Shown piece after piece: positions 1 through 47,141 of a stretch of 47,141 nucleotides of DNA. Every line of letters starts with the position of its first letter. Within the stretch, counting starts at the first letter, position 1. Origin of the DNA: Terriglobia bacterium (lineage in GTDB: Bacteria; Acidobacteriota; Terriglobia; Terriglobales; Acidobacteriaceae); assembly GCA_020073105.1 (NCBI GenBank), contig JAIQFW010000042.1, positions 1 through 47,141 of the forward strand, in the 5' to 3' direction. The notes beneath the pieces are model-generated. The model ran no database searches and was not told the DNA's origin. It saw only the letters and a list, made by a program, of their open reading frames with translations. The position numbers and the translations under genes were made by a program.

Positions 1-2
1 AG

Positions 3-755
3 GCGCTAGTCCAGGACGCGCTCCGCCAGGGTGCCAAGGTCCTGGTGAGCACGTACAACGAGCCTCTCATCACCAGCGAGTGGGCAGTCGCAGTGTTCAA
101 GGAAGCCAAAGCAGCGGGACTGTTGACGGGCTTTGTCTCCAACGGAAACGGGACGCCGCAGGTACTGGAATATTTGCGTTCGTGGATTGATCTCTACAAG
201 GTGGACCTGAAGAGCTTCGATGACCGCCATTATCACGAACTGGGCGGACGCATCGGCCCCATTCTCGATACGATTCGGCGCTTGTATCACATGGGAATTT
301 GGCTGGAGATCGTCACCCTGCTGATTCCTGGCTTCAATGATTCGAATGACGAACTTCGTAGGTTGACGGATTTTCTTGCCGGAATCTCTCCTGAAATTCC
401 ATGGCACGTGACCGCATTTCACAAGGACTACAAGATGGAAGATCCTGACGACACGCGTCCAGAGGACTTGCTACGCGCGGCTGAGATCGGGAGGAACGCC
501 GGGCTGCACTACGTCTACGCGGGGAACTTGCCGGGCACGGTGGGCGAACACGAGAACACCAGGTGTCAGAAGTGTGGTGACACGGTAATCCGGCGGCACA
601 GCTACTTGATTGAAGACTACCGCCTGACATCCGAGGGTTGTTGCCCGTCCTGTGGAACTGCAGTTCCGGGGAGATGGGCAGGGAAGTTCGAAGGTCAGAT
701 CGCGGGCCGCCCCTTCCTGCCCCGCCGCTCGCGGCTGGTGAACATCCTCAACTGA
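3..755 (+). CDS. amrS: AmmeMemoRadiSam-type radical SAM enzyme (AmrS-like), 5' truncated
   Basis: The reading frame is open from base 3, so the N-terminus, including the radical SAM CxxxCxxC cluster, lies outside the window. The visible 250 residues hold the STYNEPLI strand near the left edge, the VDLKSF segment, the TLLIPGFND loop and the WHVTAFHKDYKM motif of pyruvate-formate-lyase-activase-like enzymes of the AmrS group. A C-terminal zinc-ribbon-like part carries CQKCG and CCPSCG pairs. The family is known as the radical SAM member of the AmmeMemoRadiSam trio; its reaction is not firmly established and the MEMO/AMMECR1 partners are not in this window. The first in-frame GTG at 45 is probably internal because homology continues upstream of it. 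Assignment rests on motif recognition. Confidence 0.85.
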   Translation, partial: ALVQDALRQGAKVLVSTYNEPLITSEWAVAVFKEAKAAGLLTGFVSNGNGTPQVLEYLRSWIDLYKVDLKSFDDRHYHELGGRIGPILDTIRRLYHMGIWLEIVTLLIPGFNDSNDELRRLTDFLAGISPEIPWHVTAFHKDYKMEDPDDTRPEDLLRAAEIGRNAGLHYVYAGNLPGTVGEHENTRCQKCGDTVIRRHSYLIEDYRLTSEGCCPSCGTAVPGRWAGKFEGQIAGRPFLPRRSRLVNILN

Positions 756-779
756 TTGTGTCTCCGTGACCGGAAGTCA

Positions 780-975
780 AGCGGGGGTAGGGTCTCAACT
801 TCAGCAAATTCGAATTTTCTCAGCGTACTCTGCGGCTGTTCTCGGGGGTCTCTGCGTTTCAAGGTCTTCAGGAGACTCCGCGAACCCAGAGTCCTAAATC
901 GCAGAGATCGCGGAGAACACCCGCAGAGTCCGCTGCGAAGCCCCGCGGGGAGCAAGCTGAGACCCTACCCAAGCG
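780..975. repeat. Long imperfect palindrome (about 190 bp)
   Basis: The outer arms 785-801 and 954-970 are complementary at 16 of 17 positions (GGGTAGGGTCTCAACTT against AAGCTGAGACCCTACCC). The inner arms 827-856 and 900-929 are also complementary over about 30 bases with few mismatches (ACTCTGCGG...TCTCTGCG against its reverse complement). The whole intergenic space can fold into one long hairpin. A 91-codon ORF across it is a shadow of the repeat. It lies between two genes on the same strand and could be a terminator-like or mobile repeat unit. Confidence 0.75.
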
Positions 976-1027
976 GGACGCTCATTTACAAGCACCGCTC
1001 GTTCGCGGTATATCTTGCTCTCTACCA

Positions 1028-3151
1028 ATGACCATTAAGAAGCTGTTCTCTCTCTCCTTGCTTGCGGCTCTGGCTGCGAGTATCGCCTTTGCCGCTGACA
1101 AACCCAAGCTCACTCTCGACGAGTTTTTCAACTCTGTAAGCTTTGATTCGGTCGAGCTTTCTCCGGACGGTCACTCGGTCGTGATCGCTACTGAGCGCGC
1201 GGATTGGGGCCAAGACATCTTTCGGAAAGACCTGTGGCTTTACCGGGACAACGGCAGCGGTGGAGGAGCGCTGACCCAACTGACGCAATCCGGGCACGAC
1301 GGCGGACCGCAATGGTCGCCCGACGGCCGCTGGGTCGCCTTTTTCTCAGAACGCAAGGCGGCTGCGGGCAAGAGCGGGGACGACGAGGACTCCAAATCTG
1401 AAGGGAAATCACAGCTTTACCTCATAGCGCCGTCCGGCGGTGAGGCCTTTCCGATCACCAAGGGTGACGAGGAGGTTCACGCCTTTGGGTGGTCCCCGGA
1501 TTCCCACACCCTCTATTACGCAACGCGCTCCCCGTGGACCAGAGAGCAAAAAGAGGCCTACAAGAAAGAGTGGAAAGACGTTCTGCAATACCGCGCCGCC
1601 GAACGCGGCGACACGATCTTCGCCATCGAGGTTGCTGAGGCAGTCGCGCGTCACACGGCCGAGGGCACGAAAGTGGGCGATGAGAACGAACAACCGGACC
1701 TGACCTCCGGCGCTCGTGCGCTGGCCAGCAGTCCATGGCGGGTTCACGGGTTGGAGGCTTCTCCGGATGGACGCAGGCTGGCCTTTCTCACCACCTCGGT
1801 ATCGGAGCGCGACGAAAAGATCGAGGAGTTTGAGATCTACGCGGTGGACCTGGCAAACGCGTCCCTGGACCATCCACCGCACCGGGTCACCCGCAATGAA
1901 GCTGAGGAGCAACGGATTCACTGGGCGAACGATAACAAGCATGTCTTCTTCGGTGCTGAGTTGGGTTCCGTGGAAGGCAAGTACCGCGACACCCAGCCGC
2001 GGCTTTACTGGGTCGACGTGGACACGGGTGAAATCCAGCGCTGGGCGAGTGATTTTATGGGCGCCGTGCTTCACTACTCAGTCGTGGCCGACGCTGGCGT
2101 CGTTACCACGGGCCGCTTGGGAACCGAAGTCCAGGTCTACTCCGAGGCGACGCCCACAGCTTCCTACTCCAAACAGGCAGGCTGGACCGGCACCTACGAA
2201 CTGATGGCATCGGCTGAGCATTCTCGGCGAGTTGCTTTCGTCCATTCCACCCTGGAGAAGCCCGCGGAGGTGTACTTTGCTGACAGCATCGATAAGCTGT
2301 CGGAAGCGCGGCCCATCACCTCGTTTAACCGGCTCTTCACGGAGCGCGATCTGCCGAGAGGGAAGCCTTATCGTTGGACCGCCGATGACGGCACCAGCGT
2401 GGAAGGTATGCTGATGTACCCCCCGGGCAAATTCGAGGCAAAGAACCTGCCCATGTTCGTATTCATCCACGGTGGCCCCGACGATGCCGACGGCAACCAT
2501 TTCGAAGCCGACTGGTACCAGTGGGACCGGCTGGCGGCGACCCAGGGCTGGCTGGTGTTCGAGCCCAACTATCGCGGGTCCACAGGCTACGGCGACAAAT
2601 TCCTCATGCAGATCGTTCCGGAAATCGTATCGCGGCCTGGCAAGGACATTCTGGAGGGCGTGGATGCACTGGTGAAAGATGGCATAGCCGATCCGGCCCG
2701 TCTGGCCATCGGCGGCTACAGCTACGGTGGTTACATGACGAACTGGCTGATCACGCAGAGCACGCGCTGGAAGGCAGCGGTCACGGGTGCGGGCGCGGTG
2801 GAGCACGTCGCCAACTGGGGCAACGACGACACCACATTTGACGATGCTTACTTCCTGGGCGGACAGCCCTGGGAAGCGGCACAACGCTATCATGACGAAG
2901 CCGCCATTTTTCAGATCAACAAAGTTCGCACGCCGACTCACGTGGTCGCCGGCGGGGACGACATTCGCGTGGCCGTGGCCGAGGACTATCTGCTCGACCA
3001 CGCGCTGCACAATCTCGGCGTGCCCAGCACCCTGCTCATATTCCCCGGAGAAGGCCATTCGCTGGACAAGAACCCCTGGCACGGCAAGATCAAAGTGCGG
3101 GAAGAGTTGAAGTGGCTGCTGAAGTACGGCGGGATTCCGGCTACTCCGTAG
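1028..3151 (+). CDS. Exported S9-family prolyl oligopeptidase-like peptidase
   Basis: The protein has 707 residues. A signal peptide (MTIKKLFSLSLLAALAAS..AFAA) is followed by a beta-propeller region with TolB/WD40-like repeats (SPDGHSVVIA, WSPDGRWVAFFS, WSPDSHTLYYAT, SPDGRRLAFLT) over about residues 40-400, then an alpha/beta hydrolase domain from about 440. The catalytic triad is readable: Ser565 in GGYSYGGY, Asp645 in GGDDIRV and His677 in GEGHS. Family knowledge: these enzymes cut short peptides at the mouth of the propeller, here probably in the periplasm. ATG at 1028 is chosen because it gives the complete signal peptide, although no clear Shine-Dalgarno sequence precedes it. The exact substrate class (acylaminoacyl or dipeptidyl) cannot be told from the sequence. 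Confidence 0.9.
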   Translation: MTIKKLFSLSLLAALAASIAFAADKPKLTLDEFFNSVSFDSVELSPDGHSVVIATERADWGQDIFRKDLWLYRDNGSGGGALTQLTQSGHDGGPQWSPDGRWVAFFSERKAAAGKSGDDEDSKSEGKSQLYLIAPSGGEAFPITKGDEEVHAFGWSPDSHTLYYATRSPWTREQKEAYKKEWKDVLQYRAAERGDTIFAIEVAEAVARHTAEGTKVGDENEQPDLTSGARALASSPWRVHGLEASPDGRRLAFLTTSVSERDEKIEEFEIYAVDLANASLDHPPHRVTRNEAEEQRIHWANDNKHVFFGAELGSVEGKYRDTQPRLYWVDVDTGEIQRWASDFMGAVLHYSVVADAGVVTTGRLGTEVQVYSEATPTASYSKQAGWTGTYELMASAEHSRRVAFVHSTLEKPAEVYFADSIDKLSEARPITSFNRLFTERDLPRGKPYRWTADDGTSVEGMLMYPPGKFEAKNLPMFVFIHGGPDDADGNHFEADWYQWDRLAATQGWLVFEPNYRGSTGYGDKFLMQIVPEIVSRPGKDILEGVDALVKDGIADPARLAIGGYSYGGYMTNWLITQSTRWKAAVTGAGAVEHVANWGNDDTTFDDAYFLGGQPWEAAQRYHDEAAIFQINKVRTPTHVVAGGDDIRVAVAEDYLLDHALHNLGVPSTLLIFPGEGHSLDKNPWHGKIKVREELKWLLKYGGIPATP

Positions 3152-3177
3152 TGGTAGTTGTTCCCGGATGGAACTGG

Positions 3178-3240
3178 CCACGGATAAGGACGGATTCACA
3201 CGGACCACGGCTCTCAGTATCTATCCGGGATGATCCGTGG
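3178..3240. repeat. Inverted repeat between convergent genes (CCACGGAT family)
   Basis: CCACGGAT at 3178-3185 is mirrored by ATCCGTGG at 3233-3240. The next CGGAT units also match, about 14 of 18 positions per arm. It lies between two convergent genes and could end transcription from both sides, but no T-run follows the stem, so an intergenic repeat of the REP kind is equally likely. Confidence 0.6.
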
Positions 3241-3273
3241 CGTCTTGCCTTGCTTTTGGGTTTGGCCCCGTCC

Positions 3274-5505
3274 CTACCGCCCCGCAGGTCTTCCCGATGC
3301 GCTGGCGATCTTCACTCGGCTGGATTCTTCATAGCGCGCGAGACCCTGGTAGAGTGCCTCGGCGATCCGCTGGCGGTAGTTCGAACTCTGCAGATTGTTT
3401 TCATCGGTAGGACTGCTGACGAAGGAAACTTCCGCCAGGATCGCTGGCATGGAAGTTCCGGTCAACACCACATATTGCGCTTTCTTGACTCCGCGGTTGG
3501 AGAGTCCTGGGTTCTTTGCCGCTAGTGTGCCGTACAAGGCCCGCTGGACACTTGCAGCCAGCAGCCGGGATTCGTGTACCTTCTCCCGGATGTCCACCTT
3601 CGTCCAATCCACGTCCTGCAAAGACCGCGCTGCGTCGGCCTCCCGGGTCCGGGCCCGTACCGATGAATAGGTATTGGTGTAGTACGTCTCGACCCCTCGC
3701 GCCGACGGGTAGTCGCTGTAGTTCGCGTGGACAGACAAGAACAGATTGGCCTTGGCCAGGTTGGCGACTTCCGCCCGCTTTTCCAGGGCGACATAATCAT
3801 CGTTGTTCCGCGTGTAGATGACTTCCGCTCCCAAGCGATTTTCAACCAGTTTCCCCAACCGCTTCACGATGTCCAGCACCAGATCCTTTTCCAGCAAGCC
3901 CTTGCGCCCCACCGTTCCCAGGTCCCAGCCACCGTGGCCGGCGTCCAGTGCAATACGAAATTCCGGCACGTGGGTGCTGGCGGTTCCGGTGCTCCCGGGA
4001 CGGGCAGCAGAGGCAGCTAACCCCGTCGGCTGACTTGGGATGCTCGGCTGAGGCATGCGGGTCGCTGCTTCCTCAGTCGGGAGGCTCGAGTCAGCTGGGC
4101 CGAATAGGTCGACCTTCGCCCGGGGCTGCGCCGGGGCACCAAGCTTCCGAACTTCAACCACCAGGCGGTAGGGGTTGGGCTCCAAACTAACCGAGAAGTT
4201 GGACGCGCCCTTGGTCTCCAGTACGACGCGGGTGACACCGCGCACCGGCTGAGCCACTCGAATCCGCTGCAGCAGCGAATCTCCGACTGCGATGATCCGG
4301 TTGGAGAGTTGCGCAGCCAGCCTGGTGTCGTGCAGGTCAAAGTAAATTCGTTCCGGATTACTGAGCCGGTGGGCCTCATACTGAACCTGGTCCTGCAGGT
4401 CGATCACGACCGTACTCGAGTCCGCCGATGACCAATGACGGATGCCAGTCACCTCCGGCATACCGTTGGTGGTCGCCGCCGGTGCCGGGAGCGCCTGTTC
4501 CTCCTCCTCAAGACCAGGTAACAATGCTGCCGGACTTGCCGGAGCTGTTGAACTTGTTGGCGCAACCGCCTGGGGTGCGGACGTCCGCGAACTGGCATGA
4601 CGGCGAATGCTCCACCACAATCCTGCTCCCAGTGCTAGTGCGAACAGCAACAGGGCGAGCACCATCACCAGCCCAGGACGAGAGTTCGCTAGGCCGTCGT
4701 ATTCCGGGACGGTCGCGGGCTGACCTGTCGGTTCTGCATCTCCAGCTTGCCTGGGTTGGTCAAGAATCCGGTCATGGGGTTGATCTTGGGGTGGGGAAAT
4801 CCCACCGTTTGCTTCTGGCCCGATCGCCCGGCTCACCACTCGCTGCGAAATCTCGGCCAGCCGGTCTTCTTCCTCCGGTCTCAACGCCGACAAAATTAGT
4901 TCAGCGAGCAGATTCAAACTGCGAACATCACTGTCGTTGAACCCATAAGGCTCGGTGGAGAACGCCTCCAACAGACCGATGACCGTTTGTTTTGCCGACA
5001 ATGGCACGGCCACCATAGAGCGGGCGCCCAAGATGCGACAGGTTTGCGGATTGACCCGCGGGTCCACCTCGGAGTCATCGCAGCGCACGATGCGGCCGGA
5101 CACCAGACAAGCTCCGGAGAAGCCAGAATTGGGATCCAGCCGCGCTCCCGGATCGGGGGCAATGCCTCCTGCTGAAGCCCGACAAACGATTGCGTCTCCA
5201 TCCGCCAGCGCGATTGCCACGCCGTCCGCGCCAGTGATCGCCAAGGCCCGCTCGGCAACCAGGTGCAACACTTCGTCTAGGACGAATTGTTCCAACTGCC
5301 AGGAATCTTCAGCACTAAGGTGGTCGTCACCCTTGCTCTCCAGTGCCCGGCGATGACGAATCTGTTCGTGCAGTGCGGAGAAGGCCAGAAGTGCCTGCAA
5401 CGCTTCGCGACCAGAGCCAGGTTGAGTAGTGGGTCGGGGTGCTGCTGTCAGTGTGACCGTCTCGTGGACCAACTCCAGGCCCGCATTGTTCGGATTGGCG
5501 CTCAT
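3274..5505 (-). CDS. GAF-TM-AMIN N-acetylmuramoyl-L-alanine amidase (Amidase_3)
   Basis: The protein has 743 residues in four parts: a GAF-like sensor fold (about 70-205, with ADGVAIAL and MVAVPLS..IGLLEAFS), one transmembrane helix (about 278-300), an AMIN domain (about 353-455) and an Amidase_3 zinc hydrolase (about 516-730). Zinc and catalytic residues are visible: His524 in DAGHGG, Glu539, His593 in SVHANYS and Glu692 in LAEVSF. Amidase_3 enzymes cleave the amide between MurNAc and L-Ala in peptidoglycan, and AMIN domains target the wall or septum. The order of domains puts the GAF on the cytoplasmic side and the hydrolase in the periplasm, which suggests signal-gated wall cutting (inference). 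ATG at 5505 lies about 28 nt after the predicted transcription start of the promoter at 5540-5567. Confidence 0.9.
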   Translation of the reverse strand: MSANPNNAGLELVHETVTLTAAPRPTTQPGSGREALQALLAFSALHEQIRHRRALESKGDDHLSAEDSWQLEQFVLDEVLHLVAERALAITGADGVAIALADGDAIVCRASAGGIAPDPGARLDPNSGFSGACLVSGRIVRCDDSEVDPRVNPQTCRILGARSMVAVPLSAKQTVIGLLEAFSTEPYGFNDSDVRSLNLLAELILSALRPEEEDRLAEISQRVVSRAIGPEANGGISPPQDQPHDRILDQPRQAGDAEPTGQPATVPEYDGLANSRPGLVMVLALLLFALALGAGLWWSIRRHASSRTSAPQAVAPTSSTAPASPAALLPGLEEEEQALPAPAATTNGMPEVTGIRHWSSADSSTVVIDLQDQVQYEAHRLSNPERIYFDLHDTRLAAQLSNRIIAVGDSLLQRIRVAQPVRGVTRVVLETKGASNFSVSLEPNPYRLVVEVRKLGAPAQPRAKVDLFGPADSSLPTEEAATRMPQPSIPSQPTGLAASAARPGSTGTASTHVPEFRIALDAGHGGWDLGTVGRKGLLEKDLVLDIVKRLGKLVENRLGAEVIYTRNNDDYVALEKRAEVANLAKANLFLSVHANYSDYPSARGVETYYTNTYSSVRARTREADAARSLQDVDWTKVDIREKVHESRLLAASVQRALYGTLAAKNPGLSNRGVKKAQYVVLTGTSMPAILAEVSFVSSPTDENNLQSSNYRQRIAEALYQGLARYEESSRVKIASASGRPAGR

Positions 5506-5539
5506 GGAACCTGCGGAAATCTTCGTTCTGAGGGAATCA

Positions 5540-5579
5540 ATCCTATCGAGCCGAAGGAATTTGTCAATTCAGATTGACA
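5540..5579 (-). promoter_or_regulatory. Promoter with palindrome over the -35, upstream of the GAF-amidase
   Basis: Read on the minus strand, TTGACA (5562-5567) is followed after 16 bases by TAGGAT (5540-5545), a good housekeeping-type promoter pointing at the amidase ATG at 5505. The -35 lies inside a perfect 7-4-7 inverted repeat (TGTCAAT-TCAG-ATTGACA, 5562-5579), which could be a repressor site. Confidence 0.6.
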
Positions 5580-5630
5580 GGTCAGGTGGAGCTGCTCAGC
5601 AAACGGGTTTGCTTTCGGCCAAGGCACTAA

Positions 5631-5644
5631 CTGTAAACTTACAG
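5631..5644. promoter_or_regulatory. Palindrome CTGTAA-AC-TTACAG in the divergent spacer
   Basis: A perfect 6-2-6 inverted repeat lies in the 304-base space between the divergent amidase (minus) and small membrane protein (plus) genes. It is a plausible operator for either side. Apart from this site and the promoter at 5540-5579, I see no other gene or motif in the spacer. Confidence 0.35.
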
Positions 5645-5809
5645 GGGCCGCCCCGCCGCCGCAACATACTCGATGCGCACGAAGGTGGGAACCACACCCT
5701 GCTCTTTGGTAAGCAAGTGCTTCGGTTTCAAGCAGTTCCGGTTTCCATTGCATCGCCTTTGAAATCGGATTATCCTCCGTAATTGGAACGAGTTGCAGGT
5801 TGTGGCTAG

Positions 5810-6118
5810 GTGAATGAAGAGCACAAGAAGTCGCGCTGGTTCTGGCCTTTAGGGCTACTGGCGACCGGGCTGGCGGGTGCCGGGCTGGTCATCTTTCGCG
5901 GGTGCTGGCATAGCAGAATGAGCTGGCCGGTACGCGCTCAGAACCACTCCTACCAGGTCTGCCTGGGTTGCGGAATCAAGCGCCTGTTTGACGAAGAAGG
6001 TTTTCGCGCCTATGGCCCCTACAGCTACGATCTCAACAAGTTGATTGCCTGGGACCGTGCCCGGACCGGCGCGATTCAGCCCGCAGCCGAACCGGAAACC
6101 CGCCGCACCGCCTCGTAG
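5810..6118 (+). CDS. Small membrane-anchored protein with CxxC motif, unknown function
   Basis: The protein has 102 residues and starts at GTG. A charged N-terminus (NEEHKKSR) is followed by one hydrophobic helix (WFWPLGLLATGLAGAGLVIF), then a short soluble tail with CLGCGIKRLFDEEGF, which looks like half of a zinc ribbon, and YGPYSYDLNKLIAWDR. I do not recognise the family. It is likely a type II membrane protein with its tail outside the cytoplasm. The GTG start has only a weak upstream CTAGG. It sits 64 bases before the PilZ/RDD gene on the same strand and may share its transcript. Confidence 0.6.
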   Translation: MNEEHKKSRWFWPLGLLATGLAGAGLVIFRGCWHSRMSWPVRAQNHSYQVCLGCGIKRLFDEEGFRAYGPYSYDLNKLIAWDRARTGAIQPAAEPETRRTAS

Positions 6119-6182
6119 TACGAACCACTACGGTTACTGAGACGCTCCACCCATCAAGCTAAGATTTGAGGATGAGGCATCG

Positions 6183-6971
6183 GTGAGGCCGGCCGCGCCA
6201 GCCACGGGCACGATTCTCGGATTGACTCCACAAAGCCGGAGGCGCCATTTTCGGCAGACGATCCGTAACCTAGCCTACGTGAAGTTGGACTCCACCAACG
6301 GTGGCGTCCTGCGTGACGTGAGTGAGGTGGGAATTGCGACCCAGGCTCTGACTGCCCTTCACCCCGATCAACGGGTGCAGCTTCGAATCGATTTGCCGAA
6401 CCCGCACCTCCATTTTGAGGCCGAGGGCCGCGTGGCGTGGACCGATCCCTCAGGTCAAGCCGGAATCGAGTTCCTCGACTTGGCCGTGCGTTCCCGCCGC
6501 TTGCTGAAAGAATGGATTTTTGCCCAGCTCCTGGCGGATGCCTACCGGTCGGCGGGCAATACAGCAGCAGAGTTGCTGTTCTCAGAATCCCCCCTGCCGG
6601 CGATTCACTTGGATGAGCCCGCCGTGCGCCCCAACCGGTTCTCCGCCCACAAAGGCCAGTTCGCAAGACTGCGGCTTCTGTGGTTTCCGGTTTCCTTGCG
6701 CGGGTTCTCGACGGTGGTGGACGGATTGGTCTTACTGTGTGCCGTCCTACTGTTCAGCGTCGTGACCCTGACCCTGACGGACACTCTTCCGTCGTGGCCA
6801 GTCGCTGCGCTTTTGGCACTCGGAGTCACGGCGATATTTGCGGCACTCTATTGGTTCTTGTTCTCGGTGTGGTTCGGAATCACGCCTGGAAGGCGGTTGG
6901 CAGACCTGGCCTGTCGCGATGCTATGAGAAGAATGGGCTCCCGCGAGGAAGACAGGACACGTTTCCGTTAG
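6183..6971 (+). CDS. PilZ domain protein with C-terminal RDD-like membrane segment
   Basis: The protein has 262 residues from a GTG start. The PilZ domain (about 18-105) keeps both c-di-GMP contact motifs: RRHFR (RxxxR) and DVSEVG (DxSxxG). The C-terminal part has two membrane helices (about 180-200 and 215-235) followed by GITPGRRLADLACRD, which resembles the end of RDD-family membrane domains. Known: PilZ domains read cyclic di-GMP. Inferred: the protein carries that signal to the membrane. A GAGG element lies about 10 bases before the GTG; the nearby ATG at 6172 is out of frame. It converges with a second PilZ gene ending at 7002. Confidence 0.8.
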   Translation: MRPAAPATGTILGLTPQSRRRHFRQTIRNLAYVKLDSTNGGVLRDVSEVGIATQALTALHPDQRVQLRIDLPNPHLHFEAEGRVAWTDPSGQAGIEFLDLAVRSRRLLKEWIFAQLLADAYRSAGNTAAELLFSESPLPAIHLDEPAVRPNRFSAHKGQFARLRLLWFPVSLRGFSTVVDGLVLLCAVLLFSVVTLTLTDTLPSWPVAALLALGVTAIFAALYWFLFSVWFGITPGRRLADLACRDAMRRMGSREEDRTRFR

Positions 6972-7001
6972 CCGCTACGCAGGTGACCGCTAGTTCGTGT
7001 C

Positions 7002-7667
7002 CTAATTGCTGAGATATCGCTGCGCGAGCCAGAGTTGCAGGTCGCGCCGGGCACGTCGGCTGGGTTTCACGAAGCGGACGCCGGTATCACCCTGCCTGTT
7101 CCACACTACCCGCCCCTGCATCTTCAACTTGAGTTTGCTCCCTGGAAGGGTGAAGCTGATCCAGAGGGAGCCGGCCAGGGCAACCGGCCGCCGGGTACGG
7201 ATGGCCACACCTCCCTGACTCAAGTTCAGAAGCGTCGCCTTCATCCGTGTGTTCTTGCCGCGAGTGAGGTATGCGGGAATCTCCAGGCAATGGCGATGAT
7301 AGCGGAGTCTCCCGTCCACGATCAGGTTTCGTGCCGCCGAAAGCGTGTGCACCGCCCGTTCCACCGAGATCGGCTTCTCAAAGACAAACGTCGCGTCCGT
7401 ATCTCTGAGCTGGCCTCGACCATTCGGGCTGCTGATGATGACCAGCGGCACCGTGTTCATCCCGTCACCAAGTCCAGAGAGAAAGCTTGTGGTTCCTTCC
7501 AAATCGCAATCCACAATCAAGGCATCGATTTTCGATTTGGCCAGCTTGGCGCGGGCGCGCTCCGGCTCCGGCTCTACGTCGACGCCAATGTGCAATCCGC
7601 TGAGGATGCATTCCAACACGCTGACTTCGGGCCAATCGCGAGAGACCACCATGGATGAGAGGGTCAT
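7002..7667 (-). CDS. Receiver-like/PilZ two-domain protein
   Basis: The protein has 221 residues. The N-terminal 110 look like a receiver domain (IDALIVDCDLEG with a candidate phospho-acceptor Asp, and VFEKPIS with the conserved Lys-Pro). The C-terminal half is PilZ-like: LNLSQGGVA matches NxSxxG, and GRVVW..GDTGVRFV is typical. The first PilZ motif is imperfect, because RLRYHR has no Arg pair at i and i+4, so c-di-GMP binding is uncertain. ATG at 7667 gives the full receiver; ATG at 7652 is possible. Neither has a clear Shine-Dalgarno site. It is convergent with the PilZ-RDD gene. Confidence 0.8.
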   Translation of the reverse strand: MTLSSMVVSRDWPEVSVLECILSGLHIGVDVEPEPERARAKLAKSKIDALIVDCDLEGTTSFLSGLGDGMNTVPLVIISSPNGRGQLRDTDATFVFEKPISVERAVHTLSAARNLIVDGRLRYHRHCLEIPAYLTRGKNTRMKATLLNLSQGGVAIRTRRPVALAGSLWISFTLPGSKLKLKMQGRVVWNRQGDTGVRFVKPSRRARRDLQLWLAQRYLSN

Positions 7668-7740
7668 GGATCAACTGTAGTCCGGTGGGTCGCGAGACCA
7701 CAGGTAACGAAGGTAATTGAAACGCAGGATCAGGTCTTGA

Positions 7741-7782
7741 AGCCTGAAGCCTGAAGCCTGGCGCCTGACACCTGCAGCCTCA
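7741..7782. repeat. Heptad repeat array (AGCCTGA type), six units
   Basis: Six consecutive 7-base units (AGCCTGA, AGCCTGA, AGCCTGG, CGCCTGA, CACCTGC, AGCCTCA) fill the end of the space between the PilZ gene and the epimerase gene. The last unit contains the epimerase stop codon (7780-7782). Related arrays lie at 30214-30255, 38527-38568, 38931-38990 and 43831-43851. Confidence 0.75.
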
Positions 7783-8721
7783 TGTCCGCTGCCGATACCA
7801 CTCGATCGTCCGCCGTAATCCTGCTTCAAAGCCCACGGTGGGTTTGTATCCAAGGTGTTTGCCGGCCAGGGACAGATCGGCCAGCGAGTGCTTGACGTCC
7901 CCGGCGCGATCCGCTTGGTACGACACCTCTCCTGCGTATCCAATGAGCTTCTTAAGCACGCGGAAGGTTTCATTCAAGTCGATCCTGGCGCCGGTGGCCA
8001 CGTTGAAGATCCGGCCTGCAACCTCACTGGCCGGGGCCTTGCACGCCAGCAGATTGGCGTTCACCACGTTGTCCACATAAGTGAAATCGCGGCTCTGAAG
8101 CCCATCACCGAAGATCACGGGTTGTTCTCCCTTGAGCATCTGGGTGATGAATCTTGCCAGGACGCCTGAGTAAGGAGAACCGGGGTCTTGCCGGGGTCCG
8201 AAGATGTTGAAGTATCGAAGCGACACGGTTTCCAGGCCGTAGCAGCGCCAGAACGAAGTCATGTAGTATTCGCCGGCCAACTTGGCGACCGCGTACGGGG
8301 AGATCGGATTCGCAGGCATCCCCTCGTGCTTGGGCAGAGTGGGTACATCTCCGTAGGCGGACGATGAGGCGGCGTACACCACCCGCTTTACCTTGGCGTC
8401 GCGAGCTGCCACCAGAAGATTGACGGTGGCGTCGATGTTGGCGCGATTGCTCTCGAGTGGATCATCTACCGACCTGGGGACCGAGGGGATGGCGGCTTCG
8501 TGGAGAACGTAGTCCACGCCCCGGCAGGCCTGGTGCACGGCATTGAGATCCAGCAGGTCACTTTGGCGCATGTCAATGCGCCCCGAAATCTCGGCGATAT
8601 TTTCCAGCTTGCCGGTGGACAAGTTGTCGATGCCGCGGACGGCATCTCCTTGTGCAAGCACTGCGCGGGCCAGGGTCGATCCAATGAAGCCGGCAATCCC
8701 GGTTATGAGGTATGTGGACAT
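7780..8721 (-). CDS. NAD-dependent sugar-nucleotide epimerase/dehydratase (extended SDR)
   Basis: The protein has 313 residues, normal for the family. The N-terminal Rossmann motif is GIAGFIGS, followed by GIDNLSTG. The SSSAYG segment and YAVAK supply the Ser-Tyr-Lys catalytic set of extended short-chain dehydrogenases, and RYFNIFGPRQDP and SRDFTYVDNVV are family marks. It resembles UDP-GlcNAc or UDP-glucose 4-epimerases of the WbpP/GalE type that supply surface polysaccharide synthesis. The substrate cannot be fixed from the sequence. It stands alone before engB on the same strand. The stop codon falls in a heptad repeat. Confidence 0.85.
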   Translation of the reverse strand: MSTYLITGIAGFIGSTLARAVLAQGDAVRGIDNLSTGKLENIAEISGRIDMRQSDLLDLNAVHQACRGVDYVLHEAAIPSVPRSVDDPLESNRANIDATVNLLVAARDAKVKRVVYAASSSAYGDVPTLPKHEGMPANPISPYAVAKLAGEYYMTSFWRCYGLETVSLRYFNIFGPRQDPGSPYSGVLARFITQMLKGEQPVIFGDGLQSRDFTYVDNVVNANLLACKAPASEVAGRIFNVATGARIDLNETFRVLKKLIGYAGEVSYQADRAGDVKHSLADLSLAGKHLGYKPTVGFEAGLRRTIEWYRQRT

Positions 8722-8798
8722 GAGCTTCTAATCATAAAGGATGGCCGGAGGGTATGGGGCATTGCTCACAAAGAGTGATCGGCGTCACGGGTTCGCGA

Positions 8799-9425
8799 CT
8801 AATGTCGTCGGGACGATACATTCATCATGTCGGTTCGCTGCTGCACCGCTTCTCGAATCTCGCGCCATAGGTCTTCTTGCCCAGCGCCGGTTCGAGCGGA
8901 GTAGGGAAGGACCTTCGCCCCGGGAAATCCTTCGGTGAGTGCCTGTAAAGAGCTTCGCAACTGGTTCCCTGAGAGACGATCACTCTTGGTGCCTACAACC
9001 AAAAATGGGCGTCCGCTTCCCGCCAGGAACTCCATAAGCTGCTTGTCGCTGTCTTGTGGCGGCACATTGACATCTACCAACGCGAGGCACAGCGCCAGGC
9101 ACGGACGATTCCTCAGGTAGGGCTCGATGAAGCTCGGCCACTGGCTGGATATTTCGCGCGACACCTGTGCGTAACCGTAGCCGGGTAGATCGGTAAAGAC
9201 CAGTTCCGCCTGCGGCTTTCCTGGCCAGCGCAACTCGAAAAAGTTGATGCTGCGGGTCCTCCCCGGCGTTGAACTGGTCTTGGCCAGCTTCTTTCCGACC
9301 AGCGAATTGATCACGCTCGACTTTCCGACATTTGATCGCCCCAGAAACGCGACTTCGGGCAGCGCCGGGGCGGGGAAGTGGCGGGCGTCGGTGGCCGCCA
9401 TCATGAATCGGGAGAGGACACGCAT
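8799..9425 (-). CDS. engB: Ribosome biogenesis GTPase EngB/YihA (YsxC)
   Basis: The protein has 208 residues, the usual length. GTPase motifs in order: GRSNVGKSS (G1, about 29-37), TPGRTRSINFF (G2 region), DLPGYGYA (G3), TKSD (G4) and SARTG (G5). EngB GTPases act in large-subunit ribosome assembly. It starts at ATG 9425, and a short Ala/His-rich N-terminal extension precedes the G domain. Confidence 0.95.
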   Translation of the reverse strand: MRVLSRFMMAATDARHFPAPALPEVAFLGRSNVGKSSVINSLVGKKLAKTSSTPGRTRSINFFELRWPGKPQAELVFTDLPGYGYAQVSREISSQWPSFIEPYLRNRPCLALCLALVDVNVPPQDSDKQLMEFLAGSGRPFLVVGTKSDRLSGNQLRSSLQALTEGFPGAKVLPYSARTGAGQEDLWREIREAVQQRTDMMNVSSRRH

Positions 9426-9479
9426 GAACTAGTTTGCAGTGTTTGCCGGCAAAGTTGCAAGCGGGATGCGATGTAGGCG

Positions 9480-9494
9480 CGGGCGTCTCGCCCG
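9480..9494. repeat. Short hairpin CGGGCG-TCT-CGCCCG
   Basis: A perfect 6-base stem with a 3-base loop lies in the divergent spacer between engB and the GloVer gene. It resembles the GACGGGCG hairpins at 26387-26431 and 28204-28223 and is probably a member of a dispersed intergenic repeat. Confidence 0.45.
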
Positions 9495-9594
9495 TGCGGG
9501 AAAGAAACCTGCATATCTGAAGTGAAAACACTCTATCTGAGTCGGGGGAAAATGCGCTATAGTTCCGAACCGCAAAGCTGTGGAGGGTCCCACC

Positions 9595-10866
9595 ATGCAT
9601 GAGCGAAAATCCTTGGCTTTCTGTCTGGCCTTCCTACTTCTGACAAGCTGCCTTGCTGTCGGACAAGCGAAAGAACAAGTTCTCTGGAGTTTCGGTGCGG
9701 CAGGGGACGGCAGCGCACCCGTAGGTATGTTGCTCCTTGACGGATCCGGCAACCTCTACGGCGTAACCCAAATGGGCGGTTCGGTAGGATGCGGCACCGT
9801 ATTTGAGCTTTCTCCAAATTCAGGTAGCTGGACAGAGACGATCGTACATGACTTTAGCGGCGGAACAGATGGCTGCACTCCCTACGCCGGTCTCGTGTCC
9901 GACGGATTGGGAAATCTCTACGGAACCACTGGGGGAGGTGGCAGTGCCCCTTGTCCCCTGCCCAATGGAATTGGGTGTGGGGTCGTCTTCGAACTTTCGC
10001 CAGAGGTTGGCGGCTGGACCGAATCGATCCTCCATAGCTTTGGAGCGTTCCCGGACGGGGCGGGTCCATCTAGCAAACTAACTTTCGATTCATCCGGTTC
10101 TTTGTACGGCACGACGAGCCTCGGTGGGCTGTATTCTGATCAGGGGTATCCCTACGGAGCGGGCACAGTCTTCCAGTTGGTTCCTGGATCGAATGGATGG
10201 GTAGAAAGCATTCTGTTTGACTTTGATCCTCAATCTACTAACGGAAACTATCCTGAATATGGCGTAGTTCTTGATCAAACTGGCAACGTCTACGGAACTA
10301 CTCTCCGGACTGGAAAAGATGGGAGCGGGTATGGGTTGGTCTATGAACTCTTCCCCACTCCCATGCCTCCCTGGACAGAAACTGTCGTCAAAAAGTTTAA
10401 CGGTACTAATGGGAATGGTCCTTCCTCCGACCTCCAGATTGACGAACACGGTCGCGTTTACGGAACCACCGGCGGAGGCGGCTTGGGGTATGGCGTCGCG
10501 TTCCGGCTGACTGCCCGAGGCGGAACATGGGCAGAACAAGGATTTGGGTTCAATGGCGCTGACGGATTCGGGCCTCGTGGAGGTTTGTTGCTCAACGGAT
10601 CGGCCGTGTACGGGGTAACACACCAGGGAGGCAGCCCGAGTTGTAACGATCAGGGAGCCCTCGGGTGCGGTTTGGTGTTCCGAATAACCGGGCAGACGGA
10701 AACAGTGCTTTACGAGTTCTGCAAAAAAGGCAGTCCACCGAATTGTCCCGATGGGGCATATCCGGGCTCCGCAGGCGTAGTCACGGATGGCGTCGGGAAC
10801 CTCTATGGGACGACGCAACAAGGCGGAACTTACAATCAGGGCGTCGTGTTCCAGATCAGCCGCTGA
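9595..10866 (+). CDS. Exported seven-repeat GloVer-type (beta-propeller-like) protein
   Basis: The protein has 423 residues. ATG at 9595 is preferred over the GTG at 9580 because GGAGGG lies about 8 bases upstream of it. A signal sequence ends in LLTSC, which fits a lipoprotein box, though ordinary cleavage near VGQA is also possible. The body has seven copies of a unit of about 55 residues, with G-NLYGTT-GG, then GTVFELSP, then WTETILHDF. Changed key triplets include SLYGTT, NVYGTT, RVYGTT and AVYGVT. This matches the choice-of-anchor GloVer tandem repeats common in acidobacteria; function is unknown. Seven units suggest a closed propeller. Its base composition looks less GC-rich than the flanking genes. 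Confidence 0.85.
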   Translation: MHERKSLAFCLAFLLLTSCLAVGQAKEQVLWSFGAAGDGSAPVGMLLLDGSGNLYGVTQMGGSVGCGTVFELSPNSGSWTETIVHDFSGGTDGCTPYAGLVSDGLGNLYGTTGGGGSAPCPLPNGIGCGVVFELSPEVGGWTESILHSFGAFPDGAGPSSKLTFDSSGSLYGTTSLGGLYSDQGYPYGAGTVFQLVPGSNGWVESILFDFDPQSTNGNYPEYGVVLDQTGNVYGTTLRTGKDGSGYGLVYELFPTPMPPWTETVVKKFNGTNGNGPSSDLQIDEHGRVYGTTGGGGLGYGVAFRLTARGGTWAEQGFGFNGADGFGPRGGLLLNGSAVYGVTHQGGSPSCNDQGALGCGLVFRITGQTETVLYEFCKKGSPPNCPDGAYPGSAGVVTDGVGNLYGTTQQGGTYNQGVVFQISR

Positions 10867-10884
10867 GCAAAGACTGAGGCCTTC

Positions 10885-11142
10885 CTACTCCAGCCCCAGC
10901 GGTTTCTTGTTCTCCACATCTTTTTCTGTGATGGGACGGAGCTTGTGCCAGAGGAATAGCCCGGCGGCCACGCCCAGCCCGATTCCCACGCTGACCATGA
11001 AAAACCATCGGTAGACAGGCCAGGCAATGAGCACGGCTGCAACCACTGCTACAGCGATGATCAAACCAGCCGTGCCCTTGAGCGAGACTTTGGACTTGGT
11101 CGAGGGAGAAGTGGGCTCCATGGGCAACTCCGATGGCTCCAT
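10885..11142 (-). CDS. Small two-helix membrane protein, unknown function
   Basis: The protein has 85 residues: a polar N-terminus (EPSELPMEPTSPSTKSK), then two hydrophobic helices (TAGLIIAVAVVAAVLIAW and FFMVSVGIGLGVAAGLFLW) and a short charged tail. GAGG lies about 5 bases before the ATG at 11142, which supports it as a real gene. It is convergent with the GloVer gene 18 bases away. I do not recognise the family. Confidence 0.7.
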   Translation of the reverse strand: MEPSELPMEPTSPSTKSKVSLKGTAGLIIAVAVVAAVLIAWPVYRWFFMVSVGIGLGVAAGLFLWHKLRPITEKDVENKKPLGLE

Positions 11143-11254
11143 TTTACCTCGATGCGGGAACTTGATCAGTGATTGTTTAAGACAGCAGTCTCGACAAACG
11201 CGAACGGCTGGTAGCAGTCGCTACCAGCCGCGCTCACTTGAAGCTGCCGACTTG

Positions 11255-12499
11255 TTATTGCGGCCGTCGTTGTTCCGGACGAGTCTCACTGCGCGGTTCA
11301 GGGGAGTACCGCTGGCTCGCGCGAGGTGTGGCTTCTGCCCGGGACGCAGACTGCGACCGCGTCATGCTCTCCGTTCGAGGCGGGGAGTAGGATCGCGGTG
11401 CCCCCGCCTTAGGTGCTACATCCGGTCGAGGAGCGGCGTAGGAGCGCGGTGCCGCTGCCCTGGGTCCGGCATCCGGCCGAGGTGCTTGCGCACGAGGCGC
11501 ACCTTCCGGTCGAGGCACGTTCCTCGATCGGGACTCGTTCTCACGAGGCGCAGTCTCGGGGCGCATGTTCGGCCGCGGCGTCATCGCTGGCCGTGACGTG
11601 TTCTCTACCCGAGGTGAGCGTTCCCTGCCAGCTGTACTTGGCGGGCGAGGTACGCTACTCCGTACCGGTGCAGTGTTGCGCTCCATGACGCCCGGCCGTG
11701 ACACATTGTTCCCCGGCCTTGGAACTGTATTGCTAGCCCGTGGCTGCGTGGCGCCGCGGCTCGCCGGAGGATTATAAGGCGCCCCCGCCTCTCTAGCCGC
11801 GACCACTCCGCGACCGTGGAATGAATCAGGTCTCTCCGTCGCGGCAATCGCCGGACGTCCATGATTCACCGACGCGAACAGTTCGCGGTTGCTGCCTGCG
11901 GTCCGCTCATGCCGGGTTTGCATGGTGGTGGGCTCAAAATGCTTCATGCGTGCAACCCGCTCGTCGGCTGCGGTCGGGCGCACCCGAATCCCTCCCGGTC
12001 CGCCGTTATAGCTGACCCGGTTCACCGTGGTGTTGTTGACCACCGTGGTGTTGTACACGTTGGTGATGTGGGTGACGTTCACATTGTTCACGGTGCGGTT
12101 GTAATAGAAATTACGGCCTCTCCAATACCCACCGTGGTAGCCATAGCCGGTGTAGCCATAGCCGTAATTAATGCCGCCGTAGAAGCCCACCACCGGGCCC
12201 CAGTAGCCGGCGTGCCAGATGTACAGGCCGTTGCCCCAGCCCCAATAACCAGGTGTCCACAGCAGGCCGGGCTCAGGCGCCAGCGCCCACGTCCCTGGCA
12301 CCCAGAAGTAGCCTTCCGGGCCATAAGCCCAGTAGCCGGGCACCCAGATATACCCTTCCGCAGGGCAGGGAGGCTGCTCGTACACCGGGAGCGCAGGCGG
12401 CCCGAAGCTGACGGAAATGAACACGCCGGCAAATGACGAGACCGACGCCAGCAGAACCAGGACGAGCAGCGCGTAACGCATGGTCTGAAGGGTCTTCAT
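11255..12499 (-). CDS. Secreted YXWGXW-repeat protein with long Pro/Arg-rich tail
   Basis: The protein has 414 residues. A signal peptide (about 1-25, ending SSFAG) is followed by aromatic repeats of the YXWGXW type (GYIWVPGYW, GYFWVPGTW, LLWTPGYW, YIWHAGYW) up to about residue 130. Then comes a Gly/Tyr stretch, an Asn/Thr/Val run (VNNVNVTHITNVYNTTVVNN) that could form a beta-ladder, and a low-complexity tail of about 240 residues rich in Pro, Arg, Ala and Ser with RPDA/PRSYAAPR-like repeats. It is most likely a cell-surface or outer-membrane-associated protein of unknown role. The tail is strongly basic, so binding to acidic polymer is possible (inference). Confidence 0.8.
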   Translation of the reverse strand: MKTLQTMRYALLVLVLLASVSSFAGVFISVSFGPPALPVYEQPPCPAEGYIWVPGYWAYGPEGYFWVPGTWALAPEPGLLWTPGYWGWGNGLYIWHAGYWGPVVGFYGGINYGYGYTGYGYHGGYWRGRNFYYNRTVNNVNVTHITNVYNTTVVNNTTVNRVSYNGGPGGIRVRPTAADERVARMKHFEPTTMQTRHERTAGSNRELFASVNHGRPAIAATERPDSFHGRGVVAAREAGAPYNPPASRGATQPRASNTVPRPGNNVSRPGVMERNTAPVRSSVPRPPSTAGRERSPRVENTSRPAMTPRPNMRPETAPRENESRSRNVPRPEGAPRAQAPRPDAGPRAAAPRSYAAPRPDVAPKAGAPRSYSPPRTESMTRSQSASRAEATPRASQRYSPEPRSETRPEQRRPQ

Positions 12500-12745
12500 G
12501 ACTTTCCTCTCACCCCACCATCCTTCGCTCTCCCGCTCGTGCTTTCCCGCTGCGGGCTGCGCGGATGCCAGGCTGACTTCAACATCCTTTGCGAATATCT
12601 ACGCTGGTATAAACACCGATGCACCGAATATGTTGTTGTCTCCAAGGAGCTGATTTGTAGGGAGTTACGTGGAGATTGACGGAGATAGTGGAAATCGAGA
12701 GATTCCCGAAGGCGAAGTCGGAACAACAGGAAAGACGAATGTCCC

Positions 12746-15154
12746 CTACTGCCGTGCGGTCGGTCCCTCGGTCGGGGGCTGAGGCAACGGCGCGATTGGC
12801 TGCTCGGTTTCCTCCGTCACTTTGGGGAGCGGGTGTTCGAGCGCGATCGCCAGCACCTGGTCCATGGTATCGACGAAGTGCAGCTTCATTTCATTGCGGA
12901 GATTCTCGGGGACCTCAGCCAGGTCCTTCTCGTTTTCCTGCGGAAGAATGACTTCGAACAAGCCGGCGCGATGCGCCGCCAGCAGCTTCTCTTTGAGCCC
13001 ACCGATGGGCAGTACCTTGCCGCGCAGGGTAATTTCGCCGGTCATGGCGATGTCGCGCCTTACCGGAATTCTGCTCAGCGCACTGGAGATGGCGGTGGCG
13101 ATGGTGATGCCCGCCGAGGGGCCGTCCTTGGGGATCGCGCCTTCGGGAACGTGCACGTGGATATCGAGGGTGCGATAAAAATCCCGTGGCAGTCCGAGCC
13201 GTTGTGCACGGGAGCGCACGTACGACATAGCCGCCTGAGCGGATTCCTGCATCACGTCGCCCAGTTTTCCGGTCAGCGTCAACTTGCCCTTGCCATCCAC
13301 GACGGTAGCTTCTGTGCTCAAGATAGAGCCGCCGACCTCGGTCCATGCCAGACCGGTTACCAGGCCTACCTCGCTGCGCTCATGTGCCAGGGTGTCGCGG
13401 AACTTGATCACGCCCAGGAAATCGTTGACGTTCTCCGCGTTCAAGACAACGCTGTAGTTCTCGCCTTCCTTGACCACCTTGCGGGCCACTTTACGGCAGA
13501 CGTTCCCAATCTCGCGTTCGAGATTGCGCACGCCCGCCTCGCGGGTATAGGAGCGGATCAGGGAAGTGATGGCCTCATCGGCAAACTTCAGGTTCTTCTC
13601 GCTCAGCCCGGCCTGCAGCATCTGTTTCTTGACCAGGAACTGCTTGGCGATCTCAACTTTTTCCGGCTCGGTGTAGCCGTGCAGGCGCAGCACCTCCATG
13701 CGGTCCTGTAATGCCGGAGGAATGGTGTGGATCACGTTGGCAGTGGCGATGAAGAAGACCTGGGAAAGGTCGTACTCGACATCCAGGTAATGGTCCACAA
13801 ACATGTAGTTCTGTTCAGGATCCAGCACTTCGAGCAGCGCGGCCGACGGGTCACCGCGGAAGTCCATGGACATTTTCTCCACTTCGTCCAGCATGAAGAC
13901 GGGATTCTTGGTCCCCGCCTTCTTCATCATCTGGATGATCTGCCCGGGCAGTGCGCCAATATAGGTGCGGCGATGGCCGCGAATCTCGGCCTCATCGCGC
14001 ACCCCGCCCAGTGACATGCGCACAAACTTACGTCCTGTCGCCTTGGCGATGGACATGCCCAGCGAAGTCTTGCCGACTCCCGGAGGCCCAACAAAGCACA
14101 GGATCGAGCCCTTGGGGTTCTTGACTAGCTGACGGACCGCCAGGAACTCGAGAATGCGTTCCTTGATTTTCTCCAGCCCGTAGTGATCTTCGTTGAGGAC
14201 CTTCTCGGCGCGGCTGATGTTCCGGATCTCTTTGGAGCGCTTCTTCCAGGGAACGGCCAGCAACCAGTCGAGATAGTTACGCGAAACCGTGGACTCGGCT
14301 GACATCGGCGGCATGGCTTCGAGCTTCTTCAACTCCTGCACGGCCTTGTCGCGCACTTCCTTGGGCATGCCGGAGGCTTCGATCTTCTTCTTCAGTTCGT
14401 CGAACTCGCTTTTTTCACCGCGCCCGAGTTCCTTCTGAATGGCCTTGATCTTTTCGTTGAGGTAATACTCTTTTTGCGCCCGCTCCATCTGCCGCTTCAC
14501 GCGCGACTGAATGGTGCGGTCCATGTTCAGCTTCTCGATCTCGATGTCCAGCACATCGCCAATGCGGGTCAGGCGCTCAGCAGGATCGAAAATCTCCAGC
14601 AGTTCCTGTTTTTCTTCGATGGAAAGCTGCAGGTTGGCGGCGATGGTGTCGGTGAGCTTGGCGGGATCTTCCATCCGCACAGCCGCGATCATGGTCTCGT
14701 AGTTGAGCGACTGGCAAAGCTTCACGTACTGCTCGAACAGCGAAGTGACCCGCTGCATCGCGGCTTCAATCTGCGGGTTGGCCTCGACACTGTAGCGCGC
14801 CAGCCGCACCGAGGCCTGCATGAATCCCTCGGTTTCGGTCACTTGCAGGATCTTGCCGCGTTCGATGCCCTCAACCAGCACCTTGATGTTGCCGTCGGGC
14901 AACTTCAAACTCTGCACTATGTTGACCACCGTGCCTACCTGGTAGATCTCATTGGGCTTGGGTTCGTCCACGCCGGCATCGTGCTGGGTTGCCAGGAAAA
15001 TCTTCTTGTCGGCGGCCAGGGCCTCTTCCAGCGCGCGCACGCTCGACTCCCGGCCCACCACGAACGGGGTCATCATGTAGGGAAAGATCACCACATCCCG
15101 AATGGGCATCATGGGCAACTTCTTGGTTTCGAATTTTTCCTTGGCTGTGGTCAC
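12746..15154 (-). CDS. lon: ATP-dependent protease Lon
   Basis: The protein has 802 residues from a GTG at 15154 preceded by GGGAGA; an in-frame GTG at 15184 would add ten residues but lacks such a site. It has the N-terminal substrate-binding LAN domain ([13 protein letters not shown]), a coiled middle, and an AAA+ module with Walker [10 protein letters not shown] (about 356-364) and Walker [11 protein letters not shown]. The protease domain has catalytic Ser680 in PKDGPSAG and Lys723 in the GGLKEK motif. Lon degrades misfolded and regulatory proteins in the cytoplasm. No CIRCE (TTAGCACTC) element is visible upstream. It sits next to clpX, clpP and tig in the same orientation. Confidence 0.97.
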
Positions 15155-15330
15155 TGGGTCTCCCAAAAAATTGAAGCCGGGCACATCTACTCGAACTTAG
15201 CGGCGCATAACCCCGCCATCCGCCGCAGGGTCACGCCAGCAAGAACCCTGGGACAGTTTACTTCACCGCAGGTACTTGCCCATAGCCCAAGCGTGCCATC
15301 CGCCCGCCGGGCCATTGCGGGCCACTGCAC

Positions 15331-16608
15331 CTAACCCGCCTTTTCCATCATAGCGAAAGAGGCGCTGCGCTTGTCCACCATTTCCCGCGTTACCTCGAAC
15401 TCCTTCACCTTCTTCTGGCTGGGCAGGTTGAACATAAGATCCAGCATCAATTCTTCCAGAATCATGCGCAGGCCGCGAGCACCTACCTTGCGGGCCATGG
15501 CTTGGCGTGCAACTGCACGGAGCGCGTCGTCGCTGAACTTCAGGCGGACGTTTTCAAATTCGAACAGCCGCTGATACTGCTTGACGATCGCGTTCTTTGG
15601 CCGGGTGAGGATTTCGATGAGGGCAAACTCATCGAGGTCCTCCAACACCCCCACCACCGGCATGCGGCCGACAAACTCCGGAATCAACCCGAACTTGATC
15701 AGGTCTTCGGGCTGCACATCGCTGAGCAATTCGAAGTTCCGCTTGCGGTTGGGTGCAGCCTCTTCGGTTTCCGCCTCTTCGCCGGCTTTGAAGCCCAGAG
15801 ATTTCTTGCCCACCCGGCGGCCGACAATTTTCTCTAGCCCCACGAACGCGCCGCCACAAATGAACAGGATATTGGTAGTGTCGACCGGAGTGAATTCCTG
15901 GTGCGGATGTTTGCGCCCACCCTGCGGTGGGACGTTGGCGATGGTACCTTCGAGGATCTTCAGAAGCGCTTGCTGAACGCCCTCGCCGGAGACATCGCGG
16001 GTGATCGAAGGGTTCTCATCCTTGCGCCCGATCTTGTCCACCTCATCGATATAGATGATGCCAGTCTGGGTGCGTCCTACGTCGCCGTCGGCCGCCTGCA
16101 GCAGCTTGAGGATGATGTTCTCCACGTCCTCGCCGACGTAGCCGGCTTCGGTCAGGGTGGTGGCATCGACGATGGCGAAGGGCACATCCAGCATGCGGGC
16201 CAGAGTCTGGGCGAGCAGCGTCTTGCCTGTTCCGGTCGGCCCGATGAGCATGATGTTGGACTTGGTCAGCTCGATCCCGTCGCTGGTGCGCTGGCGGTTC
16301 ATGTGAATGCGCTTGTAGTGGTTGTAGACCGCCACGGCCAACTTCTTCTTGGTTTGCTCCTGGCCGATCACGTACTCATCCAGGAAGGTCTTGACCTCTT
16401 GTGGCTTGGGAAGCTGACTGGGGGTGCTGGCGGGTGGAGTAGAGGTGCGATCATCTTCCAGGATGGAGTTACAGACCGCCACACACTCATCGCAGATATA
16501 GGCCCGGGGATAGTCGCTGGGCGATGAAATCAGCTTGGCAACCGCGTCCTGCGACTTATGGCAGAACGAGCACCGCAAAATTTCTTCCGTGCCACTTCTG
16601 TTCTTCAC
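15331..16608 (-). CDS. clpX: ATP-dependent unfoldase ClpX
   Basis: The protein has 425 residues, standard size. The N-terminal zinc-binding domain uses Cys13, Cys16, Cys39 and Cys42. Walker A GPTGTGKT is at 123-130, Walker B is [10 protein letters not shown], and the GYVGEDVE segment and the RKHPHQEF loop follow. ClpX unfolds tagged substrates and feeds them to the ClpP chamber. It lies about 100 bases downstream of clpP in the same direction, a very common pairing. Confidence 0.97.
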
Positions 16609-16711
16609 TCAGCTCACTCCTTTGGCCGAAGCCCACGGTGCGATTTACTCAGCCCGCCCAAGCCGGGCAGGGGAGAGGCCTAGACCCGGCGATTTGACCA
16701 GCGAACGCCGA

Positions 16712-17305
16712 TCATACCCCTTTCCCGGTCTTATAGATGATATCGTCGATGATTCCGTATTCCTTAGCCTGCTGCGCGTTCATAATGAAATCGCGCTCCA
16801 CGTCCTTTTCTACCTTTTCCAGTTTTTGGCCGCTGTGCTTGGCCAACAGCTGGTTGGTAATCTCACGCATACGCAGGATTTCGCGGGCGTGGATATCAAT
16901 ATCGGTGGCCTGTCCGGACAGGCCGCCCATGGACGGCTGGTGGATCAGGATGCGGGAATTGGGCAGAGCCATCCGTTTCTTGGGTTCACCCGCGGCCAAA
17001 AGCAATGCCGCCATCGAGGCAGCCTGTCCCACGCACAATGTCATGACGTCATTCTTGACGTACTGCATGGTGTCGTAAATGGCCATGCCGGCCGTGATCG
17101 AACCGCCCGGCGAATTGACGTAGAGCTGAATGTCTTTCTCGGGATCTTCCTGCGCCAGGAACAGCATCTGGGCAATCACCAGGTTGGCAATGTTGTCGTC
17201 GATCGGCGTGCCGATGAAAATGATATTGTCACGCAACAACCGGGAATAAATGTCGTAAGCCCGCTCACCCCGTCCGGTCTGTTCAATGACCATCGGTACC
17301 AGCAT
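16712..17305 (-). CDS. clpP: ClpP serine protease subunit
   Basis: The protein has 197 residues. The catalytic triad is Ser97 (GQAASMAA), His122 (ILIHQP) and Asp172 (ERDFIM). The [12 protein letters not shown] oxyanion segment is intact. ClpP forms the tetradecameric chamber used by ClpX. It starts at ATG 17305, 79 bases after the end of tig, in the order tig-clpP-clpX-lon. Confidence 0.97.
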
Positions 17306-17384
17306 TATTTGCTCCTTGTACTCTTAACTTTCACACTCCTGCCCTGACCAGTGTGGGCTTCTTGGGGGACCCGGAAGCGGCCAG

Positions 17385-18653
17385 CTACGCGGACTGACGA
17401 TATAGAAAATCGAGGGTCTTATCGTTGCGGATTCTATTCCGGATTCTATCCAGCGCCCCATCGCGTGTCAAACGCGCCCGGATGGCCTCCGGCGGTTGCT
17501 TGGATTGTCTTGCCAGGGCCTCGACCTCCCGATCAATCTCCTCGTCCCCCACCTCGATTTTTTCCTCGTCGGCGATCTTCTCCAGTAATAAGGATGCCTT
17601 CACTTCCTGCAGTGCCTGTTCGCGCTGGCCCGCCCGCAGCCGGTTCAAGTCCATCTTCTTGATGTCCTCGGCCTTCATGCCCTGGGCAGCCAGAGCTCGC
17701 AGTCCGCGCTCCAGCCGGAGGTCAATCTGCCGTTCCACCAAAGCCTCCGGTATTTCAAAGTCGTTACGTTTGACCAGTTCTGCTACCAGCTTGTCTTTGG
17801 CTTCGCGCTCGGCGGTATGCTTGCGCTCGCCTTCCATGCCCTCGCGGATTCTCTTTCGCACCTCGTCCAGGTTGGCAAACTCCCCTAGCTCTTTGGCGAA
17901 CTGGTCATTCAGCTCGGGCAAGGTCTTTTGCTTGAGGGCCTGCACCTTCACCGTGTAAGTCAAGGTCTTGCCGGCAAGCCGCTGGTCGGAAAAATCCTGG
18001 GGATAGGTCACATCAAACGTGCGCTCCTCGCCCGCGGAGGCGCCCCGAAGGTGCTCGGTAAACTCCGGCATCGTGCTCTTGCCACCGATCTCCACCAGCA
18101 CGTCGTCCATGTGTACCGGCTTGCCCTCGCCGTCTTTCGGCTTGCCATCGAGCGACACTTGGGCATAGTCGCCGTCGGCCAGCGGCCGGCCGTCGATCGC
18201 AGCGAACGTGGCATGCTGCTCCTGCAAGCTCTTCAGCGACTGCTCCACTTCCTCATCGGTTACGGAAATGGCGGGCTTGTCGGCGCGCAGTTCTTTGTAG
18301 CCCTCGACCTTGATCTCGGGCAGCACTTCAAAGCTCGCCTTGAAGCGCAGCGGTTCGCCTTCGTGGATGTGCAGGTCGGTGACTCGGGGCTGCGAAACCG
18401 GCAGCAGACCGAGTTTGTCGGTCTCCCGGCGGAAATACCGCGGGACGAGCGCGTCCACCACTTCGCTCTTGATGTCTTCGGCAAAGCGCTGCCGGATAAC
18501 GGAGGCAGGAACATGGCCGCGGCGGAAGCCTGGCAGGCGGGCCAGTTTCTGATATTTCTGGATCAGCGTCTCAGTTTCCCGGTTGACCTCGGCCGCCGGG
18601 ATTTCAACTTCAATCTCGCGCTTGGTGTTGCTCGTGGTTTCTGTGGGGCTCAC
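17385..18653 (-). CDS. tig: Trigger factor (ribosome-associated chaperone/PPIase)
   Basis: The protein has 422 residues. The N-terminal ribosome-binding domain carries the signature GFRRGHVP at about 42-49. An FKBP-like peptidyl-prolyl isomerase segment (ADGDYAQVSLDGK...FDVTYPQDFSDQRLAGKTLTY) is in the middle, followed by the helical C-terminal cradle. Trigger factor meets nascent chains at the ribosome exit tunnel. It is the first gene of the tig-clpP-clpX-lon block. Confidence 0.96.
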   Translation of the reverse strand: MSPTETTSNTKREIEVEIPAAEVNRETETLIQKYQKLARLPGFRRGHVPASVIRQRFAEDIKSEVVDALVPRYFRRETDKLGLLPVSQPRVTDLHIHEGEPLRFKASFEVLPEIKVEGYKELRADKPAISVTDEEVEQSLKSLQEQHATFAAIDGRPLADGDYAQVSLDGKPKDGEGKPVHMDDVLVEIGGKSTMPEFTEHLRGASAGEERTFDVTYPQDFSDQRLAGKTLTYTVKVQALKQKTLPELNDQFAKELGEFANLDEVRKRIREGMEGERKHTAEREAKDKLVAELVKRNDFEIPEALVERQIDLRLERGLRALAAQGMKAEDIKKMDLNRLRAGQREQALQEVKASLLLEKIADEEKIEVGDEEIDREVEALARQSKQPPEAIRARLTRDGALDRIRNRIRNDKTLDFLYRQSA

Positions 18654-19004
18654 TGGTGCCTTTCGATGTGAGGCGATGGCTCAAGGCCGTGGCGGTGCGC
18701 CATGAGTCCACCGACGTGCAATCTTGAGTTTAAAGACATAGAGAGAGGAGCGTCAAACGCCGCAGGGCGATTTTGTTGCCCAATTTGGGACGAAAGTAAC
18801 TAGGGGGCGAAGAGTGTCGATTGCCAGTGTGTGCAACGCGCAGGGTTGTGCAAGCTCGGTACACGAGAACCCTCAAAACGAATGATCAGGGGCTAACGAG
18901 TAAGAGAGCGATTTTTCGCCAACTTGTTCGACTGCAGCACACCCCTGGCGTACTATCGTCCTCTAATCGACAAATCGACATCTTCGAGACCGGATTTCCC
19001 AGAG
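18654..19004. other. Divergent intergenic region, no gene seen
   Basis: This 351-base space lies between tig (minus) and the ADP-ribosylglycohydrolase (plus). I see no convincing ORF, RNA or terminator. A 14-base word, GCTCGGTACACGAG, occurs at 18854-18867 and again inside the next gene at 19036-19049. A TGTCGAT at about 18807 has no matching -10. Confidence 0.5.
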
Positions 19005-19784
19005 ATGCTAGGTGCCATCGCAGGCGACATAATCGGCTCGGTACACGAGTTCCGGGCACGGAAAACTACGGAGTTCCCGCTCTTCGTTGCGGAGAGCCGC
19101 TTCACAGATGACACGGTTCTTACCATCGCAGTTGCGGATTGTTTGCTTACAGGCTCTTCTTATGTCGACAAGTTCCATGAGTACTCCCGTGCCTACCCCG
19201 ATCGGTGTTACGGCGCCGGATTCTGGCGTTGGGTGGAGTCTGGGTCGCGCCAGCCATACAACAGTTGGGGTAACGGCGCTGCAATGCGGGTGAGTCCGGT
19301 TGGCTTTGCATTTCAAACGCTGGACGAGGTCCTCAACGAAGCGAGAGCGAGTGCGGAAGTGACTCACAACCATCCGGAAGGAGTTCGGGGTGCCCAAGCC
19401 ACAGCGGCTGCCATATTTCTCGCCCGACAGGGGGAGTCCAAGAGAACAATCCGGAGCGCGATCGAAAAGCAGTTCAGTTACGATTTGAGCCGAACTATCG
19501 CAAGCATCCGGCCGACTTATTCGTTCAAAGAGTCTTGCCAGGAAACCGTCCCCGAGGCCATCACGGCTTTTCTTGACTCCAAGGACTACGAGGATGCAGT
19601 CAGGCTGGCCATTTCCCTCGGGGGTGATGCCGATACGCTGGCGTGCATCACGGGCGGGATCGCGGGGGCGTTTTACGGCGGCGTTCCTGGCAGCATCGCA
19701 ACCGCCGCCTTGGCGGTGTTAGATGAGGGACTGCGGAAAACCGTGACACGTTTCTGCGAAGTATATGGAATCGCGACGCCTTGA
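19005..19784 (+). CDS. ADP-ribosylglycohydrolase family protein
   Basis: The protein has 259 residues from ATG 19005; a TTG at 18924 is also in frame but would put 27 extra residues before the conserved N-terminus MLGAIAGDIIGS. Metal-binding motifs of the DraG/ARH family are present: FTDDT near residue 35 and GGDADTLACITGGIAGA near 210. These enzymes use a two-Mg centre to remove ADP-ribose from proteins or nucleic acids. The target is not deducible. A Fic protein (AMP transfer) lies 2.3 kb downstream, so two modification-type enzymes share this accessory segment. Confidence 0.88.
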   Translation: MLGAIAGDIIGSVHEFRARKTTEFPLFVAESRFTDDTVLTIAVADCLLTGSSYVDKFHEYSRAYPDRCYGAGFWRWVESGSRQPYNSWGNGAAMRVSPVGFAFQTLDEVLNEARASAEVTHNHPEGVRGAQATAAAIFLARQGESKRTIRSAIEKQFSYDLSRTIASIRPTYSFKESCQETVPEAITAFLDSKDYEDAVRLAISLGGDADTLACITGGIAGAFYGGVPGSIATAALAVLDEGLRKTVTRFCEVYGIATP

Positions 19785-20029
19785 CCTACCGTCAATAAGT
19801 GTATAGCGATTTATCGCCAATTGAGGGTGAGTGCCTACCAGTTAGCAGCTCGGATTACTTCCTGTTTGCCGACAATTCGGGAGTTCGTGGCGATAAACGC
19901 GTTTACGAGGACCTATGCTGTTGTCCCTTTGCAAACCCTCGATCAGCGCAGTGGCGGGCCACTGAGTTGTGGGTAAAGGAAGCCCGAGCACAGTTGTGTC
20001 GAGCCGCTCCGTTTGCTAGTTTGGCGTAG

Positions 20030-21295
20030 ATGCCGCCGCCTGTGCCCGAACAACTCAGCAGGACCATTGAGACTCTTTACCGATCGGAATCGGGACGGGT
20101 TCTGGCGACGCTCGTGCGCCTCCTCGGAGATCTGGATCTCGCCGAAGAGGCCATGCATGAGGCATTCGCTGCCGCTCTGGAGTCCTGGCCTCAGACTGGT
20201 ATTCCGGACAAGCCGCGCCCCTGGCTGATTTCAACGGCACGCTTCAAGGCCATCGATGCGATCCGCCGGCGCGCGCGCTTCGACGCAACGCAGAGAGATC
20301 TTACGCTCTACACGGAAGCGCGCATCAACGAAGCTTCCCTCGGTGGCGAGGAGATGGATGACGAGGAGATCGAAGATGATCGCCTCCGTCTGATCTTCAC
20401 CTGCTGCCATCCCGCTCTGCCTCCCGAAGGACAGGTTGCGCTCACCCTGCGCGAAATCTGCGGGCTGACTACGGAGGAGATTGCCCGGGCATTTCTGGTT
20501 ACGCCGGCAACGCTCGCCCAACGCATCGTGCGCGCCAAGGCTGTTATCCGCGATAAGGCAATTCCTTACCAGGTGCCAGTGTCGCAGGAATTATCGGTCC
20601 GGTTGGGAGCTGTCCTTCTGGTCGTATATCTGATCTTCAACGAGGGATACACGGCTGAAACGACCGGCGCCGAACTCAGCCGCGAGGCGATCCGCCTGGG
20701 CAGACTGCTGCTCGACCTGCTCCAGCTTCACTCAATTGACGAACCCGAGGTGATGGGCCTGTTAGGGCTCATGCTGCTGCAGGAATCGCGCCGCGCCGCC
20801 AGAACCTCTCCCGACGGAGACTTGATCCTACTGGAGCAGCAGGATCGCTCGTTGTGGAACCGGGACCAGATCGCCGAAGGCATCTCACTCACCGAGCGTG
20901 CTCTTGCTTCGCGCCGCTTCGGCGCTTACACTCTGCAGGCAGCTATTGCGGCCGTTCACGCCGAGAGTTCCTCCGTGGCATCCACGGACTGGCGCCAGAT
21001 TACGCTGCTCTACGACCAGTTGCTTCGGGTTCAGCCATCCCCGGTGGTCGAACTGAACCGCGCCGTGGCCGTTGCCATGTGCGAAGGTCTGGAACAGGGG
21101 CTTCGTCTTATCGATGACTTGCTGGCGCGCGAGCACCTCTCCCACTATCACCTGGCGCACTCTGCCCGTGCGGACCTGTGCCGCAGATTAGGGCGGATTC
21201 CCGAGGCCCGTGCTTCGTATGAGAAGGCGCTCGCCCTGGCGTCGAAGGAACCGGAGAGGCGCTTTCTCGCGCGGCGGATTGAGGAATTGGAATAA
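20030..21295 (+). CDS. ECF sigma factor, ECF42-type with C-terminal TPR-like extension
   Basis: The protein has 421 residues, about twice a minimal ECF factor. The sigma-2 region is at about 10-75 (LYRSESGRVLATLVRLLGD...AAALESWP, PRPWLISTARFKAIDAIRRR). The sigma-4 region is at about 120-170 (LTLREICGLTTEEIARAFLV, LAQRIVRAKAVIRDKAIPY). A helical extension of about 230 residues ends in TPR-like pairs (LGRIPEARASYEKALALA). Family knowledge: ECF42 factors have this extension, usually lack an anti-sigma gene, and lie near DGPF proteins. Three such genes follow at 21.5, 23.6 and 24.8 kb. A TGTCGA lies 27 bases upstream of its ATG but without the expected -10, so self-control is doubtful. Confidence 0.92.
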   Translation: MPPPVPEQLSRTIETLYRSESGRVLATLVRLLGDLDLAEEAMHEAFAAALESWPQTGIPDKPRPWLISTARFKAIDAIRRRARFDATQRDLTLYTEARINEASLGGEEMDDEEIEDDRLRLIFTCCHPALPPEGQVALTLREICGLTTEEIARAFLVTPATLAQRIVRAKAVIRDKAIPYQVPVSQELSVRLGAVLLVVYLIFNEGYTAETTGAELSREAIRLGRLLLDLLQLHSIDEPEVMGLLGLMLLQESRRAARTSPDGDLILLEQQDRSLWNRDQIAEGISLTERALASRRFGAYTLQAAIAAVHAESSSVASTDWRQITLLYDQLLRVQPSPVVELNRAVAVAMCEGLEQGLRLIDDLLAREHLSHYHLAHSARADLCRRLGRIPEARASYEKALALASKEPERRFLARRIEELE

Positions 21296-21328
21296 AACTC
21301 GAGGAATTGAAAAAAAGTCCGTCTAGGC

Positions 21329-21354
21329 TGTCGATTTTGTCCGTGCGCGACGAC
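21329..21354 (+). promoter_or_regulatory. ECF42-like promoter for first DGPF gene
   Basis: TGTCGA (21329-21334) is followed after 13 bases by CGACGAC (21348-21354). The same arrangement with nearly the same surrounding bases is found at 23543-23569. The motif agrees with the TGTCGA/CGAC pair I recall for ECF42 target promoters. It lies 193 bases before the DGPF ATG because of an insertion in the leader. Confidence 0.7.
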
Positions 21355-21374
21355 TATAGGATGAACGGTCGAGA

Positions 21375-21512
21375 GAATGAACGGCGCGCGCGCAAGGAAG
21401 CGAGCCAAACGCGCCCGTTCGGTCGCTTGCGCTCCCTCAGGGCAGGCTCCGTGGTGTCGCGCGGCTCGCCCGGGTCCTTCGACTCGGCAAAAGGCGCCTC
21501 GCTCAGGATGAC
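21375..21512. repeat. REP-like insertion in the leader of the first DGPF gene
   Basis: The leaders of the two DGPF genes align at their promoter ends and at their ribosome-binding ends, but this one holds about 128 extra bases. The extra DNA is palindrome-rich (GCGCGCGC, AAGGAAGCGAGCC / GGTCGCTTGCGCTCCCT) and ends in CCTCGCTCAGGATGACA, a pattern seen in dispersed intergenic repeats. It would form part of the untranslated leader. Confidence 0.55.
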
Positions 21513-21547
21513 AGTCAGCTGGCTCGAAGACCTTTATAGGAGCAAAC

Positions 21548-21895
21548 ATGCCGCAATTTCTGGTTGCTGGTTACCTCCCCGACAACTTTGACCCGTCCCT
21601 GGTGGACGAAGCGACGGGCCGCAATATCCACGCGCTCAACAAAGAGATGGAGGCCGCCGGCGTCATGAAATTCGCTTGCGGCCTTGGGTCCGCGAAGTCG
21701 CTGCGAGCGCAGACCGATGGGGAGGTCCTCATCACCGACGGGCCCTATCTTGAGACTAAGGAACACATCGGTGGTTTTTGGATATTGGAATGCGCTGACA
21801 TGGACCAGGCGGTGGCATGGGCGCGCAAAGGCGTCGCCGCCACTCGGGGGCAGGTCGAGGTGCGAGAGATCTTCTTCGTTCCGTCAACCGACTAG
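21548..21895 (+). CDS. DGPF/YCII-related protein 1
   Basis: The protein has 115 residues. It has the family core ITDGPYLETKEHIGGFWILE, then D-MDQAVAWARK. Family knowledge: these ferredoxin-like-fold proteins accompany ECF42 sigma factors; an enzymatic role is suspected but not shown. AGGAGC lies 5 bases before the ATG. Its start region (MPQFLVA) and leader closely match those of the second DGPF gene at 23635, so the two are likely duplicates. Confidence 0.9.
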   Translation: MPQFLVAGYLPDNFDPSLVDEATGRNIHALNKEMEAAGVMKFACGLGSAKSLRAQTDGEVLITDGPYLETKEHIGGFWILECADMDQAVAWARKGVAATRGQVEVREIFFVPSTD

Positions 21896-22059
21896 CAACT
21901 GAGCGGCAGACTTGGGTCATCGTGACCTTTGTCGCGGTGTTTCGAACGATGTATTAAAGATGCGCCTGCCTTTTGGCGAGAAAAATCGCCACGGGGAAAA
22001 CGGGGACAGACGGAACTGGCCCCAATTCTGAAGAGAATCACCCACTCAAGGGCCGGTGG

Positions 22060-22096
22060 CCCAGGTTCGCGAGGCGCTTTTGCGAGCTAACCTGGG
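22060..22096. repeat. Inverted repeat CCCAGGTT...AACCTGGG
   Basis: A perfect 8-base stem with an inner TCGC/GCGA pairing lies between the DGPF gene and the end of the Fic gene, which are convergent. It may end transcription or be a dispersed repeat; no T-run follows. Confidence 0.45.
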
Positions 22097-22131
22097 TCAT
22101 CTATCAGATGGGTTGAACGTCAATTTGCGGT

Positions 22132-23310
22132 CTACTTGAGACGTGCGGGCTCTTCGAGGATTTCCAACAGAGCCGTTGCGCAATAAACTCTATCCCGCTT
22201 CGCGGCGCCCACTTGCTTGACAATCCTCGTCTGTTCCAGCCGCTCGATTGCTCGCTGCGCAGTCGTGAATGCGATCCCTAACTTATCCGCTGCCCCTTTC
22301 GTCGTGATGAATGGATTTGCTCCCAGAAGTTCGACCACACGCAAGGGGTTGCTGCTTGATTCTCCGGAGGCTTTCTTCTGCCATTCAGCGAGAAGCCGAT
22401 TGATTCGCGTCGCACGATTCAAAGCGTCTTCGGACATACGACCAACTCCCAGCAGAAAATATTCCAGCCAATCGTTCCATGCGCCCCGTTCACTCACCCC
22501 GCGCAAACCGTCGTAATAATCCCTTCGCGAAGCTTCGAAGAATGCCGAGAGATAGAGCAGGGGCGTCGGGAGAATCTGACGCTCGATCAGGAACAAAGTT
22601 ATGAGAAGGCGCCCAACTCGGCCGTTGCCATCAAGAAACGGGTGAATGGCTTCAAACTGATAGTGAGCGAGGGCAATCGTCACCAACGGCGGCAGCCTCG
22701 ACTCGTGTAAGAATTGTTCCCAGGCCGCAAGACACGGCTCGACTTCCCCTGGCGGAGGTGGAATATACGATGCAGTTGCGATCGTACTGCCGGGCTGCCC
22801 GATCCAATTTTGAATCTTTCGGAACTGTCCGGGATCCGCCGGATGTCCCCTCACGCCCGTCATCAGTTTCTCGTGCAGCTCGCGAGTGAGCCTCACGCAA
22901 ATCGGCAGTTTCTTCAGCCGCGAAGTTCCGTGCTCAAGAGCAACCACATAGTTGCTGACCTCTCGAAGATCATCTGGACTCCGGTCTACTGTCGCTCCGG
23001 CTTCGGCGGCGAGCAACTCTCCCAATGTCGCCTGGGTCCCTTCGATCTTGCTCGATAGGACCGCTTCACGCCGCACAAAGGGCCGAATCAAGATGTGAGG
23101 ATTGGGAAGGCGGCCTCCTTCCCCCGCCAGCCGTCCAACCAGCCGGTCTGCGTCGGAGAGCGCGCCAATCAGCCGCGGTGTCCAATTAAGCTCGGGAGGC
23201 AGTGGCGCAGGCACGAATGCCGAATAACTCCCCAGCGAAATGCTCTTCCCCGGGGTGGCGGCTGCCTTGGGCATTGCTCCCACGAAAATAACGTTCTCTG
23301 CTATTTTCAT
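22132..23310 (-). CDS. Fic family protein with N-terminal inhibitory motif and C-terminal winged helix
   Basis: The protein has 392 residues. The Fic core HPFLDGNGRVGR (His223 to Arg234) is intact, so AMP (or related) transfer from a nucleotide to a protein hydroxyl is expected. The self-inhibition motif S/TxxxE(G/N) is present as SSKIEG (86-91), placing it with class II Fic proteins. The last 70 residues (LLGANPFITTKGAADKLGIAFTTAQRAIERLEQ) form a winged-helix DNA-binding fold, so the protein may control its own gene. ATG 23310 overlaps an inverted repeat; ATG 23271 is an alternative start that would leave that repeat upstream. It lies antiparallel inside the DGPF cluster and looks inserted. 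Confidence 0.9.
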   Translation of the reverse strand: MKIAENVIFVGAMPKAAATPGKSISLGSYSAFVPAPLPPELNWTPRLIGALSDADRLVGRLAGEGGRLPNPHILIRPFVRREAVLSSKIEGTQATLGELLAAEAGATVDRSPDDLREVSNYVVALEHGTSRLKKLPICVRLTRELHEKLMTGVRGHPADPGQFRKIQNWIGQPGSTIATASYIPPPPGEVEPCLAAWEQFLHESRLPPLVTIALAHYQFEAIHPFLDGNGRVGRLLITLFLIERQILPTPLLYLSAFFEASRRDYYDGLRGVSERGAWNDWLEYFLLGVGRMSEDALNRATRINRLLAEWQKKASGESSSNPLRVVELLGANPFITTKGAADKLGIAFTTAQRAIERLEQTRIVKQVGAAKRDRVYCATALLEILEEPARLK

Positions 23311-23333
23311 AATCTATCACAAACGAAAATAGC
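23300..23333 (-). promoter_or_regulatory. Candidate operator of the Fic gene (GCTATTTTC/GAAAATAGC)
   Basis: GCTATTTTC (23300-23308) and GAAAATAGC (23325-23333) form a perfect 9-base inverted repeat with a 16-base spacer spanning the Fic start codon. A third related word, CGAAAATA, is at 23283-23290. The position and the winged helix in the gene product suggest autoregulation. Confidence 0.5.
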
Positions 23334-23542
23334 TTGATTTCTTATTATCGGCGCGAACAAACGGCGAATACGATAGGCCGACTATGGAGAAGCTGGGGAC
23401 GGAGAAAACCGGGGACTTTCCCTCAACATCGTGCTACTTGCGATCCCCCCGCTGGTGAACGCGCGGGCGTTCGGGATGACGTCGTGCAGGGGCGGAGAAG
23501 TTCAAACTGAACCCCTGGGAAATAAAAATAGTTCGCTTCTGC

Positions 23543-23569
23543 TGTCGATTTTCCCCCACGCCCGACGAC
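23543..23569 (+). promoter_or_regulatory. ECF42-like promoter for second DGPF gene
   Basis: TGTCGA (23543-23548), a 14-base spacer and CGACGAC (23563-23569) are followed by TATAAGATGAA. The spacing is one base longer than at 21329-21354, and the flanks are nearly identical. The DGPF ATG is 65 bases downstream. Confidence 0.7.
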
Positions 23570-23634
23570 TATAAGATGAAACATCCAGCGCACAAGGCTG
23601 TCGTGCTGGCCCAAAGACCGTTACAGGAGAAAAC

Positions 23635-23994
23635 ATGCCGCAATATCTGGTAGCAATTCAACACCCTGAGAACTACGACCCGTCGCTGGAAGGCGAAGCG
23701 ATGATTCGCGATATCGGCGCGCTCAACCAAGAGATGGATGCCGCCGGCGCCAGGTTCTTTGCTGGCGGCCTGGAACCGGCAGCCAAGGCGAAATCATTGC
23801 GTAAGCAGCCTGGTGGAGAGGTGGTCATCACCGACGGGCCGTACCTTGAGACCAAGGAGCACGTGGGCGGCTTCTGGATACTCGAAGCCGCTGACATGGA
23901 TGAGGCGCTCGCGTGGGGACGCAAAGCCGTCGTCGCCTGCCGGGTTCCTGTCGAGGTGCGAGCGTTCCTCAGGATCCGGCCAGCGCGGACTTGA
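23635..23994 (+). CDS. DGPF/YCII-related protein 2, C-terminal tail lost by frameshift
   Basis: The protein has 119 residues. It has the same core as protein 1 (ITDGPYLETKEHVGGFWILE, then AADMDEALAWGRKAV), with AGGAG 6 bases before the ATG. The reading frame ends in IRPART. The DNA after the stop matches the 3' end of the third DGPF gene for about 95 bases; adding one G at the GCGCGG near 23985 restores a tail ending RRQNTAR, as in gene 3. The fold core is complete, so the shortened protein may still work. It probably starts an operon with the exported protein and DGPF protein 3. Confidence 0.9.
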   Translation: MPQYLVAIQHPENYDPSLEGEAMIRDIGALNQEMDAAGARFFAGGLEPAAKAKSLRKQPGGEVVITDGPYLETKEHVGGFWILEAADMDEALAWGRKAVVACRVPVEVRAFLRIRPART

Positions 23995-24070
23995 ACGAAC
24001 TAGTGAAGACAAGTGAACGCTGCCGGCGACAGAACACGGCACGCTGAAGACAGCGTGACAGAAGAGATCC
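23974..24070 (+). repeat. Direct repeat of the 3' end of DGPF gene 3, copy A
   Basis: This stretch and 25171-25269 align over about 95 bases with one deleted base here and scattered substitutions. It records duplication of a DGPF gene with its 3' flank. Confidence 0.75.
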
Positions 24071-24088
24071 ATTCTCAGGAGGAAAATA

Positions 24089-24790
24089 ATGCGGAAAAAG
24101 AAGGTTGGCGTAATCGCAATAAAAAGCCTCGCACTGCTGGTTGTGCTCGGTACCGCCTACCAAGCGATGGCACAGGATGCCACGACACCTTATCCGAAGA
24201 TGGCCCCGATTGAGCAATACCTCATGACGGATCAGGGTGCGGAAATGGCCCTGGCGCGAAGTGCAGCGCCGGAGTCCATTTCACGCGATGCAGAAGTCAT
24301 GGTTCTTGGACATCATGGTTTCGAAACGGCGGTCCAAGGCAAAAATGGTTTCGTGTGTATCGTGGAACGTTCGTGGACTTCCGCAGCTGATCCTGACTTC
24401 TGGAATCCGAAAGTGCGGACCCCGATTTGTTATAACGCGGCAGCTGCGCGTTCCTACCTTCCACTCAACCTCAAAAGGACCGACTTGATCCTGGCGGGAC
24501 GCACGCAAGGTCAGGTGGACGAGGCCATCGCCGCCGCTGTCGACAAAAAAGAACTGCCGGCGGTGGAGCCGGGGGCGATGTGCTACATGATGTCGAAGCA
24601 AGGATACGGCGGCGACAGCGTCGCCCACTGGCCTTCCCACCTCATGTTTTTCTATTCGAACATCGACCCCGCAACCTGGGGAGCGGGTCTGCCGGGTTCC
24701 CCCATCCTTGCTATGAACGACGCCCGGGAGCACCTGACTGCGTTCGCGATTGGCGTGCAACGGTGGTCCGACGGAACGGAAGGTCGCTAA
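24089..24790 (+). CDS. Exported protein of unknown function in the DGPF operon
   Basis: The protein has 233 residues, with AGGAGG 7 bases before the ATG. A signal peptide (KKKVGVIAIKSLALLVVLGT, cleavage near AMAQ) leads into a soluble domain with the phrases EQYLMTDQGAEMALARSAAP, GFVCIVERSW, FWNPKVRTPICYNAAA, GAMCYMMSKQGYGG and HLMFFYSN. The three mature-domain cysteines stand in different segments. I do not recognise a family or catalytic motif. It lies 94 bases after DGPF gene 2 and 53 before DGPF gene 3 with no promoter or terminator visible between, so it is likely co-transcribed and may be an exported client of the ECF42 response. Confidence 0.8.
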   Translation: MRKKKVGVIAIKSLALLVVLGTAYQAMAQDATTPYPKMAPIEQYLMTDQGAEMALARSAAPESISRDAEVMVLGHHGFETAVQGKNGFVCIVERSWTSAADPDFWNPKVRTPICYNAAAARSYLPLNLKRTDLILAGRTQGQVDEAIAAAVDKKELPAVEPGAMCYMMSKQGYGGDSVAHWPSHLMFFYSNIDPATWGAGLPGSPILAMNDAREHLTAFAIGVQRWSDGTEGR

Positions 24791-24843
24791 GCCGAACTGC
24801 GCTGCTGGCTCCCACCCAGTGAAGAAGAACGAGGAGAAGAACA

Positions 24844-25245
24844 ATGAAATACATCTGTTTTGGATACTTCGATAAAGGCAAACACGAAAGCATGACCGAG
24901 GGTGAGCAACAGGCGATGTTCGACACCTGCTTTGAATACGACGACCATCTTCGCGCCAACGGGCATTGGGCTGGTGGAGAAGCGCTTCAGCCTCCGGAAA
25001 CCGCCTTGACCCTGTATTGGAAGAACGGCAAAGTCGCCACGACGGACGGTCCCTATGCGGAAACCAAGGAACAACTCGGCGGCATTCTCGTGCTTGAGGC
25101 GCGGGACATGAATCATGCGGTACAGCTCATGGCGCAGCATCCGGCCCTGAAGTGCGGCAACATTTTCGAGATTCGGCCAGCGGCGGACTTGAACGAAATG
25201 ATGAAGGCAAGTGAGCTGCGACGGCGACAGAACACTGCACGCTGA
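24844..25245 (+). CDS. DGPF/YCII-related protein 3
   Basis: The protein has 133 residues. The core is ATTDGPYAETKEQLGGILVLEARDMNHAVQLMAQHP, closest to the general YCII form and more distant from proteins 1 and 2. GAGGAGAAG lies just upstream of the ATG. The C-terminal tail (IRPAADLNE...RRQNTAR) is intact and shows what gene 2 has lost. It is the last gene of the presumed operon 23635-25245. Confidence 0.9.
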   Translation: MKYICFGYFDKGKHESMTEGEQQAMFDTCFEYDDHLRANGHWAGGEALQPPETALTLYWKNGKVATTDGPYAETKEQLGGILVLEARDMNHAVQLMAQHPALKCGNIFEIRPAADLNEMMKASELRRRQNTAR

Positions 25246-25269
25246 AGACGGCCTGACAGAAAAAGGATC
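25171..25269 (+). repeat. Direct repeat of DGPF 3' end, copy B
   Basis: This is the counterpart of 23974-24070. It includes the coding tail of DGPF gene 3 and about 25 bases after its stop. This copy has GCGGCGG where copy A has GCGCGG. Confidence 0.75.
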
Positions 25270-25400
25270 GGTTTCGTGGCCTCGCTAGCTTGGCGGCAAT
25301 CATGCATGTCAGCTACGCAAGGATTCCGTTGTCAGATGACGAAATCAAGGCGATGACACCAACTATGGGTCAATGAGGACAATAGCAATTTTGCGGTTCT

Positions 25401-26222
25401 TTACTCGCCTGGGTGTGCCGGCTGAGGATTCGCGTGGAGCGGGCTCTTCTTATTCGCGTCCTGCTGGTCATGCGCCCTGTCATCCCATACCCTGATGACG
25501 AAGTTGACGGTGATTCGGGCTTGCGTTTCCACCGCTTGGCCCTTCTCGTAATAAGGTTTGAAGCGCCATTGCATGGCTGCTTGCCGCGCCGCTGACGACA
25601 AAATGGCCGGGCCGCTGATGACCTGCAGTTCGCGAATTACACCGTCCACACCGATGAGGGCTTGCAGCAGCACCGAGCCTTGCACCTTCATTCGCGATTC
25701 CAGCGTGGGGTAGGGTAACGGTGTCTGCATCTTGTACGAAAGGCTTGCCCGCTGCACTGCATTCGTGGCCAGGCCCGGTCGATTTACCGCTGAGTCCGTT
25801 CCCGCATCGTTCTGCAGGTCAATCCTTATAGAGCCTGTGCTCGGCTGAATCGGGTGGTGTGTACGGTCGGTCACGACTTCGACTTGCAATGGCGGGAGCA
25901 CGGCGCGGTCAGAGGCAACCACCGAAGCGCCCCTAGTTCCGGGTTCGGCAGCAGCCTGGGGATGTTTCTCCTGTTTTGCCTTGAGGACGGGCGTAGACGG
26001 CGGCGACGTTTGTGCTTTGTGGGTTGGAGCTGCGGAAGTTAACGACGTGCCAGCGTCGGACGTGGCATCGGAGACGGAGATTTCATCGCCGCCAAACCAA
26101 TACGTACGATCCTTCACCACCACCACAACGAGCGCGGCTAGCAAGAGTGCGACCGCAAGCAACATGCGGCGACGGTTCTTGTCTCCATCCACCACTTCAC
26201 GTATTTGGGTCTGTTGCAGCAT
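25401..26222 (-). CDS. TonB-family energy transducer-like protein
   Basis: The protein has 273 residues from ATG 26222, chosen so that the membrane helix (MLLAVALLLAALVVVVV, about 20-36) follows a short cytoplasmic segment; the frame stays open to 26318. The middle is a Pro/Ala/Ser/Thr-rich periplasmic spanner. The C-terminus (YPTLESRMKVQGSVLLQALIG..GVIRELQVISG..ILSSAARQAAMQWRFKPYYEKG) is a TonB C-terminal fold. TonB proteins pass proton-motive energy to outer-membrane receptors, though many acidobacterial paralogues are orphans. No ExbB/ExbD is present here. Confidence 0.85.
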   Translation of the reverse strand: MLQQTQIREVVDGDKNRRRMLLAVALLLAALVVVVVKDRTYWFGGDEISVSDATSDAGTSLTSAAPTHKAQTSPPSTPVLKAKQEKHPQAAAEPGTRGASVVASDRAVLPPLQVEVVTDRTHHPIQPSTGSIRIDLQNDAGTDSAVNRPGLATNAVQRASLSYKMQTPLPYPTLESRMKVQGSVLLQALIGVDGVIRELQVISGPAILSSAARQAAMQWRFKPYYEKGQAVETQARITVNFVIRVWDDRAHDQQDANKKSPLHANPQPAHPGE

Positions 26223-26280
26223 CGCCGGCTCGGAAAATTCTGTGCGCCAACACGATGAGCCCGCAGGCAATGGAAAGCAA

Positions 26281-26296
26281 TGGCACGAGCGTTGCA
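26281..26296 (+). promoter_or_regulatory. Sigma-54-type -24/-12 promoter
   Basis: TGGCACGAGCGTTGCA has the GG and GC elements exactly ten bases apart and matches the consensus well. It points toward the uracil-DNA glycosylase, 300 bases downstream. A near copy at 26303-26318 lacks the GC. A sigma-54 activator is encoded at 43870-45303, but any link is a guess. Confidence 0.5.
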
Positions 26297-26386
26297 CAGC
26301 CATGGCACGAGTGTTCAAAGGGATGGCACAGGCGGGCCATAAGCGGCCACGGGTGAGATGCGCCCGAATGTCCCGGATGGATGGAG

Positions 26387-26431
26387 GACGGGCGTCCCTT
26401 CGGCTTCGCTCAGGGCAAGCTCTCGCCCGTC
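26387..26431. repeat. Hairpin repeat GACGGGCG...CGCCCGTC
   Basis: The 8-base arms are identical to those at 28204-28223. The 29-base loop holds CCCTTCGGCTTCGCTCAGG (26396-26414), a word repeated exactly at 34708-34726. It belongs to a dispersed intergenic repeat family. Confidence 0.6.
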
Positions 26432-26555
26432 ACAGGACATGCCGCAACTGGACTACACCACCAGCAGCGGTTATGCGGTAGTCTTGAGTCAAAAGCCGCG
26501 GTTCGGATCCAGGTGCTCTGGATCCATGCTGCGAGAGTTATCCGCCCAGCGGCCA

Positions 26556-26590
26556 ACGACTTACGACGTACGACCGACGACGAACGACGA
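26556..26590 (+). repeat. ACGAC heptad array, five units
   Basis: Five units ACGACTT, ACGACGT, ACGACCG, ACGACGA, ACGACGA have period 7 and end three bases before the glycosylase ATG. They occupy the place of the ribosome-binding site. The period equals that of the AGC heptads elsewhere in the window, though the core word differs. Confidence 0.65.
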
Positions 26591-26593
26591 CCC

Positions 26594-27241
26594 ATGCCTG
26601 ACTGGCTCACCATTCTCAACCGCGAAGTCGTCTCCTGCACTCTCTGCCTGCGGCTGGATCGCGATTGCGAATACTGGGGCAACCCCGTTCCTGGCTTCGG
26701 CGATCCCAACGCCCGCGTGTTGATTCTGGGCTTGGCGCCCGGTGCCCACGGTTCCAACCGCACCGGACGGCCCTTTACCGGAGACGCATCCGGCAAGTTC
26801 ATGTATCCCGTCCTGCACGAGACCGGCTTTGCCAACCAACCCAACGCCACCGATCGCGACGACGGCCTCAAGCTGAAGGACCTCTATATTACGGCCGCAG
26901 TGCGGTGTGCTCCTCCCGACAACAAGCCGCTGCCGCAAGAGTTAGCCAATTGCGCGGCCTACCTTGACCGCGAAGTCGCCGGCCTGAAGAATGTGAGCGT
27001 GATTGTCGCGCTGGGCAGGATCGGTTTCGATGCCTATCTGAACTATCTGAAGCGGCTAGGCAAGCTGACCAGTAGGAAGCCGTACGCCTTTCAGCACGGG
27101 GCCCACTACAAAATGCCGGATGGCAAAATACTGCTCGCGTCGTATCACCCCTCGAACCAGAACACCCAAACGGGTAAACTGACTCGCGCCATGTTCGTTC
27201 GCATCTTTAAAGATGCCGCCCGTCTGGCGAGGGATGAGTGA
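26594..27241 (+). CDS. udgB: Type 5 uracil-DNA glycosylase (UdgB-like)
   Basis: The protein has 215 residues from ATG 26594; the frame is open for 71 more codons upstream, but that part is made of repeats. The motif LGLAPGAHGSNRTGRPFTGD and the HPSNQNTQTGKLT motif are those of family 5 uracil-DNA glycosylases. The N-terminal CTLCLRLDRDCEYWGNP segment and a later Cys fit the iron-sulfur cluster ligands. The enzyme removes uracil and some other deaminated bases, starting base-excision repair. No Shine-Dalgarno site is visible because the heptad array abuts the start. Confidence 0.92.
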   Translation: MPDWLTILNREVVSCTLCLRLDRDCEYWGNPVPGFGDPNARVLILGLAPGAHGSNRTGRPFTGDASGKFMYPVLHETGFANQPNATDRDDGLKLKDLYITAAVRCAPPDNKPLPQELANCAAYLDREVAGLKNVSVIVALGRIGFDAYLNYLKRLGKLTSRKPYAFQHGAHYKMPDGKILLASYHPSNQNTQTGKLTRAMFVRIFKDAARLARDE

Positions 27242-27254
27242 CGGGCTGGTTTCC

Positions 27255-27295
27255 CTGCGGGGCCACATCACGTTCTTGTGTGATGTCTGCCGCAG
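27255..27295. terminator. Stem-loop after udgB
   Basis: CTGCGG (27255-27260) pairs with CCGCAG (27290-27295), and inside it ACATCAC (27265-27271) pairs with GTGATGT (27280-27286). The stem is strong, but no T-run follows. It is either an inefficient terminator or a leader structure for the next gene. Confidence 0.4.
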
Positions 27296-27311
27296 CGGGG
27301 GCAGGCAGGTG

Positions 27312-27338
27312 TGAAATTGAAAATGAATTTCAATTTCA
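27312..27338 (+). promoter_or_regulatory. Fur-like palindrome before the outer-membrane protein gene
   Basis: A 27-base palindrome (13-1-13, 12 of 13 positions paired) centres on TGAAAATGAATTTCA (27318-27332), which matches the 7-1-7 pattern of Fur-family boxes with one asymmetric position. It ends 18 bases before the ATG at 27357, so binding there would block transcription. Confidence 0.6.
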
Positions 27339-27356
27339 ATATGTTGAGAGGCTGCA

Positions 27357-28202
27357 ATGATACGCATTCTTTTTCGATTGCTTCGCCCCCTGGCCGCAGC
27401 GTGGTTTCTGGCCATAGTTGCTCTGGCCCAGACCAATGCGCCGCCCCCCATCCAGGACAACAGCTTTCTGGTGGAGGAGGCTTACAACCAGAACTTTGGC
27501 GTGGTGCAACACATCAACAACTTCACCCGGCTTTGGGGCAGCAGGGACTGGGCGTATAGCTTCACCCAGGAGTGGCCGGTTCCCGGCGATGCTCGCCATC
27601 AGTTCAGTTACACCTTGACCCGTATCCATGCTGGGGACCTTGCCGGTTCGGGGTCGGGCATCGGCGACGTTCTGCTGAATTACCGCTATCAAGTACTGGG
27701 CGACGGCAATGCCAAGCTGGCGTTTGCGCCCCGCTTGAGCCTCATCTGTCCCACAGGCGATCCGGCTTTGGGGCGCAGTGGAGGCGGGTTCGGCGTGCAG
27801 ACCAATCTTCCGGTGAGCATTGTGCTGGCCAGGAAATGGGTGAGCCACTGGAATGCCGGTGCGACCCTGATCCCTCATGCTCAGGACGAACTCGGGAACC
27901 GCGCCTTCAGTGCCGGCTATAACCTGGGGCAGAGCTTCATCTGGCTGGCTGCTCCTCGCTTCAATGTCATGCTGGAGACCGTGTTTAACCGCGCGCAATC
28001 GGTGACCGCCCCCGACAAAACTGAGTGGGCCAGCTCCGTATTTCTTAACCCGGGAATTCGCTGGGCCTACAACTTCAAGAATGGATTGCAAATTGTTCCC
28101 GGGATTGCCGCACCTCTAGGTGTGGGCCCCAGTGCGGGAGAGAAGGGAATCTTTCTCTACCTCAGCTTCGAGCATCCCTTCCGCAAGCTGCCCAAGGAAT
28201 GA
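27357..28202 (+). CDS. Putative outer-membrane beta-barrel protein
   Basis: The protein has 281 residues. A signal peptide (about 1-25, ending ALAQ) is followed by amphipathic strands with alternating hydrophobic residues (GIGDVLLNYRYQVLG, LAFAPRLSLICPTGD, GFGVQTNLPVSIVLAR, HWNAGATLIPH, SAGYNLGQSFIWL, FLNPGIRWAYNF) and a C-terminal GIFLYLSFEHPF. The GDVLLNYRY and LPTGD-like phrases resemble the MetA/phenol-degradation-type barrel family. Transport substrate is unknown. The Fur-like site in front suggests metal-linked control (inference). GAGAGG lies upstream of the ATG. Confidence 0.7.
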   Translation: MIRILFRLLRPLAAAWFLAIVALAQTNAPPPIQDNSFLVEEAYNQNFGVVQHINNFTRLWGSRDWAYSFTQEWPVPGDARHQFSYTLTRIHAGDLAGSGSGIGDVLLNYRYQVLGDGNAKLAFAPRLSLICPTGDPALGRSGGGFGVQTNLPVSIVLARKWVSHWNAGATLIPHAQDELGNRAFSAGYNLGQSFIWLAAPRFNVMLETVFNRAQSVTAPDKTEWASSVFLNPGIRWAYNFKNGLQIVPGIAAPLGVGPSAGEKGIFLYLSFEHPFRKLPKE

Positions 28203-28203
28203 C

Positions 28204-28223
28204 GACGGGCGGGGACGCCCGTC
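28204..28223. terminator. Hairpin between convergent genes
   Basis: GACGGGCG-GGGA-CGCCCGTC is a perfect 8-base stem with a 4-base loop placed two bases after the barrel-protein stop and just before the murB end. It lacks a T-run. The arms equal those at 26387-26431. Confidence 0.4.
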
Positions 28224-28232
28224 CTCCACCTG

Positions 28233-29279
28233 CTAGAAACCTACGAACACGGGCTCGGGCTCCAAGCGGATGCCCCACAGGTCTTCCACTCGCTGCTGAA
28301 TCTGTTCTTTGAAGGCCACGATGTCGGCTGCGGTCGCATCGCCCCGATTGATGATGGCCAGTGCATGTTTTCGGGAAATGCCCACCGCACCGCTGACCAA
28401 GCCCTTGCTGAAACCGGAATGCTCCACCAGCCAGGCGGCGGAAACCTTCTTCAGCGCATCCAGCGCGGGATAACTGGGGATTTGCAAATTCTTGGCTGCG
28501 GCGCGGGCGGCTAGCGCCTGAAACTGCTCAGCTGTGAGCACCGGATTCTTGAAGAACGATCCGGCGCTGCGGCAGTCCTCGTCGCCCGGGGAAATGAGCA
28601 TGCCTTTGCCGGCACGGATTCTTCGCACTGCGTCGCGCGTCTCGGCCAGAGTCGGGGTCACGCTCCAGCCGGCGAAATATCGCTTGAGGTCCGCATATTG
28701 CAGCCGCGGCTCACCGCCGGAATTCAGGGCGTAGGTCACGCGCAGGATAATGTAGCGCCCACGCTGAGTTGAATTGAAGATGCTGGTGCGGTAGGTGAAC
28801 TCGCAGGCTTCATTACAGAGTTCGTGCATCTGGCCGTCTCGGAGATCAAGCGCCAGCACGGACTCGATGGTTTCGGAAACTTCCTGCCCGTAGGCGCCCA
28901 CGTTTTGCACCGGAGTGCCGCCAACGCTCCCCGGGATGCCGCTGAGGCATTCGACGCCGGCACAATTGCGGGCCACGGTCCGCGCCACGAACTTGTCCCA
29001 TTCTTCACCGGCGCCGACTTCAAACACCGCCTTGCCCTCCTGGCTGCGCTCTTCAATTCCGGTGATGGCAACTTTCAGCACCAGGCCGCTCCAGCCCGCA
29101 TCGGAAATCACCAGGTTGCTGCCTCCACCCAGCACAAAGAGAGGAAGCTCTCTGCTGTAGGACAAAGCCACCGCCTCCGACACTTCTGCCAAGGTCCGCA
29201 CCTCGGCGAAATAGCGTGCAGGTCCGCCCACGCGGAGCGTAGTCAGCGGCGCGAGTGGAACATTTTCCTGAAGCCGCAT
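28233..29279 (-). CDS. murB: UDP-N-acetylenolpyruvoylglucosamine reductase MurB
   Basis: The protein has 348 residues, the size of type I MurB. The FAD-binding N-terminus has TTLRVGGPA, VLGGGSNLVISD, LSGIPGSVGGTPVQNVGAYG and FTYRTSIF. The catalytic serine is Ser241 in AGSFFKNP. MurB reduces UDP-GlcNAc-enolpyruvate to UDP-MurNAc with NADPH in the cytoplasm. It is a single gene here, away from other mur genes. Confidence 0.96.
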   Translation of the reverse strand: MRLQENVPLAPLTTLRVGGPARYFAEVRTLAEVSEAVALSYSRELPLFVLGGGSNLVISDAGWSGLVLKVAITGIEERSQEGKAVFEVGAGEEWDKFVARTVARNCAGVECLSGIPGSVGGTPVQNVGAYGQEVSETIESVLALDLRDGQMHELCNEACEFTYRTSIFNSTQRGRYIILRVTYALNSGGEPRLQYADLKRYFAGWSVTPTLAETRDAVRRIRAGKGMLISPGDEDCRSAGSFFKNPVLTAEQFQALAARAAAKNLQIPSYPALDALKKVSAAWLVEHSGFSKGLVSGAVGISRKHALAIINRGDATAADIVAFKEQIQQRVEDLWGIRLEPEPVFVGF

Positions 29280-29339
29280 GTCGAGTACTTATCAATATAA
29301 ATGACGATTCGCTTGCTGGAGCCGCACGGCGGTTCTCAG

Positions 29340-30056
29340 CTAGAAGTGCTGCTGCAACGCTGCGAAGCTGTCCACCACCAGCAGCCGGCTCGGAGGCTGG
29401 GCCTCGGCGACCTCGTCGTGTTCCAGGATCCACGTATTGTCGTGCGGCACGAACACCGCGTTGAGTCCGGCTGCCAGTGCCGGGTTGATGTCGGACTTGG
29501 GGCTGTTTCCGATCATCCAGGTGGAATCAGTGGCGAGATCGTATTTGGAAACAACACTGCGGTAGGTAGACTCGTCTTTCTCCGCCACAATTTCGATGGC
29601 CACGAAGTATTCCTTTAATCCGGAACGCTCAACTTTGCCCGACTGTTCGGCCATGGCACCTTTGGTCAGCATGATGAGGTGATGCCGCTGCGACAGATAT
29701 TGCAGGGTTTCAGGGACGCCGCGCAGGATTTCGACGGGATGCTCGGCGATGGTGTGCGCGAACCCGCTGATGGTCTCATGAAGCGCGGGAGTTAAAGGCT
29801 CAACTGCCACCCGTTCGAAAGTCTGCACCAGGGCATGGGCGAAACTGTGCAACCCGTAGCCATGGCTCACGATGCACTCCCGCTCGACGTTATTCAGCAC
29901 CTCGCGTACTTCTTCAGGTGAGTATTCATGATGATTGAGGAAGGAGATGAAATTGGCGATGGCCCGCTCAAAGTAAATATTGTTTTCCCAGAGCGTGTCA
30001 TCGGCGTCGATGAGCAGGGTCTGTGAGCCGTTGGAAACCGTTTGCTCAGGCATCAC
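29340..30056 (-). CDS. HAD-superfamily hydrolase
   Basis: The protein has 238 residues. The nucleophile motif LLIDADDTLWENN gives Asp17 and Asp19, MLTKGAMAEQ has the motif II Thr and a later Lys, and WMIGNSPKSDINPALAAGLNAVFVPH supplies motifs III and IV. A helical cap lies at about 30-95. Likely a phosphatase of small phosphorylated metabolites; the substrate is unknown. It lies 60 bases upstream of murB on the same strand and could be co-transcribed with it. Confidence 0.85.
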   Translation of the reverse strand: MMPEQTVSNGSQTLLIDADDTLWENNIYFERAIANFISFLNHHEYSPEEVREVLNNVERECIVSHGYGLHSFAHALVQTFERVAVEPLTPALHETISGFAHTIAEHPVEILRGVPETLQYLSQRHHLIMLTKGAMAEQSGKVERSGLKEYFVAIEIVAEKDESTYRSVVSKYDLATDSTWMIGNSPKSDINPALAAGLNAVFVPHDNTWILEHDEVAEAQPPSRLLVVDSFAALQQHF

Positions 30057-30213
30057 TGAACATAATAGCGGTGTCTATTGTCTATTTGCGACCAGAACCG
30101 CAAATCGCTTCGAACTGCTCTGGTAAAATCCAGAACTCATGACCAAGGGCCTTCTTCTTACTCTATCGCTGTTATTCTTCTGGAAGCGATCGGCTTGAAG
30201 GCTAGGAACTGGG

Positions 30214-30255
30214 AGCCAGAAGCCAGAAGCCAGAAGCCAGAAGCTAGAAGCTAGC
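30214..30255. repeat. Heptad repeat array (AGCCAGA type), six units
   Basis: Four AGCCAGA, one AGCTAGA and one AGCTAGC follow each other with period 7. The array ends four bases from the mqnD stop codon (30259-30261), again at the 3' end of a gene. Confidence 0.75.
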
Positions 30256-30258
30256 TCC

Positions 30259-31179
30259 CTACGCCGCAAACTCCACACCCGACTCTTGTGGAATGATGCC
30301 CGCCTTGTGCCCCATGTCGAGCAAGCGGCGTATTGCTTCCCGTCCGTCCGGGCCGTAGTCAAGAGTGCGCTCGTTCACGTACATGCCGACAAACTTATCG
30401 GCGAGTTGGGGGTCGAGGTCGCGGGCAAACTGCATGGCGTACGCTAAGGCCTCATCGCGATGGTCCAGCGCATACTGAATGCTTTCGCGCAACGCGGAGG
30501 CCACCTGCACCATCAGTTGTGGTCCAAGGCTGCGTCGAATGGCGTTGCCTCCCAAAGGCAACGGCAAACCCGTCACCTTCTGCCACCAGCGCCCCAGATC
30601 CACGATGCGATGCAGTCCGGACTTGTCGTAGGTCAACTGGCCTTCATGAATGACCAGGCCGGCATCATGTTTGCCTTCCAATACCTGGGGGATGATTTGA
30701 TCGAAGGGCACCACCTCGGTCTCGATTCCTGGGGCAAACAGCTTGAGGACCAGATAGGCCGTGGTCATGGTTCCGGGGACGGCCACGCGCTTGTTCTTGA
30801 TTTCGCTGAGCGAGAATGCCCGGTTCGCGACAATCATAGGGCCGTAGCCGTCGCCCACGCTGCCCCCGCTGGGAAGCAGGGCATAATGCTGCTGGATGTA
30901 GGGATAAGCGTGGAAAGAAATGGCAGTGACGTCGTACACCCCTTCCAGCGCCTTGCGATTCAGGGTCTCGATGTCACAAAGAGTGTGGGCAAAACGTAGA
31001 CCTTGGGCCCGCACCTTATTTGTGGCCAGTCCATAAAACATGAAGGCATCATCCGAATCGGGACTGTGCGCGACCGTAATTTCGCGAGGTTGGGAAGCCG
31101 GTCTGGCGGGTACGGGGCCGCCATTCTCGGGCGTGAGGCCCTGCACCAAATTCTCGGACGTGGAACTCCCCCGGGTCAT
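30259..31179 (-). CDS. mqnD: 1,4-dihydroxy-6-naphthoate synthase MqnD
   Basis: The protein has 306 residues from ATG 31179, which overlaps the stop codon of bioY (ATGA); the frame extends to 31320, but that part is the shadow of bioY. The motif [15 protein letters not shown] near residue 40, the [26 protein letters not shown] segment and the [15 protein letters not shown] segment are those of MqnD. It converts the cyclic de-hypoxanthinyl futalosine product to 1,4-dihydroxy-6-naphthoate in the futalosine route to menaquinone. The partners MqnC and MqnA are at 35.2-37.3 kb. Confidence 0.92.
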
Positions 31180-31754
31180 TGCTCCGCCTTGCGGACCCGG
31201 TGCCAGCCACTGGCCAGGGCAGCTGCCGCCATGATCTTGATGACTTCTGCGAAGACAAACCAGTAAAGCCCAAAGCGCACGGCTTGAGCGACAGAGTGGG
31301 TCAGTATGGCCAGCCAGCACAAGCCACCTGCAAACAGGACGACCTCAGCAGCGAGACTGGCGCTGGCGGCACGGGCAAAACTCTTCCGCCCGCTTTCCAT
31401 GATCCAACCTGCAGTGCCTGCGACAAACGGATAGGCCAGCAGGAAGCCGCCGGTCGGACCGATCAACTGGGCCATCCCGCCGGGGCCGGTTGGACTGAAT
31501 ACCGGCAGCCCGACTATGCCCTCGGCCAAATAGAGCACCAGGGCGGCAAAGCCGCGCCGGGCACCCAGCAGCAGACCGACGAGCAGAACACCAAAATTCT
31601 GCAACGTAAGTGGGACAGGAGTAAAGGGCAAGGGTAAGGTGATGCGGGCGCAAATGGCGACCAGCAAAGTAGCGCCCACGACGATGGCGATCTGCCGCAC
31701 TGCGCTAAGAGCCTGATCGCTGCCGTTGAGAATCTGTGTGACCGGTTTTGCCAT
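31176..31754 (-). CDS. bioY: Biotin transporter substrate-binding subunit BioY
   Basis: The protein has 192 residues from ATG 31754, with GGAGA 8 bases upstream; a TTG at 31784 is in frame but has no such site. About six hydrophobic helices and the family phrases [33 protein letters not shown] and [12 protein letters not shown] are visible. BioY is the S component that binds biotin in the membrane, alone or with ECF ATPases (absent here). It overlaps mqnD by 4 bases, so the two are translationally coupled. Confidence 0.92.
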
Positions 31755-31793
31755 AGACGTATTCTCCAGGACTGCTGCCTTCAACCTTTCTCG

Positions 31794-31934
31794 CTACAGG
31801 CTGTCAGCCTCCCGTTCCACGTTCTTTTTCGCGGCCGAACTATTCATGTGGCGACGCACACGAAGATAAGCTGCCAAGGCCGCCCACAGAACCGCCCCGG
31901 CGCTACAGGCAAGAATAAGAAACCACCACAACAT
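31794..31934 (-). CDS. 46-residue single-helix membrane ORF
   Basis: The ORF reads MLWWFLILACSAGAVLWAAL, then AAYLRVRRH and a polar, charged tail ending EREADSL. One hydrophobic helix followed by Arg-rich residues predicts a small inner-membrane protein. It lies 40 bases upstream of bioY on the same strand and would be the first gene of a bioY-mqnD transcript. No good Shine-Dalgarno site precedes the ATG, and I recognise no family, so confidence is limited. Confidence 0.45.
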   Translation of the reverse strand: MLWWFLILACSAGAVLWAALAAYLRVRRHMNSSAAKKNVEREADSL

Positions 31935-31984
31935 GCGCACAGTGTCTTAGGATATCAAAACACGCGGCCCAGGGAGAGAATGAG

Positions 31985-33604
31985 CTACACTCCCACTGGA
32001 AACGGCTTGGTGTGGGTCTCGGCACTGAGAGACAATCCTGAAAAGCGGCCCTGGAGCAACGACATCATTCCTGTGCACCAGTAGCCGACGACGAACAGAA
32101 TCAGGAACGGGACCGTGATGTAGTTCTCATTGTCGATGGCGTAGTAAACCGTGATCGCAAAATAACATCCGATCAACAACTCCACCCACGGCACCCAGCC
32201 CAGTCCACGACGATAATTGCCGGCGCGGACCTTGTCCTTTCTTGTCTCTACGCGATACTTCGGCGTGCGGGCAAAAGCCGTCTGCTTGCCGAACAGAGCT
32301 TCCAGTACCGCACGTGTATTGGTGACCGTAAGGCCAATACCCAGAGCCATCAAGAAGGGCAGGTAGAGCAGTGCGCGCAGCCATTTCCCAGGAAAAAGTT
32401 CCCGCTGTGACACCAGATAGAAACTGGAAATCGAAAACGTGGACGCCAGAAACAGCGGCAGATCGATGTACAGCATCTGAAACCAGCCTTGATAGAAGCG
32501 GATGATCATCGCTGGCAAGAGCAGCACGGAGAGGGCAATCATCAAGGGATAGCTGAGATTTGCGGTCAGGTGGTACCAGGCTTCGAGTTTCACGTGAAAC
32601 CGCTGATCGCTTTTGAGCACTTGGGGCAGAATTTTCTTGCTGGTCTGGATCAACCCTTTGGCCCACCGGGCTTGCTGGGTCTTGAAGGCAGTCATCTCGA
32701 CGGGCAGTTCAGCCGGGCATTCCACGTCCTGCAGGTAGATGAACTTCCAGCCTTTGAGCTGCGCACGATATGACAGGTCGGTGTCCTCGGTCAGAGTGTC
32801 GTGCTGCCAGCCGCCGGCTTCGTCGATTGCCTGCCGCCGCCAGACCCCGGCGGTGCCGTTGAAGTTAAAAAAGACGTTGCTGCGCGCCCGGCCCGAGTGC
32901 TCCAGAACAAAATGTCCGTCCAGAAGGATCGCCTCGACTTCAGTCAAGAATGAATAGCCGCGATTAATGTGCGTCCATCGCGTCTGCACCATGCCGATCT
33001 TCGCATCTGTGAAGTGATGGATGGTGCGGCGCAGAAAGTCCGCCGGCGGAACGAAATCGGCGTCAAAAATCGCGACAAACTCCCCCTTTGCGGACTCCAA
33101 CCCTTCCGCCAGCGCGCCTGCCTTGAATCCGTGACGATTGCTGCGATGGTGATAGGTAATGGGGAATCCCAATGCGGCGTAGTGGTTGACCAATCCCCGC
33201 GCCACGGCCACGGTTTCGTCGGTGGAATCGTCCAGCACCTGGACGTCCAACTTGTCCATTGGATAGTCCAGACGGCATACCGCATCCAGCAGCCGCTCCA
33301 CTACGAATTGCTCGTTGAAAATAGGGAGCTGAACGGTGACCCGCGGCAGCTCGGGAAAGCGGGCCCCCGGCTCGGTGGTGCGGTTTTTCTTGTGTTTGTA
33401 GTACAGATAAACCAGAACGTAGCGATGTGCCCCGTAGCTGGCCAGAAGAATCAGCACGATGAAGTACGGGATCAGCAGCCACAGGTCAAAGGCGTTGGGG
33501 TGATACAGGCCCTGAAACGTCTTGTTGAAGAAATGCTGGCGGATGTATTGACCGATGCCCTTGGGGGCGAGTAACTCAGCCAGAATGGTGACAGAAAGAG
33601 ACAT
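31985..33604 (-). CDS. Processive family 2 glycosyltransferase (cellulose/mannan-synthase-like)
   Basis: The protein has 539 residues. One membrane helix (about 40-68) precedes a cytoplasmic GT-A domain with the set of processive synthases: DDS (125-127), DAD (181-183), TED (272-274) and QQARW (310-314). About four more helices follow (about 335-360, 372-395, 410-430, 470-520). The short length and the phrases LPIFNEQFVVERLLDAV and HRSNRHGFKAGALAEGL are close to the CslA/mannan or BcsA-core type without a PilZ domain. Likely makes and exports a beta-linked polysaccharide. No partner subunits lie nearby. Confidence 0.9.
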   Translation of the reverse strand: MSLSVTILAELLAPKGIGQYIRQHFFNKTFQGLYHPNAFDLWLLIPYFIVLILLASYGAHRYVLVYLYYKHKKNRTTEPGARFPELPRVTVQLPIFNEQFVVERLLDAVCRLDYPMDKLDVQVLDDSTDETVAVARGLVNHYAALGFPITYHHRSNRHGFKAGALAEGLESAKGEFVAIFDADFVPPADFLRRTIHHFTDAKIGMVQTRWTHINRGYSFLTEVEAILLDGHFVLEHSGRARSNVFFNFNGTAGVWRRQAIDEAGGWQHDTLTEDTDLSYRAQLKGWKFIYLQDVECPAELPVEMTAFKTQQARWAKGLIQTSKKILPQVLKSDQRFHVKLEAWYHLTANLSYPLMIALSVLLLPAMIIRFYQGWFQMLYIDLPLFLASTFSISSFYLVSQRELFPGKWLRALLYLPFLMALGIGLTVTNTRAVLEALFGKQTAFARTPKYRVETRKDKVRAGNYRRGLGWVPWVELLIGCYFAITVYYAIDNENYITVPFLILFVVGYWCTGMMSLLQGRFSGLSLSAETHTKPFPVGV

Positions 33605-33757
33605 GCTTCGCAGAAGGTGAAGTCCTCAGAAGCCAGCAGCGAGCCAATCTGAAACCTTCATTCTACCTGAAGCTCTTACCGGATTGGGAATGCACGAGCT
33701 GCCGTGTGACAACTGACCATGCGTTTCCGTAAGGCCTTACAGATACTTTGAAATCGT

Positions 33758-33829
33758 GGGCCTGTGGTGTAACGGCAGCACGGAACCCCATCAAGGTTAC
33801 AGGTGCGGGTTCGAATCCCGCCAGGTCCA
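33758..33829 (+). tRNA. tRNA-like gene with non-canonical anticodon loop
   Basis: A 72-base cloverleaf fits: acceptor GGGCCTG/CAGGTCC with one G-T pair, D-arm GTGT-AACGGCA-GCAC, a five-base variable loop, T-arm GCGGG-TTCGAAT-CCCGC and discriminator A. CCA is not encoded. The anticodon arm is wrong for a working bacterial tRNA: stem GAACC/GGTTA has a G27-A43 mismatch, position 33 is C rather than U, and positions 34-36 read ATC. Either this is a decayed tRNA or a tRNA-shaped RNA with another job. Minus-strand ORFs across it are shadows. Confidence 0.55.
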
Positions 33830-33868
33830 TTCCCTCCCCAGAATGAGGTATCTGGCGAGTGCCAAAAT

Positions 33869-33903
33869 GGGAGAGCCGGCCTGATGGGGTGTTCGGCTCT
33901 CCC
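33869..33903 (+). other. Hairpin 1 downstream of the tRNA-like gene
   Basis: GGGAGAGCCG (33869-33878) pairs perfectly with CGGCTCTCCC (33894-33903). The 15-base loop contains TGATGGGGT, complementary to ACCCCATCA in the anticodon arm of the tRNA-like gene. Confidence 0.6.
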
Positions 33904-33973
33904 ACTGGTAACTTGATTCCCAACCAACACTGATCGATAATTGAGTTGACCTTGATGGGGTGCTGAGCTTTGC

Positions 33974-34008
33974 GAAACGGTCTCGAGAAATCGAGGCCGT
34001 TTCTCTTT
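33974..34008 (+). terminator. Hairpin 2, possible terminator
   Basis: GAAACGGTCTCGA and TCGAGGCCGTTTC pair over 13 bases with one G-T, closed by a GAAA tetraloop (33987-33990) and followed by TCTTT. The right half (33983-34012) is also present in inverted orientation at 34758-34787, so it may be a dispersed repeat that happens to fold. Confidence 0.5.
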
Positions 34009-34012
34009 GCGG
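33983..34012 (+). repeat. Inverted repeat flanking a small membrane protein gene, left copy
   Basis: These 30 bases match the reverse complement of 34758-34787 at 28 positions. The pair encloses about 745 bases with the gene 34223-34585. Confidence 0.65.
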
Positions 34013-34222
34013 GGGGCTGGCCCAGGCTCTCCGACCCACAACATTTTGGGCTGCCCTGGCCTGGTCGAGCCGCATTTCGGCGAGACAGGCCGGGAGAGTC
34101 CGAAAAGAACCGTTGCTGGTCGCGCAAGAGTAAGATCGGCAGGAAAGCGTGGGCCAACCCCTTTACTAGAGCTATCCGCCACCAACACCAGCACCCGAAC
34201 CTCATGGTTTCGGAGGGCCAAA

Positions 34223-34585
34223 ATGATTCAGAGCCGCGACTCAAAAGGCCATTTGCGAACTGCAGTCATCGCCTTCGGAGCGGGTGCCTTAGCCAGTTTG
34301 ATATCCGGAACGATGACGAGCGGACTCGCTGCGGCATACGCTTTAGTAAGCATCTGGGTCTGGGGCATTGTCGCCCGATTCGGCGGCGACACCCTGGCCA
34401 ATGAGAGGTGGTTACTGGTCTTGCTCACGGCTGTGCCGCACGGACTGATCTTTGCTATGGTTATCGTGCTCGGTCGTGTGGCCGCTCCCAAGCTGAAGGA
34501 AAGCGAAATGGGCGGAAATCTATTCTTAGTTGCAGCTGTGCTATATGGGCTGCTGCTATCTGTCCTCTTTCCAGTGACACCTTGA
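34223..34585 (+). CDS. Small multi-pass membrane protein, unknown function
   Basis: The protein has 120 residues from ATG 34223, with GGAGGG 5 bases upstream; the frame is open from 34007, but the earlier part lacks a start signal. Four hydrophobic stretches (AVIAFGAGALASLISGTMTS, AAAYALVSIWVWGIVA, WLLVLLTAVPHGLIFAMVIV, NLFLVAAVLYGLLLSVLF) predict four helices. No family is recognised. It is bracketed by inverted repeats and stands between the tRNA-like gene and the secreted peptide gene. Confidence 0.7.
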   Translation: MIQSRDSKGHLRTAVIAFGAGALASLISGTMTSGLAAAYALVSIWVWGIVARFGGDTLANERWLLVLLTAVPHGLIFAMVIVLGRVAAPKLKESEMGGNLFLVAAVLYGLLLSVLFPVTP

Positions 34586-35006
34586 AATGACGGATGGGTT
34601 AGGCCCAGGTTTGCGCCGCGTGATCAGCATCTTTAACTCCCTAGACATTTATCTGTTGAGGCCTTCCAACCTGGGGGATACGAGATCATCGCCTTCGAAC
34701 GGAGGCTCCCTTCGGCTTCGCTCAGGTTCGCAAATCCGATGAGTAGATCTGAATTCGCCGCAAAGAGAAACGGCTTCGATTTCTCAAGAAATACATCCGG
34801 TATAGCGTGTCTCGTTGGGCAGGCTAGAAACCGGGCCCCCGAACGCAAACAGGCCTCCCAACCATCCTGGCACTCATCGTGATTATCGATGTATCCATCC
34901 CCCTGCGCGAAACTGGTGGCGCGTCTGACGTAGATTACTGGCACTAAAACTCAACCCGCCGAGGGCTGGTGCCACGGCTGGCGGGAACCTCAAACAGGAG
35001 CAACCT
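34586..35006. other. Intergenic region with repeats and a leader hairpin
   Basis: This 421-base space contains the word CCCTTCGGCTTCGCTCAGG (34708-34726), the right inverted repeat (34758-34787) and a leader hairpin, CCCGCC (34955-34960) with GGCGGG (34980-34985), just before the peptide gene. A 103-codon minus-strand ORF (34633-34944) shows no family features and I regard it as spurious. No clear -35/-10 pair is visible for the peptide gene. Confidence 0.5.
34758..34787 (-). repeat. Inverted repeat flanking a small membrane protein gene, right copy
   Basis: This is the partner of 33983-34012, 28 of 30 bases after reverse complement. Confidence 0.65.
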
Positions 35007-35129
35007 ATGAAACTCAAGTGTGCAGCGGTTCTGCTGTTGCTGTTGACGGCGCTGTGTTCGATTAGCTCGGCTGGGCCGATCTCGGATTTCTGCAAGCACC
35101 ACCCGAATGCCGGGATATGCCAACCGTAG
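35007..35129 (+). CDS. 40-residue secreted two-cysteine peptide
   Basis: AGGAG stands 6 bases before the ATG. The product has a textbook signal peptide (KLK, then an unbroken hydrophobic core, then SISSAG) and a mature part of about 18 residues, GPISDFCKHHPNAGICQP, with two cysteines that could form one disulfide across KHHPNAGI. A rho-independent terminator starts 20 bases after the stop and a hairpin stands in the leader, so this looks like an independent single-gene transcript. No family is recognised. It could be a signal, a structural wall peptide or an antimicrobial; the sequence does not decide. Confidence 0.7.
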   Translation: MKLKCAAVLLLLLTALCSISSAGPISDFCKHHPNAGICQP

Positions 35130-35149
35130 TACCCAGATTGTTGCGAGAG

Positions 35150-35174
35150 GGGCCCAGTTGCATGGGCCCTTTTC
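35150..35174 (+). terminator. Rho-independent terminator of the peptide gene
   Basis: GGGCCCA (35150-35156) pairs with TGGGCCC (35163-35169) around the loop GTTGCA and is followed by TTTTCGTTTT. It is one of the two best terminators in the window. Confidence 0.85.
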
Positions 35175-35183
35175 GTTTTGCGA

Positions 35184-36230
35184 TTAATTCAGGAAGTACG
35201 TGCGATACAGCGTGTCCCTTTGTGCAGGTCTGAACCCGGCGTCGCGGATGATTCGTCGCAGCTCTTCTTCCGTAGTGCAGTTGGTAACGCCGGCGGCGCG
35301 CACTACGTTCTCCTCCAGCATCACCGATCCCACATCGTTGCCTCCGAACTGCAGCCCCAGCTGGCACACCTTCAGCCCCTGCGTCACCCAGCTGGACTGC
35401 ACATTCAGGAAGTTCGAAAGATAGAGCCGCGAGATGGCTAATGTCTTCAAGTACTCGACGGCGGTTGCTTCATCCCAGTGCCTGCCACCTAACGCGGTGT
35501 TCGCCGGCTGGAAGGTCCAGGGGATGAACGCCGTGAACCCGCCCGTCTCCTCCTGCAAGTCGTAGAGCCGCTGCAAATGGTTGGCGCGGTGTTCGTAGCT
35601 CTCTCCCACGCCGAACATCATGGTCGCAGTCGTGCGCATTCCTAGCTGGTGAGCTGTGCGATGGACATTGAGCCAGTCGTCGGTCAGGCACTTCAGGCGG
35701 GCAATCTTGTAACGGACTTCGTCGTCCAGAATCTCGGCGCCGCCGCCAGGGATCGAATCGAGGCCCGCGTCGCGGAGCCGTGCAATTGTGTCGCGGATGC
35801 TCAGTTCGCTGTATTCGGCAATGGCGATAATCTCCGAAGCCGAGTAGCAGTGCAGGTGGATCTTCGGAAAACGCTGCTTGATACCACGCAACATCTGCTC
35901 GTGCCAGTCGATCTTCAGATCGGGATGCAGGCCGCCCTGCATCAGCACACCGGTGCCGCCCAGTTCGACCGTCTCGCGAATCTTTTCGTAGATGGTCTCG
36001 AAATCGAGGATGTAGCCCTCTTTGGCTTTCGGTCCCTTCAGCGGCCGGTAAAACGCGCAGAAGGTGCAGTACTCAGTGCAGTAGTTTGTGTAGTTGATGT
36101 TGCGGTCGATGATGTAGGTGACCACGCCTTCGGGGTGGAGCCGGCGGCGGACCGCATTGGCCTCCATGCCGATTCCGATCAAATCATCGGAGCGGAACAG
36201 ATCGACGGCTTGCTGTGTGGTCAGAGACAT
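35184..36230 (-). CDS. mqnC: Cyclic dehypoxanthinyl futalosine synthase MqnC
   Basis: The protein has 348 residues from ATG 36230; the frame runs on to 36503, but that part crosses a palindromic repeat. The radical SAM cluster is Cys51, Cys55 and Cys58 in NYCTEYCTFCAFYR, preceded by TYIIDRNINYTN, which is typical of MqnC rather than MqnE or CofH. GTGVLMQGGLHPDL and DSIPGGGAEIL are further marks. The enzyme cyclises dehypoxanthine futalosine in menaquinone synthesis. AAGGA directly precedes the start. It is followed upstream by mqnA on the same strand. Confidence 0.94.
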   Translation of the reverse strand: MSLTTQQAVDLFRSDDLIGIGMEANAVRRRLHPEGVVTYIIDRNINYTNYCTEYCTFCAFYRPLKGPKAKEGYILDFETIYEKIRETVELGGTGVLMQGGLHPDLKIDWHEQMLRGIKQRFPKIHLHCYSASEIIAIAEYSELSIRDTIARLRDAGLDSIPGGGAEILDDEVRYKIARLKCLTDDWLNVHRTAHQLGMRTTATMMFGVGESYEHRANHLQRLYDLQEETGGFTAFIPWTFQPANTALGGRHWDEATAVEYLKTLAISRLYLSNFLNVQSSWVTQGLKVCQLGLQFGGNDVGSVMLEENVVRAAGVTNCTTEEELRRIIRDAGFRPAQRDTLYRTYFLN

Positions 36231-36297
36231 TTCCTTGCAAATGATTCTAGCGGACACCGAAGCCGGGAGCCAACCGCAGCACTTCCGGCCGGATTTC

Positions 36298-36380
36298 TTA
36301 GCGACCTTTGCGAACCCTTTGCGTGTTTTGCGGTCAAAAGCTTTTAACCGCAAAGTACGCAAGGACTTCGCTAAGGGTGC
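36298..36380. repeat. Palindrome of the CTTTGCG/CGCAAAG type
   Basis: The centre is AAAAGCTTTT (36336-36345). The arms TTTGCGGTCAAAAG and CTTTTAACCGCAAA and the outer CTTTGCG/CGCAAG and GCGAA/TTCGC words pair over about 40 bases each side with several mismatches. It fills the space between mqnA and mqnC and is a different family from the one at 780-975, though built from similar GCGG words. Confidence 0.7.
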
Positions 36381-36426
36381 GAAAAATCGCTGTGATCCCC
36401 CTGTGTCCTCTGTGGTTGCGAGAATC

Positions 36427-37263
36427 TCAACTGGCCGCTGCCTTGGCCGCTTCCAAGAACTGCAGCTGCGCGGCCGCCGGCAGCGCGCCGCACTCCCGCG
36501 CATACCGGTAGAAAAGGCGCAGCCCTTCCAGACACTCCGGATCGAGATAGTAATGGATGTTTTCCGTGAGGTAGCGTTTGACGTTGTCTTCGCTCATCCC
36601 CAGCCGCGGAGCCCAATCGCGCGCGATTTGAGCAAGGTTCGCAGGCTCCAGCCCGTGGTCCCGGGATTCCCGAAAAACTGCCGCCAGGTCCAAATCGCGG
36701 GGTGCGCCGTGCAACGCCGCCTGCCGCACCGCCCAGAAAGCAAATACAAACGGCTTGCCGGTGAAGCGAATCCATTCTTCCGCAAGGTCGTAGGTGATAT
36801 ATCGCGAGCGATCAACCTGCAGCGCGGGATCGCCAATCACCAGCCCAGCGTCGTGCTCCTTCAGCATCTGTTCGATGTCCGGAGCCATCGGCGAGAACGT
36901 CCTCTCCCCGCCCCACCACTTGCCAAACAAGACCTTGGTCAGTGCGACCGAGGTCATCGACGACGTATCCAGGGCCACGGTACGGATCTCTTCCAGCGGG
37001 GCTTTGCTGACCAGCAAAATTGATCGCACCGCCCGCCGCGACGCGATGGCGACTCCGGGAAGGACTACCAGATCGGGGATGCTGCAGTATGCCGCCGCGG
37101 GAATAATTCCGATGTCCGCCGACCCATCCTGCAAGCTCGCTGCGCACTGCGAGGGAAGGGTATATGAGATGTCAAAGGCCAATCCGGCATCTCCATGGTC
37201 AAAGTCCCACATCAGGGGCGCAGTGTTCAGATAAGAGATGGCGGAGATTCGCAGGCGTTTCAT
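36427..37263 (-). CDS. mqnA: Chorismate dehydratase MqnA
   Basis: The protein has 278 residues. The N-terminus RISAISYLNTAPLMW, the SADIGIIPAAAYC segment and GLVIGDPAL are the substrate-cleft motifs of MqnA, which has a periplasmic-binding-protein-like fold but is cytoplasmic. It removes water from chorismate to give 3-enolpyruvyl-benzoate, the entry step of the futalosine pathway. It is divergent from dprA by 90 bases and lies 196 bases before mqnC in the same direction. Confidence 0.94.
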   Translation of the reverse strand: MKRLRISAISYLNTAPLMWDFDHGDAGLAFDISYTLPSQCAASLQDGSADIGIIPAAAYCSIPDLVVLPGVAIASRRAVRSILLVSKAPLEEIRTVALDTSSMTSVALTKVLFGKWWGGERTFSPMAPDIEQMLKEHDAGLVIGDPALQVDRSRYITYDLAEEWIRFTGKPFVFAFWAVRQAALHGAPRDLDLAAVFRESRDHGLEPANLAQIARDWAPRLGMSEDNVKRYLTENIHYYLDPECLEGLRLFYRYARECGALPAAAQLQFLEAAKAAAS

Positions 37264-37353
37264 GTCGGGAACGGCTCGATTTTAACAGACCCCGGTGGTC
37301 ATCTTACCTTGACAGTCTCCCTCCCCAATGCCATAGATGCCGCCAGAGGTTCG

Positions 37354-38535
37354 ATGGAGGTTGCCGTGGCCGAAGCTGCAGCCGCACCCAACAAAACAAC
37401 CGAAGCTCCCGCCCTGCAGTGGCTGGCGCTGACTCTAACGCCGGGTTTAGGCCCGACTAAAGCCCGCCGCCTGGTGGATTTTTTCGGCAGCGTCCAGGCT
37501 GTTTTTCTGGCGTCCCTGACCGAACTGGAAGCGACAGGCATTCAGGTGGCTTCCGCCCAGTCGCTGGGGACTGGCCGCTCGCTGGAGCTCGCGCAGGACG
37601 AACTGGCGCGGGTGGCGGCTGCGGGAGTGCGGGTGATCTCGCTGGATGATCCCGGGTATCCTTCGCAATTGAAACAAATCTACGATCCGCCGCTGGTTCT
37701 CTATGTGCGAGGCAATGAATCCGTTATCTCGCAACCGGGGATCGCCATCATTGGTACGCGTCATCCCACGCCGTACGGCTCTGGAATGGCGGAGCGGCTG
37801 GGTTGTGACCTGGCGGCCCGAGGCCTGGTGATTTTCAGCGGCATGGCGCGCGGAGTCGATACTGCCGGGCACCGCGGCGCTATCGCCGCCAAAGGCAAGA
37901 CAGTGGCCGTGTTTGGCACGGGCGTGGATGTGCCCTATCCCAAGGAAAACACCCGGCTCATGGAACAGATGCTTGCTCTGGAGGGAGCCGTCATCTCGGA
38001 GTTTCCCATGGGAACGTTTCCCGCCCCACAGAATTTTCCTATCCGCAACCGGATCATCAGCGGAATCTCACTTGGTGTTTTGGTTGTAGAGGCGGCCGAA
38101 TACAGCGGGACACGCATCACCGCACGCTGCGCGTTGGAGCAGAACCGCGAGGTATTTGCAGTTCCGGGGAACGTGACCAACAAGAACTCGTGGGGGCCCA
38201 ACACCCTTATCAAACAAGGCGCCAAGCTGGTGGCCACGTGGGAAGACGTTTGGGAGGAACTCCCGACAGAAGTACGGCTTACGCTGATGCCCGAGGGCAG
38301 CCATGAATCGCCGGAAGGACAAACTGCATCTTTATTTGGCGAAAGCGAGCTGTCTCCTCACGAAAAGAAGATATTTGCACTGCTCAAGGCGGACGAGGCC
38401 ACCCACATCGACGAAATTGTGGAACGGTTGGAGGCCGCCATGTCATCCTCCGAAATCTTCGCAGCCCTGTTCGAACTGGAGCTGGCCGGCAAGGTAAAGC
38501 AGTTGCCGGGAAAGAATTTTGTGAAAAGCTTTTAG
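37354..38535 (+). CDS. dprA: DNA-processing protein DprA (Smf)
   Basis: The protein has 393 residues from ATG 37354, preceded by AGAGG; the frame is open from 37195, but that would overlap mqnA. It has an N-terminal helical SAM-like part (LTLTPGLGPTKARRLVDFFG), then the Rossmann-like DprA core: IAIIGTRHPTPYG, SGMARGVDTAGHRGA, GKTVAVFGTGVDVPYPKEN, NFPIRNRIISGIS and SGTRITARCALEQNREVFAVPGN. A C-terminal winged helix (HEKKIFALLKADEATHIDEIVERL) ends at VKSF. DprA loads RecA on incoming single strands during transformation. Its last codons and stop lie inside a heptad repeat array. Confidence 0.95.
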   Translation: MEVAVAEAAAAPNKTTEAPALQWLALTLTPGLGPTKARRLVDFFGSVQAVFLASLTELEATGIQVASAQSLGTGRSLELAQDELARVAAAGVRVISLDDPGYPSQLKQIYDPPLVLYVRGNESVISQPGIAIIGTRHPTPYGSGMAERLGCDLAARGLVIFSGMARGVDTAGHRGAIAAKGKTVAVFGTGVDVPYPKENTRLMEQMLALEGAVISEFPMGTFPAPQNFPIRNRIISGISLGVLVVEAAEYSGTRITARCALEQNREVFAVPGNVTNKNSWGPNTLIKQGAKLVATWEDVWEELPTEVRLTLMPEGSHESPEGQTASLFGESELSPHEKKIFALLKADEATHIDEIVERLEAAMSSSEIFAALFELELAGKVKQLPGKNFVKSF

Positions 38536-38568
38536 CTGTCAGCTATCAGCCGTCGGCTTTCAGCTTCG
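38527..38568 (+). repeat. Heptad array, left arm of the four-helix-bundle cassette
   Basis: Units AGCTTTT, AGCTGTC, AGCTATC, AGCCGTC, GGCTTTC, AGCTTCG overlap the dprA stop (38533-38535). TCGGCTTTCAGCTT (38553-38566) is the exact reverse complement of 38944-38957. Confidence 0.8.
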
Positions 38569-38590
38569 GCGGCAGAGATCGGAGGTTACG

Positions 38591-38950
38591 TTGCAGAGCT
38601 TTAGGAACCTTAGAGTTTGGGAGAAGGCCCACGTCTTGACCCTGGATGTATATCGATCCAGCAAGCCCTTCCCGAGGGATGAGGCGTACGGACTGACCAG
38701 CCAGATGCGAAGAGCATCAGCCTCCATCGGGGCGAACATCGCCGAAGGGGCCTGTCGTAAAGGAGACTGTGAGTTCGGACGATTTCTGCAGATTGCCATT
38801 GGCTCGGCCAGCGAGCTCGAGTATCACCTCCTACTGGCGCGCGATCTGGAGTTACTGAGATCAACGGATTATCAGCGTCTTTCAGACGAAGTGGTAGAGG
38901 TAAAGCGGATGCTTGCATCCCTGATTCACAAGCTGAGAGCTGAAAGCTGA
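38591..38950 (+). CDS. Four-helix bundle protein (S23 / 23S rRNA intervening-sequence protein family)
   Basis: The protein has 119 residues from a TTG start with GGAGG 5 bases upstream. The phrases LRVWEKAHVLTLDVYRSSK, YGLTSQMRRASASIGANIAEG and FLQIAIGSASELEYHLLLA are diagnostic of the TIGR02436-type four-helix bundle family, first seen in 23S rRNA intervening sequences and often found alone. Biochemical role is unknown; members resemble Avd of diversity-generating retroelements in fold. The gene sits between inverted heptad arrays that overlap its own stop codon. Confidence 0.9.
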   Translation: MQSFRNLRVWEKAHVLTLDVYRSSKPFPRDEAYGLTSQMRRASASIGANIAEGACRKGDCEFGRFLQIAIGSASELEYHLLLARDLELLRSTDYQRLSDEVVEVKRMLASLIHKLRAES

Positions 38951-38990
38951 AAGCCGAAAGCCAGGAGCCGCAAGCCAGGAGCCGCAAGCC
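38931..38990 (+). repeat. Heptad array, right arm of the four-helix-bundle cassette
   Basis: Eight units (AGCTGAG, AGCTGAA, AGCTGAA, AGCCGAA, AGCCAGG, AGCCGCA, AGCCAGG, AGCCGCA) and a partial ninth have period 7. The stop codon of the four-helix gene (38948-38950) lies inside. Orientation is inverted relative to the left array. Confidence 0.8.
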
Positions 38991-39052
38991 TCAACTTGTT
39001 GCCAGCTTGCCATTCGTGCTAGTTTCGAAAGCAATTACCCACTGAGGACCAT

Positions 39053-41548
<2,496 letters not shown>

Positions 41549-41642
41549 ATCGTGGCAGCCCGGGGTTCATCCATTAGCTTGTTACTCTTCACCGATAGTT
41601 TGGTTCTCAACAAGTCCCTGAACAATTGATAGGAGAAATAGC

Positions 41643-42101
41643 ATGGCTGACAAAGCGACGATCACTGATGCTGATCTGATCCTCAAACTCTATGACCTCC
41701 GTCGTGAGGCCGAGCTCCGCAAGGCCCGGAACTGGTGGCTGGGCTTCTGGCCGGAATCGACCGACGACATCCTGAAGGTAGCGACTGCCCTGGGCACTCA
41801 GGAGAACGCCTGGATGCGCCAGGCGGGTGGATATTGGGAACTGGCCTCCTCCCTCGTGCTTCATGGCACGCTGAACCGCGACCTTTTCCTGGAGCCCAGT
41901 TTCTCCGGGGAAATGTTTGTACTGTTCGGCAAGATCGAGCCCTTCCTGAAGGAACTGCGGGAAAAGACCAAGAATCCTGCCATTTTCACCAACGTCGAGA
42001 AGCTGATCAACACTTCGGCGGGAGGCCCGGAGCGCCTGAAGCAGACCCAGGAGCGCATGGCTGCGCTTCGCAAGATGGCGCAGGCGAACAAGGCCGCTTA
42101 G
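41643..42101 (+). CDS. Conserved-looking soluble protein, unknown function
   Basis: The protein has 152 residues, with AGGAGA 7 bases before the ATG. It is mainly helical and polar, with ATITDADLILKLYDLRREAELRKARNWW at the start, a WLGFWPESTDDIL phrase, a central GGYWELASSLVLHG stretch and a charged C-terminal helix (ERLKQTQERMAALRKMAQANK). No signal peptide, membrane helix or catalytic motif is visible, and I do not recognise the family. It is followed by a strong terminator, so it is probably a single-gene transcript. Confidence 0.8.
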   Translation: MADKATITDADLILKLYDLRREAELRKARNWWLGFWPESTDDILKVATALGTQENAWMRQAGGYWELASSLVLHGTLNRDLFLEPSFSGEMFVLFGKIEPFLKELREKTKNPAIFTNVEKLINTSAGGPERLKQTQERMAALRKMAQANKAA

Positions 42102-42118
42102 TTCAGCGTCGGAGTACG

Positions 42119-42148
42119 GGCCGCACGCCAGTGCGGCCTTTGTTTTTT
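42119..42148 (+). terminator. Rho-independent terminator
   Basis: GGCCGCAC (42119-42126) pairs with GTGCGGCC (42131-42138) around GCCA, followed by TTTGTTTTTT. It ends the gene 41643-42101 and faces the end of mlaF. Confidence 0.88.
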
Positions 42149-42149
42149 G

Positions 42150-42998
42150 TCAGGATATGTATTCCTTGATGTACTCATCCTTCGACTTCGCCAGTTCGTG
42201 CACATCGCCGTCAAAGATGATCTTTCCGTCCTTCAGGATGAGGAACCCCATGGGCACTTCCCCACGCATTCCCGGCGGGAGCGGCTGCATTTGATTGGTC
42301 TTGCGGTCGAAATAGTGTGTCGCCATCATGAACGCATCTTGCAGGCGATGGCTTACCAGTAACGAGCTGGTTTTGTACACATCGCGCTGCTTCACGATCA
42401 ACTCGATGATGGTCGTGGACGTGACCGGATCCAGCCCTCCGGTCGGCGAGTCATAAAGCAGAATCTCCGGATGGGTGATGATGGCCCGGGCGATGGCCAC
42501 CCGGCGGCGCATGCCGCCGGAAAGCTCGGAAGGGAACATGTCCACCGTATTTTCCAGCTCCACGAAGCTCAATGACTCCCGCACCGGCCGTTCCACTTCC
42601 TCTTCAGTAACGTCTCCTTCCTCGAGCAGGCGAAATGCAACATTCTCACGCACGGTAAGCGAATCGAACAGCGCGCTTTCCTGAAAAACTATCCCGATCT
42701 TTCTCCGCAGATCGAATAGTTCCTCCTCGCGCATCGCGGTGACGTCTTCGCCTAGCACATAAATGTGACCGGAATCGGGTCTAATCAGTCCCAACGCCAG
42801 TTTAAGGATCGTGCTCTTGCCCGATCCCGCAACCCCGAAGATGGCCTTGGTCTCTCCCTTGGCCAGCCGAAAGGAAATTTCATCGAGCACCGGCTTGTCT
42901 TCGAAGGCGATGGAAACATCCTCGAACACGACAGCGGAAGAAGTAGGATCCTGCGTGGATTGCTGACGATCTTCGGTTGTTGCGGGAGGTGCGGCCAT
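42150..42998 (-). CDS. mlaF: ABC transporter ATPase, MlaF-like, with altered Walker B
   Basis: The protein has 282 residues. Walker A GVAGSGKST (55-63), Q-loop VFQESALFDSLTVRENV, signature LSGGMRRRVAIARAI (from 159) and the H-loop VSHRLQDAF are present. Walker B reads ILLYDSPTGGLDP: the residue after Asp183 is Ser184 rather than the usual catalytic Glu. MlaF drives phospholipid traffic between the two membranes with MlaE and the MCE protein MlaD. Only MlaE is adjacent, 3 bases upstream. A 20-residue N-terminal extension is polar. Confidence 0.88.
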   Translation of the reverse strand: MAAPPATTEDRQQSTQDPTSSAVVFEDVSIAFEDKPVLDEISFRLAKGETKAIFGVAGSGKSTILKLALGLIRPDSGHIYVLGEDVTAMREEELFDLRRKIGIVFQESALFDSLTVRENVAFRLLEEGDVTEEEVERPVRESLSFVELENTVDMFPSELSGGMRRRVAIARAIITHPEILLYDSPTGGLDPVTSTTIIELIVKQRDVYKTSSLLVSHRLQDAFMMATHYFDRKTNQMQPLPPGMRGEVPMGFLILKDGKIIFDGDVHELAKSKDEYIKEYIS

Positions 42999-43001
42999 GG
43001 T

Positions 43002-43784
43002 TCAGTGATAGGCAAAAACCGTCATGAGTAATTTGGTGACGACCAAGTCCGTCACCAGGATTAAGACCGAAGAAGCAACCACTGCCTGCGTGGTTGCGCG
43101 TCCTACTCCTTGTGTCCCTCCGCGGGCCGTCATCCCGTAGTAGCATCCCACGGTTGAAATGATGAATCCGAAGAGCACGGGCTTCACCAGGCCCATGAAG
43201 ACGTCCTGAAAGACCAGAATCTGCCAGGCCGTGCTCCAATACTGGCGCCAATCCATTCCGTACAGGAACGTCGAGATAAGGGCCCCGCCGAATAGCCCCA
43301 GCAAGTCCGAGATGATGGTCAGGAAGAAGAGCATGAACACGGTAGAGACTACCCGTGGGGTGACGAGTTTCTTGATGGGGTCGGTGCCCAGCGCGCGCAT
43401 AGCATCGATTTGCTCGGTCACAATCATCGAGCCCAGTTCGCTGGCCATGCCGGAGGAATTTCTCCCTGCCACCATCAGCCCGGTGATGATCGGGCCAAGC
43501 TCCCGCACCATCCCGACTGACACGAGTTGGCCAATCAACGACAGCGACCCGAATCTCTGGAGGGTGTTGGCGCTGTTCAACGCCAGTTCGGCGCCGATCG
43601 ACAACCCCGTGAGGATGACGATTGGCAACGACCCAAATCCGATCAGGTCCGCTTGCTGGACCATGTCGGCAAAATAGCGCGGAACGCGGAACAGATTGGC
43701 GATCGACCTCCCCGCCAGGACGGAGTAATCCTGTACCGCCTCAACCTTTTCTTTGGCGATTTCGGTGGGAGAAATCAGTTCCAT
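43002..43784 (-). CDS. mlaE: MlaE-family lipid ABC transporter permease
   Basis: The protein has 260 residues, standard for the family. An amphipathic N-terminal helix is followed by about five membrane helices. Family phrases: GFGSLPIVILTGLSIGAELAL, RELGPIITGLMVAGRNSSGMASELGSMIVTEQIDAMRALGTDP, and CYYGMTARGGTQGVGRATTQAVV. MlaE is the membrane core to which MlaF binds. It is followed after 3 bases by mlaF, so the two are one operon. No MlaD, MlaC or MlaA gene is in the window. Confidence 0.93.
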   Translation of the reverse strand: MELISPTEIAKEKVEAVQDYSVLAGRSIANLFRVPRYFADMVQQADLIGFGSLPIVILTGLSIGAELALNSANTLQRFGSLSLIGQLVSVGMVRELGPIITGLMVAGRNSSGMASELGSMIVTEQIDAMRALGTDPIKKLVTPRVVSTVFMLFFLTIISDLLGLFGGALISTFLYGMDWRQYWSTAWQILVFQDVFMGLVKPVLFGFIISTVGCYYGMTARGGTQGVGRATTQAVVASSVLILVTDLVVTKLLMTVFAYH

Positions 43785-43830
43785 GCGCGTTTCAGGATCT
43801 GCCCGACTATGACGGAACTATAGCAGAGAA

Positions 43831-43851
43831 AGCCGTCAGCGATCAGCTTCC
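43831..43851. repeat. Heptad repeat, three units (AGCCGTC, AGCGATC, AGCTTCC)
   Basis: Three period-7 units of the same type as those at 38527-38568 lie between the mlaE start and the response-regulator stop, about 20 bases after that stop on the minus strand. Confidence 0.6.
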
Positions 43852-43869
43852 ATCCACGGGCAACGGGGG

Positions 43870-45303
43870 TTATTCTCGCCCCTTCTTCTTGATCTCAATA
43901 TTCAGGCGTTTGATTTTCTGGTTGAGCGTGGAAAGCGGGACATGGAAGCGCTCCGCGGCATCGGTCTGGCTCCAGTTGCACTTCTCCAGCATGTCGAGGA
44001 TGATGCTGCGTTCGCAATCCTCCATGATGTCAAACAGGGAAGCGTCCGCGCGATGTTCGAGCAGGGAGAAGGCGGCCGACCGCCCGGCGATCTCGTCGGG
44101 CAACAGGTCGGGACCGATTGCTGCCTCGGTCGAGAGGACCACCGCGCGTTCGACGACGTTCTCCAGTTCCCGCACGTTACCCGGCCAGGAATATGAGACC
44201 AGTGGACGCAGAGCTTCAGGCAGGATGCGCTGCGCCACACGGTCGTTCTCCTTGGAGTACTTGTCGAGAAAGAACGCCGCCAACATGGGGATGTCCTCCT
44301 TGCGTTGACGCAAGGGCGGCAGATCAATAGTGATGACGTTCAAGCGATAAAACAGGTCATCGCGGAACTTGCCGTCGCGAACCTGCTGTTTCAGATCGAC
44401 GTTGGTAGCGGCGATAATCCGGACATCCACCTGGATCTCGTGTACGCCACCCAAATGCATGAATTTTCGATCTTGCAGCACGCGGAGAATCTTGCTTTGC
44501 GTGTCCAGGCTCATGTTGCCGATTTCATCCAGGAACAGCGTGCCACGATCCGCGATCTCAAACAGACCCTTCTTGGACGCAACCGCGCTGGTAAAAGCGC
44601 CTTTGACGTGCCCGAAAAGTGTGGATTCAAGCAAGTCCGGCGGCATGGAGCCGGTATTGACCGGGACAAACGGCTGGTCGCGGCGCGGTGAGTTGAGGTG
44701 GATGGCTTTCGCGATAAGCTCTTTACCCGTCCCGCTCTCGCCTTGCAAGAGCACCGTGGAGCGGCTGGGGGCAACCTGTGCCACCAGGTCAAAAATCTTC
44801 AACATGGGCTCGCTCTTGCCCACGATGTTCTCAAAGTTGTAGCGCTGCTTGAGGGCGCGCTTGAGTTGGATGTTTTCTTCCTCCGCCCGCCGGCGGGCAA
44901 CGGCCGCGCGCACATCCGCCAGCAGCTTCTCGTTGTCCCATGGCTTCTGGATGAAATTGGCCGCCCCCACCTGCATCGCCTTGACCGCATTCTCTACCGT
45001 CCCGTAGGCGGTGATCATAATGATGGAGAGCTGGGGGTCTTGCGCGTGGATCTCCGCCAGAAGATCCATGCCGTTGCGGTCCGGCAGGGCCAGGTCAAGG
45101 AGTACCAGATCGAAGGTCCGCTCTCCAATGTGAGTCAGTCCTTCTTCGCCACTGGCGGCGGACTCGACGGCATATCCTTCCAGTTCCAGCAAGGTCTGTA
45201 GCGATTCGCGGATCTCGGCTTCATCATCGACGATCAGCACCCAGCCGACAGAGGAAGCCGGGCTTCCATTCACCGGACGTGTGATGACGGCGGCTTCAGA
45301 CAT
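43870..45303 (-). CDS. NtrC-family sigma-54-dependent response regulator
   Basis: The protein has 477 residues from ATG 45303, which overlaps the kinase gene by 8 bases and has GAGGGAGG upstream; the open frame to 45357 is a shadow of the kinase end. The receiver has Asp70 as phospho-acceptor (DLVLLD) and Lys120 in FIQKPWD. The AAA+ domain has Walker A GESGTGKE (188-195) and Walker B GTLFLDEIG. The sigma-54 contact loop reads GAFTSA (235-240) instead of the usual GAFTGA. A Fis-type helix-turn-helix (WSQTDAAERFHVPLSTLNQKIKRL) ends the protein. Confidence 0.94.
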   Translation of the reverse strand: MSEAAVITRPVNGSPASSVGWVLIVDDEAEIRESLQTLLELEGYAVESAASGEEGLTHIGERTFDLVLLDLALPDRNGMDLLAEIHAQDPQLSIIMITAYGTVENAVKAMQVGAANFIQKPWDNEKLLADVRAAVARRRAEEENIQLKRALKQRYNFENIVGKSEPMLKIFDLVAQVAPSRSTVLLQGESGTGKELIAKAIHLNSPRRDQPFVPVNTGSMPPDLLESTLFGHVKGAFTSAVASKKGLFEIADRGTLFLDEIGNMSLDTQSKILRVLQDRKFMHLGGVHEIQVDVRIIAATNVDLKQQVRDGKFRDDLFYRLNVITIDLPPLRQRKEDIPMLAAFFLDKYSKENDRVAQRILPEALRPLVSYSWPGNVRELENVVERAVVLSTEAAIGPDLLPDEIAGRSAAFSLLEHRADASLFDIMEDCERSIILDMLEKCNWSQTDAAERFHVPLSTLNQKIKRLNIEIKKKGRE

Positions 45304-47141
45304 TGACCGCCTCCCTCGCCAGGGGGAAATCGAGGTAGAACGTTGTGCCTTCACCACTACGGCTCTCTACGCGAATCTTTCCGGCATGTTCCTGAATGAT
45401 CCCGTAAGTCACCGACAACCCTAGCCCCGTGCCACGCGGTTGGCCTTCCCGCGAGGCCTTGGTGGTGAAGAAGGGGTCATAAATGCGATGGATATGTTCC
45501 TGCGCGATACCTGAGCCGGTGTCGGACACCACGACGGTTACCCCGTCTCCGTTGGAGGTGGCGATGCGCAAGGTCCCACCGCTGGCCATAGCATCCTTGG
45601 CATTCAGAAACAGATTCAAGAAAACCTGCTGCAGCCGCCCTGCATTGCCGTGGATCGGCGGTACTTGCGCGCCCAGCTCATCCTGCACACGAATCTTCGA
45701 GGTCTTGAACTGGTGCTCAAGCAAGGCCAGGGTGTCGTGGATGATCCGGTTGACGTCGACCTTGGTGAACTCCGTACCGCTGGTGCGCGAAAAATTCAAC
45801 AAGTTGTTGACGATTTCGGAAGCGCGGAAGGTTTGCCGCGTAATCTTCTCGAGCAACGCGCCCTTCTGCACGTCTCCCTGAAGCTGCTTGGCCAGCATCT
45901 GGGCGTAGGAGGAGATGACCGCCAGCGGAGTGTTCACTTCGTGCGCCACCCCCGCGGCAAGCAGACCGATGGAGGACAACTTGTCGGCCTGCGAAAGCTG
46001 GGCTTCGAGTTCGACGCGCTGCGTGATGTCATCCATGATGATGAGACGACCGATCACATTGAACTTCCTGGTGACCAGCGGTGCGATCGCCACATTCACG
46101 ATCCGGTTCTCCCCGCTCGGCGTCCCTAAGCGAAACTTGTAGAGGTTGTGGATGCCAGGGTTCTGCCGCACCCGGTAAAACTCCTCCACGAACTTTGCCG
46201 GAAACACCTCGCCCAGCGACCGCGTTAGCGCCTGCCACCGCGGCAGCGCGTACATCACTTCCATCTGCGAGTTCCAGGATTCGATGCGATCGGCCAGGTC
46301 CACCGCCAGCACGCCGACGTTGATCGATTCGACGATGTTTTCGTTGAAATCCTTCAATCGCTCGTACTCGACAACCTTCTGCTCTAGCGACGCATACAAA
46401 CGAGCGTTCTGAATGGCAATCCCCAGATAACCGGCCAGGGTTTCCAGCAGTTCGACGTCCTCACTGGAAAGAAAATCTCCTTCGACCGTCTTGCCCAGGC
46501 CCAGCACAGCAACCGTTTGTTTCTGGGCGCGGCAGGGGATGTAGTAGTTCAGGTCTAACTTGGCGATGGTTTGCTGGGCACTGGGAGTTTCGCGCGGGAC
46601 CTGGTGGGTGTTGTCGAAAAACAGGTGCCCGGCCCCGATTTCCGGCCTGGGCAGGCTCAGGAAGCTTAGGTCAAGACCGCTGGTCTGGGCCATGCCGAAG
46701 GACTTGGCCAGCGCAAACCGGTGGGGCGGTTCGTTGGCGGAGAGGAAAATCGCCATGCGGTCCACCAGCAGGGTGCGTGACAGACGGTCCACCACGGAAC
46801 TCAGCATTTCGTCCAGATCGGTTTCCGCGCTCAGCTCACGGCCAAACTCGATCAGCGTCTTGCGGTAGTCGTAACGGGTGCGGTAGAAGAACTGGTCGAT
46901 TCCATCCTGAATCCACTTGCGGACCGGATCGAACAGCAGCGCCGTGACCACGATGGCCAGCACCAATCCAAGCGGTCCGGAACTCGGCACCCGCGCATGA
47001 ACCAGTTCCGCCACTCCGGCAACCACGGCAAAATATGCGCCGGCGATGGCAGCCGCTGCTAGCGTGTACACCATGCCGCGCTTGAAGATCAGGTCCACGT
47101 CCATCAAGCGGTAACGGAAGATGGCATAGCCGAAGGTCAAC
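45296..47141 (-). CDS. Membrane histidine kinase with GAF and PAS domains, N-terminus outside window
   Basis: At least 614 residues are visible and the frame stays open at the right edge. Two membrane helices (about 25-47 and 55-72 of the visible part) follow FAIFRYRLMDVDL-like sequence seen in 7TM-type kinases. Then a GAF domain (about 100-250), a coiled linker, a PAS domain (about 268-390, FNENIVESINVGVLAVD), HisKA with the phospho-site GVAHEVNTPL, and HATPase_c with NLFLNAKDAM (N box), DTGSGIA (G1) and GTGLGL (G2). It is the sensor for the sigma-54 activator encoded next to it. Confidence 0.93.
   Translation of the reverse strand, partial: LTFGYAIFRYRLMDVDLIFKRGMVYTLAAAAIAGAYFAVVAGVAELVHARVPSSGPLGLVLAIVVTALLFDPVRKWIQDGIDQFFYRTRYDYRKTLIEFGRELSAETDLDEMLSSVVDRLSRTLLVDRMAIFLSANEPPHRFALAKSFGMAQTSGLDLSFLSLPRPEIGAGHLFFDNTHQVPRETPSAQQTIAKLDLNYYIPCRAQKQTVAVLGLGKTVEGDFLSSEDVELLETLAGYLGIAIQNARLYASLEQKVVEYERLKDFNENIVESINVGVLAVDLADRIESWNSQMEVMYALPRWQALTRSLGEVFPAKFVEEFYRVRQNPGIHNLYKFRLGTPSGENRIVNVAIAPLVTRKFNVIGRLIIMDDITQRVELEAQLSQADKLSSIGLLAAGVAHEVNTPLAVISSYAQMLAKQLQGDVQKGALLEKITRQTFRASEIVNNLLNFSRTSGTEFTKVDVNRIIHDTLALLEHQFKTSKIRVQDELGAQVPPIHGNAGRLQQVFLNLFLNAKDAMASGGTLRIATSNGDGVTVVVSDTGSGIAQEHIHRIYDPFFTTKASREGQPRGTGLGLSVTYGIIQEHAGKIRVESRSGEGTTFYLDFPLAREAVNV

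What the first reader, a model, noticed from the sequence alone, without database searches (positions are those of the whole stretch)
34955..35174. Self-contained gene for a 40-aa secreted two-cysteine peptide
A strong ribosome-binding site, a clear signal peptide, a mature peptide of about 18 residues with two cysteines, a leader hairpin and a high-quality terminator are packed in 220 bases. The ORF is below usual gene-calling limits, so homologues may be unannotated. Candidate roles are peptide signal, wall-associated peptide or antimicrobial.
Basis: partly seen in the sequence, partly recalled or inferred. Interest (0 to 1): 0.75.

Follow-up and report, generated by a model that had tools for sequence, protein, structure and literature searches.

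The report
Orphan two-cysteine secreted peptide gene
A soil acidobacterium carries a tiny but genuine gene for a 40-residue, probably exported peptide with two conserved cysteines; its only known relative sits elsewhere in the genome of another genus, so it is a real but rare and uncharacterised gene, not a chance open frame.

Summary
ORF 35007-35129 (+) encodes MKLKCAAVLLLLLTALCSISSAGPISDFCKHHPNAGICQP, with an AGGAG ribosome site, a signal peptide ending SSA|G, and a strong 3' hairpin (35143-35176). No such ORF arose in 150 shuffled windows. The 3' hairpin is kept with compensatory changes; the leader hairpin is not supported as conserved. Neighbours differ between the two genomes, and the gene is missing at both sites in the relatives examined. 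No third member turned up in family and phylum samples, a motif scan of 84,980 species, or viral, phage and plasmid sets. Most likely it is an exported peptide with one disulfide loop, encoded by a self-contained, patchily distributed cassette. Its activity (signal, antimicrobial, envelope factor) is undetermined; lack of adjacent immunity, export or receptor genes and near-neutral charge argue mildly against a classical bacteriocin or linked pheromone system.

The parts
   Evidence: folds at -19.2 kcal/mol, z -1.9; the corresponding place in the homologue folds no better than shuffles; weak
34996..35000 (+). Shine-Dalgarno AGGAG, 6-nt spacer to the ATG
   Evidence: sequence; AGGAG kept in the homologue
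35007..35129 (+). 40-aa ORF MKLKCAAVLLLLLTALCSISSAGPISDFCKHHPNAGICQP, stop included
   Evidence: homologue 62%, E 1.6e-10; dN/dS about 0.11
35007..35072 (+). signal peptide, residues 1-22, predicted cleavage SSA|GPI
   Evidence: K2 and K4, hydrophobic core (12-residue Kyte-Doolittle mean 2.86), Ser at -3 and Ala at -1; no lipobox; by rule, not by a trained predictor
35073..35126 (+). mature peptide GPISDFCKHHPNAGICQP (18 aa), Cys29 and Cys38, C-x8-C
   Evidence: both cysteines, GPI, HP, A35 and I37 invariant in the homologue; disulfide inferred
35143..35176 (+). 3' hairpin followed by a T-rich stretch, likely intrinsic terminator; it may serve the convergent mqnC too
   Evidence: -26.4 kcal/mol, z -6.1; 11 pairs aligned with the homologue's hairpin, 2 compensatory and 2 one-sided changes
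34010..35183 (.). segment between the tRNA-Asp flank and mqnC that is absent from relative G014 and carries the peptide gene

Best explanation
A genuine monocistronic gene for a small exported peptide. The 40-aa precursor is translated from a strong ribosome site, exported by Sec and cut by signal peptidase I after Ala22. The 18-residue product GPISDFCKHHPNAGICQP is closed into a ten-residue loop by one disulfide (Cys29-Cys38) in the periplasm and acts there or outside the cell as a soluble effector or signal. The gene behaves as a self-contained cassette (ribosome site, ORF, own hairpin terminator) found at unrelated places in two genera and missing from most relatives. Shown: it is a coding gene under purifying selection, with conserved cysteines and a conserved 3' hairpin. 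Inferred: export, cleavage, disulfide, site of action, horizontal spread.
For: Full-length homologue in another genus, 24 identical residues including both mature cysteines, E 1.6e-10. pS 0.71 against pN 0.21, dN/dS about 0.11; protein identity higher than in neutral simulation, P 0.00085. DNA similarity covers the stretch just before the ATG, the ORF and the 3' hairpin, not the flanks. Hairpin with compensatory changes. Signal-peptide features and SSA|G site in both. Different neighbours: mqnC and tRNA-Asp here, LON-domain and M16 peptidase genes there. Not found beside mqnC or beside the M16 gene in the relatives examined. No comparable ORF in 150 shuffled windows.
Against: Only two members, so motif conservation rests on one comparison. 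The signal part is, if anything, more conserved than the mature part (pN 0.14 against 0.29; Fisher P 0.12, not significant), unusual for an exported cargo. The homologue's hairpin has no clear U-tract. No promoter match. No expression or secretion data.
Confidence: 0.62

Rival explanations
1. A small membrane-active peptide such as a type I toxin: the hydrophobic segment stays in the inner membrane, and an antisense or structured RNA controls its synthesis.
For: Size, hydrophobic N-terminus, single-gene cassette, patchy distribution, N-terminal part at least as conserved as the tail; AlphaFold2 gives a helix over residues 4-21, low confidence.
Against: Canonical signal peptidase site SSA|G kept in both; polar C-terminal motif with two cysteines also kept; one copy in the genome; no Rfam match at gathering score in this region (a 21-bit sub-threshold hit to ctRNA_p42d on the hairpin is probably chance).
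Confidence: 0.13
2. A bacteriocin or microcin-like antimicrobial peptide.
For: Small, probably exported, possible disulfide loop, patchy distribution that fits horizontal spread.
Against: No immunity, ABC exporter or modification gene beside either copy; Sec-type rather than double-glycine leader; mature net charge 0 and +1.
Confidence: 0.1
3. The conserved thing is an RNA with a strong hairpin, and the ORF is incidental.
For: Hairpin z -6 to -7 in both, with compensatory changes.
Against: Substitutions in the ORF follow codon structure, dN/dS about 0.11; the one indel is a whole codon.
Confidence: 0.04
4. A chance ORF.
For: It is short, and no promoter-like site was found.
Against: Homologue, codon-pattern selection, zero such ORFs in 150 shuffled windows.
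Confidence: 0.01

Closest known systems
Unannotated small secreted proteins of Gram-negative bacteria (for example the Pseudomonas syringae set, PMC5014320)
   Same: Short ORF outside annotation with an N-terminal signal peptide; that abstract reports 131 such candidates in one strain
   Different: No sequence relation was tested or is claimed; this peptide is at the short extreme and was found in two genomes only
Class II microcins
   Same: Small exported peptides of Gram-negative bacteria (PMC9746304), some with disulfides (own knowledge)
   Different: Those have double-glycine leaders with adjacent exporter and immunity genes (own knowledge); neither is seen here
Type I toxin peptides (Hok, Ldr, TxpA kind)
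   Same: Small hydrophobic peptide, patchy distribution, strong RNA structure (own knowledge of the family)
   Different: Signal peptidase site and a conserved polar two-cysteine tail; no antisense RNA identified

Membership tests
Unannotated small secreted protein (general kind) | short ORF under selection for its protein | tested here: met
   dN/dS about 0.11, P 0.00085
Unannotated small secreted protein (general kind) | N-terminal Sec signal peptide with signal peptidase I site | tested here: inconclusive
   rule-based features met in both members; no trained predictor and no experiment
Class II microcin or bacteriocin | double-glycine leader | tested here: not met
   sequence: residues before the predicted cut are SSA
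Class II microcin or bacteriocin | adjacent immunity and ABC export genes | tested here: not met
   neighbouring genes
Class II microcin or bacteriocin | antimicrobial activity | not testable with these tools
   needs an assay
Type I toxin-antitoxin | antisense RNA antitoxin | not testable with these tools
   no Rfam family at gathering score; transcription unknown
Type I toxin-antitoxin | uncleaved membrane-resident toxin | not testable with these tools
   the conserved signal peptidase site argues against it
Lipoprotein | lipobox [LVI][ASTVI][GAS]C | tested here: not met
   TALC and ATLC have Leu directly before Cys
Known families in Pfam, NCBIfam, PHROGs, PADLOC | profile match | tested here: not met
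   none at E up to 10

The most novel reading that the evidence does not exclude
A new family of mobile, single-gene, disulfide-looped peptides that soil acidobacteria use for cell-cell signalling or competition, without a dedicated exporter, receptor or immunity gene next to it.
Probability: 0.2. Interest if true: 0.6.

Novelty: new member of a known kind. Interest (0 to 1): 0.38.

Why it matters
It shows a 40-codon gene in an environmental genome to be real, by codon-level selection and RNA covariation. It adds an undescribed secreted-peptide family in a phylum for which a short literature search returned none. The motif GPI..[FY]C[KR].HP.A.IC makes further members searchable in metagenomes. 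Function is unknown, so the interest is moderate.

Tried and rejected
(1) Recurrent PPFCDFC..HP.RAIC matches in many family genomes looked like distant members; they have nearby in-frame stops, no start with a signal peptide, and flanks conserved throughout, so they are most likely frames antisense to a conserved larger gene. (2) A first motif pattern was off by one base and missed the window itself; those two results are void and not used. (3) The other seven hits of the corrected GTDB motif scan lack a signal peptide or run inside long frames. (4) PDB matches are an 11-residue coincidence, E 0.07. (5) Weak single-sequence and HMM hits contain stops or lie in long frames where I translated them; not all were inspected, but a filter over all fetched loci found only the two members. 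(6) Shared neighbours or operon: none. (7) AlphaFold2 model: pLDDT 72, pTM 0.32; too weak for a fold search. (8) Plasmid and phage tblastn: nothing. (9) Leader hairpin as a conserved regulator: not supported. (10) The first scan for small ORFs next to mqnC ignored the strand of some loci and was replaced.

Full report
What is there. The window belongs to an acidobacterial-type genome; its homologue lies in GenBank record QIAB01000058.1, an Acidobacteria gp1 metagenome bin. At 35007-35129 on the + strand is a 40-codon ORF with AGGAG six bases before the ATG, Lys2 and Lys4, a hydrophobic core, and SSA|GPI as a signal peptidase I site. The predicted 18-residue product is GPISDFCKHHPNAGICQP. Thirteen bases after the stop begins a 14-pair hairpin (35143-35176, z -6.1) with a T-rich 3' side. 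A filter for ribosome site, signal-like segment and two-cysteine tail picks only this ORF in the window and none in 150 shuffled windows.

Is it a gene. A search of 200 genomes of the same family found one clear homologue, G048:C138 (L004), 62% identical over the whole length, E 1.6e-10. The three cysteines that the two share (one at the end of the hydrophobic core, two in the mature part), GPI, HP and the final I-C are invariant. Thirty-nine of 117 aligned bases differ, yet pS is 0.71 and pN 0.21, dN/dS about 0.11 (synonymous sites near saturation, so the ratio is rough). The protein is more conserved than in neutral simulation, P 0.00085. The one indel is a whole codon. The 3' hairpin is present in both (z -6.1 and -7.2); of 11 aligned pairs two changed on both sides and two on one side, with pairing kept. 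So ribosome site, ORF and hairpin are homologous as a unit, while the outer flanks are not. The leader hairpin is not conserved in fold strength.

Distribution. A profile of the two found no credible third member in 398 genomes of the family, in a 396-genome sample of the phylum at E 1e-4, or in 60 relatives of G048; these samples overlap. An exact motif scan of one genome for each of 84,980 species gave G048 and seven chance matches; records of the window's own genome may be left out of that scan. Viral contigs, plasmids and phages gave none. More divergent members could be missed, since the profile has only two sequences.

Neighbourhood. Here the gene is convergent with mqnC (radical SAM, CofH/MqnC C-terminal region) and lies 1.2 kb from a tRNA-Asp. 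In nine relatives a homologue of the glycosyltransferase at 31985-33604 follows mqnC closely. In G014, whose mqnC is most similar, DNA matching 34009-33756 (tRNA-Asp flank) starts 36 bases after mqnC, so 34010-35183 is extra here. A 51-bp degenerate copy of the mqnC 3' end at 34784-34834 (75% identical to the resident mqnC, 79-81% to those of G010 and G004) suggests that the segment arose by recombination at the mqnC end. In G048 the gene lies between a LON-domain gene and an M16 peptidase gene; none of 24 relatives has it beside that peptidase. Gain by horizontal transfer is the simplest reading; repeated loss is not excluded.

Mechanism. Most likely an exported peptide with a single disulfide loop. 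The N-terminal Gly-Pro would slow aminopeptidases (general knowledge), which suits life outside the cytoplasm. No partner gene is adjacent in either genome, which argues against a classical bacteriocin operon or a linked pheromone-receptor pair, though unlinked partners are possible. A membrane toxin remains the chief rival, because the signal part is not less conserved than the mature part (difference not significant, P 0.12).

Standing. No family in Pfam, NCBIfam, PHROGs or PADLOC matches. It is an undescribed family of a known kind, the unannotated small secreted protein.

Noticed in passing
34784-34834: Degenerate antisense copy of the mqnC 3' end, 75% identical over 51 bp to the resident mqnC and up to 81% to mqnC of other genera: footprint of a recombination or insertion at the mqnC end.
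   Followed up: partly
33981-34012 and 34758-34789: 32-bp inverted repeat, 94% identical, flanking the segment that holds ORF 34223-34585; it may mark an inversion or insertion.
   Followed up: no
34223-34585: 120-aa probable membrane protein without Pfam match and without homologue in 40 relatives; it lies in the same extra segment as the peptide gene.
   Followed up: partly
L084 (G018), reverse strand, about 100 bases from its end: Another small signal-peptide ORF rich in cysteine, MPKGAFALIFAVFAATSAAAVCSSGQ..., unrelated in sequence.
   Followed up: no
33757-33830: tRNA-Asp is reported with anticodon atc here, while the copy at the same place in G014 (L071) reads gtc; A34 in tRNA-Asp is unusual, so this may be a mutated copy.
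   Followed up: no
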